Part shown: positions 1 to 64,000 of the stretch, one piece after another
Layout: every line of letters starts with the position of its first letter
How positions within the stretch are numbered: the first letter of the stretch is position 1
NCBI RefSeq assembly: GCF_001403795.1
Contig: NZ_CXSU01000005.1
Coordinates: 249,244-313,243 of the forward strand
Length of the DNA: 64,000 bases
Direction of reading: 5' to 3'
DNA from: Jannaschia donghaensis
GTDB taxonomy: Bacteria > Pseudomonadota > Alphaproteobacteria > Rhodobacterales > Rhodobacteraceae
Program-made: the position numbers and the translations under genes
The notes under the pieces: model-generated
The model's database searches: none
Told to the model about the DNA's origin: nothing
Seen by the model: the letters and a program-made list of their open reading frames with translations, nothing else

Positions 1-1019
1 TCACGCTCGAATATGCCGAGTTGCGGTACATCCTGGCCGCTGTAGTCAATCTCGATCGCGTCTTCGGTCGGATCGAAATCTTCGATCACGGAGATATCGT
101 ATGCTTGGGTGTTCGCCTGATATGCAGCGGCGGACGGGGCCCGAAACAGAAAAAGGTCCGACCCGTCGCCACCGACAAGGGTATCCGCGGCACCGCCTGC
201 AAGCGTGTCGTCCCCCATGCCTCCGATCAGGCTGTCGCCGTCGTCACGATCCTGTCCACCATCGTCCATAACCGTCCCATCGAGCAGGTCGTCACCCTCG
301 CCGCCAACACCGATATCCCGGCCCTCGCCGCCGATCAGCCGGTCTGCACCATTGCCGCCCGTCAGTGTGTCATCGCCATCGCCACCCGAAATCAGATCGT
401 CGCCGTCATCACCGGTCAGACGATCGTTTCCGGCGTCGCCGTGAAGCATGTCGTCATCGCCGCCGCCCGAAACGCTGTCGTCACCATCACCGCCCATCAG
501 AACGTCGCGGCCGGCGAGGCCCGACAGGGTGTCGTCGCCGCCGTTTCCGATCATCAGATCGCTCGATCCCGTGCCCTCGATCCGGTCCGCGTCGTCGTTC
601 CCCAGGATCGCATCGTTTGGCAAGGCGACGGGGGCGGCGGACGTGTCCACAATCCGATCCGTCAAATGATCGCCACCGATTTGATCGCGAACGGGAAGGT
701 CCGAACGATCGCCGTGGTCTTCGGGACGGGTTGCGTCGGACGCGGCTGGGACCTCGTCAGCACTCGTCGTGGCCCGGTCGTCGGCCGGCACAAGCGACGA
801 TATTGGGTCATCGCCCATATCGTGCCGGTCGATACTGGCTTCGGTCCTGGCGGTATCGTCCAGCTCCCCATCCAGCAGATCACCTGACGGCGTGTCGGCT
901 TCGGGGGGGCGCTCCGTCTCCTCGGTCAAGGGATCGGTTTCGTCGTCTTCATCGCCCATGGGAAGCGCGACCATCAGCCCGGACACGAACAACCCTGCAA
1001 GACCCGCGATCAACAGCAT
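1..1019 (-). CDS. RTX (hemolysin-type) calcium-binding repeat protein, C-terminus outside the window
   Basis: The reading frame opens with ATG at 1019 and runs off the left edge, so only the first 339 codons are seen. Residues 1-20 are hydrophobic (signal or anchor), followed by an acidic, low-complexity stretch to about residue 140. Residues about 145-275 hold glycine/aspartate nonapeptide repeats of the GGxGxDxLxG type, for example [11 protein letters not shown] and [10 protein letters not shown]. These bind Ca2+ in RTX proteins that leave the cell by type I secretion. After the repeats the protein continues with a [15 protein letters not shown]-like segment typical of the region after RTX blocks in Rhodobacteraceae proteins. 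The enzymatic or adhesive function is not visible. A long open frame on the opposite strand over the same bases is a composition shadow. Confidence 0.85.
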
Positions 1020-1302
1020 TGGACACGCCACACGATGCGAAGCAGAGAAGCGTTCATGGTTTGTTCGACCCAACGGTTGCGCGCCAAAATCGTTGAAGAG
1101 GACAAGGTCATTCCAATCCGGTAGCACGTCCGGCCGATTCCGCCCAAATGGCAAACGTTTAAAAGGCGCGCGATCTTGCTCGTGTGCTTTCGCGTCAGGG
1201 CTTTTCAACGGGATGGAATCGTTGTACGCGCAGCGCTCTCCAAGGGCCTTGCTGGACGACATCCCGGCCTGCGCCATCACACCAACTCTCAAGGAGCCCC
1301 CG
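1020..1302. other. Intergenic region between the RTX gene and rpsO
   Basis: About 280 bases separate the divergently oriented RTX gene and rpsO. It must hold the promoters of both. I see no gene or RNA in it and no convincing -35/-10 pair that I would defend. The last bases carry the rpsO ribosome binding site AAGGAG at 1291-1296. Confidence 0.5.
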
Positions 1303-1572
1303 ATGTCGATTACCGTCGAAGAGAAGAACCGCCTGATGAAGGAATTCGCGACCAAGGAAGGCGACACCGGTTCGCCCGAGGTGCAGATCGCGATCCTGAC
1401 CAGCCGGATCACCACCCTGACCGAGCATTTCAAGACCCACAAGAAGGACAACCACTCCCGTCGTGGCCTTCTGATGATGGTTGCGCAGCGTCGCAAGCTG
1501 CTGGATTACGCCCGCGGCAAGAGCGAGGAGCGCTATCAGGATCTGATCAAGCGCCTGGGCATCCGCCGCTGA
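1303..1572 (+). CDS. rpsO: 30S ribosomal protein S15
   Basis: The 89-residue protein is full length for bacterial S15, which binds the central domain of 16S rRNA and nucleates assembly of the small-subunit platform. The conserved block around [17 protein letters not shown], the HSRRGLL motif and the C-terminal [12 protein letters not shown] are present. ATG at 1303 is preceded by AAGGAG with good spacing. The gene ends in a strong hairpin terminator. In many bacteria rpsO is directly followed by pnp; here a transporter and a regulator lie between them. E. coli S15 represses its own translation, but no such RNA fold was identified here. Confidence 0.98.
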
Positions 1573-1594
1573 TATCGCGCAGACGATCGAACGC

Positions 1595-1622
1595 AAAAAA
1601 GGGGCCTCGCGGGCCCCTTTTC
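1595..1622. terminator. Rho-independent terminator between rpsO and the convergent transporter gene
   Basis: The stem GGGGCC (1601-1606) pairs with GGCCCC (1612-1617) across a 5-base loop. An A run lies on the left (1595-1600) and a T run on the right (1618-1622). Because of both tracts it can work for rpsO on the plus strand and for the minus-strand transporter gene ending at 1642. Confidence 0.85.
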
Positions 1623-1641
1623 CTTGTTCTGGACGCGCCGG

Positions 1642-2697
1642 TCAAAGCCCGATTGTCGCCTCCACCAGCGCCATCCAAAGCGGTATCGCCAAAATCGCCA
1701 CAGGCGTTCCCAGACCGGTTGACGTGCCGACGTAAGCCGAGGGGTTCGCCTCGGGTAGGGCACCGCGCATGGTCGGCGGCCCGGAAATGTCCGAACTGGA
1801 CGCCGCCATCACCGACAGAAGAACCACCCCGCCGGCCGAGAAGCCGGTCATCTGGTGGATCACCAGGCCCGCGCCTAAACCGATAAGGCCGTGGACGAGG
1901 GGCCCCGCCAATCCATACAAAATATAGGCGTGCGCGACCTTGCGCATCTCGGACAGCCGGGCCCAGGCCTCCATCCCCATGATGAGCATGAGGATCGACA
2001 GCAGACCCCGGAACAGCGGCTCGTAGAAGCTCTCGAAGATGGCGTCTGGCCGTGCAAATGTCCCGAGGGCCAGACCGAGGCACAGGGCCGAGATCGCGGG
2101 GCTGCGGAATGTATCGCCGATGATTTCGGAAATCATCCCCCCGTTCAGGACAGGGCCGCCGCCGGTGCCGCCGCCCATCGCTATCGTGCCGTCGTGCACG
2201 AACGGTGCGGTCCGCCGCTGATCCGCCAGTTTGGCCAGCACGATTGCAGTGACCAGGGCCGCGATGTCCATAAACGGATAGAGCGCGCCGATGAAGCCTT
2301 CGTAGGCCACGCCGGCCCCGTCCAGCATCGCCATTCCCGCGGCGAGGGTGGATGCAGAGACCGCCCCGAACAGCCCCGCTGTCGCCAAGCCGTCGACCGG
2401 CGCGACACCCTTCCACCGCGCCAGCGTGACCGTGCCGAGGAGGACGATGGCGACGCCGACGAGGGCCGCACCGATGGCCGGAACGGCCAGTTCCACCAGA
2501 TCGGCCTGTCGCACCGAAATGCCGGCTGACATGCCGACCTTCAGCAAGAGCAACAGCACGATGAACTTGTAGACCGGGGCCGGCACCTCCAATTTGGAGC
2601 CCATCGCGGCAAGGACCATGCCGCCGATCAGGAAGGCGAGGGTCGGTTTTTGGGCTTGGGCGACCATCGTGGTCAGAATGTCGATGATGATGTCCAT
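1642..2697 (-). CDS. Sodium-dependent bicarbonate transporter family permease (SbtA-like)
   Basis: This 351-residue integral membrane protein has about ten hydrophobic segments and the look of the SbtA/DUF897 family, whose cyanobacterial members import HCO3- with Na+. Glycine-rich helices (LATAGLFGAVSASTLAAGMAML) and the LLSVMAASSSDISGPP segment near residue 300 are characteristic. A soluble SbtB-like PII partner is not present next to it. It is transcribed away from a LysR regulator, with 96 bases between the start codons, so that regulator probably controls it. The substrate in this heterotrophic lineage is inferred from the family and could be another anion. Confidence 0.8.
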   Translation of the reverse strand: MDIIIDILTTMVAQAQKPTLAFLIGGMVLAAMGSKLEVPAPVYKFIVLLLLLKVGMSAGISVRQADLVELAVPAIGAALVGVAIVLLGTVTLARWKGVAPVDGLATAGLFGAVSASTLAAGMAMLDGAGVAYEGFIGALYPFMDIAALVTAIVLAKLADQRRTAPFVHDGTIAMGGGTGGGPVLNGGMISEIIGDTFRSPAISALCLGLALGTFARPDAIFESFYEPLFRGLLSILMLIMGMEAWARLSEMRKVAHAYILYGLAGPLVHGLIGLGAGLVIHQMTGFSAGGVVLLSVMAASSSDISGPPTMRGALPEANPSAYVGTSTGLGTPVAILAIPLWMALVEATIGL

Positions 2698-2773
2698 TGC
2701 GGGATCCTCGGGTTGCGGTTCCGCTGATCTATTCCGGCACTAGATTCTTTAAAAATACATGTTCGAGAAGGTT

Positions 2774-2794
2774 TCGTTCGTTATTATAGAACGA
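2774..2794. promoter_or_regulatory. Inverted repeat TCGTTC-N9-GAACGA at the start of the LysR gene
   Basis: TCGTTC (2774-2779) and GAACGA (2789-2794) form a perfect dyad with a 9-base spacer that contains TATTAT, a possible -10 element. The dyad ends on the A of the LysR start codon. LysR regulators bind dyads of the T-N11-A kind in divergent intergenic regions, so this is a good candidate autoregulatory operator. If TATTAT is the -10, transcription would start at or very near the ATG, giving a leaderless message. This is inference from layout. Confidence 0.5.
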
Positions 2795-3654
2795 TGAAAA
2801 GTCTCAACTACCATCACCTGCGTTATTTCCATGCGGTTGCGCACCACGGGACGCTCACGCAGGCGGCCGCACATCTCAATGTGTCCCAATCCGCCCTCTC
2901 CACTCAGATCGCGGCGCTGGAGGCGCGGTTGGGTCACCCGCTCTTCGATCGGATCGGGCGCGGCCTGAAACTGACCGAAGTGGGTCGGATCGTTCTGGAT
3001 CATGCCGACCGGATCTTCCGTATCGGCGATGATCTGGCCGTCCTTCTGAACCGCAGCGGCGACGATGCCCCGCCTTTGCGGGTTGGCGCGGCCTCCACCC
3101 TGTCTCGCAATTTCCAGTTGCGGTTCCTCGCCCCCCTTCTGGATGGCGAGACCGATCTGGTCCTGCGGTCGGGGGATGAACTTGCCCTGCTCGACGATCT
3201 GCGAACCCATGCGCTCGACGTCGTGCTGACCTCCGCGCCGCCCAGCCTGTCTGGCCAGACCGACCTTGCCGCCCATTTGCTGGCCAGCGACCCGGTCGGT
3301 ATCCACGGTGCCCCGGCTCTGCTGACCGCAGCCACGTTGCGGGACCTGCTGGAGACGGTGCCCTTCATCGTCCCGTCCGAGAGCGGGATCCGCGCGGGGT
3401 TCCTCGCGGTTGCGGAACGCCTTGGCGTGCGGCCGAGGATACTGGCCGATGTCGATGATATGGCGATGGTGCGCCTGCTGGTCCGCGAAGGCATCGGGCT
3501 GGCCGTGGCACCCGCCGTCGTGATCGCCGACGAATTGTCGGACGGGCGGCTGGCCACCGCGGCGTTTCCCCTGGACATTGCGCTGCGCTTCTATGCCGTC
3601 ACCCTGCGCCGCGATTTTCCACACCCCGCCCTTGCCGGTCTGCTGACGGGGTGA
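2794..3654 (+). CDS. LysR family transcriptional regulator, NhaR-like
   Basis: The 286-residue protein has an N-terminal winged helix-turn-helix (about residues 3-62, with LTQAAAHLNVSQSALSTQIAAL) and a periplasmic-binding-fold effector domain. The start NYHHLRYFHAVA and the segment LFDRIGRGLKLTEVGRIVLDHADRIF resemble NhaR, the Na+-responsive activator of E. coli nhaA. It is divergent from the SbtA-like transporter gene and is the obvious candidate to control it, perhaps in response to sodium or bicarbonate. No Shine-Dalgarno sequence is seen before ATG 2794. The ligand is not deducible from sequence. Confidence 0.85.
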   Translation: MKSLNYHHLRYFHAVAHHGTLTQAAAHLNVSQSALSTQIAALEARLGHPLFDRIGRGLKLTEVGRIVLDHADRIFRIGDDLAVLLNRSGDDAPPLRVGAASTLSRNFQLRFLAPLLDGETDLVLRSGDELALLDDLRTHALDVVLTSAPPSLSGQTDLAAHLLASDPVGIHGAPALLTAATLRDLLETVPFIVPSESGIRAGFLAVAERLGVRPRILADVDDMAMVRLLVREGIGLAVAPAVVIADELSDGRLATAAFPLDIALRFYAVTLRRDFPHPALAGLLTG

Positions 3655-3824
3655 GGGCCACGGGCCGGGACGCTTCCCTTCCGGTGTCAAACCAAGTAGG
3701 AGGCCGCATCTGAGACGTGACGCCCTGACCCCGGCGCATGGCATGATGTAGGGGGTCGGCGGCAATGGGGCCGCCATTCAACGACGCACTGGCAGGGGCC
3801 AGCGGGCGTCAGACAGGATACGAA

Positions 3825-5957
3825 ATGTTCAACATCGTCAAAAAAGAGATCGAATGGGGTCACGACACCCTTTCGCTCGAAACCGGAAAAGTCGCGCGTC
3901 AGGCCGACGGATGCGTCATCGCCACATACGGCGAAACCTCCGTCATGGCCGCTGTGACTTATGCCAAGCAGCCCAAGCCGGGTCAGGATTTCTTCCCCCT
4001 GACCGTGCACTACAACGAAAAATATTATGCGGCCGGTAAGGTTCCGGGTGGCTTCTTCAAGCGTGAAGCCCGCCCGACCGAGAAAGAGACGCTGACGTCG
4101 CGTCTCATCGACCGTCCGATCCGCCCGCTGTTCGTCGAAGGCTTCAAGAACGAAGTCCTCGTGATCTGCACCGTGCTGAGCCACGACTTGGAAAACGACC
4201 CCGATATGGTCGCCATGATCGCCGCCTCGGCCGCGCTTACGATTTCCGGTGCGCCCTTCATGGGTCCGATCGCCGGTGCGCGCGTCGGCTTCGTCGATGG
4301 CGACTACATCCTGAACCCGTCGGTCGACGACATGCAGGACCTCAAGAACAACCCCGAGCAGCGTCTCGACTTGGTCGTCGCCGGCACCAAGGACGCCGTG
4401 ATGATGGTCGAATCGGAAGCCTACGAGCTGACCGAGTCCGAGATGCTGGGCGCCGTGAAGTTCGGTCATGAGCAGATGCAGCCGGTTCTGGACCTGATCA
4501 TCGATCTGGCCGAAGCCGCCGCGAAGGAGCCGATGGATTTCCAGGCCCCCGACTATTCCGCCATTCTGGCCCGCGTGAGCGAGCTGGGCGAGCAGAAGAT
4601 GCGCGACGCCTACGCCATCACCGACAAGCAGGAGCGGACGCATGCCGTCTCCGCCGCCAAGGACGCCATCAAGGCCGAATTGTCCGAAGACGAATTGGGC
4701 GATAGCAATCTGGGCACCGCGCTGAAAAAGCTCGAGTCCAAGGTTCTGCGCGGCGATGTCGTCAAGAACGGCAAGCGGATCGATGGGCGTGCCCTCGACA
4801 CCGTGCGGCCCATCGTCTCCGAAGTCGGCCTTCTGCCGCGGACCCACGGGTCGGCCCTGTTCACCCGTGGTGAAACCCAGGGCCTGGTCGTGACCACGCT
4901 GGGCACGGGCGACGACGAGCAGTTCATCGACGCGTTGCACGGCAATTTCAAATCCAACTTCCTGCTGCACTACAACTTCCCGCCCTATTCGGTAGGTGAA
5001 GTCGGTCGCTTCGGTCCTCCGGGTCGCCGCGAAATCGGTCACGGCAAGCTGGCGTGGCGTGCGTTGCAGGCGGTCCTGCCGTCGGCGACGGATTTCCCCT
5101 ACACCATCCGTCTGGTATCCGAGATCACGGAATCGAACGGCTCTTCCTCGATGGCGTCGGTTTGCGGCGGCTCGCTGTCGATGATGGATGCGGGCGTGCC
5201 GCTCAAGGCGCCGGTCGCCGGTGTGGCCATGGGCCTCGTGATGGAATCGGACGGGGAATATGCCGTTCTGACCGATATCCTGGGCGATGAGGATCACCTC
5301 GGCGACATGGACTTCAAGGTCGCGGGCACCGAAGCCGGTATCACCTCGCTCCAGATGGACATCAAGATCGCGGGCATCACCCCCGACATCATGGAGAAGG
5401 CGCTGGATCAGGCCAAGGCCGGTCGTATCCACATCTTGGCCGAGATGGCCAAGGCGTTGACCGAAGCCTCCTCCTTCTCGGAGCATGCGCCCAAGATCGA
5501 GACGATGCAGATCCCGACCGACAAGATCCGGGAAGTCATCGGATCGGGCGGCAAGGTCATCCGCGAGATCGTGGAGATGTCCGGTGCCAAGGTCGACATC
5601 AACGACGAGGGCATCATCAAGATCGCATCCAACGTGCAGGAGTCGATCCAGAAGGCCTATGACATGATCCATTCGATCGTGGCGGAGCCCGAGGAAGGCA
5701 AGGTCTACAAAGGCAAGGTCGTGAAGATCGTCGATTTCGGTGCCTTCGTGAACTTCTTCGGCAAACGCGATGGCCTGGTGCACGTCAGCCAGATCGAGAA
5801 CCGTCGCCTGAACCATCCGTCCGACGTGCTCAAGGAAGGGCAGGACGTCTGGGTCAAGCTGTTGGGCTTCGACGATCGCGGCAAGGTCCGGTTGGCCATG
5901 AAGATGGTCAATCAGGAAACCGGCGAAGAAGAGGCCGCGTCCGAAGACGCCGAGTGA
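3825..5957 (+). CDS. pnp: Polyribonucleotide nucleotidyltransferase (PNPase)
   Basis: The 710-residue length fits bacterial PNPase, a 3'-5' phosphorolytic exoribonuclease of the RNA degradosome. Two RNase PH domains flank a helical linker. A KH domain follows at about residues 555-620 ([15 protein letters not shown]), then an S1 domain at about 622-692 ([20 protein letters not shown]). The chosen ATG gives the usual [12 protein letters not shown] start; the open frame extends 60 bases further upstream without family similarity. A strong terminator follows. A 709-residue frame on the other strand is a shadow. Confidence 0.98.
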
Positions 5958-5976
5958 TCCGATCCTTTGAATGACG

Positions 5977-6006
5977 AAGGCCCCGGCAGCGATGCCGGGG
6001 CCTTTT
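5977..6006 (+). terminator. Rho-independent terminator of pnp
   Basis: A 12-base-pair perfect stem, AAGGCCCCGGCA (5977-5988) with TGCCGGGGCCTT (5993-6004), has the loop GCGA and is followed by further T residues. Confidence 0.9.
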
Positions 6007-6369
6007 CATTTTGCGGATCACCCGTTTACGGGGTCTTGGCAGTTCGCGGCCCTGGTGATGGGGCATTCCGGTGGAGGTTTCCGCTCCAACCGACGCCGTC
6101 CCGGCATTGCCCGGGTGGCATACGGTTCGAGACCTCTCGACACCGCAGAAATCTGGTCAAAGCCGGACATCCCGAAAACAACGGTCAACTCCGCATCTCG
6201 AACCGACTGACAGGCGAGGCGGCGGCAAATCTGCGGAGTGATCGGGGGAATGGACTGAATACCGCCTCGCCCTGCCTCGAGGCCCGTGATTATTCGCGCC
6301 CCGTTTCCAGATCTGCCGACGGGAAAGAAGATCCGGGATGATCTGAAATATCATCCATTCTGCCGGACG
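6007..6369. other. Gene-free stretch between pnp and the chemotaxis receptor
   Basis: About 360 bases lie between the pnp terminator and the 3' end of the minus-strand chemotaxis gene. Short open frames exist on both strands but lack ribosome binding sites, family similarity or hydrophobic organisation. I see no RNA gene, repeat or insertion sequence remnant here. Confidence 0.5.
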
Positions 6370-8079
6370 TCAGGCCGCTTGCCCGACATCATTTGCGTCG
6401 CCGTCGTGGGTGCCGAAATTCTGGATCGCTTTGGACAGGCCATGCGCGCTGGTCCGCAAAGTTTGGCAGGCGGCGGTCGTTTCCTCGAACATGGTGGCAT
6501 TTTGTTGGGAGACCCGGTCCAGGTCGCGCAACGCTGCGTTGATCCCGTTGACCCCGGTCGCCTGTTCGTCGGAGGTGGCGGCGATCTTGCTGATCCGCGT
6601 GGTCACCGTCTCGACCGTTCCGATGATCTTCTCCAAAGCGCCGCCCGTGTCGTGCACCAACGCGACGCCCCGCTCGATCTGGTCGCCGGATTGCGCGATC
6701 AGGGCGTTGATCCGGTTCGCCGCTTCGGAGGAACGCTGGGCCAGGGCCCGCACTTCCGACGCGACGACGGCGAAACCGCGCCCTGCGTCGCCGGCCCGCG
6801 CCGCTTCCACCCCGGCGTTCAAAGCCAGCAGGTTGGTCTGGAACGCGATGTCCTCGATCATCGACGTGATCTTGCGCACTTCCCCGGCAGATTTTTCGAT
6901 TTCGCCCATCGCGGCGATCGCCTGGTTCATGACTTCCGCGCCCGTCTGCGCTTCGGTTCCGGTCATGACCATCACCTCTTCCGCCTTGCCCGCATCTTCT
7001 GCGGTCGCGCGGATTAACTTGGTCAACTGCTCGGTCGAGCCGGTGATCTCCTCGAGTGTTGCGGCCTGACGTTCCGTGCGGTGCGACAGATCCACGGCTG
7101 CTGCCGCGATGTCGTCCGTCTCGCCAGTGATCGTGCCTGAGACGAGCCGGATTTCGCGCAACGCGTTGTCCAAAATCTCCAGCGTGGTGTCGAACCGGTC
7201 GCCGAGATCTTCGTAGGTTTGCGGCAATGTGCCGGCAATGCGGGTCTGAAGCTCGCCGCAGGCCAGCCTTTCGAGCGCCTCGCGCAGCACGTCCATCGCC
7301 TCTCCCTGCCGGGCCTGATCCTCGGCTTTCCGCCGTTCCTCTCTCAGCTTCAGTTCGGCTGCGACAGCATCCAGTTCTTCGGCGCGTCGGGTTTTCTCCA
7401 ACCCGGTGGCCAGCGCGTCTTCGGCGTCCCTTCGGGCGCTTTCGGCGGCTGACCTTGCCATTTCCGTCTCGGCCAAGGCCTCGGCCGCGCGTTGCTCGGC
7501 GGCCAGCGCGGCTTCCTTGGCGGCATGGGTCGCTTTCTGCTCGCGCGCGGCGGCTGTGACCAGACGAACGCGGGTGTGGATCGTCGCGCCCAAGGCCGCG
7601 GCAAGAAGGATCACCGCAGCCCCATGCAATGCCGTCCGCTCCACCAAGGCGAGCGCCGTCGCGTCGGAGACGCCGTAGACCAAGCCGGGCATCGCGACCG
7701 TCAGAATGGCATGATGCAGGATGATCGCGACGGCGGCGACGATAAGCGCCCGAAGGTCCACCATCGCCGCGATCGCGCCGAGCGCCACGAAGAAATACAT
7801 GTGGATATCCAGCTGCCACGGATGCTGTTGCATGGCGGCGGTCAGGAGCATGATCTGACCGGTCAGCGCCAACGCGATCGCGACCCGGCCCAGCCCGACG
7901 TCCAGCCGCCGGATCAAGAGGGCCAACGCCGAAAGCGCCACCGACAGGACGACGAGCGGCAGGGGAGCCGTACCGGTTATGAACGCCGCCAGAAGGACCG
8001 GGAACACGCACAGGGAGGAGGTGACGAGAAGCAGGTAGGCGGCCTTTTCGCGGCTTTGCGCAAGGAAGAGATCAGGCAT
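6370..8079 (-). CDS. Methyl-accepting chemotaxis protein with multi-spanning membrane N-terminus
   Basis: With the start at 8079 (MPDLFLAQ) the protein has 569 residues. The first ~190 residues form about six hydrophobic segments with no large periplasmic sensor domain. A basic/alanine-rich coiled coil and a HAMP-like segment (near [15 protein letters not shown]) follow. The C-terminal signalling domain carries the highly conserved hairpin tip [20 protein letters not shown] at about residue 400-425, which contacts CheA and CheW. The ligand may be sensed in or through the membrane. The start overlaps the end of a small upstream gene by 8 bases, so the two are probably co-translated. An upstream ATG at 8115 is possible but lies inside that gene. 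Confidence 0.93.
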
Positions 8080-8386
8080 TTCGACCACACATGAAGTTGG
8101 AAAGCTTGTCGGCATTCAGCAGAAGATATGGCCATTGGGCCCGCAGATCGGACAGGAAGTCCGGGTCTTGCGAATGCACCAGCAGGCCGAGCGGCGGGCG
8201 CGTCGGCCCGATGGGATATCCGCCGGCCCGTGACACCATCGCCTCGACGTTCGACAAACCCGGCACACCCACCACCAAGATGGGCTGCGAGGGGACAGCG
8301 CGGGGCAGCGACAAAACGAGCGCCGCCAGCCCGACCAGAGGGAAGGCGGTGAACAACAGGCACGCGGCGCAGGTACGGAGACTCAT
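8072..8386 (-). CDS. Small membrane-anchored protein of unknown function, in operon with the chemotaxis receptor
   Basis: The predicted protein has 104 residues. Residues 1-32 form a hydrophobic signal or anchor containing two cysteines (RTCAACLL). The remainder is a short soluble domain ending in [21 protein letters not shown] lies 5 bases before the second of two adjacent ATG codons, which favours 8386 over 8389. I do not recognise a family. Its stop overlaps the chemotaxis receptor start, so a role as a periplasmic or membrane partner of that receptor is possible but only inferred from position. Confidence 0.6.
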
Positions 8387-8436
8387 CATTTCTCCGACCT
8401 AGCAGCCGAGTCTTTCCGAAGCCTTAAGCGGTGTGT

Positions 8437-9138
8437 CTAGCCTTCGCGCGGCGGGACATTCAGCCCCGCCTGGACGCCGGGTCGGGCCATGAACCGATCG
8501 ACATAGGCCTGAAGTCCGGGATGGTCCGACCATCCGACGGCGTCGCGCGCACCGTAGAATTCCAGGGCGTTGAGCCACGGCACGATCGCGATATCGGCGA
8601 TCGAAAAATCCCCCGCGATCCAGTCCCGATCACCAAGCGCGTCGGCCAGGACACCCAGCAGGCGACGACCTTCGGTAACATATCGTTCCTTGGGGCGTGG
8701 GTCCTCGATCTCGGCACCTGCGAACTTCGTGAAATATCCAAGTTGACCGAACATTGGGCCAAGGCCGCCCATCTGCCACATGACCCATTGCGTGATCCGC
8801 GCCCGTTCCGCGGCGTCTCCACCGCCCAGCCGGCCTGTCTTATCCGCAAGATACAGAAGGATCGCCCCGCTTTCCCACAGGCCGATCGGCTTGCCGTCGG
8901 GGCCGTCCGGGTCGATGATCGCCGGGATCTTGTTGTTGGGATTGAGCGACAGGAATTCCGGCGATTTGACGTCCGCATCCGACAGGGTGACGCGATGCGC
9001 CTCATAGGTCAGACCCATCTCCTCCAATGCGATCGACACCTTCAGGCCGTTCGGCGTCGGAAAGCTGAACAGCTGAAGGATGTCGGGAGAGTTCGGTTTC
9101 CAACGTTGCGTGATCGGAAAGGCGGACAGGTCGGCCAT
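8437..9138 (-). CDS. Glutathione S-transferase, Nu-class-like (YghU/YfcG type)
   Basis: The 233-residue protein has an N-terminal thioredoxin-fold domain and a helical C-terminal domain. The segment FSFPTPNGLKVSIALEEMGL matches the Nu-class active-site loop in which Thr and Asn, rather than a catalytic Tyr, contact glutathione. LNPNNKIPAI (cis-Pro region) and WESGAILLYLADK follow as expected. Family members have disulfide-bond reductase and organic hydroperoxidase activity. ATG 9138 is chosen because AAGGAGA lies just upstream; the longer frame to 9201 lacks a ribosome binding site and similarity. Confidence 0.9.
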   Translation of the reverse strand: MADLSAFPITQRWKPNSPDILQLFSFPTPNGLKVSIALEEMGLTYEAHRVTLSDADVKSPEFLSLNPNNKIPAIIDPDGPDGKPIGLWESGAILLYLADKTGRLGGGDAAERARITQWVMWQMGGLGPMFGQLGYFTKFAGAEIEDPRPKERYVTEGRRLLGVLADALGDRDWIAGDFSIADIAIVPWLNALEFYGARDAVGWSDHPGLQAYVDRFMARPGVQAGLNVPPREG

Positions 9139-9283
9139 GATAATCTCCTTTGCAAGTCGGTCACACCTAATGCTGCCGTAAGGGAAGAAAACGGGTGACA
9201 CGCGGCTTCAAACCGACAAGGTGCTGGGCGCGGTATGTCAAAAAATGTCGCCCGCAACCGGGAATGGAAGATCGAGGGAACAC

Positions 9284-9712
9284 ATGATTAACGAATTCAA
9301 GGATTTCATCGCCAAGGGCAATGTCATGGACATGGCCGTCGGCATCATCATCGGCGCGGCCTTTACCGCGATCGTCACGTCTCTGGTGGGCGATCTGATC
9401 AATCCGATTATCGCGCTCTTCACCGGCGGGATCGACTTCTCGGGCTGGTTTTACGTGCTGGGCGACGGCGAATTCGCCTCGGTCGAGGCCGCGACGGAGG
9501 CAGGCGTGGCGGTCTTTGCGATCGGCAAGTTCATCATGGCGGTGATCAATTTCCTGATCGTCGCCTTCGTGGTGTTCATGCTGGTCAAGATGGTGAACCG
9601 CATCAAGGCGGCGGCCGAGCGGCCCGACGATGCGGCCCCCGACGTGAAGACCGGCCCGTCGGAACTGGACGTCCTGCTGGAGATCCGCGACGCGCTCAAG
9701 CGCAGCGCATGA
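9284..9712 (+). CDS. mscL: Large-conductance mechanosensitive channel MscL
   Basis: The 142-residue protein has the MscL signature: an amphipathic N-terminal helix ([27 protein letters not shown]), TM1, a periplasmic loop, TM2 ([21 protein letters not shown]) and a charged cytoplasmic helix ending in a conserved LLxEIRD-type motif. It forms a homopentameric inner-membrane pore that opens under high membrane tension during osmotic downshock. A GAGGGAA ribosome binding site precedes ATG 9284. The gene stands alone and is followed by a hairpin terminator. Confidence 0.97.
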
Positions 9713-9731
9713 CAGACCTTGCCGATCCGAA

Positions 9732-9755
9732 GGGCCCGCGCGTGCGGGCCCTTTC
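9732..9755. terminator. Rho-independent terminator after mscL
   Basis: GGGCCCGC (9732-9739) pairs with GCGGGCCC (9744-9751) over a 4-base loop, followed by TTTCT. It lies between the convergent mscL and ald genes. Confidence 0.8.
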
Positions 9756-9769
9756 TCGTCGCACGACCC

Positions 9770-10885
9770 TCAGGTCAGCAGCGTGTCGGGGTTGACCGAC
9801 TTCATCCCCAAGGCCTCGCCCACGGCGGCATAGGTCAGCTGACCTGCATGGACGTTCAATCCGTTCTTCAGATTGACGTCGTCCGCACAGGCCTTTTTCC
9901 AGCCCTTGTTGGCCAGATCCAGCAAGAACGGCAGCGTCGCGTTGCCCAGCGCCAGCGTGGACGTGCGCGCCACGGCCCCCGGCATGTTCGCCACGCAGTA
10001 ATGCATGATGCCGTCGACCTCATAGATCGGGTCCTGGTGCGTGGTCGCCTTCGACGTCTCGAAACATCCGCCCTGGTCGATGGCGACGTCCACGATGGCG
10101 GCCCCCGGCTTCATGTGCGCAAGATCCGCCCGCTTGACCAGCTTGGGCGCAGCCGCGCCGGGGATCAGCACGGCGCCGATCACCATATCCGCCTGCATCA
10201 CCAGCTCGGCGGTATTGCCTGCACTGGCATAGCGCGTCTTGAAAACCGACCCGAAGGCATCATCCAGATACCGCAGCCGCGTCAGCGACCGGTCCAGCAC
10301 CGTGACGCTGGCCCCCATGCCGGCGGCGATGCGCGCGGCATGGGTGCCGACGACACCGCCGCCGATCACGACGATATCGGCCGGCCCGACACCGGGCACG
10401 CCGCCCATCAGGGTGCCCCGGCCGCCATTGGCCTTTTGCAGGGTCCAGGCCCCGACCTGCGGGGCAAGCCGACCGGCCACCTCCGACATCGGGGCCAGCA
10501 GGGGCAGGCCGCCCATGCGATCGGTGACCGTCTCATAGGCGATGCAGGTCGCGCCCGACGCCAGCAGGTCCTGCGTCTGGTCGGGGTCGGGGGCCAGGTG
10601 CAGATAGGTGAACAGGATCTGCCCCTCGCGCAGCATCTTGCGCTCGCCTGCCTGCGGCTCCTTCACCTTCACGATCATGTCGGCCTTGGCGAAGACCTCC
10701 TCGGCGGTGTCGATGATGGTGGCCCCGACCGCTTCGTATTGCGCATCGGCGAAACCGGACCCTTCGCCGGCGCTGGTCTCCACGATGACGGAATGGCCGT
10801 GGGCGATCGCCTCCAGCGCGGCCATCGGCGTCATGCCGACGCGAAATTCCTGCGGTTTGATTTCCTTGGGGCAGCCGATGAGCAT
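9770..10885 (-). CDS. ald: Alanine dehydrogenase
   Basis: The 371-residue enzyme interconverts L-alanine and pyruvate plus ammonia with NAD+. The N-terminal substrate domain contains the catalytic Lys (MIVKVKEP) and His (LFTYLHLAPD). The Rossmann domain carries GGGVVGTHAARIAAGMGA at about residue 170-190. The family signature MLIGCPKEIKPQEFRVGMTP starts the protein. It is transcribed away from an Lrp/AsnC regulator, the common arrangement for alanine-induced ald, which in marine roseobacters serves to use alanine as a carbon and nitrogen source. Confidence 0.97.
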   Translation of the reverse strand: MLIGCPKEIKPQEFRVGMTPMAALEAIAHGHSVIVETSAGEGSGFADAQYEAVGATIIDTAEEVFAKADMIVKVKEPQAGERKMLREGQILFTYLHLAPDPDQTQDLLASGATCIAYETVTDRMGGLPLLAPMSEVAGRLAPQVGAWTLQKANGGRGTLMGGVPGVGPADIVVIGGGVVGTHAARIAAGMGASVTVLDRSLTRLRYLDDAFGSVFKTRYASAGNTAELVMQADMVIGAVLIPGAAAPKLVKRADLAHMKPGAAIVDVAIDQGGCFETSKATTHQDPIYEVDGIMHYCVANMPGAVARTSTLALGNATLPFLLDLANKGWKKACADDVNLKNGLNVHAGQLTYAAVGEALGMKSVNPDTLLT

Positions 10886-10983
10886 GTCGTTTCTCCCTGA
10901 ACAAGCTTTGCGCCAGAATAGGAGCGCCGATCCGAGAATTCATCTCGATGACCGGCGCGTGATCAGGTAAGTCCGCGAGATTA

Positions 10984-10999
10984 CCGCGCCATAAAGCGG
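10984..10999. promoter_or_regulatory. Candidate Lrp/AsnC operator in the ald intergenic region
   Basis: The imperfect dyad TTACCGC-N8-GCGGAATAA (core CCGC 10984-10987, GCGG 10996-10999) lies 20-35 bases before the regulator start and about 100 bases before ald. Lrp/AsnC regulators bind such AT-flanked dyads in their divergent promoters. The assignment rests on position only. Confidence 0.35.
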
Positions 11000-11018
11000 A
11001 ATAAAGGGAAAATATCGC

Positions 11019-11483
11019 ATGCAGGTACAGATCGACGACACGGACGCCCGCCTTCTGCGCCTCGTACAGCGGGATGCGCGACTCACCGCGACGCAATTGT
11101 CGGACCGGCTCAACCTCTCACCCTCTGCCTGCCACCGTCGTCTGCAACGGCTGGAGGCGGCGGGCGTGATCGAACGGACGGTCGCGCTGCTCAACGCCCG
11201 CGCCGTGGCCCGGCCCACGACCGTCTTCGTGGAAATCAGCCTCGCCACGCAGGCCGATGACGTCCTCGACGCGTTCGAAGCGGCGGTCGCCCGCATACCG
11301 GACGTGCTGGAATGTCACCTGATGACCGGATCCTACGATTACCTGCTCAAGGTCGTGGCGCGCGATTCCGAAGATTTCGCGCAAATCCACCGCCGCCACC
11401 TTGCCCGCCTGCCCGGCGTGGCCAAGCTGCAATCGTCCTTCGCGCTCAAGACCGTTTTCGCAACGACCGCCTTGCCGGTCTAA
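11019..11483 (+). CDS. Lrp/AsnC family transcriptional regulator of ald
   Basis: The 154-residue protein has an N-terminal helix-turn-helix (RLVQRDARLTATQLSDRLNLSPSACHRRLQRLEAAGVI) and a C-terminal ligand-binding RAM domain (GSYDYLLKVVARDSEDF). The invariant IDDTDARLLRLVQ start is present. It is divergent from alanine dehydrogenase, so it is probably the alanine-responsive activator AldR-like protein; the ligand is inferred from this position. It ends 4 bases inside the convergent azlD gene. Confidence 0.92.
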   Translation: MQVQIDDTDARLLRLVQRDARLTATQLSDRLNLSPSACHRRLQRLEAAGVIERTVALLNARAVARPTTVFVEISLATQADDVLDAFEAAVARIPDVLECHLMTGSYDYLLKVVARDSEDFAQIHRRHLARLPGVAKLQSSFALKTVFATTALPV

Positions 11484-11803
11484 CCCATTAGACCGTTAAG
11501 CACGGCGAAGGTCGCGCCCCCGGCGATCACCGCCTGAATGACATCCTTGCGCCACATGCCCACCGCCAGCGTCACGCCCGCCGCAATCAGGCGCGCGGCG
11601 TCCGGCTCCCCCCCTGTCGCGGCGGGCCACAGGATCAGCGGCGCGACCAGCCCCGGCAAAACGGCAACGCCCGTGAACCGCAAATGTCGCAACAGCCACG
11701 GCGGCATTTCCCGATCGCCGATCAAACCCAGGAAGACGAAACGCGTCATATAGGTCAGCACGCCAAGGGCCGCGATGATCAGCCAGACGTTGGTATCGCT
11801 CAT
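11480..11803 (-). CDS. azlD: AzlD family protein, small subunit of a branched-chain amino acid exporter
   Basis: The 107-residue protein has about four hydrophobic segments (WLIIAALGVLTYMTRFVF; LRFTGVAVLPGLVAPLILW). AzlD works with the larger AzlC membrane protein to export branched-chain or related amino acids. Its ATG overlaps the azlC stop as ATGA, showing translational coupling. The same frame is open further upstream but only this start gives AzlD similarity. Confidence 0.9.
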   Translation of the reverse strand: MSDTNVWLIIAALGVLTYMTRFVFLGLIGDREMPPWLLRHLRFTGVAVLPGLVAPLILWPAATGGEPDAARLIAAGVTLAVGMWRKDVIQAVIAGGATFAVLNGLMG

Positions 11804-12507
11804 GCCGCCGCCTCCGCCCGTCGGTCCACCTCGGCCCCGACGACCATGCCCAGAACCGCCGCCGCGATCAGCCCCAGGTTCCACGGCACCCACCACAGCG
11901 ATAGCGCGGCCACCACCGACACGAATGCCGCCGCGACATGCGCCCGGCTTTTCAGCATCGGCCCGACAAGTGCCACGAACGCCAGCGGCATCGCGAAATC
12001 CAGCTGCCAGGCATCGGGCACTTGCGCCCCCAGGACCGCGCCGGCCCAGGTCGCCCCGACCCAAGCGGGGAACACCGGCAGGGCGACGCCGGCGAAATAC
12101 GCGACCTTGTCGGACACGCTCCAACGCGGCTGCGTGTCGAAGGCCGTCTGCGCCAGCGCATAGGTCTGATCCACCAGCAGATAGGCGATCAACCCGCGCT
12201 GCCACAGCGGGGCGGCCCCCAGATGCGGTGCCATGCTGGCCGAATACATCACCATCCGCAGATTCACCGCCAGCGCCGAAAGCACCACGATCGCCGCGGG
12301 CACCCCGTCGACCATCAGTTGCACGGCCGTGAACTGCGACGCGCCCGCAATCACCAGCACCGAAAACGCCATCACCTGATCCAGCGGCAAACCCGCCTCG
12401 ACCCCCAGCACGCCGAACAGCGCGCCGAACGGCACCATGATCACGATGAACGGCAGGCCCTCGGCCACGCCGCGCCGAAACGGCGTTCTGTCGGAAGGGG
12501 GTCTCAT
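11800..12507 (-). CDS. azlC: AzlC family amino acid exporter, large subunit
   Basis: The 235-residue protein has the AzlC fold, with FVIMVPFGALFGVLGVEAGL-type first helix, GASQFTAVQLM near residue 60 and NLRMVMYSASMAPHL near residue 85, the latter being characteristic of the family. It forms the export pore with AzlD. The start at 12507 (MRPPSDRTPFRRGVAEG) is chosen by family length. It is divergent from fdhD with 60 bases between them. Substrate specificity cannot be read from sequence. Confidence 0.9.
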   Translation of the reverse strand: MRPPSDRTPFRRGVAEGLPFIVIMVPFGALFGVLGVEAGLPLDQVMAFSVLVIAGASQFTAVQLMVDGVPAAIVVLSALAVNLRMVMYSASMAPHLGAAPLWQRGLIAYLLVDQTYALAQTAFDTQPRWSVSDKVAYFAGVALPVFPAWVGATWAGAVLGAQVPDAWQLDFAMPLAFVALVGPMLKSRAHVAAAFVSVVAALSLWWVPWNLGLIAAAVLGMVVGAEVDRRAEAAA

Positions 12508-12567
12508 CTTGCATCCGGGGATTGGGGGCGACACGATGGGCCTAGCCCTCGCAACGCCCGGTCTCAA

Positions 12568-13392
12568 GTGTCCACGCTCACGCCGCCCACCCTGCGGGTC
12601 GTTCCCGATCCGACCGACCCGCGTCTCACCCGGCCCGTCACCGGCGTCGACCAGTCGGGGCAGGCCGTCGATCTGCACGTGGTGGAGGAACGTCCGCTGA
12701 CGATCTACCTCAATTCCCGCGAAATCGTGACCGCCATGACCATCGGCGATCACCCGCGCTGGCTGGCGTTGGGGTTCCTTGCCAATCAGGGAATGGTGTC
12801 GGCTGCGGACGAGGTGACGGCCATCGACTACGACGACGAACTGCAAACCGTCGTGGTGCGCACGGCGGTGGAAACCGATCACGAGGCCAAGCTGGCCCGC
12901 GCCACGCGCACCTCCGGCTGCGCGGTCGGCACCGTGTTCGGCGACATGATGGAGGGGCTCGACGGTTTGACCCTGCCGGCCACGCCGCTGCGCGTCTCAG
13001 ACCTGCACGCCCTGTCGAACGCCATCAACCGCACCCCGTCGCTTTATCTTCAGGCGGGCGCGATCCACGGCACCTGCCTGTGCGCAGGCCCCGACCCGAT
13101 TGCCTATTTCGAGGATGTGGGCCGCCACAATGCCGTCGACAAACTGGCCGGCTGGATGCGCGCCACCGGCACCGATGCCGGTGACAAGACCCTTTATACC
13201 ACCGGCCGCCTGACGTCCGAGATGGTCATCAAATGCGCCCTGATGGGCATCCCCTGCCTCGTCTCGCGGTCCGGCTTTACCGCGTGGGGTGTGGAGATCG
13301 CGCGCCAGGTCGGCCTGACGGTAATCGGCCGGATGAAAGGCAACCGCTTCGTCTGCCTGAGCGGAGAGGAGCGGGTCGTATGGGACGGTTGA
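12568..13392 (+). CDS. fdhD: Formate dehydrogenase accessory sulfurtransferase FdhD (variant)
   Basis: The 274-residue protein starts with GTG at 12568, the only fitting start codon after the divergent azlC. FdhD moves sulfur from IscS to bis-MGD so that formate dehydrogenase becomes active. Family blocks are present: RPLTIYLNSREIVTAMTIGD, the glycine-rich GAIHGTCLC loop, YFEDVGRHNAVDKL and YTTGRLTSEMV. The usual CxxC sulfur-relay motif is altered: at residues 117-121 the sequence is GCAVG, so the second cysteine is a glycine. Two other cysteines occur at about residues 170 and 172. It overlaps the next gene by 13 bases and heads a molybdenum cofactor cluster. Confidence 0.88.
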   Translation: MSTLTPPTLRVVPDPTDPRLTRPVTGVDQSGQAVDLHVVEERPLTIYLNSREIVTAMTIGDHPRWLALGFLANQGMVSAADEVTAIDYDDELQTVVVRTAVETDHEAKLARATRTSGCAVGTVFGDMMEGLDGLTLPATPLRVSDLHALSNAINRTPSLYLQAGAIHGTCLCAGPDPIAYFEDVGRHNAVDKLAGWMRATGTDAGDKTLYTTGRLTSEMVIKCALMGIPCLVSRSGFTAWGVEIARQVGLTVIGRMKGNRFVCLSGEERVVWDG

Positions 13393-13979
13393 TCCTGCAG
13401 GCGATCTGCGCCGTGGGCATCCTGCTGGCGGGATACGCCGTCTTCGTGTCGATGACGGCGGCCGTCGTTCTGCAAGGCTCGCCCGCCGAACCTCGGGCCG
13501 ATCCCGGTTTTCCGGACGATTGCCTGCCGGTCGAGGGATGTGGCGTGTCGGTCGATCCGCTCGATCCCGCAACCCGGATCGCCTGGTCCAGGAGCTTGGA
13601 GGGGTGCGGGCTCGCCGTTACCGACGGCACATTCAATCCCACCGCCTATCCGTTCTGGAAACCGCGAAAACTGGCCGAGCAGGACATCTGCCTGTCCACC
13701 GTGGCCGGGATGCTGGGCGACTGGCGCAGCGTCGCTGCATGGATGCGCGCGACAGGCTTCACAGCGGACGGCGGCGTGAGACTCGTTCCGATAGGTTCTG
13801 ATCGGCGCTATCACGTGTCGGGACATTTGATTGGCACCCGTGCGCAGACGGGTCTCCCCCAGATCCGCGGCACCCTGCGCAACCGCGCGCGCGACGAGCA
13901 TCATGGGCCGGTCAAGATGACCGTCTCCCTTGATCCCGACGGCAAGGTGGGCGTGGTGACGCTCCATCCGGTCAGGTGA
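13380..13979 (+). CDS. Exported cysteine-containing protein, first of three tandem paralogues
   Basis: The 199-residue protein has an N-terminal hydrophobic anchor (RLILQAICAVGILLAGYAVF) and a soluble, probably periplasmic domain. No known domain was recognised. Shared features with the gene at 14667 are a C-x5-C pair (DDCLPVEGC here), a LEGCGL cysteine followed about 31 residues later by QDICLS, then GDWRSVAAWMRATGFTADGGVRL, a TGLPQI segment, and a final GPVK-V-LDPDGKV strand. Four cysteines are conserved between these two proteins, suggesting two disulfides. The start overlaps fdhD by 13 bases and the stop overlaps the next gene, so it is co-expressed with the molybdenum genes. Confidence 0.7.
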   Translation: MGRLILQAICAVGILLAGYAVFVSMTAAVVLQGSPAEPRADPGFPDDCLPVEGCGVSVDPLDPATRIAWSRSLEGCGLAVTDGTFNPTAYPFWKPRKLAEQDICLSTVAGMLGDWRSVAAWMRATGFTADGGVRLVPIGSDRRYHVSGHLIGTRAQTGLPQIRGTLRNRARDEHHGPVKMTVSLDPDGKVGVVTLHPVR

Positions 13980-14602
13980 TGATCCGCGCGCTTTGCCTCG
14001 TCTCGTTCTCCATGGCACCGGCCCCCTCCTACGCCGATCTGACCCGCAGCTTGGCCGAGGTGGAGGCCGCGCGAACTCCGGTCGTGACCACCAGCTATGG
14101 CGCGATGCGCGTGACCGATGCCATTGCCCGCACGCATCCCGCGCCGCCCGACAAAACGCTGGACCGGTTGCAAGGCTGCCTGCGCTCCGGTGCCGTGGGG
14201 AACGTCAAGGTCGATCTGGCGGCGTATGATTGGCCGGGCACGCGGGCCGCGCGCGATCACGAGGTCTGCCTGCTGCCGATCTTCGTGGCATTGGGCGATC
14301 GGGCGACCGTGCAGGAATGGGTGCAGGCCGTCATCGCGCGGAAGGCCGACCCCGATTGTCCTGCGGTCTGGAACACCAAGCAACCGGCCCGTTGGGGGCC
14401 CTCCGTCGTCCATGTCTGGCGCAGCCGACTGCCGGTGCCGCTGGCCATCGACGTGTTCGACCGCACCGCCAGCTGGTCCGAAGACATGCCGGCGCCCGTC
14501 CATTCCCTGCTGCGCATCACCTTCGACGACGATGGCTTGCCGCTGGCCGTGAAATACAATGCCTTTACATTCGGCAACCGGTACGGATTGGCGCGCTGTT
14601 GA
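13979..14602 (+). CDS. Exported cysteine-containing protein, second of three tandem paralogues (divergent)
   Basis: The 207-residue protein starts with a signal-peptide-like segment (MIRALCLVSFSMAPAPSYA) and overlaps the previous stop as TGATG. It is the most divergent member. It keeps LQGCLR, a second cysteine in RDHEVCLLPIFVALGD, the ATVQEWVQAV helix and the terminal strand pattern LLRITFDDDGLPLAVKYNAF. It lacks the C-x5-C pair and has instead a DPDC and a C-terminal ARC cysteine. The function is unknown. Its secretion signal and placement suggest the same compartment as its neighbours. Confidence 0.7.
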   Translation: MIRALCLVSFSMAPAPSYADLTRSLAEVEAARTPVVTTSYGAMRVTDAIARTHPAPPDKTLDRLQGCLRSGAVGNVKVDLAAYDWPGTRAARDHEVCLLPIFVALGDRATVQEWVQAVIARKADPDCPAVWNTKQPARWGPSVVHVWRSRLPVPLAIDVFDRTASWSEDMPAPVHSLLRITFDDDGLPLAVKYNAFTFGNRYGLARC

Positions 14603-14666
14603 CGGGAACCCTGGCGGAAACCAAGCGTTAATCCGTCATTCACGAGTTCCTATCTGGGTTTCAACG

Positions 14667-15299
14667 ATGATGTCGCTCCGCTCTGCTGCCGCTGCTGTTC
14701 TGCTCACCCTCGCGGCGGGTCCGTCCGCCTATGCCGATGACCTTGCACCCCTTGGCCCCACGACCGGCGCGATGTTCCATTCGGCGTCTGCCACGCTTCC
14801 GGCGGCGATTTGCGCGACCGATCCCGACTGCGGCTTCGCCATTCCGCCGTTTCCCGACACGATCTCCGTGGCCGCGACCGAAACGCTGGACGGATGCGCG
14901 CTCGACGCGACGGGCGATGGCTGGGCCGATCCGCTCTCCTACGATCTGTGGCGCAAGCGTAGCTTGCAGGACCACGAGACCTGCATCAGTGGCATCTTCG
15001 CCTCGCTCGGCACGTGGCCCGCCATCGCGTCCTGGATGCGCGCCAAGGACTTCGATGCCGACGGCGGCATCCGACTGACGCGGTTTCGCGACGATCCGAC
15101 CGTCGGTTTCGTCGCGGCCCTGACCGGATCGCGCGCACGCACGGGCCTGCCGCAAATCGTGCCGTCCACCCGCGTGTTGCGCAACGATCTGCACAACGGT
15201 CCGCTCCACGTCCACGCCCTGCTGGACCGCAATGGGGCCTTCCTGCGCGTCGTCGTCACCGAAACCCGGCGGCTTTCGGTCGAATCCACGCCGCAATAA
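14667..15299 (+). CDS. Exported cysteine-containing protein, third of three tandem paralogues
   Basis: The 210-residue protein starts with two adjacent ATG codons (14667 or 14670) and a clear signal peptide (SLRSAAAAVLLTLAAGPSAYA). The mature part carries ICATDPDC, LDGCAL, HETCIS, WPAIASWMRAKDFDADGGIRL and ARTGLPQI, closely matching the protein at 13380. All four cysteines of that protein are in equivalent places. It is separated from the second gene by about 65 bases. No family or enzymatic motif was recognised. Confidence 0.72.
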   Translation: MMSLRSAAAAVLLTLAAGPSAYADDLAPLGPTTGAMFHSASATLPAAICATDPDCGFAIPPFPDTISVAATETLDGCALDATGDGWADPLSYDLWRKRSLQDHETCISGIFASLGTWPAIASWMRAKDFDADGGIRLTRFRDDPTVGFVAALTGSRARTGLPQIVPSTRVLRNDLHNGPLHVHALLDRNGAFLRVVVTETRRLSVESTPQ

Positions 15300-15399
15300 C
15301 TCCGTTTTCCCTTGCGGGGGCAGGTCCGGGGACGGACACTGCGGCCATGTCCAGCCACCGCTTGAACCCTTCCCTCGACGCCCGCAGCGGCCCGCCCCG

Positions 15400-15999
15400 A
15401 TGATTCAGCCCCACGGCCTGATCCTCGCCGGTGGGCGGGCGACGCGGATGGGCGGCGGCGACAAGGGACGCCTGCTTCTGGGCAACCGGTCTCTCATCGC
15501 CCGCGTCATCGCCACACTCGCCCCGCAGGTCGACCGCCTGGCGCTCAACGCCAACGGCGACGCGACCCGTTGGTCCGATCTGCGCCTGCCGGTTCTGCCC
15601 GACACCGCGCCAGACCATCCCGGCCCTTTGGCCGGAGTCCTCGCCGGTCTGGACTGGGCCGCTGGCCTTGGCTGTCCGCACATCGTCACCGCCGCGGCCG
15701 ACACCCCGTTCCTGCCGCCCGATCTGGTGCCCCGCCTTCTGGCAGCCGCCGGACCGTCCGGCCTGGCCCTGGCCGCCACGCAGGAGGGCGCGAAGACCTG
15801 GCCGCAGCCCACCTTCGGCCTGTGGCCCACGGCCCTGCGCGACGATCTGCGCGCGGCCCTCGCCACCGGCACCCGCAAGATATTGCACTGGACCGACCGT
15901 CACGACCCCGGCCTTGCGGTCTTTGCGACGACGCCCTGGGACCCGTTCTTCAACGTGAACACCCCCGAAGATCTGGTCCGGGCCGAGGCGATGGCGTGA
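15400..15999 (+). CDS. mobA: Molybdenum cofactor guanylyltransferase MobA
   Basis: The 199-residue enzyme attaches GMP from GTP to molybdopterin to form the guanine dinucleotide cofactor needed by formate dehydrogenases and DMSO-reductase-family enzymes. The N-terminal nucleotide motif LAGGRATRMGGGDKGRLLL is diagnostic. DHPGPLAGVLAGLDWA and AADTPFLPPDLV follow, the aspartate in the latter binding Mg2+. NVNTPEDL ends the protein as in the family. Its stop overlaps a GTG start of mobB (GTGA). Confidence 0.97.
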   Translation: MIQPHGLILAGGRATRMGGGDKGRLLLGNRSLIARVIATLAPQVDRLALNANGDATRWSDLRLPVLPDTAPDHPGPLAGVLAGLDWAAGLGCPHIVTAAADTPFLPPDLVPRLLAAAGPSGLALAATQEGAKTWPQPTFGLWPTALRDDLRAALATGTRKILHWTDRHDPGLAVFATTPWDPFFNVNTPEDLVRAEAMA

Positions 16000-16469
16000 T
16001 CCTGATGGGCATCACCGGCCACAAGAATGCCGGCAAGACGACCCTGACGACCGCCCTGATATCCGAATTATCGGCGCGCGGCCTGACCGTCAGCACCCTC
16101 AAACGCACGCACCACGCAGTCGATCTGGACACCCCCGGCACCGACACGCACCGCCACCGTACCGCCGGCGCGCATCAGGTGATCCTTGCCACCGACCGCC
16201 GCCTGACTGTGATGGAGGAGGTCGCGGCCCCGACATTCGACCACCTGCTGTCGCGCCTGGCCCCCTGCGACGTGGTGCTGGCCGAAGGCTGGAAACACGG
16301 GTCCCATCCCCGGATCGAAGTCTGGCGCCCCGAGACCGGCAAGCCGCCCCTCGCGCGCACCGATCCCACCTTCCGGGCCGTCGCCGCCACCGGCGATCCG
16401 CAGGTGGCGCAGCCGGTCCTCGACCTCAACGACATCGCGGCCATCGCGGATTTCATATGTTCGACCTGA
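15996..16469 (+). CDS. mobB: Molybdopterin-guanine dinucleotide biosynthesis adaptor MobB
   Basis: The 157-residue GTP-binding protein has a P-loop GHKNAGKTTLT at the N-terminus, LKRTHHAVDLDTPGTDTHRHRTAGA after the first strand, and VVLAEGWKHG as the Walker-B-like region. MobB binds GTP and interacts with MobA and MoeA to raise the efficiency of cofactor maturation. GTG at 15996 overlaps the mobA stop; ATG at 16005 would shorten it by three residues. The last 13 bases overlap the next gene. Confidence 0.93.
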   Translation: MILMGITGHKNAGKTTLTTALISELSARGLTVSTLKRTHHAVDLDTPGTDTHRHRTAGAHQVILATDRRLTVMEEVAAPTFDHLLSRLAPCDVVLAEGWKHGSHPRIEVWRPETGKPPLARTDPTFRAVAATGDPQVAQPVLDLNDIAAIADFICST

Positions 16470-18490
16470 TCCTCGTCGCCGATTGGTCGGCCAGCAGCGC
16501 GCGTGGCCCCGCGACACCGAAACCGGACGCGCTGTGGGTCTGCGCCGATCTGCACGGCGACCAAACCGTCGAATACTTCCGCACCCGCGCCGACGCGCTG
16601 GCCTTCATCGACGATTGGCTGGGGCGCGGGCACCGCACGCTTCTGGGGTTCGACTTCGCGATGGGCTGGCCCAGGGGCTTCGCCGAAACGCTGACCGGTC
16701 GGCCAAGCGCCATGGCCGTCTGGGACTGGCTTGCCACGCATATCACCGACGACGCGGCCAACACCAACAACCGTTTTCACGTGGCGGAGCGGATCAACCG
16801 TGCCTTTCCCGGCGTCGGGCCGCTGTGGGGGCGCCCCGCCAGCCACGATCACCCCGATCTGCCCGACAAGGGAACGGCCCGCACCGATCACGGCATCCCC
16901 GACCACCGCACCGTCGAAGGCTATGCGCCATCCGCGCAATCGGCGCTCAAGCTGTTCACCACCGGGTCGGTCGGGTCGCAGGCGTTGATGGGCTGCGCCG
17001 CCCTTCCTGCGCTGCGGGCCCGTCATCCGGATTTGCGGGTCTGGCCACAGGAAACCGGCTTTGCCCTTCCCGACACCGGCAACCTTCTGGTGGAAATCTA
17101 CCCCAGCCTGTTTGAACCCGCCCCCCATCCGATCAAGGACGCGGGGCAGGTCATCGCAACGGCGCAGGCCCTGCGCACCGCATCGCGCGATTGGTTCACC
17201 GCACCGTCCGTCGAAGCCGACGCCGACAGGATCGCGGTCGAAGAGGGGTGGATTCTGGGCGTCCTGCCCCCGTCCTCCTGTTTTGCACTGCCCGCCGGTA
17301 CCGACTGGACGCCGGTGGAGACCGCGCTTGAAACGCTGCGGACATCGTGCCCGGCGACCACGCACACCGAGACTCTGCCCATCGCCGAGGCTGCCAATCG
17401 CATCCTTGCCGCCGATCTTGTCGCCACCCGCTCCAACCCGCCCGCCGCCAACGCCGCCGTCGATGGATGGGCCTTTGCCCACGCCACGCTGCGCCCCGGT
17501 CCGATCCCGGTGCTGCCGGGTCGCGCCGCCGCCGGGGTCCGGTTCGATGGCCGCGTTCCGCCCGGTCACGCCCTGCGCATTCTGACGGGGGCCGAGGTTC
17601 CCGACGGCGCCGATACCGTCGCCTTGCAGGAGGATGCCACGCAGGACGGCACGGCCCTGACGTTGAAGGCCGTCCCCAAGGCCGGCGCGAACACCCGCGC
17701 CATGGGCGAAGACGTCCGCACGGGCACCGCCGTCTTGCCCCAGGGCACCATCCTGCGCCCCACCGACATCGCCGTCGCGATCGCCGCGGGCCACGGCACA
17801 CTGCCGGTGCGCAAACGGCTGCGCGTCGGCGTGCTGTCCACCGGCGACGAAATCACCGCCCCCGGCAGTGCGCATGGCATCCCGGACGTGAACCGTCCGA
17901 TGCTTCTGGCAATGTTGGACGATTGGGGAATGGACGCCGTCGATCTGGGGCACGCGCCCGACGATGCGGCGACACTGACGGCCATGCTCGACGCCGCCGA
18001 GACCCATGCCACTCTGACGTCGGGCGGGGCCAGTACGGGGGACGAGGATCATCTGTCCCGCCTGCTGCGCGACAGGGGCGGCGTCCACCACTGGCGCATC
18101 GCGATCAAGCCCGGTCGGCCGCTTGTGCTGGGCCACTGGAACGGCGTGCCGCTGTTCGGTCTGCCGGGCAATCCGGTCGCGGCATTCACCTGCGCCACCC
18201 TCTTTGCGCGTCCAGCCCTGCTTCAGATGGCGGGGGCGGGGTGGCGTGTGCCCGACACATTGGTCGTCCCGGCTGCCTTTTCCAAACGCAAGAAGGCGGG
18301 TCGAACGGAAGTCCTGCGCGCCCGTCTGCGCGGCGGCCAGGCAGAGGTCTTTCGCTCCGAAGGGTCGGGCCTCGTCTCGGGGCTGTCCTGGGCCGAGGGG
18401 TTCGTGATGCTGGACGAGGGTGCTGCCCAAATCGAACCGGGCGCGCCGGTCCGCTACCTCCCGTTCACAAGCCTCGGCCTCAAAGGTTAA
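16457..18490 (+). CDS. moeA: Fusion of an uncharacterised N-terminal domain with MoeA (molybdenum insertase)
   Basis: The protein has 677 residues, whereas MoeA alone has about 400. Residues from about 275 to the end match MoeA: IAEAANRILAADLVA, AVDGWAF, ILTGAEVPDGADTV, VGVLSTGDEI, the TSGGASTGDEDHL loop and FGLPGNPVAAF. MoeA inserts molybdate into adenylylated molybdopterin. The first ~275 residues are a separate domain starting LILVADWSASSARGP with a FDFAMGWPRGF segment. It has the general look of DUF429-type RNase H-fold proteins, but I cannot name it securely. It is the last gene of the cluster and overlaps mobB by 13 bases. Confidence 0.88.
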   Translation: MFDLILVADWSASSARGPATPKPDALWVCADLHGDQTVEYFRTRADALAFIDDWLGRGHRTLLGFDFAMGWPRGFAETLTGRPSAMAVWDWLATHITDDAANTNNRFHVAERINRAFPGVGPLWGRPASHDHPDLPDKGTARTDHGIPDHRTVEGYAPSAQSALKLFTTGSVGSQALMGCAALPALRARHPDLRVWPQETGFALPDTGNLLVEIYPSLFEPAPHPIKDAGQVIATAQALRTASRDWFTAPSVEADADRIAVEEGWILGVLPPSSCFALPAGTDWTPVETALETLRTSCPATTHTETLPIAEAANRILAADLVATRSNPPAANAAVDGWAFAHATLRPGPIPVLPGRAAAGVRFDGRVPPGHALRILTGAEVPDGADTVALQEDATQDGTALTLKAVPKAGANTRAMGEDVRTGTAVLPQGTILRPTDIAVAIAAGHGTLPVRKRLRVGVLSTGDEITAPGSAHGIPDVNRPMLLAMLDDWGMDAVDLGHAPDDAATLTAMLDAAETHATLTSGGASTGDEDHLSRLLRDRGGVHHWRIAIKPGRPLVLGHWNGVPLFGLPGNPVAAFTCATLFARPALLQMAGAGWRVPDTLVVPAAFSKRKKAGRTEVLRARLRGGQAEVFRSEGSGLVSGLSWAEGFVMLDEGAAQIEPGAPVRYLPFTSLGLKG

Positions 18491-18562
18491 TATCCGCTCT
18501 ATATCCGACGTGGATCACCCGTCGGTCCGCTGTGCGTTTGCGAACATCGGACTCCTGCCGAT

Positions 18563-19447
18563 CTAGCGGTCGATCCCGTTGGCCTTGGCGACGAAATCCA
18601 CCAGATGCGGCACGTAATCCTCCGACCCGTCGCCGCCGGTGTTCACCGCCATCGCATAGCTGTTCTTGACCGCCGATTGCACGGGGTTCATCACACCCGA
18701 TCCGTCCGCCATCGCCGACAGATAGGCCATGTCCTTGAGCGCGTTGGTCAAGGTGAACTTATGCGCCTCGCGGTTGCCCTCGACGGCGTAGCCCATGAAC
18801 GTTTGATAGAAGCCGCAGTCCATCCGGCTGCCGCGGATCACGCTGTCGAACATCGCCGTGCCCACGCCCGACTTTTCGGCCAGCGCCAGCGCTTCGGCAT
18901 AAAGCGCGCCGTAGCCCATCGCCAGGAAGTTATTGAGAAGCTTCATCTTGTGCCCCGCGCCCGGCCCGCCGACGCGGACGATCGTCTTGGCCCAGGCACC
19001 GATCACCGGCGCGGCCCGTGCGAAGACGTCCTCGCGCGCGCCGACCATTGCCGCCAGCTCTCCGGTGGCGGCCTGCGCGGGCGTGCCGCCCAGCGGCGCA
19101 TCGACCCAGTGCAGGCCCGCCGCCTCGACCCGGGCGGCCAGCATTTCGGTCGACACGGGGTTGGAGGTGGAGCAATCGACGATCACGCCGCCGGGCGCCA
19201 TGTTTGCGATCAGGGTGGCGACGATGCCTTCGACCTGCGGCGATCCGGGGGCGCAGATGTGGACGACATCCGATGCTTTGGCCAAGGCGTCCAGATCGTC
19301 CGCTTCGGTCGCCCCTTTCGACACTAGATCCTCGACCGGGCCGCGATTTTTGTGTGCGATCACGCACATTGGATAACCCGCCTGCATCAGGCTGGCCGCC
19401 ATGCCATGCCCCATCAAGCCGACGCCCACGAAACCGATCTTTTCCAA
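18563..19447 (-). CDS. NAD-binding 3-hydroxyisobutyrate dehydrogenase family oxidoreductase
   Basis: The 294-residue protein has the beta-hydroxyacid dehydrogenase fold. The Rossmann motif is GFVGVGLMGHGMAASL, the substrate loop is DAPLGGTPAQAATGEL, and the catalytic lysine is in AGHKMKLLNNFL. Relatives act on 3-hydroxyisobutyrate, tartronate semialdehyde or similar acids; the exact substrate is not deducible. The start appears to be TTG at 19447, with AGGGAGAG about 6 bases upstream. It lies 27 bases after the xylose-dehydrogenase-like gene and is probably co-transcribed with it, which suggests sugar-acid metabolism. Confidence 0.88.
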   Translation of the reverse strand: MEKIGFVGVGLMGHGMAASLMQAGYPMCVIAHKNRGPVEDLVSKGATEADDLDALAKASDVVHICAPGSPQVEGIVATLIANMAPGGVIVDCSTSNPVSTEMLAARVEAAGLHWVDAPLGGTPAQAATGELAAMVGAREDVFARAAPVIGAWAKTIVRVGGPGAGHKMKLLNNFLAMGYGALYAEALALAEKSGVGTAMFDSVIRGSRMDCGFYQTFMGYAVEGNREAHKFTLTNALKDMAYLSAMADGSGVMNPVQSAVKNSYAMAVNTGGDGSEDYVPHLVDFVAKANGIDR

Positions 19448-19474
19448 ATCACTCTCCCTTGTGCGGTGGGCGGA

Positions 19475-20227
19475 TCAGATCGATCCGGCTTCCACCATGT
19501 AATTGTTCGCGCTGCACATTTTCGCATCGTCGGAGGCCAGGAACAGGACCATCCGGGCAACATAGACCGGATCGATCAAATCGGGCAGGCATTGCGCCAG
19601 CCGGTGCGCCTCCAACGCTTCGGGCGTGGCCCAGAGGTCTTTTTGCCGGTCCGTCATGATCCAACCGGGAACGACGGTATTCACCCGGATCCGGTGCATC
19701 CCCAAATCCCGCGCCATCGTCCGCGTCAGCCCATGAACCGCCGCCTTGGCCGTTGCATATGCAGGGAAATTTCCGACCGTTTCCCACCAGGAATTGGACC
19801 CCATGTTCACGATCGACCCACCGCCCGCCGCGATCATGTCGGGGGCGACGGCTTGAATGGCGAAGAACATGTGCCGCAGGTTGGTGTTCATCCGTTCGTC
19901 CCAATAGGCGGGCGTCACATCCTTCCAATCGTGGCGGTCATCGCGTGCGGCATTGTTGATCAGCACGTCCGCCGGCCCGATCCGATCGCGAAGGGCAGCG
20001 AGGGCGGCCTGCATCGCTTCGACGTCGCGCAGATCGCAGACCTCGTGCGTGACGCCGTCGTGCGCGTTTGACACGGCCGCCGCACCGGTGGCGTCGATGT
20101 CCAGAAACCCCACCTGTGCGCCCTGCGCGGCGAAGGCCGCGACGATTTCCGCGCCGATGCCCGACGCGCCGCCGGTCATCACCACGGTCTTGTCGCGCAG
20201 GCTGGGATAGATTGCGAATTCGGTCAT
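19475..20227 (-). CDS. SDR dehydrogenase, D-xylose 1-dehydrogenase-like
   Basis: The 250-residue short-chain dehydrogenase carries TGGASGIG (NAD binding), NNAARDDRHDW, the catalytic serine in VNMGSNSWW and the YATAK active-site pair. From memory the closest characterised protein is Caulobacter XylB, which oxidises D-xylose to xylonolactone. Matching stretches include AIYPSL at the start, AYWDERMNTNLRHM and LASDDAKMCSANNYMVEAG. GGGAGGA lies before ATG 20227. It is the first gene of a two-gene minus-strand unit. Activity on a related aldose such as arabinose or galactose is possible. Confidence 0.87.
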   Translation of the reverse strand: MTEFAIYPSLRDKTVVMTGGASGIGAEIVAAFAAQGAQVGFLDIDATGAAAVSNAHDGVTHEVCDLRDVEAMQAALAALRDRIGPADVLINNAARDDRHDWKDVTPAYWDERMNTNLRHMFFAIQAVAPDMIAAGGGSIVNMGSNSWWETVGNFPAYATAKAAVHGLTRTMARDLGMHRIRVNTVVPGWIMTDRQKDLWATPEALEAHRLAQCLPDLIDPVYVARMVLFLASDDAKMCSANNYMVEAGSI

Positions 20228-20285
20228 GGCGTCCTCCCGACAGCGGTTGTGTCAAGCGGCGCGGGTCGTCGCAAGGGCGGTCGGA

Positions 20286-20711
20286 TCAGCGTTTGGCGCG
20301 CAGGCGAATGACGATATCAACCTTGGCGATATCCATGCCGTCGGGCGCGTCGGGCAGATTGACGATCTGCAGGGCCTCGCTGCCCGCATCCGACAGCCGG
20401 CCCTCGTCCTCCCAATAGAAATGGGGATGATCGTCGAGCTTGGTGTCGAAATAGCTGCCGGTGCCGTCGACCGTGATCTCCTGCACCAGGCCCGCATCGG
20501 TGAAGGCGCGCAGGGTATTGTATACGGTGGCGAGTGAAACCTTGTCGCCCGACGCACAGGCCGCATCATGCAGCCATTCCGCCGTCACGTGCCGGTCGCG
20601 CCCGTCGCCCACCAGAAGCGACGCAAGCAGAACCCGCTGCCGTGTGGGCCTCAGGTCTGCCCCGGCAAGCCATGCCTCGCCACGGGCCTTTGAAATTTCT
20701 GTGGTCGTCAT
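20286..20711 (-). CDS. irr: Fur family iron response regulator Irr
   Basis: The 141-residue Fur-family protein is placed next to fabA as in other Rhodobacteraceae and Rhizobiales, which identifies it as Irr rather than Fur. Features are LRPTRQRVLLASLL, the winged helix with LATVYNTLRAFTDAGLVQEI, and GSYFDTKLDDHPHFYWEDEG. In Bradyrhizobium Irr the corresponding segment has three adjacent histidines that bind heme; here it reads HPH. Irr represses iron-using genes when iron is short and is controlled by heme status. The start at 20711 gives no room for a ribosome binding site downstream of the best promoter (see separate entry). Confidence 0.9.
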   Translation of the reverse strand: MTTTEISKARGEAWLAGADLRPTRQRVLLASLLVGDGRDRHVTAEWLHDAACASGDKVSLATVYNTLRAFTDAGLVQEITVDGTGSYFDTKLDDHPHFYWEDEGRLSDAGSEALQIVNLPDAPDGMDIAKVDIVIRLRAKR

Positions 20712-20717
20712 GGGGGT

Positions 20718-20747
20718 AATATAGGGTCTTGTGCGACTGGTTTTCAA
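20718..20747 (-). promoter_or_regulatory. Strong sigma-70-type promoter directly before irr
   Basis: On the minus strand TTGAAA (20747-20742) is followed, after 17 bases, by CTATAT (20724-20719); read one base further, TATATT, the spacing is 18. Only six bases lie between the end of TATATT and the irr ATG at 20711, so the transcript would begin at or next to the start codon. This predicts a leaderless irr mRNA. The elements are clear in the sequence; their use is inferred. Confidence 0.55.
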
Positions 20748-20847
20748 ACGGATTCGCGCGGACGGCTTCGACGCCGTGGCAGCGCACGCAGGGTTGCGAC
20801 GTTGAAACATGGAGTGATAGGGGATCACGAAAGAAAAAGGGGGCGAC

Positions 20848-21357
20848 ATGAGCCAGTATCCGACGAGTTTCGACCGCGACGATTTGCTGAAATGCGCCCG
20901 GGGGGAGCTGTTCGGCGAAGGGAATGCGCAGTTGCCGGAACCGCCGATGCTGATGATGGATCGGATCACAGACATCTCGGGCGACGGCGGGCTGCACGGC
21001 AAGGGCCACGTGGTCGCCGAGTTCGACATCAAGCCCGACCTCTGGTTCTTCGACTGCCACTTTCCCGGCAATCCGATCATGCCCGGATGCCTTGGCCTGG
21101 ACGGTCTGTGGCAATTGACCGGCTTCAACCTCGGCTGGCGCGGCTGGCAGGGCCGCGGCTATGCGCTGGGGGTGGGCGAGGTGAAGCTGACCGGCATGGT
21201 CCGGCCAGACCGCAAGATGTTGACCTATAAGATCGATTTCACCAAGGCGCTGCAGACCCGCCGCCTGACCATGGGCGTCGCCGATGGCATCGTCGAGGCG
21301 GACGGCGAGGTGATCTATGTCGTCAAGGACATGAAGGTCGCCCTGTCCGAGAGCTGA
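20848..21357 (+). CDS. fabA: 3-hydroxydecanoyl-ACP dehydratase/isomerase FabA
   Basis: The 169-residue hotdog-fold enzyme dehydrates 3-hydroxydecanoyl-ACP and isomerises the product, which starts anaerobic unsaturated fatty acid synthesis. The catalytic His71 lies in [15 protein letters not shown] and Asp85 in LGLDGLWQ, as in E. coli FabA. AAAGGGGGCG precedes the ATG. It is divergent from irr and first in the fabA-fabB-fabI operon. A longer upstream frame is not supported. Confidence 0.98.
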
Positions 21358-21419
21358 TCTTCACAAACGCGCATCGGACACGCATGTCATGCGCGACAGA
21401 ATGAATTGAAGGAGCCGCC

Positions 21420-22648
<1,229 letters not shown>

Positions 22649-22652
<4 letters not shown>

Positions 22653-23437
22653 CCGCCTTGGACATGGCCGGTAAGCGCGGCCTGATCATGGGGGTCGCCA
22701 ACGAGCGGTCCATCGCCTGGGGCATCGCCAAGGCGCTGGCCGGGGCGGGGGCGGAGTTGGCGTTTACCTATCAGGGGGAGGCGTTCGGCAAGCGTCTGAC
22801 CCCGTTGGCCGAAAACATTGGGGCCACGACCTTGCTGGATGTCGATGTGACCGATGATGCGTCCCTGGATGCGGCGTTCGCGGAACTCGAAAAGGGTGGC
22901 AAGCTGGACTTCGTCGTCCACGCCATCGCGTTTTCGGACAAGTCGGAATTGACGGGACGGTTCGTCGATACCAGCCGCGCCAACTTCAAGCATTCACTCG
23001 ATATTTCCTGCTATTCCCTGATCGAGGTCGCGCGCCGCGCGGCCCCGCTGATGGCCGACGGCGGAACGATCTTGACGCTGACCTTCGATGGCTCGCAGCG
23101 GGTGATGCCGTTCTACAACGTGATGGGTGTCGCCAAGGCCGCGCTGGAGGCGACGGTCCGCTATCTGGCCTCCGACCTGGGGGCCGAGGGGATCCGGGTG
23201 AACGCCATCTCGCCCGGCCCGATGAAGACGCTGGCCGGGGCGGCGATCGGCGGCGCACGCAAGACATTTCGCCATGCGGAGACGAACGCACCGCTGCGCG
23301 CGAACGCGACTTTGGAGGCCGTCGGCGGAACGGCGCTGTACCTGTGTTCGGCCGCGGGTGCCTGTACCACAGGGGAAATCGTCCATGTGGACGGCGGATA
23401 TCACGTCATGGGAATGCCCCGGCCCGAAAACATTTGA
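22649..23437 (+). CDS. fabI: Enoyl-ACP reductase (NADH) FabI
   Basis: The 262-residue enzyme performs the last reduction of each fatty acid elongation cycle. [17 protein letters not shown] is the FabI nucleotide-binding signature. The catalytic YxxMxxxK motif is YNVMGVAK, and [15 protein letters not shown] follows. FabI is the target of triclosan. The GTG at 22649 overlaps the fabB stop; an in-frame ATG five codons later is an alternative start. It closes the fabA-fabB-fabI operon. Confidence 0.97.
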
Positions 23438-23608
23438 ACCGATCGGCCGTTTGCCGCCAGTATGGTTAACGGTAAGGGCGTTTGCGTATTTCCGTTTCGC
23501 CCCCGGCAACAAAACGGCATTTTTATGAAAATGATTCAGGCCCTTGGCCCTACCTTCGACGAAATCCGGTGCCATATCTCGGTGGTGACACTGACGCAGG
23601 CAAAACAA

Positions 23609-24043
23609 ATGATCGATCGGATCACCGGATTTGCACGGGAAGAACGGGGAGCCGTCTCGGTTGACTGGCTCGTCCTGACGGGTGTGCTGGTTGCGACCGG
23701 CATCGCAGTCGTCGGCACCGTTTCCGATGGCGTGGAAACCGCTGCGGTGGACACCGCTGAACAACTTCGCGGTCAGGTCATCCAGCGCAGTTTCGGCCCC
23801 GACAATTTGTGTTCGTCTGGCATCGATGGCCTACAAGCGCGCGAGACGGCCCGTGTCGCCGCCGGCGGAGCCGATGCGGTCGATGTCGAGAACTGGCTTT
23901 CCAGTTATGCGTCCAGCCTGAGCGATGCCGACCTCATCGCGGAGCGGGACCGGCTTGCCGACAGCGCATCGGGCAGTGGCTGGAGCCGTGACGACACGCT
24001 GCAGGGCCTGATCGAATGCGGCATGGCGCAGCGCGGCATCTGA
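23609..24043 (+). CDS. Flp-pilin-like small exported protein with extended C-terminus
   Basis: The 144-residue protein (start 23609) begins with a short charged leader (MIDRITGFAREERG) and a hydrophobic segment AVSVDWLVLTGVLVATGIAV. This resembles the prepilin-like N-terminus seen in many Rhodobacteraceae proteins, with cleavage expected after the glycine. The remaining ~100 residues form a soluble domain with two cysteines (DNLCSSG and IECGMAQ). The frame is open upstream with other ATGs (23462, 23525), but those add unrelated sequence. Two similar proteins are encoded at 47753 and 48469. The function is unknown; a minor pilin or surface role is inferred. Confidence 0.7.
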   Translation: MIDRITGFAREERGAVSVDWLVLTGVLVATGIAVVGTVSDGVETAAVDTAEQLRGQVIQRSFGPDNLCSSGIDGLQARETARVAAGGADAVDVENWLSSYASSLSDADLIAERDRLADSASGSGWSRDDTLQGLIECGMAQRGI

Positions 24044-24121
24044 CACGTTCGAAGGCGGGCTGTGGACGATGTCCGACCCCCGTGGCAGGATCGCCCCGAT
24101 CGACTTTCGGGGGAACGGATC

Positions 24122-24811
24122 ATGGCCATCGACACCTGCATCTTCGACGCCTACGGCACGTTGTTCGACGTGAACTCCGCCGCGCGTTTGGCGGCCGAGG
24201 ACGGGACGTTTCCGCAACTTGCCGACACATGGCAGCGCTTGGCCGCGGACTGGCGCGACAAGCAGCTGCAATATTCCTGGATCCGCGCGATCACCAAGGA
24301 ACACTGCGACTTCTGGCAGGTGACGCAGGCCGGCCTCGACTACGCCCTGGAGGCGTCGGGTCTGTCGGGTGACGACGCCCTGCGCGACCGCCTGCTCAAG
24401 CTCTATTGGGAATTGTCGGTCTATCCGGAAGTGCCGGATATGCTGGGGACGCTCAAGGATGCGGGCAAGGCCACCGGCATCCTGTCCAACGGCTCCCCCG
24501 AGATGTTGCAGGGGGCGGTGACGTCCGGCGGGGTGGGGCGACTTCTGGACCATGTGCTTTCCGTCGAAAGCGTCGGGGTCTTTAAACCCGACGCGCGCGT
24601 CTACGACATGGTGGGCCGGGCCTTCGGCTGCGAGGCGGGCAACGTCCTGTTCGTGTCGTCGAACGGTTGGGACGCGGCGGCGGCGACGGGATATGGGTTC
24701 ACCACCGTCTGGGTCAATCGTGGTGGTCTGCCGATGGACAATCTGCCGTGGACACCGGCGCATGTGCTGACCGATCTGACCGGCATCCCCGACCTGGTCG
24801 GGAGCCTTTAG
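24122..24811 (+). CDS. Haloacid dehalogenase type II family hydrolase
   Basis: The 229-residue HAD protein has nucleophile Asp9 in CIFDAYGTLFDVN, motif II Ser in ILSNGSPEML, the motif III lysine in GVFKPDARVY, and the SSNGWDAAAATGYGF segment of L-2-haloacid dehalogenases. Such enzymes hydrolyse 2-haloacids or act on related phosphate esters; the natural substrate is uncertain. The start at 24122 removes an unrelated upstream extension. It abuts the hydrolase gene that follows (next codon begins at 24812). Confidence 0.88.
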   Translation: MAIDTCIFDAYGTLFDVNSAARLAAEDGTFPQLADTWQRLAADWRDKQLQYSWIRAITKEHCDFWQVTQAGLDYALEASGLSGDDALRDRLLKLYWELSVYPEVPDMLGTLKDAGKATGILSNGSPEMLQGAVTSGGVGRLLDHVLSVESVGVFKPDARVYDMVGRAFGCEAGNVLFVSSNGWDAAAATGYGFTTVWVNRGGLPMDNLPWTPAHVLTDLTGIPDLVGSL

Positions 24812-25636
24812 ATGCCGGAGTACAAATCCTCGGACAACCTGCGCCTGTGGTACGAGGATCAGGGGGAGGGGCAGCCGCTGCTGTGCCTGTCGGGCCTGAC
24901 CCGCAACTCCACGGATTTCGATTACGTGCTGCCCTATCTGCTGGGTGAACACCGCGTCATCCGGCCCGATTACCGCGGTCGGGGCAAGTCGCAGCGATCG
25001 CCCGACTGGCGGACCTATACCATCCCGACCGAGGCGCGGGACGTGATCGAATTGCTCGACCACCTGGGCATCGACCGCGCGCCGATCATCGGCACGTCGC
25101 GGGGCGGACTGATCGCGATGGCCTTGGCGCTGATGGCCAAGGATCGTCTGGGCGGTTTGTGTCTGGTGGACATCGGCCCCGACATCGCGCCCGAGGGGAT
25201 GGACGTCATCAAGGACTACGTCGGGCAACCGCCCACGGCCCGCAACCTGGAGGAAGCCGCGCTGATGCGCGCGACCCTGATGACCGGCTTTGCCAATGTC
25301 CGGCCCGAGCGTTGGCGCGACGAGGTCGAAAGACACTACCGCGAAACGGACGAGGGTCTGGTCATCAATTACGACGCCAAGCTGCGCGATGCCGTGCTCG
25401 ACGCACTGGAGCAGCCCGCGCCGGACCTTTGGCCGCTGTTCGATGCGCTGGAAGGTTTGCCGCTGGCGTGCATCCGGGGGGCGAATTCCGACCTTCTGAC
25501 CCAAGTGACCCTGGCCGAGATGCAGCGCCGTCGCCCCGACATGATCGTGGCGAACGTGCCCGACCGGGGCCACGTGCCGTTCCTGGACGAAGCCGAAGCG
25601 TTGGAGGCCCTGAACGAATGGACGATGTTGATCTAG
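24812..25636 (+). CDS. Alpha/beta hydrolase
   Basis: The 274-residue alpha/beta-fold protein has the nucleophile elbow GTSRGGLIAM with Ser at about residue 95, an oxyanion LSGLTRNS segment near residue 30, and a catalytic His in VPDRGHVPFLDE near the C-terminus. It belongs to the large family of esterases and C-C hydrolases, and the substrate cannot be told. It starts immediately after the HAD gene and overlaps the following dehydratase gene by 19 bases, so the three are probably one operon. Confidence 0.88.
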   Translation: MPEYKSSDNLRLWYEDQGEGQPLLCLSGLTRNSTDFDYVLPYLLGEHRVIRPDYRGRGKSQRSPDWRTYTIPTEARDVIELLDHLGIDRAPIIGTSRGGLIAMALALMAKDRLGGLCLVDIGPDIAPEGMDVIKDYVGQPPTARNLEEAALMRATLMTGFANVRPERWRDEVERHYRETDEGLVINYDAKLRDAVLDALEQPAPDLWPLFDALEGLPLACIRGANSDLLTQVTLAEMQRRRPDMIVANVPDRGHVPFLDEAEALEALNEWTMLI

Positions 25637-26550
25637 ACGCCATCCGCGCCGCCGCTGGCCGGATCGCCGGACACGCGGTGCGCACGCCGTTGCTGAATGC
25701 GCCGACGCTGGACGCGGCGTTTGGGCGGCGGATCTACGTCAAGGCAGAGTGTCTGCAGCGGACCGGCAGTTTCAAGTTCCGCGGGGCTTATAACACGCTT
25801 TGCCAGATCGATGGCGACGTCGTCGCCTACTCCTCGGGCAACCACGCGCAGGGCGTGGCCCATGCCGCGCAGCTTCTGGGCAAGCGCGCGACGATCGTCA
25901 TGCCGTCCGACGCGCCTGCCGTGAAGGTCGCGAACACACGCGGCTATGGCGCAGAGGTTGTGCTTTATGATCGCGCCGGAGAGAGCCGGGAGGAGATCGG
26001 CGAGCGTCTGGTGTCCGAACGCGGGCTGACACTGGTGCGGCCCTATGATGACGTGCGCGTCATCGCAGGGCAGGGGACCTGCGGGCTGGAGATTGCCGAC
26101 GACCTGCCCGAAGATGTCACGGAGGTGATCGTCTGTTGCGGCGGTGGGGGGCTGACGTCGGGTGTGGCACTGGCGCTGGAGGTGCGGGCGACGGTCATTC
26201 CGGCGGAACCCGAGGGGTTCGACGACGTCGCGCGGTCGTTGCGCGCGGGCGCGCGTCAGACCAACGATGCGGCCACCGGCTCCCTGTGCGATGCGATCCT
26301 GACGCCGTCGCCCGGAGAGATCACGTTTCCCATCATGGCCCGCCTTTGCGCGCCCGGTCTGGTCGTCACCGACGCGGAGGCGTTGCGCGCCATGGCGCTG
26401 GCCTGGCAGCATCTGCGCATCGTGTTGGAGCCGGGCGGGGCGGCTGCGCTGGCGGCGGGATTGTTTCACCATGACGGGGACGTGGCCGTGGTGGCGTCGG
26501 GTGGAAACGTCGACGCTCAGGTGTTCAGGGAAGCCCTCAGCGATCTCTGA
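25618..26550 (+). CDS. PLP-dependent threonine/serine dehydratase
   Basis: The 310-residue fold type II enzyme has the PLP lysine at position 53 in RTGSFKFRGA, the YSSGNHAQGVA phosphate-facing loop and the glycine loop CCGGGGLTSG. It lacks the C-terminal ACT regulatory domain of biosynthetic IlvA, so it is a catabolic-type or 3-hydroxyaspartate/serine-type dehydratase. ATG 25618 lies within the end of the hydrolase gene. The last 34 bases overlap the convergent MFS gene. Confidence 0.9.
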   Translation: MDDVDLDAIRAAAGRIAGHAVRTPLLNAPTLDAAFGRRIYVKAECLQRTGSFKFRGAYNTLCQIDGDVVAYSSGNHAQGVAHAAQLLGKRATIVMPSDAPAVKVANTRGYGAEVVLYDRAGESREEIGERLVSERGLTLVRPYDDVRVIAGQGTCGLEIADDLPEDVTEVIVCCGGGGLTSGVALALEVRATVIPAEPEGFDDVARSLRAGARQTNDAATGSLCDAILTPSPGEITFPIMARLCAPGLVVTDAEALRAMALAWQHLRIVLEPGGAAALAAGLFHHDGDVAVVASGGNVDAQVFREALSDL

Positions 26551-27722
26551 CCCCGGTAGAGAAGACCGGCCACCACCATCAAACCACAGGCAGCAAGGAA
26601 CGGCGCGCCGGGAAAGTGCCGGTCACCGTCGGTCGCGATGTTGAAGATGCGCGTCATCAACAACGGAGAGACGATGGCGGCCACGGCGGTGATCGACGCC
26701 AGCACGCCCTGCAATTCGCCCTGCGCGTCATCCGCGGTGACGCGGCTGGCGATGCCTTTGATCGCAGGCTCCACCACCGCGCCCAAGGCCGAAAAGGGTG
26801 TGAGCAGGAGCATCAGCCAGCCATAGGGCACGAAAGCGACGCACAGCAGGATCACGGCGTTATAGGGCAGGAACCAGCGTAGCGTGGCGCGTTCGCCCAG
26901 GCGCGGAATGATCCACCGGATCAGAACGCCCTGCACCACGACCATCGATGTGCCGTAGACGGCCAGCGATGCACCGACCATGCGTTCGCCCCAACCGAAA
27001 GCGGATTGCGTGAAATAGGCCCAGATCGCCGGATAGACCCAATTCGCCACCTGATAGAAAAAGAACACCAGAAGCAGCGCGCCCAGCCCCGGCAGCGCGG
27101 TCACCGCGCGCAGGCCACCCAGCGGGTTGGCGCGGGCAAGGTTGAACGGCCGCCGCTGCTTGATCGTTTCCGGCAGGACGAAAAGGCCCAGCGTCAGGTT
27201 CGCCCCCGACAGGATCGCCGCCGCCCAGAACGGCGCGCGCGGTCCCCACTCCGCCAGCAGTCCACCCATCGCCGGTCCCAGGACGAAGCCCGCCCCAAAG
27301 GCCGCAGATACCAGGCCGAAATTCGCGGCCTTCTTTTCGGGTGGCGATATGTCGGCCATGAAGGCAAAGGCCGTCGACATGGTGGCCGCCGCGATGCCCG
27401 CGATGATCCGGCCCAGCAACAGCAGCCAGATCGTATGGGCAAAGGCCATCAGGATATAATCGAGGAAGATCACCGCCATCGACAGCAGCAGCACGGGACG
27501 TCGCCCGAACCGGTCGGACAGGTTGCCGATCGTGGGCGAGAAGAGAAACTGCATCAGCGCATAGGTCGACGCCAGCAGGCCACCCCAAAGCGCCGCCTGG
27601 CTGAGATCTGTCCCCTGAACTTCCTTCAGCAAGGCGGGCATCACCGGCAGGATCAGACCGATGCCCATCGCTTCGATCACGATGGTCACAAGGATGAAGA
27701 CGACGGGAAGGCGCGGTGTCAT
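26517..27722 (-). CDS. MFS drug exporter, TetA (TCR) family
   Basis: The 401-residue protein has twelve hydrophobic segments. The loop 2-3 motif GNLSDRFGRRPVLLLSM and the antiporter motif GAGFVLGPAMGGLLAEWG are typical of H+-coupled TetA-like exporters. The N-terminus IVIEAMGIGLILPVMPALL matches the TCR/Tet family. Whether it confers tetracycline resistance is unknown; many environmental members have undetermined substrates. No tetR-type regulator is adjacent. Confidence 0.88.
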   Translation of the reverse strand: MTPRLPVVFILVTIVIEAMGIGLILPVMPALLKEVQGTDLSQAALWGGLLASTYALMQFLFSPTIGNLSDRFGRRPVLLLSMAVIFLDYILMAFAHTIWLLLLGRIIAGIAAATMSTAFAFMADISPPEKKAANFGLVSAAFGAGFVLGPAMGGLLAEWGPRAPFWAAAILSGANLTLGLFVLPETIKQRRPFNLARANPLGGLRAVTALPGLGALLLVFFFYQVANWVYPAIWAYFTQSAFGWGERMVGASLAVYGTSMVVVQGVLIRWIIPRLGERATLRWFLPYNAVILLCVAFVPYGWLMLLLTPFSALGAVVEPAIKGIASRVTADDAQGELQGVLASITAVAAIVSPLLMTRIFNIATDGDRHFPGAPFLAACGLMVVAGLLYRGQRSLRASLNT

Positions 27723-27801
27723 CCGCGGACCCTATCGACGACATCGGGGGGTGTCTGCCCCCGGCGCGACTGCCGTCGGGAGAGGGGTGCCGCCGCGCCG
27801 C

Positions 27802-29085
27802 TCACGCCCTGACGGCGGCGGCGAAGCGGCGCGCCTGGGCCGGGGCCTCGCCCCATTGTGCTTCGGGCGCGAAATCGGCGTCCGGCAGGCCCGACATCTC
27901 GATCAAGGACCCACCGTTTTCACGAATTTCGGCGATCCAGGATTTGACCTGCGCCTGCGCTTCGGGGCGCGGCAAATCGAGGGCGAAGCTGATCGCCTCC
28001 GCATGGATCAGGCCCGAAGGATCGTCCAGCGGTGCCCGCAGTTGCGCAGCGTCGGGGATGATCGTCATCCCATTGAGAAGTGTCAGCGCGCGGGCCGTCG
28101 CGGTCACCAGCTGCGGCAGGGCCAGCCATTCGGCGAACCACTCCGATCCGTCGCGGTGATCCCAAGGCGTGCTAGACAACGCTTGTGTCAGGGCCAGCCC
28201 GTGCCACGCCAGCGCGCGGATTTGGCTGGGTGCGACCGGATTCGCCTTCTGCGGCATGGTCGAAGACGCGCCTGCCCCGCCCAATGTGACCGACCCATCG
28301 CGGGTCAGCAGCATCAGATCGGTGGCGCATTTATCGAGTGCGGCCAACGTCTGGCCCAGCCAGCCGGCCAGCGCCCGCATATGGCTGCGGTCCGCATGGG
28401 GGCTGCCGATGGGATCTGACAGGCCCAGCCCGCGGGCCAGATCGGCGCGGATCGTGGGGCCCGCATCGCCCATCGCCGAAAGGGTGCCCCCCGCCCCGTG
28501 CAGCGTCACGATCTGGACCAGATCGCGGATGCGGGCGAGGTCGGCTAGTTGGACCAGCAGACCCTGACCCCATATCGCGACCGTGGCCCCGAAGGTCGTC
28601 GGCGTCGCCACTTGCCCATAAGTGCGCGCGGCCATCGGCGTTTCGGCGTGGGCGTCGGCCAGGTCGGCAAGACCGTTCAGCGCGGCCTCCAGCCGGTCGG
28701 AGATCAGGCCAAGCGCCTGGCGCAGCCGCAGCGCCAACCCGGTGTCGATGATGTCCTGACTGGTCGCCCCATGGTGCAGCCATTGTGCGTGTTCGGGGGC
28801 CTGCATCTCGGACCGGACAGCCACCACGAGGGCGGGGATGCAGACGCCGTTGCGCGCCGTGTCTGCGGCCAGGGCACCGGGATCGATCTGGATCTCCAGC
28901 ATCGCACGATGGATCGCTTCGGCGCTGTCGTGGGGGATCAGTCCATGGGCGGCCTGCGCACGCGCCAAGGCCCCCCAGATGATGAGCATCGCACGGAGTT
29001 CCGCGCTGTCCGAAAACAGGCGGGCGATGTCGACATCGGCGAAGGCGCGACCCTGCAGCGCGCTGTCGAAGGGGGTGATGCTCAC
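27802..29085 (-). CDS. pcaB: 3-carboxy-cis,cis-muconate cycloisomerase
   Basis: The 427-residue member of the fumarase/aspartase superfamily converts 3-carboxymuconate to 4-carboxymuconolactone in the protocatechuate branch of the beta-ketoadipate pathway. The signature loop is GGAGASSTMPQKANPVAPSQ, and the HHGATSQDIIDTGLALRLR region is also conserved. GTG at 29085 overlaps the pcaD stop (GTGA). It is last of pobA-pcaD-pcaB. A longer frame to 29310 lies inside pcaD and is not used. Confidence 0.94.
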   Translation of the reverse strand: MSITPFDSALQGRAFADVDIARLFSDSAELRAMLIIWGALARAQAAHGLIPHDSAEAIHRAMLEIQIDPGALAADTARNGVCIPALVVAVRSEMQAPEHAQWLHHGATSQDIIDTGLALRLRQALGLISDRLEAALNGLADLADAHAETPMAARTYGQVATPTTFGATVAIWGQGLLVQLADLARIRDLVQIVTLHGAGGTLSAMGDAGPTIRADLARGLGLSDPIGSPHADRSHMRALAGWLGQTLAALDKCATDLMLLTRDGSVTLGGAGASSTMPQKANPVAPSQIRALAWHGLALTQALSSTPWDHRDGSEWFAEWLALPQLVTATARALTLLNGMTIIPDAAQLRAPLDDPSGLIHAEAISFALDLPRPEAQAQVKSWIAEIRENGGSLIEMSGLPDADFAPEAQWGEAPAQARRFAAAVRA

Positions 29086-29852
29086 AAAAACTCCGTCAGG
29101 ATGCGCGCGTATTCGGCGGGGTTTTCGACGCATGGAATGTGACCCGCGCGCCGGATCAGCGCGAATTTCGAACCGGGGATCAGATCCGCCGTCTCGCGCA
29201 CGAGGTCGGGAGGGGTGGAGGCATCCTCGGGTCCGGCGATGGCCAGCGTCGGCAGGCGCAGACCGCTGGTCGAGGTATAGAAATCGGTGCCACTGATCGC
29301 GGCGCAGCATCCGGCATAACCCTCGGGCGAGACGTCGCAGAACCGCGCCCGCCAGATCGCCAGCTTAGGCGTGGCGCGAAAGTCGCGGCCGAACCAGCGC
29401 TCCATCACGCCGTCGGCGATGGCGGCCATTCCCCGCGCCCGCACGGTGGCGATTCGGTCGTCCCAGAAGGCCGGCGTACCGATCTTGGCGGCGGTGTTCG
29501 ACAAGACCATCCGCGCGATCAGATCCGGGCGCTTGACCGCCAGACCCTGCGCGATCATCCCCCCGACGCTGAGGCCGACGAAGGTGACGCCGGCAACGTC
29601 CAGATGGTCCATCACCGCTTCGGCGTCCGACACGAGCGTGCCCATGGAATAAGGACCGTCGGGCACGTCGGACTGCCCGTGGCCGCGTTTGTCGTAGCGC
29701 ACGACGCGCAGACCCGTGGGCAGCAGCGGCAGGATCGCATCCCAAAGCCGCATGTCCGTTCCCAACGAATTGGCGAAGACGACGACAGGCCCGTCGCGGG
29801 GGCCTTCGTCCGAGACATGAAGGCGGCAGCCGTCTTTCATCGTCACGACCAT
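29082..29852 (-). CDS. pcaD: 3-oxoadipate enol-lactonase
   Basis: The 256-residue alpha/beta hydrolase has the nucleophile motif GLSVGGMIAQGLA, the RYDKRGHGQSDVP segment and a catalytic His in RRAGHIPCVENP. PcaD hydrolyses the enol-lactone to 3-oxoadipate. The ATG at 29852 overlaps the pobA stop (TGATG), and pcaB follows with a GTGA overlap, so the three genes form a tight operon. Confidence 0.95.
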   Translation of the reverse strand: MVVTMKDGCRLHVSDEGPRDGPVVVFANSLGTDMRLWDAILPLLPTGLRVVRYDKRGHGQSDVPDGPYSMGTLVSDAEAVMDHLDVAGVTFVGLSVGGMIAQGLAVKRPDLIARMVLSNTAAKIGTPAFWDDRIATVRARGMAAIADGVMERWFGRDFRATPKLAIWRARFCDVSPEGYAGCCAAISGTDFYTSTSGLRLPTLAIAGPEDASTPPDLVRETADLIPGSKFALIRRAGHIPCVENPAEYARILTEFL

Positions 29853-31024
29853 CAAAACGGCAATCCCACATAGTTTTCGGCCATGACCGTCTGCGCCGCG
29901 CGGGAGCTTTCCAGATAATCGATCTCGGCCTGTTTCATGCGCTGGCCGAAATGGCCATCGTCGGGGAACCGGTGCATCAGCGTCGTGAACCACCAGCTGA
30001 AGCGCGTGGCCTTCCAGACGCGGGCCAAGGCGCGTTCGGAATATCGCGCGACCCCTTCATCGTCGCCTGCGTAATGCTCGATCAGTGCCTGGCTTAGATA
30101 ATGCACGTCCGACACCGCCAGGTTCAGGCCCTTGGCCCCGGTTGGCGGCACGATATGGGCGGCGTCCCCGACCAGGAACAGGCGATTCCAGCGCATCGGC
30201 TCGGCCACGAAGGACCGCAGGGGCGCGATGCTCTTTTCGATGCTGGGGCCGGTTTCCATCGCTTGCGCGACATCATCGGGCAGGCGACGGCGCAATTCGT
30301 CCCAGAAGGCGTCATCGCTCCACTTGTCTAGCGGATCATCGACCGGGGCTTGGATGTAGTACCGGCTCAGCTGATCGTTGCGCATCGAGGCCAGCGCGAA
30401 GCCGCGGTCGTGATTGGCGTAGATGAGTTCGGGAGCGGCGGGTTTCGTCCGGCTCAAAATGCCCAGCCAGCCGAAGGGATAGACCTGCTCGGTCGTGCGC
30501 AGCACATCGTCGGGAATGGCCTTGCGACTGACACCGTGGAACCCGTCGCACCCGGCGATCCAATCGCAATCGACGCGATGCTGCGCTCCGTCGCGGCGGT
30601 AGGTGACGTGGGGCGTGCCGCCCGCATCGTGGATCGCGACATCCGCCGCATCGTGGATCACCGTGCCGCCCATCGCGTCGCGCGCGTCATAAAGGTCCTT
30701 GGTCACTTCGGTCTGGCCATAGACGATGACCTGCTTGCCGGTCATCGCCTGGAAATCGACACGGAAACCGCGATTGCGCGTGGCGACGTAGGTGCCGGAA
30801 TGCACGAATCCTTCCGCGTCCATCCGTGCGCCCACGCCCGCATCGCGTAGCATCTGCATCGTGCCGCCCTCCAACACGCCGGCGCGGATACGACCGAGCA
30901 CATAGTCCCGGTTGCGGCGTTCCAGGACGATCGTGTCGACGCCAGCGCGGTGCAAAATCTGCGACAGCAGCAGACCCGATGGCCCGCCCCCGATGATGCA
31001 GACCTGTGTGCGTGTCGTCGTCAT
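29852..31024 (-). CDS. pobA: 4-hydroxybenzoate 3-monooxygenase
   Basis: The 390-residue flavoprotein hydroxylates 4-hydroxybenzoate to protocatechuate using NAD(P)H and O2. FAD motifs are IIGGGPSGLLLSQIL at the N-terminus and FLVGDAAHIVPPTGAKGLN at about residue 280. RIRAGVLEGGT and the QLSRYYIQAP strand hold substrate-site residues typical of PobA. The start at 31024 is preferred over 31042 because AAAGGGAA lies at proper distance. It opens the pobA-pcaD-pcaB operon; no ring-cleavage dioxygenase (pcaHG) or PobR/PcaQ regulator is adjacent. Confidence 0.96.
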   Translation of the reverse strand: MTTTRTQVCIIGGGPSGLLLSQILHRAGVDTIVLERRNRDYVLGRIRAGVLEGGTMQMLRDAGVGARMDAEGFVHSGTYVATRNRGFRVDFQAMTGKQVIVYGQTEVTKDLYDARDAMGGTVIHDAADVAIHDAGGTPHVTYRRDGAQHRVDCDWIAGCDGFHGVSRKAIPDDVLRTTEQVYPFGWLGILSRTKPAAPELIYANHDRGFALASMRNDQLSRYYIQAPVDDPLDKWSDDAFWDELRRRLPDDVAQAMETGPSIEKSIAPLRSFVAEPMRWNRLFLVGDAAHIVPPTGAKGLNLAVSDVHYLSQALIEHYAGDDEGVARYSERALARVWKATRFSWWFTTLMHRFPDDGHFGQRMKQAEIDYLESSRAAQTVMAENYVGLPF

Positions 31025-31150
31025 GCCGGTTCCCTTTCGCATCGTTCATGGACCGGGCGGCGTACGGGGGGCAAGCGTCGCGGTGGCATGGGTTGCGCAG
31101 GTGCGTTCTGTATGCGCTGATTTACCGGACGGCCGAACGGAGAGAGAACG

Positions 31151-32215
31151 ATGCGTCAGATCAAGGCGGCGGTGTGCCGGGACCACGGAACGCCGCTTTC
31201 GATCGAGACGGTGACCCTGCCCGACCCGGGCCCCGGCGCGGTCGAAGTGGAAATCGAGGCCTGCGCCATCTGCCATTCCGACATCACCTTCATCGACGGC
31301 GGTTGGGGCGGAAGCCTGCCTGCGGTCTACGGTCACGAAGCGGTTGGGCGCATCTCGGCCCTGGGACCGGAGGTGCGGGGATATGCGCTGGGCGATCGCG
31401 TTCTTGTCACCCTGATCCGGGCCTGCGGGGCCTGTCCGACCTGCGCGGGTGGTCGGCCCACGCAATGTGCCGACCCCGGCGATGGGCCGGGCCTGTCGGA
31501 CGGGACGATCGTGGCGGCCATGAACTGCGGTGCCTTTGCCGAGGCGGTCGTGGTCGACGCCAGCCAGCTTGCCCCCGTCCCCGATACGCTGCCGGCCGAG
31601 GCGGCTTGCATCCTGTCGTGTGGGGTGGTCACCGGTCTTGGATCGGTCGTGAATACCGCGCGGGTCCGGCCCGGTGACTGGGTCGTGGTCATCGGCACCG
31701 GCGGCGTGGGTTTGAACGCGGTGCAGGCGGCGCGGCTTTCGGGGGCCGCGCGCATCGTGGCGGTGGATCTGACGCAGGACAAGCTTGACGCGGCCCGCGC
31801 GTTCGGCGCGACCGATCGCGTCCTGGCCGAAACGGATGGGCGGGCGGCGATGGAAGGGCTGGGCCGTCTGGCGGACCATGTTTTCGTGACCGTCGGCGCG
31901 GGCCCGGTGATCGACGGCGCGCTCGACTGGCTGGCGCCGCATGGCACGGCCTATCTGGTCGGGATGCCCCATGCCGGGACGGTCGGCCATTTCGATCCCG
32001 TCGCGGCCAGCTACTACGGCCAGGGTCTGCGGGGTACGCGGATGGGCGATGTGGTTCTGGCGCGCGACATCCCGTGGCTGATCGACCTGCACGCGCAGGG
32101 TCGGTTGAAGCTGGAGGAGTTGGTGTCCGCAACCTTTCCGCTGGACCGGATCAACGACGCCATCGCCGCGACCCGCGCGGGGCAGGGGCGGCGCAACGTG
32201 GTGGTGATGACATGA
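31151..32215 (+). CDS. Zinc-dependent alcohol dehydrogenase (MDR family)
   Basis: The 354-residue protein has catalytic zinc ligands in ACAICHSDITF and VYGHEAVG, a structural zinc site with four cysteines (CGACPTCAGGRPTQC) and the NAD motif IGTGGVGLNAVQAARLSGA. The family oxidises alcohols, polyols or formaldehyde-glutathione adducts. The substrate here is not certain, but its overlap with an enolase-superfamily gene points to sugar or polyol catabolism. GAGAGAACG precedes the ATG. It is divergent from pobA with about 125 bases between. Confidence 0.9.
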   Translation: MRQIKAAVCRDHGTPLSIETVTLPDPGPGAVEVEIEACAICHSDITFIDGGWGGSLPAVYGHEAVGRISALGPEVRGYALGDRVLVTLIRACGACPTCAGGRPTQCADPGDGPGLSDGTIVAAMNCGAFAEAVVVDASQLAPVPDTLPAEAACILSCGVVTGLGSVVNTARVRPGDWVVVIGTGGVGLNAVQAARLSGAARIVAVDLTQDKLDAARAFGATDRVLAETDGRAAMEGLGRLADHVFVTVGAGPVIDGALDWLAPHGTAYLVGMPHAGTVGHFDPVAASYYGQGLRGTRMGDVVLARDIPWLIDLHAQGRLKLEELVSATFPLDRINDAIAATRAGQGRRNVVVMT

Positions 32216-33432
32216 AGCTTGCCGATCTGGAGATCTTCTTCGTCGCACCACCGGCACCCGGTTGGGGCGGACGGTACTGGGTCATCCCGAAGCTGACGAC
32301 GGCCTGCGGCATCGTGGGCTACGGCGAATGCTATGCCAGCGCGGTGGGTCCGACGGCAATGCGCGCGGTGATCGAGGATGTCTTCGCCCGCCATGTCGAG
32401 GGCGAGAACCCGGAGGACATCGAGCTGATGGCGCGCCGGGTCTGGGGCGCGGGCTTTACCGGGCGGCCCGACCCGACGGTCTGGGGGGCCTTCGCGGGGC
32501 TGGAAATCGCCTGCTGGGATATCCTGGGCAAGGCGCGCGACAGGCCGGTTTGGGCGTTGATGGGGGGGCGGCTGAACGAACGAGTCCGGGCCTACACGTA
32601 TCTCTATCCAGATGCGGGCATGGGCGATACCTTCTGGACCGATCCAGACATGCAGGCGCAGGTCGCTTCCGACCGCGTGGCCGAAGGATGGACGGCGGTA
32701 AAATTCGATCCCGCGGGGCCTTATACCATCTTCGGCGGCCACCAGCCGGCCGGCCGCGACATAACCCTGTCGGTGGAGATGTGTCGCGCCATCCGGGGGG
32801 CCGTGGGCGACCGGGCCGATCTGCTCTTCGGCACGCACGGCCAGTTCACCGCGGCCGGTGCAATCCGCCTGGGGCGTGCCATCGCCGAATTCGACCCCCT
32901 GTGGTTCGAGGAACCGGTCCCCCCCGACACCCCCCACGCCATGGCGGAAGTCGTGCGCGCCGTCCCGATCCCGGTGGCGGGGGGCGAGCGGCTGTGCGGT
33001 CTGTCGGAATTCGCCACGCTTCTGCGTCTTGGCGGAGCGGCGATCGTGCAACCGGCGCTGGGGCGGTTGGGGGGACTGCTGGCCGGTCGCAAACTGGCGG
33101 CCTTGGCAGAAGGGTTCGCCGCGCAGGTGGCCCCGCATCTTTACTGTGGTCCGGTGGAATTCGCGGCGAACGTCGCGCTGGGCACCACGATCCCGAACCT
33201 GCTGATGGTCGAGGCGATCGAGTCGCCGTTCCATCACGCGCTGGGCGACGGGCCTGTGGTCGAGGATGGCTATGTCATTCCGCCCGAGGCACCGGGTCTG
33301 GGCATCACCTTCGATGAGGATCTGGCCCGCGCGCATCCCTACACTGGGACAGAACTGCATTTGGAGATGCAGGACACGCCTTGTGATTATGCCCGTGGCA
33401 ATGCGTTTACCGGTGGGGCGAGCGACGGCTGA
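32212..33432 (+). CDS. Mandelate racemase/muconate lactonizing enzyme family protein (sugar-acid dehydratase-like)
   Basis: The 406-residue enolase-superfamily protein has the N-terminal capping domain and a TIM-barrel domain with WTAVKFDPAGPY, LLFGTHGQFT, WFEEPVPPDTP, VAGGERLCG and QVAPHLYCGP. WFEEP and GGE provide two carboxylate metal ligands. The first ligand strand reads GTHGQ instead of the usual DxN or DFHG, so one ligand is unclear. Members with HG after this strand are often sugar-acid dehydratases. ATG 32212 overlaps the dehydrogenase stop (ATGA). Confidence 0.87.
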   Translation: MKLADLEIFFVAPPAPGWGGRYWVIPKLTTACGIVGYGECYASAVGPTAMRAVIEDVFARHVEGENPEDIELMARRVWGAGFTGRPDPTVWGAFAGLEIACWDILGKARDRPVWALMGGRLNERVRAYTYLYPDAGMGDTFWTDPDMQAQVASDRVAEGWTAVKFDPAGPYTIFGGHQPAGRDITLSVEMCRAIRGAVGDRADLLFGTHGQFTAAGAIRLGRAIAEFDPLWFEEPVPPDTPHAMAEVVRAVPIPVAGGERLCGLSEFATLLRLGGAAIVQPALGRLGGLLAGRKLAALAEGFAAQVAPHLYCGPVEFAANVALGTTIPNLLMVEAIESPFHHALGDGPVVEDGYVIPPEAPGLGITFDEDLARAHPYTGTELHLEMQDTPCDYARGNAFTGGASDG

Positions 33433-33433
33433 C

Positions 33434-34201
33434 ATGGCCCGCCGCTCCAAACCCACCCGCCTGCCCGCGCCCTTCCTGCAACGGCTGAGCGTTCTCGACG
33501 ATGTGCTGGCCAAGCAGTCAGCCTATCCATTCGACCTCCCGTGGCTCCGCCCGGCATTCGAGTTGACGTTCGATACCCCCGTAACCGTTATCGTGGGCGA
33601 GAACGGGACTGGAAAATCGACCCTGATCGAAGCGATCGCGGCGCTTGCGGGGTATTCAGAAGGCGGTGGCGCAAAGGGGTTCGGCGCGGTCGACAGTCAG
33701 GAGGCCCGTGAAAGTGGCGGTCGTGCACTGGTACCGGCCTTGCGGGCAGGATGGCTGCCGAAAGTCACAGCAGGGTGGTTCTTCCGGGCGGAGACGTTTT
33801 TCTCCGTCGCCCGTTGGATGGACAGCGTCGGTTCCGACGCCGACTACCTTAGCTGGAGCCATGGCGAGGGCTTCATGCGGCTTTTTCAGGAGCGAATGAA
33901 CCGACAGGGCCTGTTCATTCTAGACGAGCCCGAAAGCGCGCTGTTCCCCCGGCGGCAACTTGAGTTTCTGCGGATGCTGGACCGGGTTCAGCGTGATGCG
34001 ACTGCGCAGATCATCATGGCGACCCATTCGCCGATCCTGATGGCCGTGCCCGGCGCGCGCGTCCTTCAGGTCAGGCGGCATGGCATCGACCCGGTTGATT
34101 ACCGCGAAACGCGGCACTTCAGGCTGTATCAGGATTTCACAGTGGACCCCGAGGGCTTCGTTGCCGAAGCCCTGAGGGATGAAGATCAATCGCAGTTCTG
34201 A
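33434..34201 (+). CDS. AAA/ABC-like ATPase of unknown function
   Basis: The 255-residue protein has Walker A VGENGTGKSTLIEAIAAL, a signature-like LSWSHGEGFM, Walker B GLFILDEPESALFP and the histidine switch THSPILMAVPGA. This is the stand-alone ABC-type ATPase organisation of the AAA_21/SMC-like group, not a transporter subunit with membrane partners. Its start is one base after the dehydratase stop, so it is co-transcribed with the sugar-acid genes, perhaps by chance. The function is unknown. Confidence 0.85.
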   Translation: MARRSKPTRLPAPFLQRLSVLDDVLAKQSAYPFDLPWLRPAFELTFDTPVTVIVGENGTGKSTLIEAIAALAGYSEGGGAKGFGAVDSQEARESGGRALVPALRAGWLPKVTAGWFFRAETFFSVARWMDSVGSDADYLSWSHGEGFMRLFQERMNRQGLFILDEPESALFPRRQLEFLRMLDRVQRDATAQIIMATHSPILMAVPGARVLQVRRHGIDPVDYRETRHFRLYQDFTVDPEGFVAEALRDEDQSQF

Positions 34202-34209
34202 CGGCGGTG

Positions 34210-35739
34210 TCAGCTTTCGCCGCGCCGCTCCTCGAAGCTCATCTCGATGAAGCCGGGGACATGATCGCCAAGGCCGACGACACGCGGCCCGCGATCGTCG
34301 CCCCGCCCCCGGCCGCCGCGTGACCGGCCACCGGTTCGCGCGTCGCTTGCGTCACGATCCTGCCGGTCGTCCTTGTGGGGTGCGTTGCGCGGTGTCTGTG
34401 CACGCGGCGCATCGCCCTTGGGGGCCTCCGGCGCGGGTGCCGACACAGGGGCCTCTGCCGTTTTGTCCTCGACGGGCTTTCTGCTGCGCGACCGGGTGCG
34501 CGACGTGCTGCGCTTGGCCGTCGCTTCCTCTTCTTCCACCTCGTTGCGGGCGGGGCGGGCACCGGCGGCTCCGGGCGGGGACCATGGGTTTTCCCCGCGC
34601 GGAAGCGTGGATTTCGTCAGGCTTTCGATCGCATCCAGATACTTCTGATCCGACGGGACCGAGAGGGTGTAGGCCGTGCCCAGCTTGCCCGCGCGCCCGG
34701 TCCGTCCGATGCGGTGGACATAGTCTTCGGCGTGGCTGGGAACGTCATAGTTGAAGACGTGGCTCACGTTCGGAATGTCGAGGCCGCGGGCCGCCACGTC
34801 GGAGGCGACGAGGAATGTGATCGACCCGTCGCGGAACCCATCGAGGGTGCGCGTGCGGTGCGATTGTTCAAGATCGCCGTGGATCGGCTCGGCGTTGTAG
34901 CCGCTTTTCTTGAGGGATTTGGCGACGATATCGACGTCGACCTTCCGATTGCAGAAGATGATTGCATTGCGCAGCGGATTGTCGGCCAGCGCCTTATCGC
35001 GGTCGATGATCGCCCGCAGGATATCGCGCTTGTCCTTGGCCGCCATCGCCTTCGTCTTGGGGGTGTGTTCGACCAGGACCTGCGTGATGGTCTCGGACGT
35101 GGAATTCTGACGCTCGACCTCGATCTTCTCGGGGTTGGACAGGAACTTGTTAGTGATCCGCTCGATCTCCGGGGCCATCGTGGCGCTGAAGAACAGGGTT
35201 TGACGGGTAAAGGGCGTCATCTCGAAGATGCGCTCGATATCCGGGATGAACCCCATGTCGAGCATGCGGTCCGCCTCGTCGACGACCATGATTTCCACGC
35301 CGGTCAGCAGCAGCTTGCCCCGCTCGTGGTGGTCGATCAGGCGGCCGGGCGTCGCGATCAGAACATCGACGCCCCGGTCGATCAGGCGGTCCTGTTCCTT
35401 GAACGATACGCCGCCGATCAGCAGGGCCTTCTTGAGGCGGCTGCCCTTGGCATAGGTGTCGAAATTCTCGGCCACTTGCGCAGCCAATTCGCGGGTGGGG
35501 GCTAGGACCAGACTGCGGGGCATCCGCGCCCGTGCGCGGCCCTTGCCCAGCAAGGTGATCATCGGAAGGGTAAAGGCGGCGGTCTTGCCGGTCCCGGTCT
35601 GCGCGATGCCGAGAACGTCGCGCCCCAAGAGGGCGGGCCCGATGGCCCCCTTCTGGATCGGGGTGGGGGTCGTGTAACCGGTGGCCTCGATGGCCTTGAG
35701 AACCTTGGGGTCCAAGTTCAGGTCGGAAAAACTGGTCAT
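34210..35739 (-). CDS. DEAD-box ATP-dependent RNA helicase (RhlE-like)
   Basis: The 509-residue protein has the Q motif and motifs I (AQTGTGKTAAF), Ia (APTRELAAQ), II (VVDEADRMLDMGF), III (FSATMAPEI), V (VASDVAARGLDIP) and VI (YVHRIGRTGRAG) in order. The last ~140 residues are a low-complexity Arg/Gly/Ala-rich tail likely to bind RNA. RhlE-type helicases act in ribosome assembly, cold adaptation and mRNA decay. The start at 35739 (MTSFSDLNLDPKV) fits the family; the frame is open upstream without similarity. Confidence 0.95.
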   Translation of the reverse strand: MTSFSDLNLDPKVLKAIEATGYTTPTPIQKGAIGPALLGRDVLGIAQTGTGKTAAFTLPMITLLGKGRARARMPRSLVLAPTRELAAQVAENFDTYAKGSRLKKALLIGGVSFKEQDRLIDRGVDVLIATPGRLIDHHERGKLLLTGVEIMVVDEADRMLDMGFIPDIERIFEMTPFTRQTLFFSATMAPEIERITNKFLSNPEKIEVERQNSTSETITQVLVEHTPKTKAMAAKDKRDILRAIIDRDKALADNPLRNAIIFCNRKVDVDIVAKSLKKSGYNAEPIHGDLEQSHRTRTLDGFRDGSITFLVASDVAARGLDIPNVSHVFNYDVPSHAEDYVHRIGRTGRAGKLGTAYTLSVPSDQKYLDAIESLTKSTLPRGENPWSPPGAAGARPARNEVEEEEATAKRSTSRTRSRSRKPVEDKTAEAPVSAPAPEAPKGDAPRAQTPRNAPHKDDRQDRDASDARTGGRSRGGRGRGDDRGPRVVGLGDHVPGFIEMSFEERRGES

Positions 35740-35960
35740 GTGCGTCCTGGTTGGAGCCGGGCCGGATGCCCGCTGCTCTGGGGGTGGCGGGACGCCGCAT
35801 TCACCTTGCGCCCCAGTCTCTTCGTCGTGCGCGCCCGTCGGGCCGCGCCGCTGCCCTAACAAAGGCAGTGGATGCGGTCAACTTCGCCTTGTTTTCATGG
35901 AACGCAATTGGTGTGCCCGGTGTTCCTGAAAGAACGCTTTTACATCCGGAGACTACAGCG

Positions 35961-36386
35961 ATGCCCAAAAATCATGGAACGGCCCACTGGGAAGGCGGGC
36001 TCAAGGACGGCAAGGGGCGGGTCTCGATGCAATCGGGTGCCCTCACCGACCAACCCTACGGCTTCAATACGCGGTTCGAGGATGCGCCGGGCACCAACCC
36101 CGAAGAGATGATCGCCGCCGCCCATGCCGCCTGTTTCTCGATGGCGTTGTCGATGGTGCTGGGCGAGGACGGTCTGACCGCCGGTGCGATCGACACCAAG
36201 GCGACCGTTACGCTGGACCAGGTCGACGGTGGATATGCCGTCACGAAGTCGCATCTGGACGTCCGCATCTCGGTCCCCGGTGCGGACGGTTCCGCAGTGA
36301 TGAAGGCGGCGGAAACGGCAAAGGCGAATTGCCCGATTTCGAAGCTGCTGACGGCGGAGATCACTATGGACGCGACGGTGGTCTGA
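35961..36386 (+). CDS. OsmC family peroxiredoxin
   Basis: The 141-residue protein has the two conserved cysteines of OsmC/Ohr peroxidases, in AAHAACFSMALSM and AKANCPISKLL, about 70 residues apart, and the catalytic Arg/Glu in FNTRFEDAPGTNPEEM. It is expected to reduce organic hydroperoxides using dihydrolipoamide or thiols. OsmC (osmotically induced) rather than Ohr is suggested by the GTAHWEGGLKDGKG start. It stands alone with a terminator after it. Confidence 0.93.
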   Translation: MPKNHGTAHWEGGLKDGKGRVSMQSGALTDQPYGFNTRFEDAPGTNPEEMIAAAHAACFSMALSMVLGEDGLTAGAIDTKATVTLDQVDGGYAVTKSHLDVRISVPGADGSAVMKAAETAKANCPISKLLTAEITMDATVV

Positions 36387-36403
36387 CCGACTCCGGATGA
36401 GAT

Positions 36404-36438
36404 GGGGCCGGGTGTGGATTGCGCCCGGCCCCCTTGTT
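36404..36438. terminator. Hairpin terminator after osmC
   Basis: GGGGCCGGG (36404-36412) pairs with CCCGGCCCC (36424-36432) across an 11-base loop, followed by TTGTTT. It separates the convergent osmC and the minus-strand gene ending at 36443. Confidence 0.7.
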
Positions 36439-36442
36439 TCGG

Positions 36443-37057
36443 CTAAGGGCGGGCGGCCGATGAATGCAGCCGCGGACGATAGCCCGCTGCAAGGATATCC
36501 CGAAAGACCGGATTGGTCAGCGCCGTGATTTGCCCGTCCGGCAAAAGGGTCGGATCGCCATACCCCTTGGGCCCGTAGGGCAGGGCCGTCCCGTGCCATT
36601 TAAGATAAATATCGGATCCCGTCCGAAACATGGCTCCATCTGGCAGATCGCCGACGTAGGCAGTGCCGTGTTTCAGATTTTGCGCGCCGGGATGGGCGCG
36701 GGCGGCATGGATCGTCGCGTCGGCGGCCTGCGACCCGGGCCATGGGCCGAACGCCCGATCCCAAGCCGTGACGAATGCGCGATAGTCGGCGTGACGACAC
36801 TGACCGCAAGGCCGATGCCCGGCGGCCATCGCCACCGCTTCATCCAGAAAGAACAAGGCGGTCCACTGGCGCGGCGGCATGATCGCGCGATGCCGTCCGC
36901 GAAATGCCAACTCGCAACTGACCCAGGCGCGATGTTTCCACCGGGCGGGCCCGATCGTCTGCCCGTCGTGCAATACGCCCCGATTGCCGGTCAGCGTTCC
37001 ACGCGCGGGCGTGGCAAGGAAGGCCCCGTCCGGTTGCACGCGGTTTGGATGGGTCAC
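36443..37057 (-). CDS. Uncharacterised protein with CxxC motif, downstream of prfC
   Basis: The 204-residue soluble protein matches, from memory, a widespread unnamed alphaproteobacterial family. Conserved-looking elements are ARGTLTGNRGVLHD near residue 25, LFFLDEAVAMAAGHRPCGQCRHADY at about residues 69-92 and a tryptophan-rich SDIYLKWHG region. The CGQC pair with nearby histidines could bind zinc or be redox-active. Its ATG overlaps the preceding gene's stop (ATGA), making it the third cistron of the prfC unit. The function is unknown. Confidence 0.7.
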   Translation of the reverse strand: MTHPNRVQPDGAFLATPARGTLTGNRGVLHDGQTIGPARWKHRAWVSCELAFRGRHRAIMPPRQWTALFFLDEAVAMAAGHRPCGQCRHADYRAFVTAWDRAFGPWPGSQAADATIHAARAHPGAQNLKHGTAYVGDLPDGAMFRTGSDIYLKWHGTALPYGPKGYGDPTLLPDGQITALTNPVFRDILAAGYRPRLHSSAARP

Positions 37058-37419
37058 TCGTCTTCGGTTGCGGCGATCAGGGCCGTCAGATGGGGGTCCG
37101 ATCCGGCCCGTTTTTCGATCATGCGCTGTGTGGCCGCATCGCGTTCACCAAGGTCCGCCAGCGCGTCCGACAGGACGCTGGCCCCATCCAGCCGAGCCCC
37201 TTCGCATAGCGCGTCGAGCGCGAGTTCGGGGTCCTCGGCGATCAGCCGGTCCATGACGGCCCCGGTCCAGGCGTCCGGCGTTTCCGCATCCGCGTCCGGC
37301 GTCGACAGATAGCCGATCAGGCGGGCGGCAAAGCGGTCGAGCGGCAGATCGCCGGGCGGCAGCGCGTCGGTTGTTTCGGGCAGGCCAAGGGCTTCGGCCA
37401 CGCGGGCGCGGGGAATCAA
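37054..37419 (-). CDS. Uncharacterised 121-residue protein translationally coupled to prfC
   Basis: This frame has no ATG after the end of prfC. The best start is TTG at 37419, which overlaps the prfC stop (TTGA) and has AAGGAG about 8 bases upstream. The protein is acidic and mostly helical (DRFAARLIGYLS; VMDRLIAEDPELALDALCEG), without recognised domain. The length and overlap on both sides argue that it is a real gene. Its position suggests co-expression with release factor 3 and the CxxC protein. Confidence 0.6.
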   Translation of the reverse strand: MIPRARVAEALGLPETTDALPPGDLPLDRFAARLIGYLSTPDADAETPDAWTGAVMDRLIAEDPELALDALCEGARLDGASVLSDALADLGERDAATQRMIEKRAGSDPHLTALIAATEDE

Positions 37420-39038
37420 ACCATCATCTCCTTCGTCGCACTCAACGTCACGTCCGGGTGGTCGCGTTCGATCCGGTCGATGTCCCATTGCAGGCGCGTG
37501 AGGAACACCGGGTCACCGTCGTTGTCGTGGGCGATGTGCTGGGTGTTCTTCTTGATGACGTCGTCCACAGCATCGCGCGGACCGGAGAGCCAGCGGGCCG
37601 ACTGGAACTGCGAATTGTCGAACCGGACGGGCAGGCCGTACTCCAGCTCGATCCGGCTGGCCAGAACCTCGAACTGCAACGCGCCGACGACGCCGACGAT
37701 GAACCCGGACCCGATGGCCGGTTTGAAGACCTTGGCCGCGCCTTCTTCGGCGAATTGCATCAGCGCCTTTTCCAGATGCTTGGCCTTCATCGGATCGCCC
37801 GCGCGCACGCCCTGCAACAGTTCGGGCGCGAAGCTGGGGATGCCGGTGAAGCGCAACGCCTCGCCTTCGGTCAGGGCGTCGCCGATGCGTAATTGCCCGT
37901 GGTTCGGAATGCCGATAATGTCACCGGCCCAAGCCTCCTCGGCCAATTCGCGGTCGGCGGCCAGGAACAGGACGGGGTTGGAGATGGCCATCGGCTTTTT
38001 GGTACGCACGTGGGTCATCTTCATGCCCCGTTCGAAATGTCCCGACGCAAGCCGCACGAAGGCCACGCGGTCGCGGTGCTTGGGGTCCATGTTGGCCTGG
38101 ACCTTGAAGACGAAGCCGGTCACGGCCTTTTCGTCTGCGGACACCTGCCGGGGCTGGGCCATCTGCGGTTGCGGTTCGGGGCCGTATTCCGCGATGCCCG
38201 CCATCAGTTCCTGCACCCCGAAGCTGTTGATCGCAGATCCGAACCAGATCGGGGTGAGCGAGCCTTCCAAAAACGCGTCGCGGTCGAAGGCGGGCATCAA
38301 TTCGCGCACCATCTCGACGTCCTCGCGCAGCTTCGCCAACAGGTCGGCGGGCACGCGCTCGGCCAGTTGCGGATCGTCCAGCCCCTCGATCTTGACGCTT
38401 TCGGCCACCTTGTTGCGATCGGCTCGATCCATCAATTCCAGGCGATCATGGAGCAGGTCGTAACAGCCGATGAAATCACGGCCTACGCCGATGGGCCAAG
38501 ACGCGGGCGTCACGTCGATGGCCAGATTCTCCTGAATTTCGTCGATGATCTCGAAGGTGTCGCGGCTTTCGCGGTCCATCTTGTTGCAGAACGTCAGGAT
38601 CGGAAGGTCGCGCATCCGACAGACCTCGAACAGCTTCTGTGTCTGACTTTCAACGCCCTTCGCACCGTCGATGACCATCACCGCGGCGTCCACGGCCGTC
38701 AGCGTGCGATAGGTGTCTTCGGAGAAGTCGCTGTGGCCCGGCGTGTCCACCAGGTTGAAGCGGAAATCGCGCGTCGTCGTGTGGAAGTCGAACGACATGG
38801 CCGAGGCGGAAACGGAAATGCCGCGATCCTGCTCCATTTTCATGAAGTCCGACCGCGTGCGCCGCGCCTCGCCCTTGGCACGCACCTGACCGGCCATTTG
38901 GATCGCCCCGCCATAGAGCAGGAATTTCTCGGTCAGGGTGGTTTTGCCCGCGTCCGGGTGGCTGATGATCGCGAAGGTCCGGCGGCGCCCGATTTCGGGC
39001 GGCAGGGCGGGGCGGTTCGTCTGGGGGGCGTCTGACAT
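37416..39038 (-). CDS. prfC: Peptide chain release factor 3
   Basis: The 540-residue translational GTPase has G1 in SHPDAGKTTLTEKFL, G3 in LVDTPGHSDFSEDTYR and G4 in FCNKMDRESRD, as in RF3. RF3 removes RF1 and RF2 from the ribosome after peptide release. The start at 39038 (MSDAPQTNRPALPPEIGRRRTF) is preferred to 39074 because similarity begins there. Two small genes follow with overlapping stops and starts. Confidence 0.97.
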   Translation of the reverse strand: MSDAPQTNRPALPPEIGRRRTFAIISHPDAGKTTLTEKFLLYGGAIQMAGQVRAKGEARRTRSDFMKMEQDRGISVSASAMSFDFHTTTRDFRFNLVDTPGHSDFSEDTYRTLTAVDAAVMVIDGAKGVESQTQKLFEVCRMRDLPILTFCNKMDRESRDTFEIIDEIQENLAIDVTPASWPIGVGRDFIGCYDLLHDRLELMDRADRNKVAESVKIEGLDDPQLAERVPADLLAKLREDVEMVRELMPAFDRDAFLEGSLTPIWFGSAINSFGVQELMAGIAEYGPEPQPQMAQPRQVSADEKAVTGFVFKVQANMDPKHRDRVAFVRLASGHFERGMKMTHVRTKKPMAISNPVLFLAADRELAEEAWAGDIIGIPNHGQLRIGDALTEGEALRFTGIPSFAPELLQGVRAGDPMKAKHLEKALMQFAEEGAAKVFKPAIGSGFIVGVVGALQFEVLASRIELEYGLPVRFDNSQFQSARWLSGPRDAVDDVIKKNTQHIAHDNDGDPVFLTRLQWDIDRIERDHPDVTLSATKEMMV

Positions 39039-39140
39039 GGCCGGGGATATAGGCGTGTGGTCGGGCCGCCGCAATCGCGCAGGGTGCGTTAACGAATTGG
39101 TTAGCTTCGGATCCTAGGATTAAGCCGGAAGACAGGGAGG

Positions 39141-39296
39141 ATGCATATGCAGGCATACCGAAGCACGGCGGGCCTGATCGAAGGCGTTATCATCTTCCTT
39201 GCGCGTAGCCTTGTCTGGGGGCTGACGTTGTTCGTCCGAAATCGACCTGATCCACCTTTCGTGGGACACACCGCGCCGTGCCGCAATGGCGGGTAA
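39141..39296 (+). CDS. Possible small membrane protein (51 residues)
   Basis: A 51-codon frame starts at ATG 39141, with a second in-frame ATG at 39147, directly after AGGGAGG (39133-39139), a very good Shine-Dalgarno sequence. The peptide has one hydrophobic segment (GLIEGVIIFLARSLVWGLTLF) followed by a polar tail with one cysteine. It lies divergent from prfC in an otherwise gene-poor region. The ribosome binding site and transmembrane profile support it. There is no known homologue in my memory. Confidence 0.4.
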   Translation: MHMQAYRSTAGLIEGVIIFLARSLVWGLTLFVRNRPDPPFVGHTAPCRNGG

Positions 39297-39691
39297 GCAA
39301 TCCGCGCCCGTCCCGTCGACCCGACTGGACGAAGGTGCCGCAGCGATGCCGAAACGCGGTTCGGCTAGCCGGCCTTTTAGCGGCTTCGATCCGTTTGCCG
39401 CCCGTCTCTTAGGCCACTGAACGACTTTGGTCGGGATCAAAATAGTGAAGAGTGAAGGCAGCTACTCAAAACAATTAGGGAGAGCGGATCTGAACGCATT
39501 TACCCGCGAATGGCGCTTGTCCGGCTTGTCTCTCCGATCGCTACACACAATAGATTGCGGATGCTGTGCGGCATTATGATCGAGGGCCCGCAGGATCTTC
39601 CTCCCGGTCATTGATGCCCGTTCGGCGAGACCGATCAGATCACAGTGGTGGGCACTGCTATCCGGGCCGGTTTCCACCAGACCGGGCGATA
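39297..39691. other. Gene-free stretch between the small ORF and the SDR gene
   Basis: About 395 bases of lower coding character. Short frames occur on both strands but show no ribosome binding sites, signature motifs or similarity to known proteins. No tRNA, repeat or insertion sequence ends were seen. Confidence 0.5.
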
Positions 39692-40504
39692 TCAATGGGC
39701 GGTGTCGACGACCGGGTCGATCAAGGTACGGCCCCCGTCCACCGTCAGGATCTGCCCGGTCATGAAGCCAGATGCGTCGGAGGCAAGAAATTGCACCGTT
39801 TCCGCAAGCTCCGACGGGGCCGCGATCCGGCCCATCGGGGTGGCGTCGACGATGGCTTTGCGTAGGCCCTCCTGTTCGCCCAGCCGGGTTTGAAGATTGG
39901 CGGACATGATCGAGCCGACACCGACACCGTTTACCCGAATACGCTCCTGCGCGAGCGAAACGGCAAGACATCGCGTTGCCTGATCCAAGGCTGCGGCGCT
40001 GATGGAGTAGGCCAGCAATTCCGGCTGCGTGCGCCGCCCCGCGATAGAGCTGATGTTGACGATCGTACCGACCATATCGTCGGGACGCGCGTCTTCCGCG
40101 GCCTGTGCGATCATCCGCTTGGCGACCGCCTGGCTGAGCCGCAGGGCCGTCATCAGGTTCTGGTCCAGCAACTTGGCCACGCTGGTATCCTCGGGGTCCA
40201 GCGGATCGGTCACCATGATCTGACGGGATGCATTCACCAGAATATCGACCCTGTCGTAGGCGTCGATCGTCGCCGACAGAAGGTTCGCGATCGTCAGCCG
40301 TTCGCGCAGATCACCCGCGAAATACCGCAGCTTGGCCCCGTCTTCCGTCTGTGCGTCGCCGACTTCGATGTGCAGCCGTTCTTCATCTCGATCGGCAAAC
40401 ATCACATTTGCCCCCTGTTCGACGAAGTGCCGGGCGATGGCCAGACCGACGCCATTGGCCGCCCCCGTGACGATCGCCGTCTTGCCTTCGATCGAATTGC
40501 TCAT
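39692..40504 (-). CDS. SDR-fold protein lacking the catalytic lysine
   Basis: The 270-residue protein has the Rossmann motif TGAANGVGLAIA and ends with DGGRTLIDP as in SDR enzymes. Tyr166 is present in LLAYSISAAALDQA, but the YxxxK lysine is replaced by Ala170. NNAG is also altered to NASRQ. The serine in IVNISSIAGRR is kept. Loss of the lysine usually abolishes normal dehydrogenase chemistry, so this may be a binding protein or use altered chemistry. The ATG overlaps the rsmC stop (ATGA), so it is co-transcribed with rsmC and probably clpS. Confidence 0.85.
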   Translation of the reverse strand: MSNSIEGKTAIVTGAANGVGLAIARHFVEQGANVMFADRDEERLHIEVGDAQTEDGAKLRYFAGDLRERLTIANLLSATIDAYDRVDILVNASRQIMVTDPLDPEDTSVAKLLDQNLMTALRLSQAVAKRMIAQAAEDARPDDMVGTIVNISSIAGRRTQPELLAYSISAAALDQATRCLAVSLAQERIRVNGVGVGSIMSANLQTRLGEQEGLRKAIVDATPMGRIAAPSELAETVQFLASDASGFMTGQILTVDGGRTLIDPVVDTAH

Positions 40505-41481
40505 GTGCGGCCCCGCTGGCGCTTGGGTTTCTTCGCTTCGATCACCTTGAAGCCGTCTTTGTCGGTCAAAACGGCCACGGCCCCGAAAGTCGCATTCAAT
40601 GTCTCTTCATACGGAAGATGCCGGTTCGCCACCATCAGCAGCCGTCCACCGGGCGTCAACAGGCGCGCGGCAGCCGTGATGAAAGCGCGCCCCAGCGACG
40701 GATCGGCCCGGCGTGCGGTGTGGAACGGCGGGTTGGATACGACCACGTCGAACGGTCCGCCCGTCCACGTTGTCGCATCCGCCCAGTGAAATGCGGCGCG
40801 GGGGTCGACGACGTTCAGGCGGGCGCAGGTCATCGCGTCATGCTCCGCCTCGATCAGGGCGCAGGCAGTCACGCCTTCGTTCTGCAACACCACACGCGAC
40901 AGGTGTCCCCATCCCGCGCCCAAGTCGCAGACACGGCCCGAAAGTCCCGTCAGATGTGACGCCAGAAGGGCCGATCCGGCATCCACGCCATCGGCCGAGA
41001 ATACACCGACCCCGGTGACGAAACCATCGACCTGCTGCGGTTCGGCCGCCCATCCATCGGGGATGGGACCGGCGGGAAAGGAGAACGTCTTGCCATGCGC
41101 CTTGGCGAAGACATCGCCGATATCGAACGCCTTGCGGCAAAGCCTGACGATCGAATCCGCGCCATCGACCTTCTGTCCATCGACGATAATGGGTGCGCCC
41201 GGCGGGACAGCCGTTATGGCCTGCGCGATCATATCAAGGGTCTGCGCTTTGGCGCGGGCGATGAACACAACGGCGGCGTCGAACCGTCCCTCCAGCCGGG
41301 GGGCGACGTCGATATCGCGCGCGGCAAGACGGTCATGATCTGGTTTGAACCCATGCACGGCGGTGATCTGACCGGGCAGATCGCCCACATCCAGGTCAGC
41401 GGGTGGACGCAAAAGCAGGATCCGACCCTCGGGCAGGGTGACGGCATCGGCGGCAAGGGCCAAGGACAGGCGGTCGTTCAT
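40501..41481 (-). CDS. rsmC: 16S rRNA (guanine1207-N2)-methyltransferase-like protein
   Basis: The 326-residue protein has two related methyltransferase-fold domains, as in RsmC: a degenerate N-terminal copy and an active C-terminal copy. The latter has VCDLGAGWGHLSRVVL (SAM motif I) and VVSNPPFHTARR (NPPF catalytic motif). RsmC/RlmG enzymes methylate guanine N2 in rRNA. The substrate base is inferred by family. It follows clpS with a 13-base gap. Confidence 0.88.
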   Translation of the reverse strand: MNDRLSLALAADAVTLPEGRILLLRPPADLDVGDLPGQITAVHGFKPDHDRLAARDIDVAPRLEGRFDAAVVFIARAKAQTLDMIAQAITAVPPGAPIIVDGQKVDGADSIVRLCRKAFDIGDVFAKAHGKTFSFPAGPIPDGWAAEPQQVDGFVTGVGVFSADGVDAGSALLASHLTGLSGRVCDLGAGWGHLSRVVLQNEGVTACALIEAEHDAMTCARLNVVDPRAAFHWADATTWTGGPFDVVVSNPPFHTARRADPSLGRAFITAAARLLTPGGRLLMVANRHLPYEETLNATFGAVAVLTDKDGFKVIEAKKPKRQRGRT

Positions 41482-41494
41482 GGGAGGCGAGGAC

Positions 41495-41818
41495 CTAGTC
41501 CTCTTTCTCCATCGTGCACTGCAGCGGATGCTGGTGCCGGCGCGCGAAGTCCATGACTTGCGTCACCTTGGTTTCCGCGATCTCGTGGCTGAACACGCCG
41601 ACGATGGCCAGGCCTTTCTTGTGGACCGTCAGCATGATCTCGACCGCCTGACCGTGATTGATGCCGAAGAATTTCTCCAACACGATCACCACGAATTCCA
41701 TCGGAGTGTAATCATCGTTGAGGAGCAGTACCTTGTAGAGCGGCGGCTTGGCGGTCTTCGGGCGCGTCTTGGTGACGACGGCGGTGTCGCCATCGCCATC
41801 GTCGGGCGTATCGCTCAT
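41495..41818 (-). CDS. clpS: ATP-dependent Clp protease adaptor ClpS
   Basis: The 107-residue protein has a disordered acidic N-terminus and the ClpS core [28 protein letters not shown], with the Asn-Asp pair and Met that form the N-end-rule binding pocket, then [22 protein letters not shown]. ClpS delivers N-degron substrates to ClpA. Starts at 41818 (MSDTPDD) and 41839 (MRPLPIS) are both possible. clpA is not adjacent. Confidence 0.95.
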
Positions 41819-41918
41819 CGAGATCGGCAGGGGGCGCATATGGGAATCCGTGTCAGGGGGGTGACGGGTCTGGCGGCACAATATAGTCAGCCCTGTGCAA
41901 AGGAAAAGGGGCAGGCCG

Positions 41919-42611
41919 GTGACGATCACGACAATCGGATTCGATGCCGACGACACGCTTTGGCACAATGAGGTCTTCTTCAAGGGGACGCAGGCCCGGT
42001 TCGCCGCGCTGTTGGCCGATCATGCCGATCCCGATCACTTGATGGACCGGCTTCTGGCGGCGGAGCGTCGAAATCTTGGCCATTACGGGTTCGGAATAAA
42101 GGGTTTCACGCTGTCCATGATCGAGACCGCGATCGAGGTTACCGAAGGTCGTGTCCCCGCCACCGTCATCGCGGAAATCCTGGCCGACGGGCGCGAGATG
42201 CTCCGCCATCCGGTCGATCTGATGCCGGGGGTGGCGGATTGCGTCGAGACGTTGGCCGCCGACTTCACTCTCGTCCTCATCACCAAGGGCGATCTGCTGG
42301 ATCAGGAACGCAAGCTTGCCGAGTCCGGTCTGGGGGAAATGTTCGATGGCATCGAGATCGTGTCCGACAAGACGCCTTCCACATATGCCCAAGCTTTCGA
42401 TGTGCACGGCGAAGGCGCGCATCGGTCGCTGATGGTGGGCAATTCGATGAAATCGGATGTTGTTCCGGCAATCGATGCCGGGGCCTGGGGCGTGTTCTGT
42501 CCATCCGAACATGAGTGGGAGCTGGAGCGCGCGAAGGAGCCTGCGGACCATCCCCGGTACCGCCGCATCGTGACCCTTGCCGATCTGCCGCCGCTTCTGG
42601 CAACGCTTTGA
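41919..42611 (+). CDS. HAD family hydrolase
   Basis: The 230-residue HAD phosphatase-type protein has motif [12 protein letters not shown] with nucleophile Asp9 and acid/base Asp11, motif II Thr in [12 protein letters not shown], a lysine in [11 protein letters not shown] and motif [17 protein letters not shown] at 41919 is the likely start, with AGGAAAAGGGGCAGG upstream; a GTG at 41895 is possible. It is divergent from clpS and ends 3 bases from the convergent serS. Confidence 0.88.
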
Positions 42612-42614
42612 CGG

Positions 42615-43907
42615 TCAGATCAGCGTGCCGTCCGCGCCCAGCGTCGTCTTGCCGCGCAGATAAGGGTGCAGCGCCTTCGGCAGACTGACCGATCCGTCTG
42701 CCTGCTGCCCGTTTTCCAGTACCGCAATCAGGCAGCGGCCGACGGCCAGACCCGACCCGTTGAGGGTATGCACGAACGCCGGTTTGCCCCCCGCGGCGGG
42801 CTTGAACCGCGCATTCATGCGGCGGGCCTGGAAATCGCCCGTCGTCGAACAGCTGGAGATTTCGCGGTAGGTGTCCTGACCCGGCAGCCAGACTTCGATG
42901 TCATGGGTGCGCCGCGCGCCGAACCCCATATCGCCAGTGCACAGGACGATCGTGCGATACGGCAGTTCCAGGGCTTCCAGAATACCTTCGGCACATTTCG
43001 TCATCCGGTCCAGCTCCGCCCGGCTGTGGTCGGGGTGCGTGACGGAGACCATCTCTACCTTCTCGAATTGGTGCTGGCGCAGCATCCCTGCGGTGTCGCG
43101 GCCCGCTGATCCGGCTTCGGACCGGAAGCACAGCGTATGCGCGACCATCCGGCGGGGCAGGGCCGCCTCCTCCAACACGTCGCCCGCCACGGAATAGGTC
43201 AACGTGACCTCGCTGGTTGGAATCAACCAGAACCCCTCGCGCGTCAGAAAGCTGTCGTCGCCGAACTTCGGCAGTTTGTCGGTGCCCAGCATCGCGTCAT
43301 CGCGGACCAGAACAGGGGTCATATGCTCCACCAGACCGTTCTCTTCGGTGTGGATGTCGAGCATGAATTGCGCCAGCGCCCGGTGGATACGCGCGACCGC
43401 GCCACGCAGCACGACGAACCGCGCCCCCGACAGCTTGGCCGCCGTCTCGAAATCCATGCCGGGTTTGACGCCGGCGATGTCGTAATGTTCGATGGGCGCG
43501 AATTCGAGGGTGCGGGGCGTGCCCCAGCGGTTCACTTCGACATTGTCGTCTTCGGATGCGCCGTCCGGGACATCCGCGTCGGGCAGGTTCGGGATTTCGA
43601 GCAGGGCGGCGCGCAGGGCGGCGTCGGCGGTCCGGCTTTCGTCCTCCAGGCGGGCGATCTCTTCCTTCTTGGCGGCGACCAATGCGCGCAAGCGCTCGAA
43701 CTCCGCCTCGTTCCCGCCGGCCTTGGCCGCGCCGACCTGCTTGGACGCGGCGTTGCGGTCGGCCAAGGCTGCTTCGGCCCCGGTGATCGCCGCGCGCCGC
43801 GTCTCGTCCAGTGCCACAAGCGAGGCCGACATCGGCTTCAGTCCCCGGCGGGCCAGCCCCGCGTCGAAGGCTTCGGGGTTTTCGCGGATCTGTCGGATGT
43901 CGTGCAT
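42615..43907 (-). CDS. serS: Seryl-tRNA synthetase
   Basis: The 430-residue class II synthetase has an N-terminal coiled-coil tRNA-binding arm (about residues 30-105) and the catalytic core. Motif 2 is [25 protein letters not shown], and motif 3 is in [19 protein letters not shown]. It charges tRNA-Ser and tRNA-Sec. The start at 43907 ([15 protein letters not shown]) is universal for the family; the ATG at 43937 is rejected. It lies convergent with the HAD gene. Confidence 0.98.
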
Positions 43908-44063
43908 GGCGCCCTCGGGTGGTGTCCTGACTGCCACATGCCACAGGCCTGCCGTCCGTGCCAGAGGTTGCGCCGCGCGCTTGCGCCCCCCAGATGGCCC
44001 GCATAGGTTGCCGCGACTTCAAGACGGGCGCGTCACCGCCCCGAGACAGCACAGGGATCCACC

Positions 44064-44384
44064 ATGTTCGCAACCCCCGCCTATGCGCAGGCAGCCGGTG
44101 GTGCCGCCGGCACCTTCGGAAGCTTCATTCCCCTCATCGCGATTTTCGCGATCATGTACTTCCTGCTCATCCGTCCACAGCAGAAGAAGATGAAGGAGCA
44201 CAAGGCTCTGGTTGCCGGATTGCGGCGCGGGGATCAGGTGGTCACGCAGGGCGGCGTCATCGGCAAGGTCACCAAGATCAAGGACGAGGCCGAGGTCGAG
44301 GTCGAAATCGCCGAAGGCGTGAAGGTGCGTGTCGTCCGCGCGACGATCACACAGGTTTTGTCGAAGACCGATCCGGCCGCCTGA
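44064..44384 (+). CDS. yajC: Preprotein translocase subunit YajC
   Basis: The 106-residue protein has one N-terminal membrane helix (FGSFIPLIAIFAIMYFLLIRPQQKKMKEHKAL) followed by the conserved GLRRGDQVVTQGGVIGKVTKI domain. YajC associates with SecDF in the inner membrane. It starts the yajC-secD-secF operon, with one base between its stop codon and the secD start codon. Confidence 0.96.
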   Translation: MFATPAYAQAAGGAAGTFGSFIPLIAIFAIMYFLLIRPQQKKMKEHKALVAGLRRGDQVVTQGGVIGKVTKIKDEAEVEVEIAEGVKVRVVRATITQVLSKTDPAA

Positions 44385-44385
44385 C

Positions 44386-46041
44386 ATGCTCGAAATCGCG
44401 CTCTGGAAACGGCTGACGATCCTTCTCGTTTGCCTGGCCGGTCTGGCGATGGCCTTGCCGAACGTCTTCTATACTTCGGCGGAGCGGCACAACGACGCGA
44501 TCACCGCGGTCGAACGCGGCGCGGTCGTCACCGATGACCTGCAAGCCGACCTCGATGCATGGCCAGAGTTTCTGCCGTCATCAGTCGTGAACCTGGGCCT
44601 CGATCTGCGGGGCGGGGCGCATCTTCTGGCCGAGGTGCAGTTGGAGGATGTCTATGCCTCGCGGATGGACAGCTATTGGCCGGAGGTCCGTACCGTTCTT
44701 GTTGCTGCTGGTTATCGCGTAAGAGAAGTCGATGGGCCTGCAGACGAGCTTCGGGTCCGCATTGTCAACGGTACACTGGATCAGGCCGCTGTCGATGCCG
44801 TGCGCACTTTGGCCCAGCCGATCGTGTCACTTTCCGGCGTTGGCCAGAACGATATCGAGGTGTCCAGTGCGGGCGACATCATCACCCTGCGCCTGTCCGA
44901 TGCGGAACGCGCCGCGACCGACGATCGCACGATGGCGCAATCGCTTGAAATCATTCGCCGCCGCGTGGACGAGGCCGGAACGCGAGAGCCGACGATCCAG
45001 CGACAGGGCAACGACCGCATCCTGATCCAGGTTCCGGGCATCGGTTCGGCGCAGGAGTTGAAAGATCTGATCGGCACCACCGCCAAGCTGACGTTCCACC
45101 ACGTCATTCGGCAGACGACGGATGCGAACGAACGGGTGCTCAGCGATGAACTGCTTGCCCCGTCGCTGGACGATGCGGGCGTGTTCTACGTTCTTGAACG
45201 TGTGCCCGTCGTCACCGGCGACGACCTGACCGACAGCCAGCCCGCCTTCGACCAGTCGGGGCAGCCCGCCGTCACGTTCCGCTTCAACCCCGCCGGCGCG
45301 CGGGCTTTCGGGGTCTATACGGCCGAAAACGTCGGCGCGCTTTTTGCCGTCGTGCTCGACAATGAGGTCGTAACCGCCCCGCGCATCAACGAGGCGATCC
45401 CAGGCGGCTCGGGCCAGATCACCGGCAACTTCTCGGTCGAGGAGGCGAACCGCCAGGCGATCCTGCTGCGCGCCGGCGCCTTGCCCGCCGGCATGGAATT
45501 CCTGGAGGAACGCACGGTCGGCCCGGAATTGGGCCAAGACAGCATCGATGCAGGCAAGACCGCATCTTTGGTTGCGATGTCCGCCGTCGTCGTCTTCATG
45601 ATCCTCAGCTATGGATTGTTCGGTGCCTTCGCGACCGTCGCGCTCGGCATCAACGTGGCGCTTCTGTTCGGGGTTCTGTCCGTGATCGGCGGCACGCTGA
45701 CCTTGCCGGGGATCGCGGGCATCGTCCTGACCATCGGCATGGCAGTGGACGCCAACGTCCTGGTATTCGAGCGTATCCGGGAAGAGTTGAAGACCGCGCG
45801 CGGACCAGCCCGCGCCATCGCGCTGGGCTACGAAAAGGCGCTGTCTGCCATCGTGGACGCCAACATCACCACCTTCATCGTTGCCACGATCCTGTTCACG
45901 CTGGGGTCCGGCCCGGTCCGCGGGTTCGCCGTGACGCTTGGCATTGGGATCCTGACATCGGTCTTCACCGCGATCTTCGTGACGCGTCTTTTGATCGTGT
46001 TCTGGTTCGAACGCCGCCGCCCCAAGAAGATCGAGGTCTGA
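44386..46041 (+). CDS. secD: Protein translocase subunit SecD
   Basis: The 551-residue membrane protein has an N-terminal helix, a periplasmic P1 domain beginning with NLGLDLRGGAHLLAEV, and six C-terminal helices of the RND type with the conserved GMAVDANVLVFERIREEL motif. SecDF uses the proton gradient to pull proteins through SecYEG. The start at 44386 gives MLEIALWKRL. It is followed one base later by secF. Confidence 0.97.
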   Translation: MLEIALWKRLTILLVCLAGLAMALPNVFYTSAERHNDAITAVERGAVVTDDLQADLDAWPEFLPSSVVNLGLDLRGGAHLLAEVQLEDVYASRMDSYWPEVRTVLVAAGYRVREVDGPADELRVRIVNGTLDQAAVDAVRTLAQPIVSLSGVGQNDIEVSSAGDIITLRLSDAERAATDDRTMAQSLEIIRRRVDEAGTREPTIQRQGNDRILIQVPGIGSAQELKDLIGTTAKLTFHHVIRQTTDANERVLSDELLAPSLDDAGVFYVLERVPVVTGDDLTDSQPAFDQSGQPAVTFRFNPAGARAFGVYTAENVGALFAVVLDNEVVTAPRINEAIPGGSGQITGNFSVEEANRQAILLRAGALPAGMEFLEERTVGPELGQDSIDAGKTASLVAMSAVVVFMILSYGLFGAFATVALGINVALLFGVLSVIGGTLTLPGIAGIVLTIGMAVDANVLVFERIREELKTARGPARAIALGYEKALSAIVDANITTFIVATILFTLGSGPVRGFAVTLGIGILTSVFTAIFVTRLLIVFWFERRRPKKIEV

Positions 46042-46042
46042 C

Positions 46043-47008
46043 ATGCGCCTGAGACTCGTGCCCCAAAACACCAACTGGGATTTCATGAAGTACCGCAAGT
46101 TCACCTTCGGGGCGTCCATCGTCGCGATGATCGCGTCGGTCATCATCTGGCTGTCGGTGGGTCTGAACTTCGGCATTGACTTTCTCGGCGGTACGACCAT
46201 CCGGACGGAATCCGCGCAGACGATCGATGTCGGAGCCTACCGCGACGCGCTGACGCCGCTGGGACTGGGCGATGTGGTCATCACGGAGGTGTCCGACCCC
46301 ACGTTCCGCGACGATCAGAACGTGGCACTCGTCCGTATCCAGGCGCAGGACGGGGCCGAGGCGGTGACGACAGATACCATCACGGCCGTCGAAGGTGCGC
46401 TTCGGTCGATCGACCCGGAGATCACTTTTCCGTCGGTCGAATCCGTCGGGCCCAAGGTCTCCGGGGAGTTGATCACCACGGCGCTGCTGGCCGTCGGAGT
46501 GTCACTCGTGGCGATCCTGTTCTACATCTGGTTGCGATTCGAATGGCAGTTTTCGGTCGGGGCGGTCGCCGCCTTGTTCCACGATGTGATCCTGACGATC
46601 GGAGTTTTTTCCCTGCTGCAGATCCGGTTCGATCTGGCGACCATCGCGGCCCTGCTGACGATCATCGGCTATTCTATCAATGACACCGTCGTCATCTTCG
46701 ACCGGCTGCGTGAAAATCTGATCAAGTTCAAGAAGACGCCGCTGATCGACGTGATGAATATGTCCGTCAACGAGACACTGTCGCGGACGTTGATGACGTC
46801 GGGCACGACGTTGCTGGCGCTCATCGCGCTGATCGTGCTGGGGGGCGACGTGATCCGGGGCTTCGTCTTCGCGATCCTCTGGGGTGTGATCGTCGGAACG
46901 TATTCCTCGGTCTATGTCGCCAAGAACGTCGTTCTGATGCTGGGCGTCGACCGCGACCCCAAAAAGCCGTCGGACGCCGGGACGCAATTCGCGAACATCG
47001 ACGCCTGA
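46043..47008 (+). CDS. secF: Protein translocase subunit SecF
   Basis: The 321-residue partner of SecD carries LNFGIDFLGGTTIRTES near residue 45, the ESVGPKVSGEL segment, and GYSINDTVVIFDRLREN, the SecF counterpart of the SecD proton-path motif. Six membrane helices are visible. It completes the yajC-secD-secF operon; the next gene begins 6 bases after its stop. Confidence 0.97.
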   Translation: MRLRLVPQNTNWDFMKYRKFTFGASIVAMIASVIIWLSVGLNFGIDFLGGTTIRTESAQTIDVGAYRDALTPLGLGDVVITEVSDPTFRDDQNVALVRIQAQDGAEAVTTDTITAVEGALRSIDPEITFPSVESVGPKVSGELITTALLAVGVSLVAILFYIWLRFEWQFSVGAVAALFHDVILTIGVFSLLQIRFDLATIAALLTIIGYSINDTVVIFDRLRENLIKFKKTPLIDVMNMSVNETLSRTLMTSGTTLLALIALIVLGGDVIRGFVFAILWGVIVGTYSSVYVAKNVVLMLGVDRDPKKPSDAGTQFANIDA

Positions 47009-47014
47009 CCGGCC

Positions 47015-47758
47015 GTGCCGGACCTGGGGGTAAGCGGCGGCGATCTGACGTGGCTCGCCCTTGTTGCCGTGATCGCAGGACTGGTGCGGGGTTTTGCCGG
47101 GTTCGGAACCGCGCTGATCTACGTGCCCCTCGCCTCGCTCAGTTTGCCGCCGCTGTGGGTTCTGGTCACGTTGACCGTGATGGACCTGATCGGTCCGCTG
47201 CCGGCGATTCCCAAGGCCCTGCGCGATGGACAGCCGCGTCAGGTGGCGCTGCTTGCGGGGACCGCCGCGGTGACGCTTCTACCCGGCCTCTGGCTTCTGG
47301 ATCGATTGCCGGTCGATGGGTTTCGGTGGCTCGTCGCCGTGCTGTGCCTGCTGACGGTGGGCTTGATGGTTTCCGGCTGGCGTTGGTCGGGGCAGATGAC
47401 GCCGGTGGTGACCATGGTCGCCGGTGGCACGTCGGGATTTCTGGGCGGGCTTTCCGGTCTGGCCGGGCCGCCGGTGATCCTGACCTATATGTCGGCCCCG
47501 CTGCCGGCGGTGGTGATCCGGGCCAATCTGATGATGTTCCTCGTCGCGTGGGACGGCATCTTCGGAACGGTGTTGTTCCTGACAGACCGTCTGACCCTGC
47601 AACCGCTGATGATCGGGGCGGCGTTGCTTCCAATCCACCTGCTGGCCAATTGGGCTGGGGCAAGGATATTCGCGGGGTCAGGCCGGAACGACCGCGCTTA
47701 TCGCGCGGTCGCCTATATTCTGATCGTCGGTGCCGCCTTGCTTGCCCTGCCCCTATGA
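47015..47758 (+). CDS. TauE/SafE family membrane permease
   Basis: The 247-residue protein has about eight hydrophobic segments and the two-fold glycine-rich motifs of TauE/SafE exporters (LVRGFAGFGTALIYVPLASL and AGGTSGFLGGLSGLAGPPVIL). The family exports sulfite, sulfoacetate or related organosulfur anions. The GTG start at 47015 is 6 bases after secF, so it is likely co-transcribed. Its end overlaps the convergent pilin-like gene by 6 bases. Confidence 0.88.
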   Translation: MPDLGVSGGDLTWLALVAVIAGLVRGFAGFGTALIYVPLASLSLPPLWVLVTLTVMDLIGPLPAIPKALRDGQPRQVALLAGTAAVTLLPGLWLLDRLPVDGFRWLVAVLCLLTVGLMVSGWRWSGQMTPVVTMVAGGTSGFLGGLSGLAGPPVILTYMSAPLPAVVIRANLMMFLVAWDGIFGTVLFLTDRLTLQPLMIGAALLPIHLLANWAGARIFAGSGRNDRAYRAVAYILIVGAALLALPL

Positions 47759-47941
47759 GTCAAAGGCGGTCTTGATTTCGATGTTCGAAAGAACACGGCT
47801 GATGTCCTTAGCGAGGTCTTCGATCCCACCCGACACGACGGATGTAACCGCCAGTGCGAGCCCCACGAGGGCAGCCGTCAGGACGACCCAATCGACCGTG
47901 ACGGCGCCGGATTCTGAAACGATAAAAGAACGCAGGGACAT
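47753..47941 (-). CDS. Flp-pilin-like small protein (62 residues) with upstream CtrA-type box
   Basis: The 62-residue protein MSLRSFIVSESG-AVTVDWVVLTAALVGLALAV has a short leader, a probable prepilin-peptidase site after Gly12 and one hydrophobic helix, followed by a small amphipathic tail. It lacks the usual Glu at +5 of canonical Flp pilins, with Asp in that area instead (VTVDW). Similar N-termini occur in the proteins at 23609 and 48469. A TTAA-N7-TTAA sequence 29-43 bases upstream suggests CtrA control. Confidence 0.75.
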   Translation of the reverse strand: MSLRSFIVSESGAVTVDWVVLTAALVGLALAVTSVVSGGIEDLAKDISRVLSNIEIKTAFDS

Positions 47942-47969
47942 GTTGGAAACTCCACAAAACCATTTTGAT

Positions 47970-47984
47970 TTAAGGCAAAATTAA
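47970..47984. promoter_or_regulatory. CtrA-type binding site TTAA-N7-TTAA
   Basis: A perfect TTAA (47970-47973)-GGCAAAA-TTAA (47981-47984) lies between the pilin-like gene (start 47941, minus) and the Mth938-type gene (start 48091, plus). This is the consensus for the alphaproteobacterial cell-cycle and motility regulator CtrA. It was the only perfect match noticed in the window. Binding is inferred from the consensus. Confidence 0.55.
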
Positions 47985-48090
47985 TGCGGAATTGCGGCAC
48001 AAATCTGGCCAAATGGCCGTGACACTGTCGCGAAGCACGCTACAAACCGGTCGTTCGGGCGATATTCCCGATGCGACAAGGGGCCAATCA

Positions 48091-48447
48091 ATGAACCTGA
48101 CCGAGATGGAATTCGAGGGGGTCCGCCCGTTTGAGGGTTACGGGCCAGGATTTTTTCGAATCGCAGGCGATGTCTTCGAAGGCGCGCTGATCCTGCATCC
48201 CGGCGGGCAAGGTGTCTGGGGCGGCTATGCCGATGTCGCGCCGCTGCTGCTACTGTCAGGGGTGATCGATGTGATTTTCGTCGGTACCGGAAACGAGATC
48301 GCCCATGTCCCCGCCGATCTGCGGGCCGCGGTCGAGGGGGCGGGTCTGGGGCTGGAAGTCATGAACACGCCAGCGGCCTGCCGGACCTACAACGTGCTCA
48401 TCGGTGAAGGCCGTCGGGTCGCGGCGGCCGTTCTTCCGATCGAATGA
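48091..48447 (+). CDS. Mth938/NDUFAF3-type domain protein
   Basis: The 118-residue protein has the DUF498/Mth938 fold pattern: FEGVRPFEGYGPGFFRIAGDVFEGALIL, then VIDVIFVGTGNEIAHVP and a C-terminal TPAACRTYNVLIGEGRRVAAAVLPI. Eukaryotic NDUFAF3 acts in complex I assembly, and bacterial members often lie near secDF, as here. The molecular function in bacteria is uncertain. The start at 48091 fits family length. Confidence 0.88.
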   Translation: MNLTEMEFEGVRPFEGYGPGFFRIAGDVFEGALILHPGGQGVWGGYADVAPLLLLSGVIDVIFVGTGNEIAHVPADLRAAVEGAGLGLEVMNTPAACRTYNVLIGEGRRVAAAVLPIE

Positions 48448-48468
48448 TGGCTGGGTAGGTATTGGAGT

Positions 48469-48957
48469 TCAGGAGAAACCCAGCATCCGGGAGACACGTT
48501 CCAGATCATATTCGTCGTATTCGGTGACCTCATCGTCACGTGATTGCTCGCGGTTGGCATAGGCCGAGGTGATCGCCTGGTCGAAGTCTTCGAAGAACTC
48601 TTGGGCGTTCGAGCCGGCCAACGCGTCGCTTTGCGCTCGCGTCGCATTGCCCCATGCGGACAGGACGGCGAGATCATTGTTCGATAGCGAAGAGACCACC
48701 GAGGTGTAGCGTTGATACGTTTCCTCGTCATGGGCGCGATAGGCGTACGATGGGCGGCTTTCGCGGTGCTGAGACTGGGAGGCGACCTCGCCGGACACAA
48801 ACCCCAACTCGGCCGAAAAGGCGGCCATCGTGGCCATCGCCACGCCAGTGGCCGCGCCGGTGAGGACAACGAAATCGACGGCGACGACGCCCGACTCGGA
48901 TTGGGTGAAGGAGCGAATGGTCGGGAATTTGGCTGGCAGGCAAAACATCGTAAACAT
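48469..48957 (-). CDS. Flp-pilin-like protein with long C-terminal domain
   Basis: The 162-residue protein starts at 48957 (MFTMFCLPAK) or 48948. The segment SFTQSESG-VVAVDFVVLTGAATGVAMATMAAF parallels the two other pilin-like proteins of the window, with cleavage expected after the glycine. The remaining ~110 residues are polar, helical and rich in Glu/Asp/Tyr (DDEVTEYDEYDLERVSRM). No known domain was recognised. A minor-pilin or surface role is inferred from the N-terminus only. Confidence 0.7.
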   Translation of the reverse strand: MFTMFCLPAKFPTIRSFTQSESGVVAVDFVVLTGAATGVAMATMAAFSAELGFVSGEVASQSQHRESRPSYAYRAHDEETYQRYTSVVSSLSNNDLAVLSAWGNATRAQSDALAGSNAQEFFEDFDQAITSAYANREQSRDDEVTEYDEYDLERVSRMLGFS

Positions 48958-49092
48958 CCTTGTACTGGTTGCTGACGGTTCTGACGCCGGATTCGGGCGC
49001 GAACATGATGGGGGATGCTTGATTTCGGGGCGTGATCTGGGCATTCGCCGACAGTTTTAGGACCATTGCCAGATTTAGTGACCCTACGTCGC

Positions 49093-49124
49093 GAAGAGGC
49101 CCCGCACGGGGCGAGGCCTCTTGT
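49093..49124. terminator. Hairpin terminator between the glyoxalase and pilin-like genes
   Basis: AAGAGGCC (49093-49100) pairs with GGCCTCTT (49114-49121), with an inner CCCG/CGGG pairing, followed by GTTT on the plus strand. It lies just past the 3' end of the minus-strand glyoxalase gene (stop at 49151), so it most likely terminates that gene. Confidence 0.6.
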
Positions 49125-49150
49125 TTACAGTGGTTAACAGGGCGCTGGTC

Positions 49151-49585
49151 TTACCAGTGTCCGGTGTTCTCCATCGACGCCCAGGGTTCCTGCGGTGCCT
49201 TTTTCTCGCCCGCTTGCAGCAGTTCGATCGAGATGTTGTCCGGGCTGCGCACGAAGGCCATGTGGCCGTCCCGTGGGGGGCGGTTGATCGTTACGCCGTT
49301 GTCCATCAGCGTCTGGCACATGGCGTAGATGTCATCGACCGTATAGGCGAGGTGGCCGAAATGCCGGCTGTCGTCGGGCAGGGCGTCGTCGCCATCCCAG
49401 TTATAGGTCAATTCGACGTCCGCGTGGCCGTCCGCCTGATCGGGCGGGCACATGAAGACCAGTGTAAAACGCCCGCCTTCATTCTCGGATCGCCGCCGCT
49501 CGACCAAGCCCAGCATCTGATAAAACGCCATCGATTTTTCCAGATCCTTCACGCGGACCATAGTGTGCAGATAGGTAATCGGCAT
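49151..49585 (-). CDS. gloA: Lactoylglutathione lyase (glyoxalase I)
   Basis: The 144-residue metalloenzyme converts the methylglyoxal-glutathione adduct to S-lactoylglutathione. All four metal ligands are in place: His in [10 protein letters not shown], Glu in DVELTYNW, His in [10 protein letters not shown] and Glu in [14 protein letters not shown] lies before ATG 49585, which rules against the in-frame ATG at 49600 that precedes the ribosome binding site. Confidence 0.96.
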
Positions 49586-49742
49586 CGGCTTCTCCTTCAT
49601 ATGTGCACCGCGCAAGGTAATCCGCGGGCCCCGCGTCACAACCCCGCGGGGCCACACTCCGACGCTTTCGCGTGACCTGTCCGTTGCGGTGCGCGGCGTG
49701 GCGCGGCACCTTGGTGCGACTGCCGAATCTCAAGGACCCGAC

Positions 49743-50651
49743 ATGCCCATTTCCCCCGACCAGCAGGCCGAAATCGACGACCAGCGCGCGCAGTCGCATA
49801 CGACCCGCCGCGCCACCGTTCCGGGGATGGAGGAGCACCTTTATACCGCCTACCCCGTGCTGGACCACGGCTTCGTGCGCGTCATCGACTATATGGGCGA
49901 CGATTCCGCCATCACCCAGGCCGCGCGCGTCAGCTATGGGCGTGGGACCAAGGCGGTGTCGAACGACGAGGGGTTGATCCGCTATCTGATGCGGCACTGG
50001 CACTCGACCCCGTTCGAGATGTGCGAGGTCAAGCTGCATGTGAAATTGCCCGTGTTCGTCGCGCGCCAGTGGATCAGGCACCGGACAGCCAACGTGAACG
50101 AATACTCTGCCCGCTATTCGATCCTGGACCGGGAATTCTATATCCCCTCGGCTGAAGACCTTGCCGCCCAGAGCGTCGTCAACAACCAGGGCCGGGGCGA
50201 GGCGCTGACCGGGGAGGAGGCGGCGCGCGTGCTGGACTGGCTGCGCGACGACGCCACGCGGTCGTACGACCACTACGAGGCGATGATCTCGCAAGACGGG
50301 CAACAGGGGCTGGCGCGGGAGTTGGCGCGCATGAACCTGCCCGCGAACATCTATACGCAATGGTACTGGAAAGTTGACCTCCACAACCTGTTTCACTTTC
50401 TCCGCCTGCGCGCCGACGCCCACGCGCAGATGGAGATTCGTGTTTACGCCGACAAGATTTGCGAAATCGTTAAGGACTGGGTGCCGCTGTCGTATGGGGC
50501 CTTCGAGGACTACCGGCTGGGCGGCGCGCAGCTGTCGGGCAAGGGCGTCGAGTGCCTGCGCCGGATGCTCAAGGGCGAGGAGGTCACGCAGGAGACCTCG
50601 GGGATGAGCAAGGGGGAATGGCGGGAGTTCATGGGGGTAGTTGGTCAATAA
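49743..50651 (+). CDS. thyX: FAD-dependent thymidylate synthase
   Basis: The 302-residue flavoenzyme makes dTMP from dUMP using methylene-tetrahydrofolate and NADPH. The ThyX motif is [15 protein letters not shown], followed by YKPS-like [26 protein letters not shown] and [24 protein letters not shown] 49743 is chosen over an upstream open frame without similarity. Its downstream neighbour has clearly different base composition. Confidence 0.97.
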
Positions 50652-50719
50652 GCTTCTTAACGTTTGAAAAAGAATAATTTTTGCGCCATTCGATATCCTG
50701 TCCAGCAGGAGATTGACGA

Positions 50720-51724
50720 ATGGCCGGTATCATCAGCATTTTTAATAACAAGGGCGGGGTAGGGAAAACGACTTACGTTTTCCATGTCGCGCATATTTTG
50801 GCTCGTCGGGGTTTGAGGGTTCTTCTTGTCGACCTCGATACTCAAGGGAATTTAACGAGCTATTGCCTTTCTGACGAGCAACTCACGGCCGCATGGGGGG
50901 GTCGCGGTAACTCCATCTTCAAAGTTGTTGAGCCCATTATCCGCGGTATCGGAGACTACGATTACCGCGCGCCGATTGATCTGGCATACGAAGGTGGCTT
51001 CGTGTCATTGGTGCCCGGTGACCTTCGACTAAGTGATTTTGAGGATTTCCTAGGTGACTCATGGAATGCGGCACGAGGCGGAGCAGAGGCGTCCGTTAGA
51101 ACTCAGACAGCGCTCAACCGGTTCATTGAGGAAGCCATAGAAGAAACTGCTGCAGACGTTGTGTTCATTGACCTCGGTCCCAATCTGGGAGCTCTAAACC
51201 GCTCCGCACTTGCAATCAGCGACTATTTCATCACGCCTCTGGCCCCTGACCTCTTTTCCATTCAGGGGACGGAAAACCTTGGAAGCAAGCTGTCCGCATG
51301 GCAGTCTCAATGGGAGCAGATCCGCCAAAACTGGACCGGCGAGGGTGTAAGTCTTCCTTCCGGGGCCCCGATTTATCTTGGCTACGTTATGCAGATGCAC
51401 AACATGCGGTCACGTTCTGAGCAAGGGATGACAGCTGGCTGGGGCATATACGGAGGGCGGATTGAGGCAGCAGTGCAATCCAATATCGTTGACAAGATCG
51501 GTGAAGATCGCGTGATCCGCTGGGATGACGGTTCATATCGTCTGGGTCAAATTCCTAATCTGCATAGTCTTATTCCTTATTCACAGGAAGCGCGAAAACC
51601 AATCTTTGACTGTACTGGAGCAGATGGGCTTCGGGGCGCGCACCAAACCAAAGCAAGGGAATCTCTAGGTCTTTTCGACGATATCGTCCGTACGATTGAG
51701 ACCGTCTTAGACGACACGGACTAG
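50720..51724 (+). CDS. Orphan ParA/MinD-type ATPase, probably acquired
   Basis: The 334-residue protein starts with the deviant Walker A box FNNKGGVGKTTYVFHVAHIL and VLLVDLDTQGNLT of ParA/Soj ATPases. VVFIDLGPNLGALNRSALAISDYFITPL is the Walker B and downstream region. No ParB or centromere-like repeats are adjacent. The gene is visibly lower in GC than its surroundings (the 60 bases from 51481 contain 30 G+C), and an AT-rich leader precedes it (50652-50719). A GCAGGAGATTGACG ribosome binding site supports the ATG. The stop overlaps the convergent oxidase gene by 4 bases. Horizontal acquisition is likely; the function is unknown. Confidence 0.85.
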   Translation: MAGIISIFNNKGGVGKTTYVFHVAHILARRGLRVLLVDLDTQGNLTSYCLSDEQLTAAWGGRGNSIFKVVEPIIRGIGDYDYRAPIDLAYEGGFVSLVPGDLRLSDFEDFLGDSWNAARGGAEASVRTQTALNRFIEEAIEETAADVVFIDLGPNLGALNRSALAISDYFITPLAPDLFSIQGTENLGSKLSAWQSQWEQIRQNWTGEGVSLPSGAPIYLGYVMQMHNMRSRSEQGMTAGWGIYGGRIEAAVQSNIVDKIGEDRVIRWDDGSYRLGQIPNLHSLIPYSQEARKPIFDCTGADGLRGAHQTKARESLGLFDDIVRTIETVLDDTD

Positions 51725-53028
51725 GTATCGTAGGGTGCGTGCAAGCGCGCACCCAACATCCGATCCCGCACCGCCCCAAACACCATCCCCGCCTGCGCCA
51801 ACCACGCACCAAACACCCGCCCCCCCGGCAGCCCCGGCACGGGCAGCGCGCGCAACAGGTCGAACCGCGACCGCTCCCCCAGCACCGCCTCCGCACAGAG
51901 CTTCCCGAACAGCCCGGCTAGCGCCAGCCCGTGGCCCGAGTATCCCCCGGCGGAAAACACCCCCGGCGCGACCTCGGCGACGTAGGGCAGGCGCGTCGCC
52001 GTCACTGCCAGCGTGCCGCCCCAGGCGTGGGTCAGCTCGACCTGCGCAAGCGCGGGATAGACGCGGGCGAGGTTGGCGCGGACCTTTGCGCGGATGTCCG
52101 CAGGGAACCGCTTGCCGTAACTTTCGCCGCCGCCAAAGATCAGCCGGCCGTCGTCCGTCTGCCAGAAGTAATTCACCACGAAACGTGAATCGGCGACCGC
52201 CGGTTGGCCCCGGCCGGATCGGAAGGGCGGATCGGCCAGCGGCGCGGTCACGGCGATGTAGTTGTTGATGGGCAGAACGCGCGCCGCCGTGCGGTCGGTC
52301 AGCCACGGCGAATACCCGTTCGTCGCCTGCACCACTGCGCGCGCCGTGACCGCGCCGTGGGCCGTGGCGACGGTGGTTCCGGTCAGGCGGTGCACTTCGG
52401 ATCGCTCGAAGATTTCGACCCCTTCGGCCAGGCAGGCGCGCATCAGGTTGAGCGTATAGGCCAGCGGATCGCAGCGCCCCGCCGTCGGGTCCAGCACGCC
52501 GCCGGCATAGGCGCGCGACCCGGTGATCTGCGCCATGGCGGTCGCGTCCAGCACCTCGCCCTGTGTGCCGTAGTGGCGCGACATCCAGTCGTTTTCCGCA
52601 ATCGCGCTGCGAACGTCGGAGGGCTTCAGGCAGGCCGAGATGACGCCGGGGCCGTAGGATGCGCCGTCCATGAAGCTGCGCGCGTCGGCCTTCGCCTCCT
52701 CCGCCAAGTCCCAGAGCGCGCGGGCCGTGGGCGCGCCCAGCTTCACCTCCAGCTTGCGCTGCGACCAGTTAAAGCCGCTGCCCAATTGTCCGCCGTTGCG
52801 CCCCGACGCGCCCCAGCCCACGCGCTGTGCCTCGACCACGATCACCGACAGACCGGCGCGCGCGGCCCGCAGCGCCGCCGACAGGCCCGTCAGCCCCGCC
52901 CCGATCACCACCAGATCGCAGCTGCGCCGATTGCGCAGCGCCGGAAACGGATCGGGCAGGGCGGTTCGATCGGCATAAAGCGTCGCGGGCCACACGCCGC
53001 GGTCGCCGTTGGCGTGCAGCCAACTCAT
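51721..53028 (-). CDS. puuB: FAD-dependent oxidoreductase, gamma-glutamylputrescine oxidase-like
   Basis: The 435-residue DAO-family flavoprotein has the FAD motif LVVIGAGLTGLSAALRAARAG near residue 40, WGASGRNGGQLGSG and a C-terminal GYSGHGLALAGLFGKLCAE. These fit PuuB-type oxidases that deaminate gamma-glutamylated amines. The ATG overlaps the stop of the glutamine-synthetase-like gene (ATGA). With the amidotransferase upstream it completes a Puu-type set. The true amine (putrescine, ethanolamine or other) is not known. Confidence 0.88.
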   Translation of the reverse strand: MSWLHANGDRGVWPATLYADRTALPDPFPALRNRRSCDLVVIGAGLTGLSAALRAARAGLSVIVVEAQRVGWGASGRNGGQLGSGFNWSQRKLEVKLGAPTARALWDLAEEAKADARSFMDGASYGPGVISACLKPSDVRSAIAENDWMSRHYGTQGEVLDATAMAQITGSRAYAGGVLDPTAGRCDPLAYTLNLMRACLAEGVEIFERSEVHRLTGTTVATAHGAVTARAVVQATNGYSPWLTDRTAARVLPINNYIAVTAPLADPPFRSGRGQPAVADSRFVVNYFWQTDDGRLIFGGGESYGKRFPADIRAKVRANLARVYPALAQVELTHAWGGTLAVTATRLPYVAEVAPGVFSAGGYSGHGLALAGLFGKLCAEAVLGERSRFDLLRALPVPGLPGGRVFGAWLAQAGMVFGAVRDRMLGARLHAPYDT

Positions 53029-54386
53029 ACGTTCAGCAGAAGATGCTCGCGCTCCCACGGGGAGATGACCTGCAGGAAGGCGCCGTTCTCCATCCGTTTG
53101 ACCGATGTGTAGACCGAGCAGAAATGGGGGTGGAGGATGGCGCGAATTTCGGTCGCGGCTTCGAACAGGTCGAGCGCGGTGGACAGGTCGCGGGGAATGC
53201 CGTCGGCGGAATCGTAGGCGTCGCCGGCGAATTGCGGGGCGGGGTCGATCCGGTTCACCAGCCCTAGGTATCCGCAGGCCAGCGACGCCGCGATCCCGAG
53301 GTAGGGGTTGCAGTCCATTCCCGCGATCCGGTTCTCGACCCGCTTGGCCCCCGGATCGGAGACGGGAACCCGCAGGCCGGTGGTCCGGTTGTCGCGCCCC
53401 CATTCCAGGTTGATGGGGGCCGCGAAATCGCGGACGTAGCGGCGGTAGCTGTTCACGTAAGGGGCCAGCAAGGCGATGACCGATGGCAGGTGGCGTTGCA
53501 TTCCGCCGATGAAATGCAGGAATTCCGGGCTTTCGGTGCCGTCGTCCGCATCGAAGAGATTGCGCCCCGTCGCCTGATCGATAACCGAATGGTGCATGTG
53601 CATCGCACTGCCCGGTTCATCCTGGATGGGTTTGGCCATGAAGGTGGCATAGCAATCGTGGCGCAGCGCGGATTCGCGGATGAGGCGTTTGAAATAGAAG
53701 ATCTCATCGGCCAGTTTCACTGGGTCGCCGTGGCCCAGGTTCATTTCGACCTGGCCCGATCCGCCCTCCTGCAGGATTCCGTCGATCTCCAGGCCCATGG
53801 CTTCGGCGAAATCATAGATGTCGTCGATCACCGGCCCGTATTCGTCGACGGCGGACATGGAATACGCCTGTCGCGCGGCGGCCCGGCGGCCCGAACGACC
53901 CATGGGCGGCAGGACCGGTTGAGTCGGGTCGATGTTGCGCGCCACCAGATAGAATTCCATCTCGGGCGCGACCACGGGCGTCCAGCCGCGCGCCTCGTAC
54001 AAGGCGACAACGCGTTTGAGCACGTTGCGCGGGGCGGTGGCGACCGGTTCACCCTGCTGGTCGGCCATGTCGTGGATGACCTGCATCGTCCAGTCCGCCG
54101 TCCAGGGCGCGGCACAGGCGGTGCTGAAATCGGGGGTCAGCACCATGTCAGGTTCCAGGAAGGCGGTGTCGCCGTCGTCGGCCCAGTCCCCGGTGATCGT
54201 CTGCTGGAAGATCGAATTGGGCAGATAGAAATGCTTTTGCCGCGCGAACTTGGCCGCCGGCATCGCCTTGCCCCGCGCGATGCCGGACATGTCGGCGACG
54301 ATGCATTCCACTTCGTCCAGACGCCGCCCATCCAGATAAGCGCGTGCGTGATCAGGCGCGTGGCCAATCCAGTCAGGCATCGACAT
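53025..54386 (-). CDS. puuA: Glutamine synthetase family protein, gamma-glutamylputrescine synthetase-like
   Basis: The 453-residue protein has the GS beta-grasp and catalytic domains. Metal and ATP site strands are VVAPEMEFYLVAR, GSGQVEMNLGHGD, GSAMHMHHSVID and WGRDNRTTGLRVP. The family glutamylates amines rather than ammonia when found with PuuB-type oxidases. GAGG lies 7 bases before ATG 54386, which is 14 bases inside the upstream amidotransferase gene. Confidence 0.9.
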   Translation of the reverse strand: MSMPDWIGHAPDHARAYLDGRRLDEVECIVADMSGIARGKAMPAAKFARQKHFYLPNSIFQQTITGDWADDGDTAFLEPDMVLTPDFSTACAAPWTADWTMQVIHDMADQQGEPVATAPRNVLKRVVALYEARGWTPVVAPEMEFYLVARNIDPTQPVLPPMGRSGRRAAARQAYSMSAVDEYGPVIDDIYDFAEAMGLEIDGILQEGGSGQVEMNLGHGDPVKLADEIFYFKRLIRESALRHDCYATFMAKPIQDEPGSAMHMHHSVIDQATGRNLFDADDGTESPEFLHFIGGMQRHLPSVIALLAPYVNSYRRYVRDFAAPINLEWGRDNRTTGLRVPVSDPGAKRVENRIAGMDCNPYLGIAASLACGYLGLVNRIDPAPQFAGDAYDSADGIPRDLSTALDLFEAATEIRAILHPHFCSVYTSVKRMENGAFLQVISPWEREHLLLNV

Positions 54387-55071
54387 CGGCGAACCTCGTC
54401 AGGAAGAACCGCGCCATCGCTGCGGCAATCCGGTCATTGTCGACGGGCGTCGCGGCGTCCGCTTCCGCCTGTGCCATCAGATCTTCGGGATAGGTCCCGG
54501 TGCCGCGACGCGACGCGACATAGTCCCGGATCAGGTCGGTCGAGAATTCAGGGTGTGGCTGCACGGTGAAGGCGCGGCGTCCGTATGTCAGTATCGCGTT
54601 TTCGCAAAAGGCGTTGGACCCGGTGCAGGCCGCGCCTTCGGGCCGCTGGACAACCTGATCCTGATGCCAAGCGTTGAGCGCAACGGTCTGCCCGCCGGGC
54701 AGTACGTAGTCGCGCCGGCCGATCGCCCAGCCGCCGTCGAATTTGACGACGGAACCGCCCAGGGCCTGTGCGATGATCTGGTGGCCAAAACAGACGCCGA
54801 CCATCGGAACATCGGCGGCATAGGCATCGCGGATGAACCGCTCCAAAGGCGCGATGAAGGCGTGCTTTTCATACGCGCCGTGCTTGGAGCCGGTGATCAG
54901 CCATCCGTCGCATTCATCTACGCCATCGGGGAACACCATGTTTTCGACGTCGTAGGCTTCGAATTCGAACCCATATCCATCCAGAAGCTGGGCGAACATG
55001 GTGTCGAAATCGCCGCGCGAGGGCCGCAGTTCGGGGGGCGTATGCCCGGCCTGCAAGATACCGATTTTCAT
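54373..55071 (-). CDS. Class I glutamine amidotransferase-type hydrolase
   Basis: The 232-residue protein has the GATase1 triad: Cys94 in VGVCFGHQIIAQ, His173 and Glu175 in QPHPEF. In this operon it is expected to play the PuuD role, releasing glutamate from a gamma-glutamyl product, although it is of the GMP-synthase-like amidotransferase type. GAGG precedes ATG 55071. It is the first gene of the amidotransferase, GS-like, oxidase operon. Confidence 0.87.
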   Translation of the reverse strand: MKIGILQAGHTPPELRPSRGDFDTMFAQLLDGYGFEFEAYDVENMVFPDGVDECDGWLITGSKHGAYEKHAFIAPLERFIRDAYAADVPMVGVCFGHQIIAQALGGSVVKFDGGWAIGRRDYVLPGGQTVALNAWHQDQVVQRPEGAACTGSNAFCENAILTYGRRAFTVQPHPEFSTDLIRDYVASRRGTGTYPEDLMAQAEADAATPVDNDRIAAAMARFFLTRFADVDA

Positions 55072-55220
55072 GAAGATGCCTCAGAGTGGTCGCGATCCGA
55101 CGCTAGTCCTGCCGGAAAGCGGGGGCAAGATGCCGCTGCTTTTACGATTGATTCATCTTTTTTGTCGAAGATCGACCGTGCGACTGCGATTTTCGATACG
55201 AAACACAAGAGGACTTCCGA

Positions 55221-55676
55221 ATGCTCCGTACGATCCTGCTTGCCGCGACACTTGCCCTGCCCGTCGCGACCCTTTCGACCCCCGCCGCCGCCGCAACCGT
55301 GCCCGAGGCGTTGGCCATGGCTTCGGCGGCCAGGCAGCAGGCCGGATTGCCGCCCCTGCGCTCCAACGCGCGTCTCGCCCGCGCGGCAGAGGCGCAGGCC
55401 CGCCACATGCGCAGCCAGCAGAAGATGGGTCATGTCGGACCGGGCGGAAACTCCCTGTCGGACCGGGCGCGCGCGGCCGGATACCGGATGTGTTACGGTG
55501 CCGAAAATGTTGCCGACGGCTGGCCGTCGGTCAACGCGGTCCACAGGGCGTGGATGAACTCCCCCAGCCACCAGAAGAACATCATGAACCCCAATGTCAC
55601 CGAAGGGGCCGTGGCGGCCGTACAGGACGGCAACGGCCGGCTTTGGTGGGTGATGGTTCTCGGCTCCCGCTGCTAG
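55221..55676 (+). CDS. Exported CAP-domain (SCP/PR1-like) protein
   Basis: The 151-residue protein has a signal peptide (residues 1 to about 24, ending TPAAAA) and a CAP domain with ASAARQQAGLPPLRSNARLARAAEAQARHM, an AENVADGW segment and HRAWMNSPSHQKNIMNPNV. The histidines and glutamate of the CAP cavity are recognisable. Two cysteines (RMCYG and C-terminal GSRC) may pair. Function in bacteria is poorly known. It lies between two minus-strand amine-related operons. Confidence 0.88.
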   Translation: MLRTILLAATLALPVATLSTPAAAATVPEALAMASAARQQAGLPPLRSNARLARAAEAQARHMRSQQKMGHVGPGGNSLSDRARAAGYRMCYGAENVADGWPSVNAVHRAWMNSPSHQKNIMNPNVTEGAVAAVQDGNGRLWWVMVLGSRC

Positions 55677-55703
55677 GCGGGTCGGCTGGGAAGCGTCTTC
55701 ACG

Positions 55704-57068
55704 TCAAACCGTGTCGAGGTAGAGATCCATCCGCTCGTGTGCGCTCAATTCCTCGATGTCTCGCATTTCTTGGCGTTTGGTCATCACGAGGTTCGCGATA
55801 AGCGGCGGCGGAAGAAGACGCGGCGTGATCGGGTCGTTCTCGAACCGGTCGATCGCCGTGCCCCAGTCGCCCGGAATGCGCGGCAGGTCGAGTGCGTAGG
55901 CATTGCCGGTGATCGGCGCGGACGGTTCCGCCCCGTCTTCGATCCCCGTCAGGGCTGCCCCCAGAATGCAGGCGAGAAGCAGATAGGGGTTCACGTCGCC
56001 CCCTGACATTCGATGCTCGATCCGGCGGGCGACATTGGGCGCGGCCGGTATGCGGATTGCTGTCGTGCGGTTTTCATAGGCCCAAGACAGGCCGGTGGGC
56101 GCATGGGCCCCCGGCACGAGCCGGTCATAGCTGTTGAGATGCGGGGCGAAGACCAATGTCGACGCCGGAGCGGAGGCCAACAAGCCCGCGACGGCATGGC
56201 GCAACAGGTCCGACCCGGCGTCGGTGCCGTCATCGAACACGTTGTCACCGTTCGCATCAAGCACCGAGAAATGCACATGCATCCCGTTGCCTGCGTAGTC
56301 TGGGTAAGGCTTGGCCATGAAACTGGCCGCGAAGCCGTGTCGCCTGGCTTGACCTTGCAGCAGCAGTTTGAAGAACCAGGCGTCGTCGGCGGCTTTCATC
56401 GCATCTGGCTGGTGGGCGATGTCGATTTCGAACTGGCCGATGCCCGCCTCCGAAATCGCGGTCTGCGCGGGAATGTCCATGGCTTCGCAGGCATCGTAGA
56501 GCTGCGTGAAGAACCGGTCGAACCCGTCGAGCGCGCGCATCGACAGGGTTTGCGCGCCGGGGCGCCGTTTGCCCGAGGCGGGGGATTTCGGCTCGCGCAG
56601 CTGGCGGGTGCTGTCATCGACAAGGTAGAATTCCATCTCGGTCGCGACCACGGGCGTCAGGCCGCGCGCAGCGTAGCGCGCCAGAATGGCGGCCAGCGCA
56701 TGACGCGGATCGCCGGCGAAGGGGCGACCGTCGGGGTGGAACATCCAGACCGGCAGCAGGGCGGTTGGCGTGTCGAGCCATGGCATCGGCACGAAGCCAC
56801 GTTCCGTGGGTTTCAGGATGCCGTCGGCATCGCCGGTGTCGAAGACTAGCGGGCTGTCCTCGATATCCTCGCCCCATATATCGAGGTTCAGAATCGAATA
56901 GGGAAAGCGCGTCCCCTCCTGCTCCAGCTTGTGGGCGAAGCGGCGCGGCACCCGTTTGCCCCGCGCCTGGGCGTTCAGATCGCAGGCGGCGACGCGGACG
57001 GAGTGGATTTCCGGATTGGCGTGAAGCCACCCACCATTTTCTGGCGTCCGGGATGCGGCGTCGGTCAT
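55704..57068 (-). CDS. Glutamine synthetase family protein, second copy, in ABC transporter operon
   Basis: The 454-residue GS-like protein has VVATEMEFYLVD, GIGQFEIDIAHQPD, GNGMHVHFSVLDANG and WAYENRTTAIRIP in the catalytic positions. It differs clearly from the protein at 53025. The ATG overlaps the permease stop (ATGA), so it is the last gene of the ABC transporter operon and probably glutamylates an imported amine or amino acid. The substrate is unknown. Confidence 0.9.
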   Translation of the reverse strand: MTDAASRTPENGGWLHANPEIHSVRVAACDLNAQARGKRVPRRFAHKLEQEGTRFPYSILNLDIWGEDIEDSPLVFDTGDADGILKPTERGFVPMPWLDTPTALLPVWMFHPDGRPFAGDPRHALAAILARYAARGLTPVVATEMEFYLVDDSTRQLREPKSPASGKRRPGAQTLSMRALDGFDRFFTQLYDACEAMDIPAQTAISEAGIGQFEIDIAHQPDAMKAADDAWFFKLLLQGQARRHGFAASFMAKPYPDYAGNGMHVHFSVLDANGDNVFDDGTDAGSDLLRHAVAGLLASAPASTLVFAPHLNSYDRLVPGAHAPTGLSWAYENRTTAIRIPAAPNVARRIEHRMSGGDVNPYLLLACILGAALTGIEDGAEPSAPITGNAYALDLPRIPGDWGTAIDRFENDPITPRLLPPPLIANLVMTKRQEMRDIEELSAHERMDLYLDTV

Positions 57069-57871
57069 CTGATGATCTGGGGCAGCAGCCGGGGGCGTCG
57101 CCCTGCGGCTTGGGGAAGGTGCCGGTTCAAGCGCCGGTTCACAGCGCCCATGATCCCGATGACGACCAGCGTCAAGAGAATGAAATAAGCGGCGAGGATC
57201 GGGTAGGGCACGAAGGGGTTGAACGTCTTGTCCGCGAAATAGCTGGCGTAATAAAGCGCGTCGCCCCGCTGCTGGATGGCGGGGAAGCCGGTAAAGAACA
57301 CCAGTACCGTGGCGTGAAACAGGAAGATCGCCTCGTTCGTATACGCCGGCCAGGCCAGGCGCAGCATCGTGGGCCAGGTGATCCGCCGGAACCTGCGCCA
57401 GCCGGTCAGACCATAGGCCGAGGCCGCCTCCTGATCGCCCTTAGGCACTGACATCAGTGCGCCGTAGAAGATTTCCCCGGTATAGGCGGAGGTGTTCAAA
57501 AACAGCACGACTAAGGCCCCGGCCCATGCGGACGCGAGGGGGTCGAAGATCGGAAACGTCTGTTTGAGCGATAGGAACAGGAAATACCCGAAGAAGAACT
57601 GGATGAAGAGAGGTGAGCCGCGGAACAGAAAGATGAACCATTCCGACGGCTTGCGGATCAACGGGTTCGCCTGCGCCTTGCCGACCGCGACGAGCGTGGC
57701 AAGCGCGAAACCCGCCACGAGGGCCAGAACGCCGAAGTAGATGTTCCAGATCATACCCGACCCGATCAGGACCACTTGCTGGCACAGGGTGAAATCGCTG
57801 CGCGGCAGCAATCGCTCGCCGATGCCCATCGAGCGCAGGCCGTATTGCGCGAGCGTGTCCCAACACTCCAT
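57065..57871 (-). CDS. ABC transporter permease, polar amino acid (HisM) type
   Basis: The 268-residue permease has about five membrane helices and the EAA-loop equivalent VPKGDQEAASAYGLTGWRRFRRITWPTML facing the ATPase. FLFRGSPLFIQFFFGYFLFL is typical of the HisM/GlnP group. The ATG overlaps the stop of the first permease (TGATG). It works with the permease at 57871, the binding protein at 58858 and the ATPase at 59642. Confidence 0.92.
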   Translation of the reverse strand: MECWDTLAQYGLRSMGIGERLLPRSDFTLCQQVVLIGSGMIWNIYFGVLALVAGFALATLVAVGKAQANPLIRKPSEWFIFLFRGSPLFIQFFFGYFLFLSLKQTFPIFDPLASAWAGALVVLFLNTSAYTGEIFYGALMSVPKGDQEAASAYGLTGWRRFRRITWPTMLRLAWPAYTNEAIFLFHATVLVFFTGFPAIQQRGDALYYASYFADKTFNPFVPYPILAAYFILLTLVVIGIMGAVNRRLNRHLPQAAGRRPRLLPQIIR

Positions 57872-58683
57872 CAGCCGGCCGCCTTCGCCTTGCGCAGGGC
57901 TTCGCCGCCCGCCGTTGCCTGGCCGGTCGAGAGGCGCCGCGTTATGTTGGCCAGGACGATTTCGGACAAACGGGTAAAGGCGAGGTAGAAGACGAGCAGA
58001 CCGAGGAAATAATACATCTTCCAGTCCGGATGCGGATAATCGGAGAACCGCGCCGTCTTGGACGCGCCCAACTCAGTCGCCCAATAGACGATATCTTCGA
58101 CGCCGAGCAGGAACAGCAGCGGTGTGGCCTTGATCAGAACCATCCAGAGATTGCCCAGGCCGGGCAGCGCATAGACCCACATCTGTGGCACCGTAATGCG
58201 CCAGAACGTCTGGCGCGACGTCATGCCGTAGGCTTCGGCCGTTTCGATCTGGCCACGCGGCACCGCTTTCATCGCACCGTAGAGAACGGAGGCCGCGAAC
58301 GCTCCGAAGACGATGGCGAAGGTCACGACCGCCAGTGCGAAACCATAGTATTCGTGGACCCACTGGGGCGAATTGCCCAAGGGCATCTTTGCGGCCTGGC
58401 ACACGAGGAAGTCGCTGCCCTGCCGGACGGGCGCGTCCCAGTCGGGGCATTTGATCTTGTGGCGCAGGTACTCGATCCCCTGATCCAGCGCGATTACGAA
58501 GAAGAGGAAAAACGCGATGTCGGGAACACCGCGCACCAATGCGATGTAGAGCTTGCCGAACCACCGCAGCGGAGCAATCGCCGAGCGGGCGGCCATCGCC
58601 CCGCCAAAACCGAAGGCCAGCGAGATGGGTGCCGTGATCGCAAGCAGCAGCAGGACCGTCCCAAAGGCAGCGTAGAACGACAA
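57871..58683 (-). CDS. ABC transporter permease, polar amino acid (HisQ) type, start uncertain
   Basis: The protein has about five membrane helices, a LYIALVRGVPDIAFFLFFVIAL segment and the EAA loop AVPRGQIETAEAYGMTSRQTFWRITVP. The listed start is TTG 58683. The frame is open upstream to a stop at 58769, and that upstream sequence (CTDPETLSGLNWLICYLTTGKHL) looks like genuine permease N-terminus. It contains no ATG, GTG or TTG, so the true start could be a rare codon such as the ATC near 58755 or a CTG. The gene follows a terminator-like hairpin after the binding protein. Confidence 0.85.
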   Translation of the reverse strand: MSFYAAFGTVLLLLAITAPISLAFGFGGAMAARSAIAPLRWFGKLYIALVRGVPDIAFFLFFVIALDQGIEYLRHKIKCPDWDAPVRQGSDFLVCQAAKMPLGNSPQWVHEYYGFALAVVTFAIVFGAFAASVLYGAMKAVPRGQIETAEAYGMTSRQTFWRITVPQMWVYALPGLGNLWMVLIKATPLLFLLGVEDIVYWATELGASKTARFSDYPHPDWKMYYFLGLLVFYLAFTRLSEIVLANITRRLSTGQATAGGEALRKAKAAG

Positions 58684-58820
58684 ATGCTTGCCCGTCGTCA
58701 GGTAGCAGATCAGCCAGTTCAGGCCGGACAGCGTTTCAGGATCCGTGCAGGCGAAGATGGTGTGACGTCCCTAATGGGTGCGCCCGTTGTCGGGCGTCGG
58801 ATTGGAGGGGTCTTAGCAGG

Positions 58821-58848
58821 AAAAAAGGGGGCGGATCGCACCGCCCCC
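58821..58848 (-). terminator. Terminator-like hairpin between the binding-protein and permease genes
   Basis: On the minus strand GGGGGCGG (58848-58841) pairs with CCGCCCCC (58834-58827) and is followed by six T residues (58826-58821). It lies 10 bases after the binding protein stop. Such intra-operon terminators let the periplasmic binding protein be made in excess over the permeases. Confidence 0.85.
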
Positions 58849-58857
58849 TCTGGGTCT

Positions 58858-59589
58858 TCAGAACGTTTTGGCGTCTTCGCCGAACCACTTGAGGATCAGT
58901 TCGTTCAGCGAGCCGTCTTCTTTCATCGACGTGATCGCGGCGTTGAACTGTTCCTTCAGCTCCGTGTCAGACTCTCGCAGGCCCAGACCGATGCCGCCAC
59001 CCAAAGGCACGTCGTCGCCGGCGAAGGTCAGCTCGCCACCCGACTCCTCGACCGTGGGGGCCAGGGCGTCCTTGTCGGCGAAGACGGCGTCGGCTTCACC
59101 GTTGCGGACGGCGGCGACGGTCTCGTCGTAGGTGGCGAACTCCAGCAGGGTCGCACCGGATTCGGCGACGTAGCCGGCCTGGATCGTGGCGGTCTGCGCG
59201 GCGATCACACCACCGGTCAGGTCGGCGTCGGCGGACATGGCGGCATAGGCCGACGCGGCGGGCGGGAAGTAATTCTGCGTGAAGTCGATGACTTCCTCAC
59301 GCTCGTCGGTGATGCTCATGCCGGCGATGATGGTGTCGTAGTTGCCGGACGTGAGGTTCGGGATGATGCTGTCCCACTCGTTGGTGACCCATTCGCAGGT
59401 CAGCTCGGCGCGGGCGCACAGCTCGTCGCCGACTTCGCGCTCGAACCCGTCGACCTCGCCGGCATCGTTAAGGAAGTTGTAGGGGGCATAGGCGCCTTCG
59501 GTGCCCATGCGGATGGTCTTGGCATGGCCGTCGGCGAATGCGGCTGTGGCCGTCGCGGCCAGAAGGGTCGCGGTCAGGATCAGTTTCAT
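58858..59589 (-). CDS. Periplasmic substrate-binding protein, polar amino acid ABC transporter
   Basis: The 243-residue protein has a signal peptide (MKLILTATLLAATATAAFA) and the SBP_bac_3 fold: IRMGTEGAYAPYNFLNDAGEVDGFEREVGDELC, IIAGMSITDEREEVIDFTQNYF and AVRNGEADAVFADKDAL. The family binds basic or polar amino acids and related amines such as octopine. GGAGA precedes ATG 59589. It is second in the operon, after the ATPase. Confidence 0.94.
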   Translation of the reverse strand: MKLILTATLLAATATAAFADGHAKTIRMGTEGAYAPYNFLNDAGEVDGFEREVGDELCARAELTCEWVTNEWDSIIPNLTSGNYDTIIAGMSITDEREEVIDFTQNYFPPAASAYAAMSADADLTGGVIAAQTATIQAGYVAESGATLLEFATYDETVAAVRNGEADAVFADKDALAPTVEESGGELTFAGDDVPLGGGIGLGLRESDTELKEQFNAAITSMKEDGSLNELILKWFGEDAKTF

Positions 59590-59611
59590 GTCGTCTCTCC
59601 GTGTTGTGCCG

Positions 59612-59629
59612 CCCCGGTTTTCTCCGGGG
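59612..59629 (-). other. Hairpin between the ATPase and binding-protein genes
   Basis: CCCCGG (59612-59617) pairs with CCGGGG (59624-59629) across six bases. It has no T run on the minus strand, so it is not a classical terminator. It could protect the mRNA end or separate the two cistrons. Confidence 0.4.
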
Positions 59630-59641
59630 TTGGCGGGTAAA

Positions 59642-60415
59642 CTAGTGGGATGTCGCGCTCAGGAAGCCGCGCAGCCGTGTCGATTTCGGGTGGCCGAACA
59701 GGTCGGACGGCGCGCCTTCCTCCTCGATCAGGCCCTTGTGCAGGAAAATGACGTGGTCGCTTACGTCGCGGGCCAGTGCCATGTCGTGGGTCACGATGAT
59801 CATCGTGCGCCCTTCGGCGGCCAGCGCCTTGATGACGCGAATGACCTCCTGCTCCAATTCGGGGTCCAGGGCCGAGGTCGGCTCATCGAACAGCAGGGCC
59901 TTCGGCTCCATGGCCAGGGCGCGTGCGATGGCGGCGCGCTGCTGCTGTCCGCCCGAAAGCTGCGCGGGCCAGGCGTCGGCCTTGTCGCCGATCCCGACCT
60001 TGTCGAGGTACATGCGCGCCTTTTCTTCAACCTCGGCTGGATCGCGGCGAAGAACCTGCACCGGCGCTTCCATCACGTTCTGCAGGATCGTCATGTGCGA
60101 CCAAAGGTTGAACGACTGGAACACCATCGACAGGTTGGTGCGAATACGCGTGATCTGGCCTGCATCAGCGGGGCGGCGATCGTGGGCGCTGCCCTTCCAT
60201 TTCACCGGCTCCTCGCAGAACAGGATATCGCCCTGCTGGCTGTCTTCCAGCAGGTTGGCGCAGCGCAGAAGCGTGGATTTTCCGGATCCGGACGATCCGA
60301 TCAGAGATATTACCTGCCCTTGGCAGGCCCGAAGATCGACGCCCTTGAGAACCTCCAACTGGCCGTAAGCCTTGTGGAGGGCGCGAATTTCGATGACGGG
60401 CGGGGCGTCTGACAA
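59642..60415 (-). CDS. ABC transporter ATP-binding protein, polar amino acid (HisP) type
   Basis: The 257-residue ATPase starts at TTG 60415 (SDAPPVIEIRALHKAYG), with GAGGT just upstream; the frame extends to 60610 but that part has no similarity. Motifs are Walker A IGSSGSGKSTLLR, Q-loop MVFQSFNLWSH, signature AQLSGGQQQRAAIARAL, Walker B ALLFDEPTSALD and the switch His in IIVTHDMALA. It is first in the operon ATPase, binding protein, two permeases, GS-like enzyme. Confidence 0.94.
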   Translation of the reverse strand: MSDAPPVIEIRALHKAYGQLEVLKGVDLRACQGQVISLIGSSGSGKSTLLRCANLLEDSQQGDILFCEEPVKWKGSAHDRRPADAGQITRIRTNLSMVFQSFNLWSHMTILQNVMEAPVQVLRRDPAEVEEKARMYLDKVGIGDKADAWPAQLSGGQQQRAAIARALAMEPKALLFDEPTSALDPELEQEVIRVIKALAAEGRTMIIVTHDMALARDVSDHVIFLHKGLIEEEGAPSDLFGHPKSTRLRGFLSATSH

Positions 60416-60497
60416 AGGGACCTCAGGTCGATCTGATGCCGTGGTTACGCCGGAAATCGGAGTGGAATGCAATGGCAAAGCCCGGCGAAACCCTTCG

Positions 60498-60938
60498 TCA
60501 ACTGCGGGATTCGGCCCGTTTGCGGGCCAAATTGCTGTCCCGGTCGCCCACGCCCAAAAGATTGGCGAGCAGGCGAAGCAGGCTGTCTTCCTCGGCGTCG
60601 CGGGCCCCATCGGCCAGGACCACGGCCCAAAGCGCCTCGATCACGGCGATCCGGTTTTCCAGATCGACCGCATCCTTGATCGCACGGGTGAAGCGCACGG
60701 TGTCCGGGGCCTCGGCCTCCAGGCCTTCGGCCTGTGCGCGAAGGTCGGTCACAGCCGCGCCGTCGAGGCCGTAGCGCCGCGCAAGAACGGCATCGATCTT
60801 CGCCTTCTCAGCAGGGGCATAATGGCCATCGCTGCGCGCCACACGCACCATGAGCGCGGCAAGCGCCAGACGGGCGTCGGTTTCGGGCAGCGGGGCGGGG
60901 TCGGGGGCCACAAGACGGCTCAGGAGATCAGCAAACAT
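60498..60938 (-). CDS. TerB family protein
   Basis: The 146-residue all-helical protein fits the TerB/DjlA-like domain: LALAALMVRVARSDGHYAPAEKAKIDAVLARRYGL and ALWAVVLADGARDAEEDSLLRLLANLLGV, each with the acidic turn that binds metal in TerB. Stand-alone TerB proteins are common in Rhodobacteraceae and their role is unknown; tellurite resistance should not be assumed. No other ter genes are adjacent. Confidence 0.88.
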   Translation of the reverse strand: MFADLLSRLVAPDPAPLPETDARLALAALMVRVARSDGHYAPAEKAKIDAVLARRYGLDGAAVTDLRAQAEGLEAEAPDTVRFTRAIKDAVDLENRIAVIEALWAVVLADGARDAEEDSLLRLLANLLGVGDRDSNLARKRAESRS

Positions 60939-60976
60939 GGAGTGGATATAAGTCCGAAAGTCCCGCCCGACCAGTG

Positions 60977-61270
60977 TCAGCCGTCCCAGCCTTCCGCAAT
61001 CACCAGATCGCTCTCGCTGATCCCCTGCCGAAGCTTCAGCGCCGCCTGATATCCCGCGCTGTCATAGCAGTCGCGCGCCGCCTGATAGGTCGGGAATTCG
61101 ATCACGACAGTGCGTGGTTTCGCCTCTCCTTCGGCCGTGACGCGTGCACCGCCGCGCACCAGAAAACGCCCGCCGTATTCCGCCAGTGGTGCCGCGTTGG
61201 CAGCGCGGTACAGGTCGTATTTTTCTGCATCGTCGACGCGCCCGTGGGCGATCCAATATCCTTTGGCCAT
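60977..61270 (-). CDS. DUF1330 domain protein
   Basis: The 97-residue protein has the ferredoxin-like DUF1330 pattern: KGYWIAHGRVDDAEKYDLYRAANAAPLAEYGGRFLVRGG and VVIEFPTYQAARDCYDSAGYQAAL. Function is not established for the family. It lies 3 bases after the rlmJ stop and is probably co-transcribed with it. Confidence 0.9.
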   Translation of the reverse strand: MAKGYWIAHGRVDDAEKYDLYRAANAAPLAEYGGRFLVRGGARVTAEGEAKPRTVVIEFPTYQAARDCYDSAGYQAALKLRQGISESDLVIAEGWDG

Positions 61271-61273
61271 TCG

Positions 61274-62053
61274 TCAGCTCCCGTCGAACATCGCGCTCAG
61301 CCGCGCTATTTCCGCATCCAGCCCCCAGGGCGGGTTGACCACGGCCATGCCGGATCCCTCCATGCCGTGCCCGGCCTTCGCGGGCGGGAACCGGACTTCG
61401 TGGATCATGATGGCTGGGACGGCGTCGCGCAAGGCAGCCGTTAAAGGCAGGTGCCGTCGGTCCGCCAGGATCGGATACCAAAGCATCACGACGCCGACGC
61501 CCCATTTGCGGTGGATCGCCGGGACCAGTTTCGCCAGCCGGTCATAATCGTCTCGCACTTCCCACGACGGATCGATCAACATCAGACCCCGGCGCGGGTC
61601 GGGCGGGGTCATCGCCTTGGCCATTTCCAGACCGTCGCGCTTGTGGATGCGGGTATTGGGGCTGTGCGGCACGACGTCGGTCAGGGCGTCGAATTCCTGC
61701 GGATGAAGTTCCGCCAGATCGATCCGGTCGAATCGGCGCAGAAGCGTCGCGGCAATCAATGGAGAGCCGGGATAAGCCGCCAGGCCATGCACGCGGCGCG
61801 TTTCGGCAAGAACATTGGTATAAGGGTGGTCCGACGCGAACCGCGCGTGCAGACGGTCGATGCCCTGACGGGCCTCCCCCGTTTTCACCGCCGCGGCATC
61901 GGACAGATCGTAAAGCCCCCGCCCGGCATGCGTTTCTAGATAGGACAATGCCTTGTCCTTCTGGGTCAGATAGGCGAGCGCCCACGCGAGAATTGCGTGT
62001 TTGTGGACGTCTGCCGCGTTTCCCGCGTGATAGGCGTGCTGGTAGGAGAGCAT
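61274..62053 (-). CDS. rlmJ: 23S rRNA (adenine2030-N6)-methyltransferase
   Basis: The 259-residue methyltransferase starts MLSYQHAYHAGNAADVHKH, the hallmark N-terminus of RlmJ. YLETHAGRGLYDL is SAM motif I, and MLIDPSWEVRDDY is the catalytic DPPY-type motif in the form DPSWE. It modifies A2030 of 23S rRNA during assembly. A small DUF1330 gene follows. Confidence 0.95.
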   Translation of the reverse strand: MLSYQHAYHAGNAADVHKHAILAWALAYLTQKDKALSYLETHAGRGLYDLSDAAAVKTGEARQGIDRLHARFASDHPYTNVLAETRRVHGLAAYPGSPLIAATLLRRFDRIDLAELHPQEFDALTDVVPHSPNTRIHKRDGLEMAKAMTPPDPRRGLMLIDPSWEVRDDYDRLAKLVPAIHRKWGVGVVMLWYPILADRRHLPLTAALRDAVPAIMIHEVRFPPAKAGHGMEGSGMAVVNPPWGLDAEIARLSAMFDGS

Positions 62054-62191
62054 GGTTCCGGGCTAACCGCGTGACCGATGCGCCGCAAGTCTGTGGCGGT
62101 TGTGCCGTTTGCGGCCTGGATTCGCTCACGGTGTAGCGAGTCCCGATGGCCTTTCGAAAAGACCGTGCTAGATCAGGCTCAACGCTCACTC

Positions 62192-63016
62192 ATGCCGTCG
62201 GATTCCCTGATGCTCCGCTTTGCTCTCGCCGCCTTCGCCCTAACCGTGTCCACCGCCGCTGCCACGGCGCAGGATCTCGGCTCGCCCGTCTTTTCCAGCC
62301 AGAGCCAAGGGTCCGCCTTGGGTTTCACGCTGCGCGGTGGCGTGTCGACGGCCCCCGAATATTTCGGCTCCGACGATCAGGAAGCCGCGCCCGTTCTGGG
62401 CGGTCAGCTGAACTACCTGCGCTTGGGCGGTTTCACGTTCGGTGACCCCGATCCGCTGTTCCAGCCGCGCGGCCTGAGCTTTGCCGGATCGTTCCGTTAT
62501 ATCGGCGACCGCGACGACGACGACAGCCCCGAATTGGCTGGTCTCGAAGATGTCGATGCATCGCTCGAACTGGGGGGTGGGCTGCGCTATGCGACCGAGA
62601 ACTTCTCGGCCTTCGGCGATATTCGGTACGGCGTGATCGGGCACGAGGCCTTTGTCGCGGAAGCTGGTGCCGACGTGATCCTGCGGCCGACCGACCGGTT
62701 CTCACTGCGCGCCGGCCCTCGCGTACTGTTCGGCGACAGCGATTATGCCTCCACATATTTCGGCGTGACGGCAGCCGAAGCCGCGACAAGCGGTGTGGCC
62801 GGGACGGGTTTTTCGGAGTTTGACGCATCCGGCGGTCTTCTGTCGGCTGGCGTCGAGTTCGGGGCGGCTTACCGCATCAACGACACCTGGGGTATCGACG
62901 CGACCATCAATTTCGACAAGCTGCAGAACGACGCCGCCGACAGCCCGATCACCCGCGATGACGAGCAGATTTCGGCTTCCATCGGCATCACGCGGCGCTT
63001 CACGCTCGGTTTCTGA
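62192..63016 (+). CDS. MipA/OmpV family outer membrane protein
   Basis: The 274-residue protein (or 268 if the ATG at 62210 is used) has a signal peptide LRFALAAFALTVSTAAATAQ and a beta-barrel pattern of alternating residues. Family features are LRGGVSTAPEYFGSDDQEAAPVLGGQLNYL and the C-terminal strand IGITRRFTLGF ending in Phe, which is recognised by the BAM complex. MipA-type proteins act as murein-scaffold or adhesin-like porins. The stop directly meets the end of the convergent PhzF-like gene. Confidence 0.88.
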   Translation: MPSDSLMLRFALAAFALTVSTAAATAQDLGSPVFSSQSQGSALGFTLRGGVSTAPEYFGSDDQEAAPVLGGQLNYLRLGGFTFGDPDPLFQPRGLSFAGSFRYIGDRDDDDSPELAGLEDVDASLELGGGLRYATENFSAFGDIRYGVIGHEAFVAEAGADVILRPTDRFSLRAGPRVLFGDSDYASTYFGVTAAEAATSGVAGTGFSEFDASGGLLSAGVEFGAAYRINDTWGIDATINFDKLQNDAADSPITRDDEQISASIGITRRFTLGF

Positions 63017-63871
63017 TCAGGGCTGTCGGATCGTCCCGCGGCTGATCGGCATGGCGTGACCGGCGATCCGGACGGCGTGGATCGCGCCGTCGGCGACATC
63101 CGCCTCGAATTCGATCATCGATGCTCGGCCCATGGTCTCGCCCTGCCGGACCGTCAGATGTGTCGTCCCATCGGGCAGATCGCCGTTTTCCAAAAGTTGT
63201 GACGCAAGGATTGCGGCCGCCGACCCCGTCGCCGGGTCCTCTGGTATGCCGGCGGTGGGGGAGAACATTCGCGCTTTGAGATCAGGGGTATAAAGCCACG
63301 CGCTGTCCACGCCGGCGGTCTCCATCAAAATGCTCCAAGCCGGTTCCTGCGGTCGGGCGCGGATCAACGCGGCGTGGCTGCGCACGGGGACGTAGGCAAA
63401 GGCCGGACCGCCGGCGTGGGCCTGTGGATTATGGGGACCGATATCGTCCGCTGCCAACCCCAGGGCTTTTGCGCAGATGCCGACCGCGATCGGACCACCC
63501 TGCGGTGCCGGGCGCACGGGGGCGGTGAATTGCGCCCGACCGGCCCGGATCGACACCGGCACCAGGCCCGCTTCTTCCTCCAGGACGATGTCCGTCAACC
63601 CGTCGCGGCGCGCCAGGAAATGCGCTGCGCCGATGGTCGGGTGCCCGGCGAACGGGATCTCCGCCGTTGGAAAGAAGATGCGGGCCCGCGCGGTATGCGC
63701 TGCAACGCTCGGCGGCATCAGAAAGATCGTCTCGGACAGGTTGAATTCCCGCGCCACCGTCTGCATCTGAGCGGTCGTCCAGGTGCCGTCGGTCTCCACG
63801 ATGGCCAGCGGATTGCCCGTGAACGGCGTGTCGGTGAACACGTCCCAGACCTCGAATTTCGCTTCGTTCAT
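63017..63871 (-). CDS. PhzF-like isomerase
   Basis: The 284-residue protein starts FEVWDVFTDTPFTGNPLAIVE and keeps EFNLSETIFLM with the catalytic glutamate, PFAGHPTIGAAHFL and GIPEDPATGSAAAIL, all typical of the PhzF/diaminopimelate-epimerase fold. Members isomerise various acids, and a phenazine role is not implied because no phz genes are near. It ends exactly next to the convergent outer membrane protein gene. Confidence 0.9.
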   Translation of the reverse strand: MNEAKFEVWDVFTDTPFTGNPLAIVETDGTWTTAQMQTVAREFNLSETIFLMPPSVAAHTARARIFFPTAEIPFAGHPTIGAAHFLARRDGLTDIVLEEEAGLVPVSIRAGRAQFTAPVRPAPQGGPIAVGICAKALGLAADDIGPHNPQAHAGGPAFAYVPVRSHAALIRARPQEPAWSILMETAGVDSAWLYTPDLKARMFSPTAGIPEDPATGSAAAILASQLLENGDLPDGTTHLTVRQGETMGRASMIEFEADVADGAIHAVRIAGHAMPISRGTIRQP

Positions 63872-63910
63872 GGGTTTCGTCCTCAGGCCGGAATACCTCT
63901 GGGAGCGGAG

Positions 63911-64000
63911 TCACACCAGTCGCGACTGTTCCTTCGCCGCCCGAACGAAATCGGCGAACAGGGGATGGGGTGCGAAGGGCTTGGACTTCAACTCGGGGTG
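63911..64000 (-). CDS. pyrG: CTP synthase, C-terminal 29 codons
   Basis: The minus-strand frame enters at the right edge and ends at 63911. The residues HPELKSKPFAPHPLF match the end of the glutaminase domain of CTP synthase, including the His and Glu of its catalytic triad (HPE), followed by ADFVRAAKEQSRLV. The gene continues outside the window. The enzyme makes CTP from UTP with glutamine nitrogen. Confidence 0.88.
   Translation of the reverse strand, partial: HPELKSKPFAPHPLFADFVRAAKEQSRLV

What the first reader, a model, noticed from the sequence alone, without database searches (positions are those of the whole stretch)
13380..15299. Three tandem genes for related exported cysteine proteins inside a molybdenum cofactor cluster
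The proteins at 13380 (199 aa), 13979 (207 aa) and 14667 (210 aa) share a common pattern: N-terminal export signal, a (L/D)xGC cysteine, a second cysteine about 30 residues on, a W-helix and a C-terminal GP...D(D/P)(D/N)G strand. The first and third share ARxQTGLPQI-type and DGGxRL segments and four cysteines at equivalent spacing. They are wedged between fdhD and mobA with overlapping or close starts, so they are co-expressed with formate dehydrogenase/bis-MGD maturation. I know no described function. They could be periplasmic factors for a molybdoenzyme, or a species-specific duplication.
Basis: partly seen in the sequence, partly recalled or inferred. Interest (0 to 1): 0.72.

Follow-up and report, generated by a model that had tools for sequence, protein, structure and literature searches.

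The report
Exported cysteine-protein trio beside molybdenum genes
Three related, probably exported bacterial proteins of an unnamed family sit between two molybdenum-cofactor genes, but most relatives that keep those cofactor genes lack them, so they look like optional passengers rather than parts of the molybdenum machinery.

Summary
The three ORFs are real and related: A (13380-13979), B (13979-14602), C (14667-15299). A and C are clear paralogues (36%, E 3e-32). B shares a core of about 54 residues with C (E 3e-7). No Pfam or PHROG family matches them; NCBIfam gives one chance-level hit for B. The core has two cysteines 26-31 positions apart and a tryptophan 17 after the second, in 25 of 26 sequences read. 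It is sparse elsewhere in the bacterial family and occurs in Rhizobium.

The genus is Jannaschia. Of 20 genomes, 6 carry ten copies, all between fdhD and mobA. The other 14 keep fdhD and mobA, and all 20 have a formate dehydrogenase alpha subunit. Outside the genus, 0 of 14 loci lie near fdhD, mobA, mobB or moeA. In 7 of 28 other genera measured, the fdhD-mobA gap holds other genes, never this family. The copies predate the species split.

Best reading: fast-evolving, probably exported, disulphide-stabilised accessory proteins, translated as passengers of a cofactor operon. A molybdenum role is unlikely. Biochemical function is inferred only (envelope protein binding, possibly inhibitor- or immunity-like). 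Both structure models were weak and gave no significant fold match.

The parts
12568..13392 (+). fdhD (start GTG 12568 is my choice); its last codons contain the start codon of gene A
   Evidence: Pfam FdhD-NarQ E 1.7e-69; sequence
13380..13979 (+). Gene A, 199 aa, N-terminal signal anchor or signal peptide (inferred); overlaps the fdhD end
13539..13775 (+). Core C-C-W domain of A
   Evidence: core profile match in own genome, converted to window coordinates
13979..14602 (+). Gene B, 207 aa, signal-peptide-like N-terminus (inferred); TGATG overlap with the end of A
14114..14353 (+). Core C-C-W domain of B
   Evidence: converted to window coordinates
14667..15299 (+). Gene C, 210 aa, signal-peptide-like N-terminus (inferred); 64 nt after B
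14829..15068 (+). Core C-C-W domain of C
   Evidence: converted to window coordinates
15400..15999 (+). mobA, 100 nt after C
   Evidence: Pfam NTP_transf_3 E 9.5e-35
16005..16469 (+). mobB
   Evidence: Pfam MobB E 1.2e-40
16457..18490 (+). moeA with an extra N-terminal part of about 285 aa
   Evidence: MoeA_N, MoCF_biosynth and MoeA_C match within residues 286-670 only

Best explanation
The three genes encode fast-evolving, exported or membrane-anchored, disulphide-stabilised proteins of an unnamed family that is patchy in the bacterial family of this genome and also occurs in Rhizobium. In Jannaschia they occupy a permissive gap between fdhD and mobA and are read as passengers of that operon, by start-codon overlap or close spacing. 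They are not needed for molybdenum-cofactor insertion or formate dehydrogenase. Shown: relationship, distribution, gap occupancy, age of the duplications. Inferred: export, disulphides, co-transcription and co-translation, dispensability. Most likely biochemical role (inference, weak): a non-catalytic periplasmic protein-binding domain, two helices plus an antiparallel sheet held by a conserved disulphide.
For: Ten copies in 6 of 20 Jannaschia genomes, all between fdhD and mobA. fdhD and mobA are retained together in 20 of 20 and Fdh-alpha in 20 of 20. The family is found at E below 1e-6 in 13 of 392 other genera sampled (six of the 13 had rows in the model, seven had not), with 0 of 14 loci near fdhD, mobA, mobB or moeA. 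The fdhD-mobA gap is 497-1203 nt, with other ORFs, in 7 of 28 other genera measured, and in Jannaschia G308 and G311 it holds other cargo; the core profile finds no member in any of these. Orthologue identity is 43-65% while FdhD is 82-87% and MobA 79-91%; dN/dS is about 0.2-0.5 against about 0.12-0.16 for fdhD. C1, C2 and W are invariant in 25 of 25 rows of the core alignment, but the later eight rows were picked with that pattern in mind. Of the 17 sequences, 15 have an even number of cysteines outside hydrophobic stretches by my reading; L070 has an odd one and L066 depends on its uncertain start. Both AF2 models end in two adjacent helices followed by four strands, C with a short helix between strands 2 and 3.
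Against: All ten Jannaschia copies are at the molybdenum locus and three subfamilies have been kept there, which could mean a selected link; shared ancestry explains it equally well. Gap cargo in other genera is not random: four of seven resemble one another (YcxB-like) and two more resemble each other, so some cargo may be selected at this place. dS is near or above 1, so rate ratios are rough. The structure models are poor (mean pLDDT 61.6 and 40.5) with no significant fold match. No experiment bears on function or export.
Confidence: 0.55

Rival explanations
1. Periplasmic maturation or assembly factors for a molybdoenzyme, lineage-specific, co-expressed with fdhD and mobA.
For: 10 of 10 Jannaschia copies lie between fdhD and mobA; the first cargo gene starts inside fdhD in 4 of 6 genomes.
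Against: 14 of 20 genomes keep fdhD, mobA and Fdh-alpha without any member; 0 of 14 loci outside the genus are near these genes; the two Fdh-alpha-type genes of this genome are on other contigs.
Confidence: 0.12
2. Periplasmic immunity or inhibitor proteins (against contact-dependent or secreted toxins, or lytic enzymes), kept as a small array of diverged paralogues without a cognate toxin beside them.
For: Patchy distribution, tandem diverged paralogues, export-like N-termini, conserved cysteine pair, fast evolution, and copies lying in an unrelated operon elsewhere. A weak Foldseek resemblance to phage SmpA/OmlA-type lipoproteins (E 0.17 and 1.1, not significant).
Against: No toxin or secretion gene was identified beside the copies, but most neighbours outside the genus were listed as ORFs only, without function. 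No match to PADLOC beyond one chance-level hit (E 0.02) or to Pfam families.
Confidence: 0.2
3. Thiol-redox proteins of the periplasm (electron transfer or disulphide exchange) using the conserved cysteine pair.
For: Conserved cysteines in all 25 rows of the core alignment.
Against: The pair is 26-31 positions apart, not CxxC; the extra CX5C or CX6C pair of A and C is absent from B and from most relatives; no Pfam match to a redox family.
Confidence: 0.08

Closest known systems
Unnamed hypothetical proteins of Rhizobium plasmids (e.g. WP_020047378.1, R. leguminosarum pRle248e)
   Same: Share the C-C-W core (P0012 and P0014 read). Four of five plasmid records match the member L067 at 36-38% identity over 65% of the query; the fifth covers 31%.
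   Different: About 350 aa with several hydrophobic N-terminal segments; no molybdenum gene is annotated in the three regions of about 12 kb that I read.
SmpA/OmlA (BamE) and BLIP-type exported binding domains (fold recalled as two helices plus an antiparallel sheet)
   Same: Similar order of elements in a weak model; export; small size.
   Different: No sequence match. In BFVD two phage SmpA/OmlA-type proteins at E 0.17 and 1.1, below an uncharacterised phage protein at E 0.023; none among the 50 PDB matches listed of 605.
NarJ/TorD/DmsD redox enzyme maturation proteins (recalled; of PMC4464133 I saw only the search listing with the start of its abstract)
   Same: Small accessory proteins sometimes encoded beside molybdenum genes.
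   Different: Those are cytoplasmic and all-helical as I recall; these carry export-like N-termini and match no such family.

Membership tests
Molybdoenzyme maturation factors (REMPs and similar) | Sequence match to a known maturation family | tested here: not met
   0 Pfam families for A, B and C; NCBIfam 0 for A and C and one chance-level hit (E 0.14) for B
Molybdoenzyme maturation factors (REMPs and similar) | Co-occurrence with the enzyme or cofactor genes | tested here: not met
   Absent from 14 of 20 genomes that have fdhD, mobA and Fdh-alpha; 0 of 14 outside loci linked
Molybdoenzyme maturation factors (REMPs and similar) | Needed for activity of a molybdoenzyme | not testable with these tools
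   Needs a deletion mutant
The unnamed C-C-W family described here | C - 25 to 30 residues - C - 16 residues - W, plus profile match | tested here: met
   A, B and C; 25 of 25 rows of the core alignment; L097, counted as a member, has phenylalanine in place of the tryptophan (my reading)
The unnamed C-C-W family described here | N-terminal export signal or membrane anchor | tested here: inconclusive
   Hydrophobic N-terminus in A, B and C; no signal-peptide predictor or experiment
SmpA/OmlA or BLIP fold | Significant structural match | tested here: not met
   No match at E <= 0.001 in PDB or BFVD, from a model of mean pLDDT 61.6, so a weak test
Periplasmic immunity or inhibitor proteins | Binds and neutralises a toxin or enzyme | not testable with these tools
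   Needs biochemistry

The most novel reading that the evidence does not exclude
An undescribed family of exported disulphide-locked binding proteins, working as inhibitors or immunity factors, that spreads by lodging in tight gaps of housekeeping operons (fdhD-mobA in Jannaschia; between a glutamine-synthetase-like and an FAD-oxidoreductase gene in two other genera) and can borrow the upstream gene's last codons as its start.
Probability: 0.12. Interest if true: 0.6.

Novelty: new member of a known kind. Interest (0 to 1): 0.3.

Why it matters
It adds an unnamed, lineage-restricted family of probably exported proteins with a clear sequence signature. It also shows that position inside a cofactor operon is poor evidence of a cofactor role: the fdhD-mobA gap takes other genes in several genera. 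That helps annotators avoid a false 'molybdenum factor' label.

Tried and rejected
Single-sequence scan of genome contigs with C: 62 pattern hits, none confirmed. With the B-type alignment: 295 pattern hits, 2 loci confirmed, which named the genus. Viral contigs with the B-type alignment: 82 pattern hits, none confirmed. Phage collection with B: no match. Plasmids with C: no match.

Class-wide search with the 25-row core: of 385 genomes (some of the same family) only this one and one weak hit, G642, E 8e-4, not examined. At most 14 candidates per genome were scored there and, so sensitivity is limited.

Rows dropped as chance: G061 and G237 and G022, whose frames read as unrelated. From: L069, L071, L073 and L074, because their frames lack the C-C-W pattern or read as unrelated proteins. 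Using the pattern to drop rows, and to pick eight later rows, makes its invariance partly a matter of selection. From the 11 genomes with hits above E 1e-6 (G213, G246, G188, G404, G078, G461, G267, G053, G274, G408, G009) were not examined; G213 has two adjoining hits in different frames and may be a true member. L097 (G459) was left out of the core because phenylalanine stands where the tryptophan should be; it still counts among the 13 genera. Regions L023, L024, L083 and L086 were fetched and not used further, apart from the null test.

Species tree from FdhD plus MobA: too poorly resolved to count gains and losses (10 of 17 inner branches open). Fold searches: nothing significant. PDB sequence searches with four profiles and one protein: nothing better than E 0.4. 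Repeats bracketing the genes: only short, imperfect ones. Paper searches: 'Jannaschia' with 'formate dehydrogenase' 2 papers; 'fdhD, mobA, intergenic, Rhodobacter' 0; 'fdhD, mobA, operon' 12; 'orphan immunity' with three T6SS or export terms 2. I saw listings and abstract starts only and opened no paper, so I say only that nothing in these four listings names such a family.

I had counted seven of the 13 genera as in the model; it is six genera (seven rows).

Full report
Observation. A (199 aa) starts inside the last codons of fdhD: the end of the FdhD frame contains ATGGGACGG, read in another frame as MGR. B (207 aa) starts on the last base of the A stop codon (TGATG). C (210 aa) follows after 64 nt and mobA after another 100 nt. 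No terminator-like or sigma-70-like site was found in 12400-15600 on either strand. All three have the high third-position G+C of their neighbours (0.78, 0.83 and 0.81, against 0.85 for fdhD), which supports that they are coding.

Relationship. A and C are paralogues (36% over 153 aa, E 3e-32). B is more distant: E 3e-7 to C and 1e-3 to A. In shuffle controls no shuffle reached the real score for any pair (0 of 499, 498 and 498 that aligned, of 500 made), but A-B has a thin margin, 26.2 against a best shuffle of 25.8 bits. Profile comparison of the B-type with the A/C-type alignment gives E 3.3e-7 over 54 columns. A search of the own genome with C at E <= 1 finds only these three. No Pfam or PHROG family matches them; NCBIfam gives only a chance-level hit for B, E 0.14.

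Distribution in the genus. Contig length and sequence identify two relatives as Jannaschia marina SHC163 (G298) and J. helgolandensis DSM 14858 (G297); the window belongs to the same genus in the search tool's grouping. Of 20 genomes of the genus, this one included, 6 have members: G000 (A, B, C), G298 (B, C), G302 (A), G307 (B), G297 (B) and G312 (two diverged copies). All ten copies lie between fdhD and mobA. In the 14 others the gap is 0-35 nt in eight, 89-275 nt in four (G295, G296, G305, G306), and filled with other cargo in two: G311 an IS110-family transposase on the opposite strand, and G308 two ORFs that weakly match each other (27%, E 5.7e-6) but not this family. In 4 of the 6 genomes (G000, G298, G297, G312) the first cargo gene, as I read its start, uses the ATG inside the fdhD end, whichever subfamily it is.

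Age. In the gene tree A of this genome groups with A of G302 (90/92), C with C of G298 (95/95), and the four B copies together (91/99); the two G312 copies sit on long, unsure branches. The duplications therefore predate these species, with later losses or exchange; the species tree is too unresolved to say which. Orthologues are 43-65% identical where FdhD is 82-87% and MobA 79-91%; dN/dS is roughly 0.2-0.5 against about 0.12-0.16 for fdhD, with dS near or above 1. The genes appear to be under purifying selection but evolve fast.

Link to molybdenum. Each of the 20 genomes has an Fdh-alpha over the NCBIfam cut-off, and the two Fdh-alpha-type matches of this genome are on other contigs than the window. 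So 14 of 14 genomes without the family still have fdhD, mobA and Fdh-alpha. Outside the genus a B-type profile and then a 17-row core profile were run over 394 genomes of the family, 392 other genera. The core profile gave hits at E <= 0.01 in 24 other genera, 13 of them below 1e-6; six of the 13 had rows in the model and seven had not. Of the 14 loci fetched from these 13, 0 have fdhD, mobA, mobB or moeA within about 5 kb; the only locus that scored was the Jannaschia control. Two genera share a context, with the gene lying between a glutamine-synthetase-like gene and an FAD-dependent oxidoreductase gene. Rhizobium plasmids carry relatives of about 350 aa with hydrophobic N-terminal segments. 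In 384 further genomes of the class only one weak hit appeared.

The gap. One search found fdhD in 81 of 120 genomes of the family, this one included. I examined the 29 best-scoring others, which are the loci that the tool returned: mobA was within the fetched flank in 28, and the gap was 497-1203 nt in 7. The ORFs there are not of this family: four resemble one another, three of them with sub-threshold YcxB matches and one with a sub-threshold PH match; two small membrane proteins resemble each other (41%); one is deaminase-like, just under Pfam's cut-off. The core profile found no member in the 29 loci nor in the 14 member-less Jannaschia loci (best E 0.42 there), while finding all 7 copies of the other five genomes, which are in the model. 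The fdhD-mobA gap thus admits several kinds of gene, some of them repeatedly.

Anatomy. In the 25 rows of the core alignment the two cysteines and the tryptophan are invariant, the second cysteine and the tryptophan 17 positions apart and the two cysteines 26-31. This is partly selection: eight rows were picked with the pattern, and a 26th relative, L097, has phenylalanine instead of the tryptophan. Extra cysteines tend to come in pairs: CX5C upstream in A and C, C127 and C207 in B, both kinds in the G312 copy P0011, and extra pairs in the outside members L095, L096 and L098; L070 has one odd cysteine. This suggests structural disulphides and hence export, which I infer. AF2 with three-sequence alignments gave mean pLDDT 61.6 for C and 40.5 for B; both end in two adjacent helices followed by four strands. 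Foldseek found nothing significant in PDB (best E 0.75) or BFVD (best E 0.023, an uncharacterised phage protein at 22.7 A rmsd); two phage SmpA/OmlA-type lipoproteins appear at E 0.17 and 1.1, which is only a lead.

Conclusion. The molybdenum reading is unlikely and the species-specific duplication reading is not borne out. I commit to exported, disulphide-stabilised accessory proteins carried as passengers in a permissive operon gap, with protein binding in the envelope as the most likely, still untested, activity.

Noticed in passing
window 16457-18490: The moeA gene encodes 677 aa; Pfam matches MoeA domains only from residue 286 on, so about 285 N-terminal residues are unassigned.
   Followed up: no
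L048:1862-3207 (Jannaschia G308): The same fdhD-mobA gap holds two other ORFs (206 and 243 aa) that weakly match each other (27%, E 5.7e-6) and no Pfam family above cut-off: perhaps another tandem paralogue pair.
   Followed up: partly
L139, L142, L155, L157, L158, L160, L161: In 7 of 28 other genera measured the fdhD-mobA gap holds other ORFs: four that resemble one another (three with sub-threshold YcxB matches), two small membrane proteins that resemble each other, and one deaminase-like protein.
   Followed up: partly
L080:5492-6013 and L125:4953-5576: In two other genera a family member sits between a glutamine-synthetase-like gene and an FAD-dependent oxidoreductase gene, in a shared gene order.
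   Followed up: partly
L045 (G311) and L046 (G310): A second, distant FdhD (30-33% identity), with an Fdh-alpha-like match within about 1 kb in both genomes.
   Followed up: no
L047, L054, L056, L058: Four Jannaschia genomes without the family have fdhD-mobA gaps of 253, 160, 275 and 89 nt that could be decayed cargo. Three show no ORF of 60 aa or more, L056 one of 87 aa; the core profile finds nothing in them.
   Followed up: partly
L102 and L116 (G213): Two adjoining weak core matches in different frames (E 1.6e-5 and 8e-5), perhaps one family member split by a frame change.
   Followed up: no
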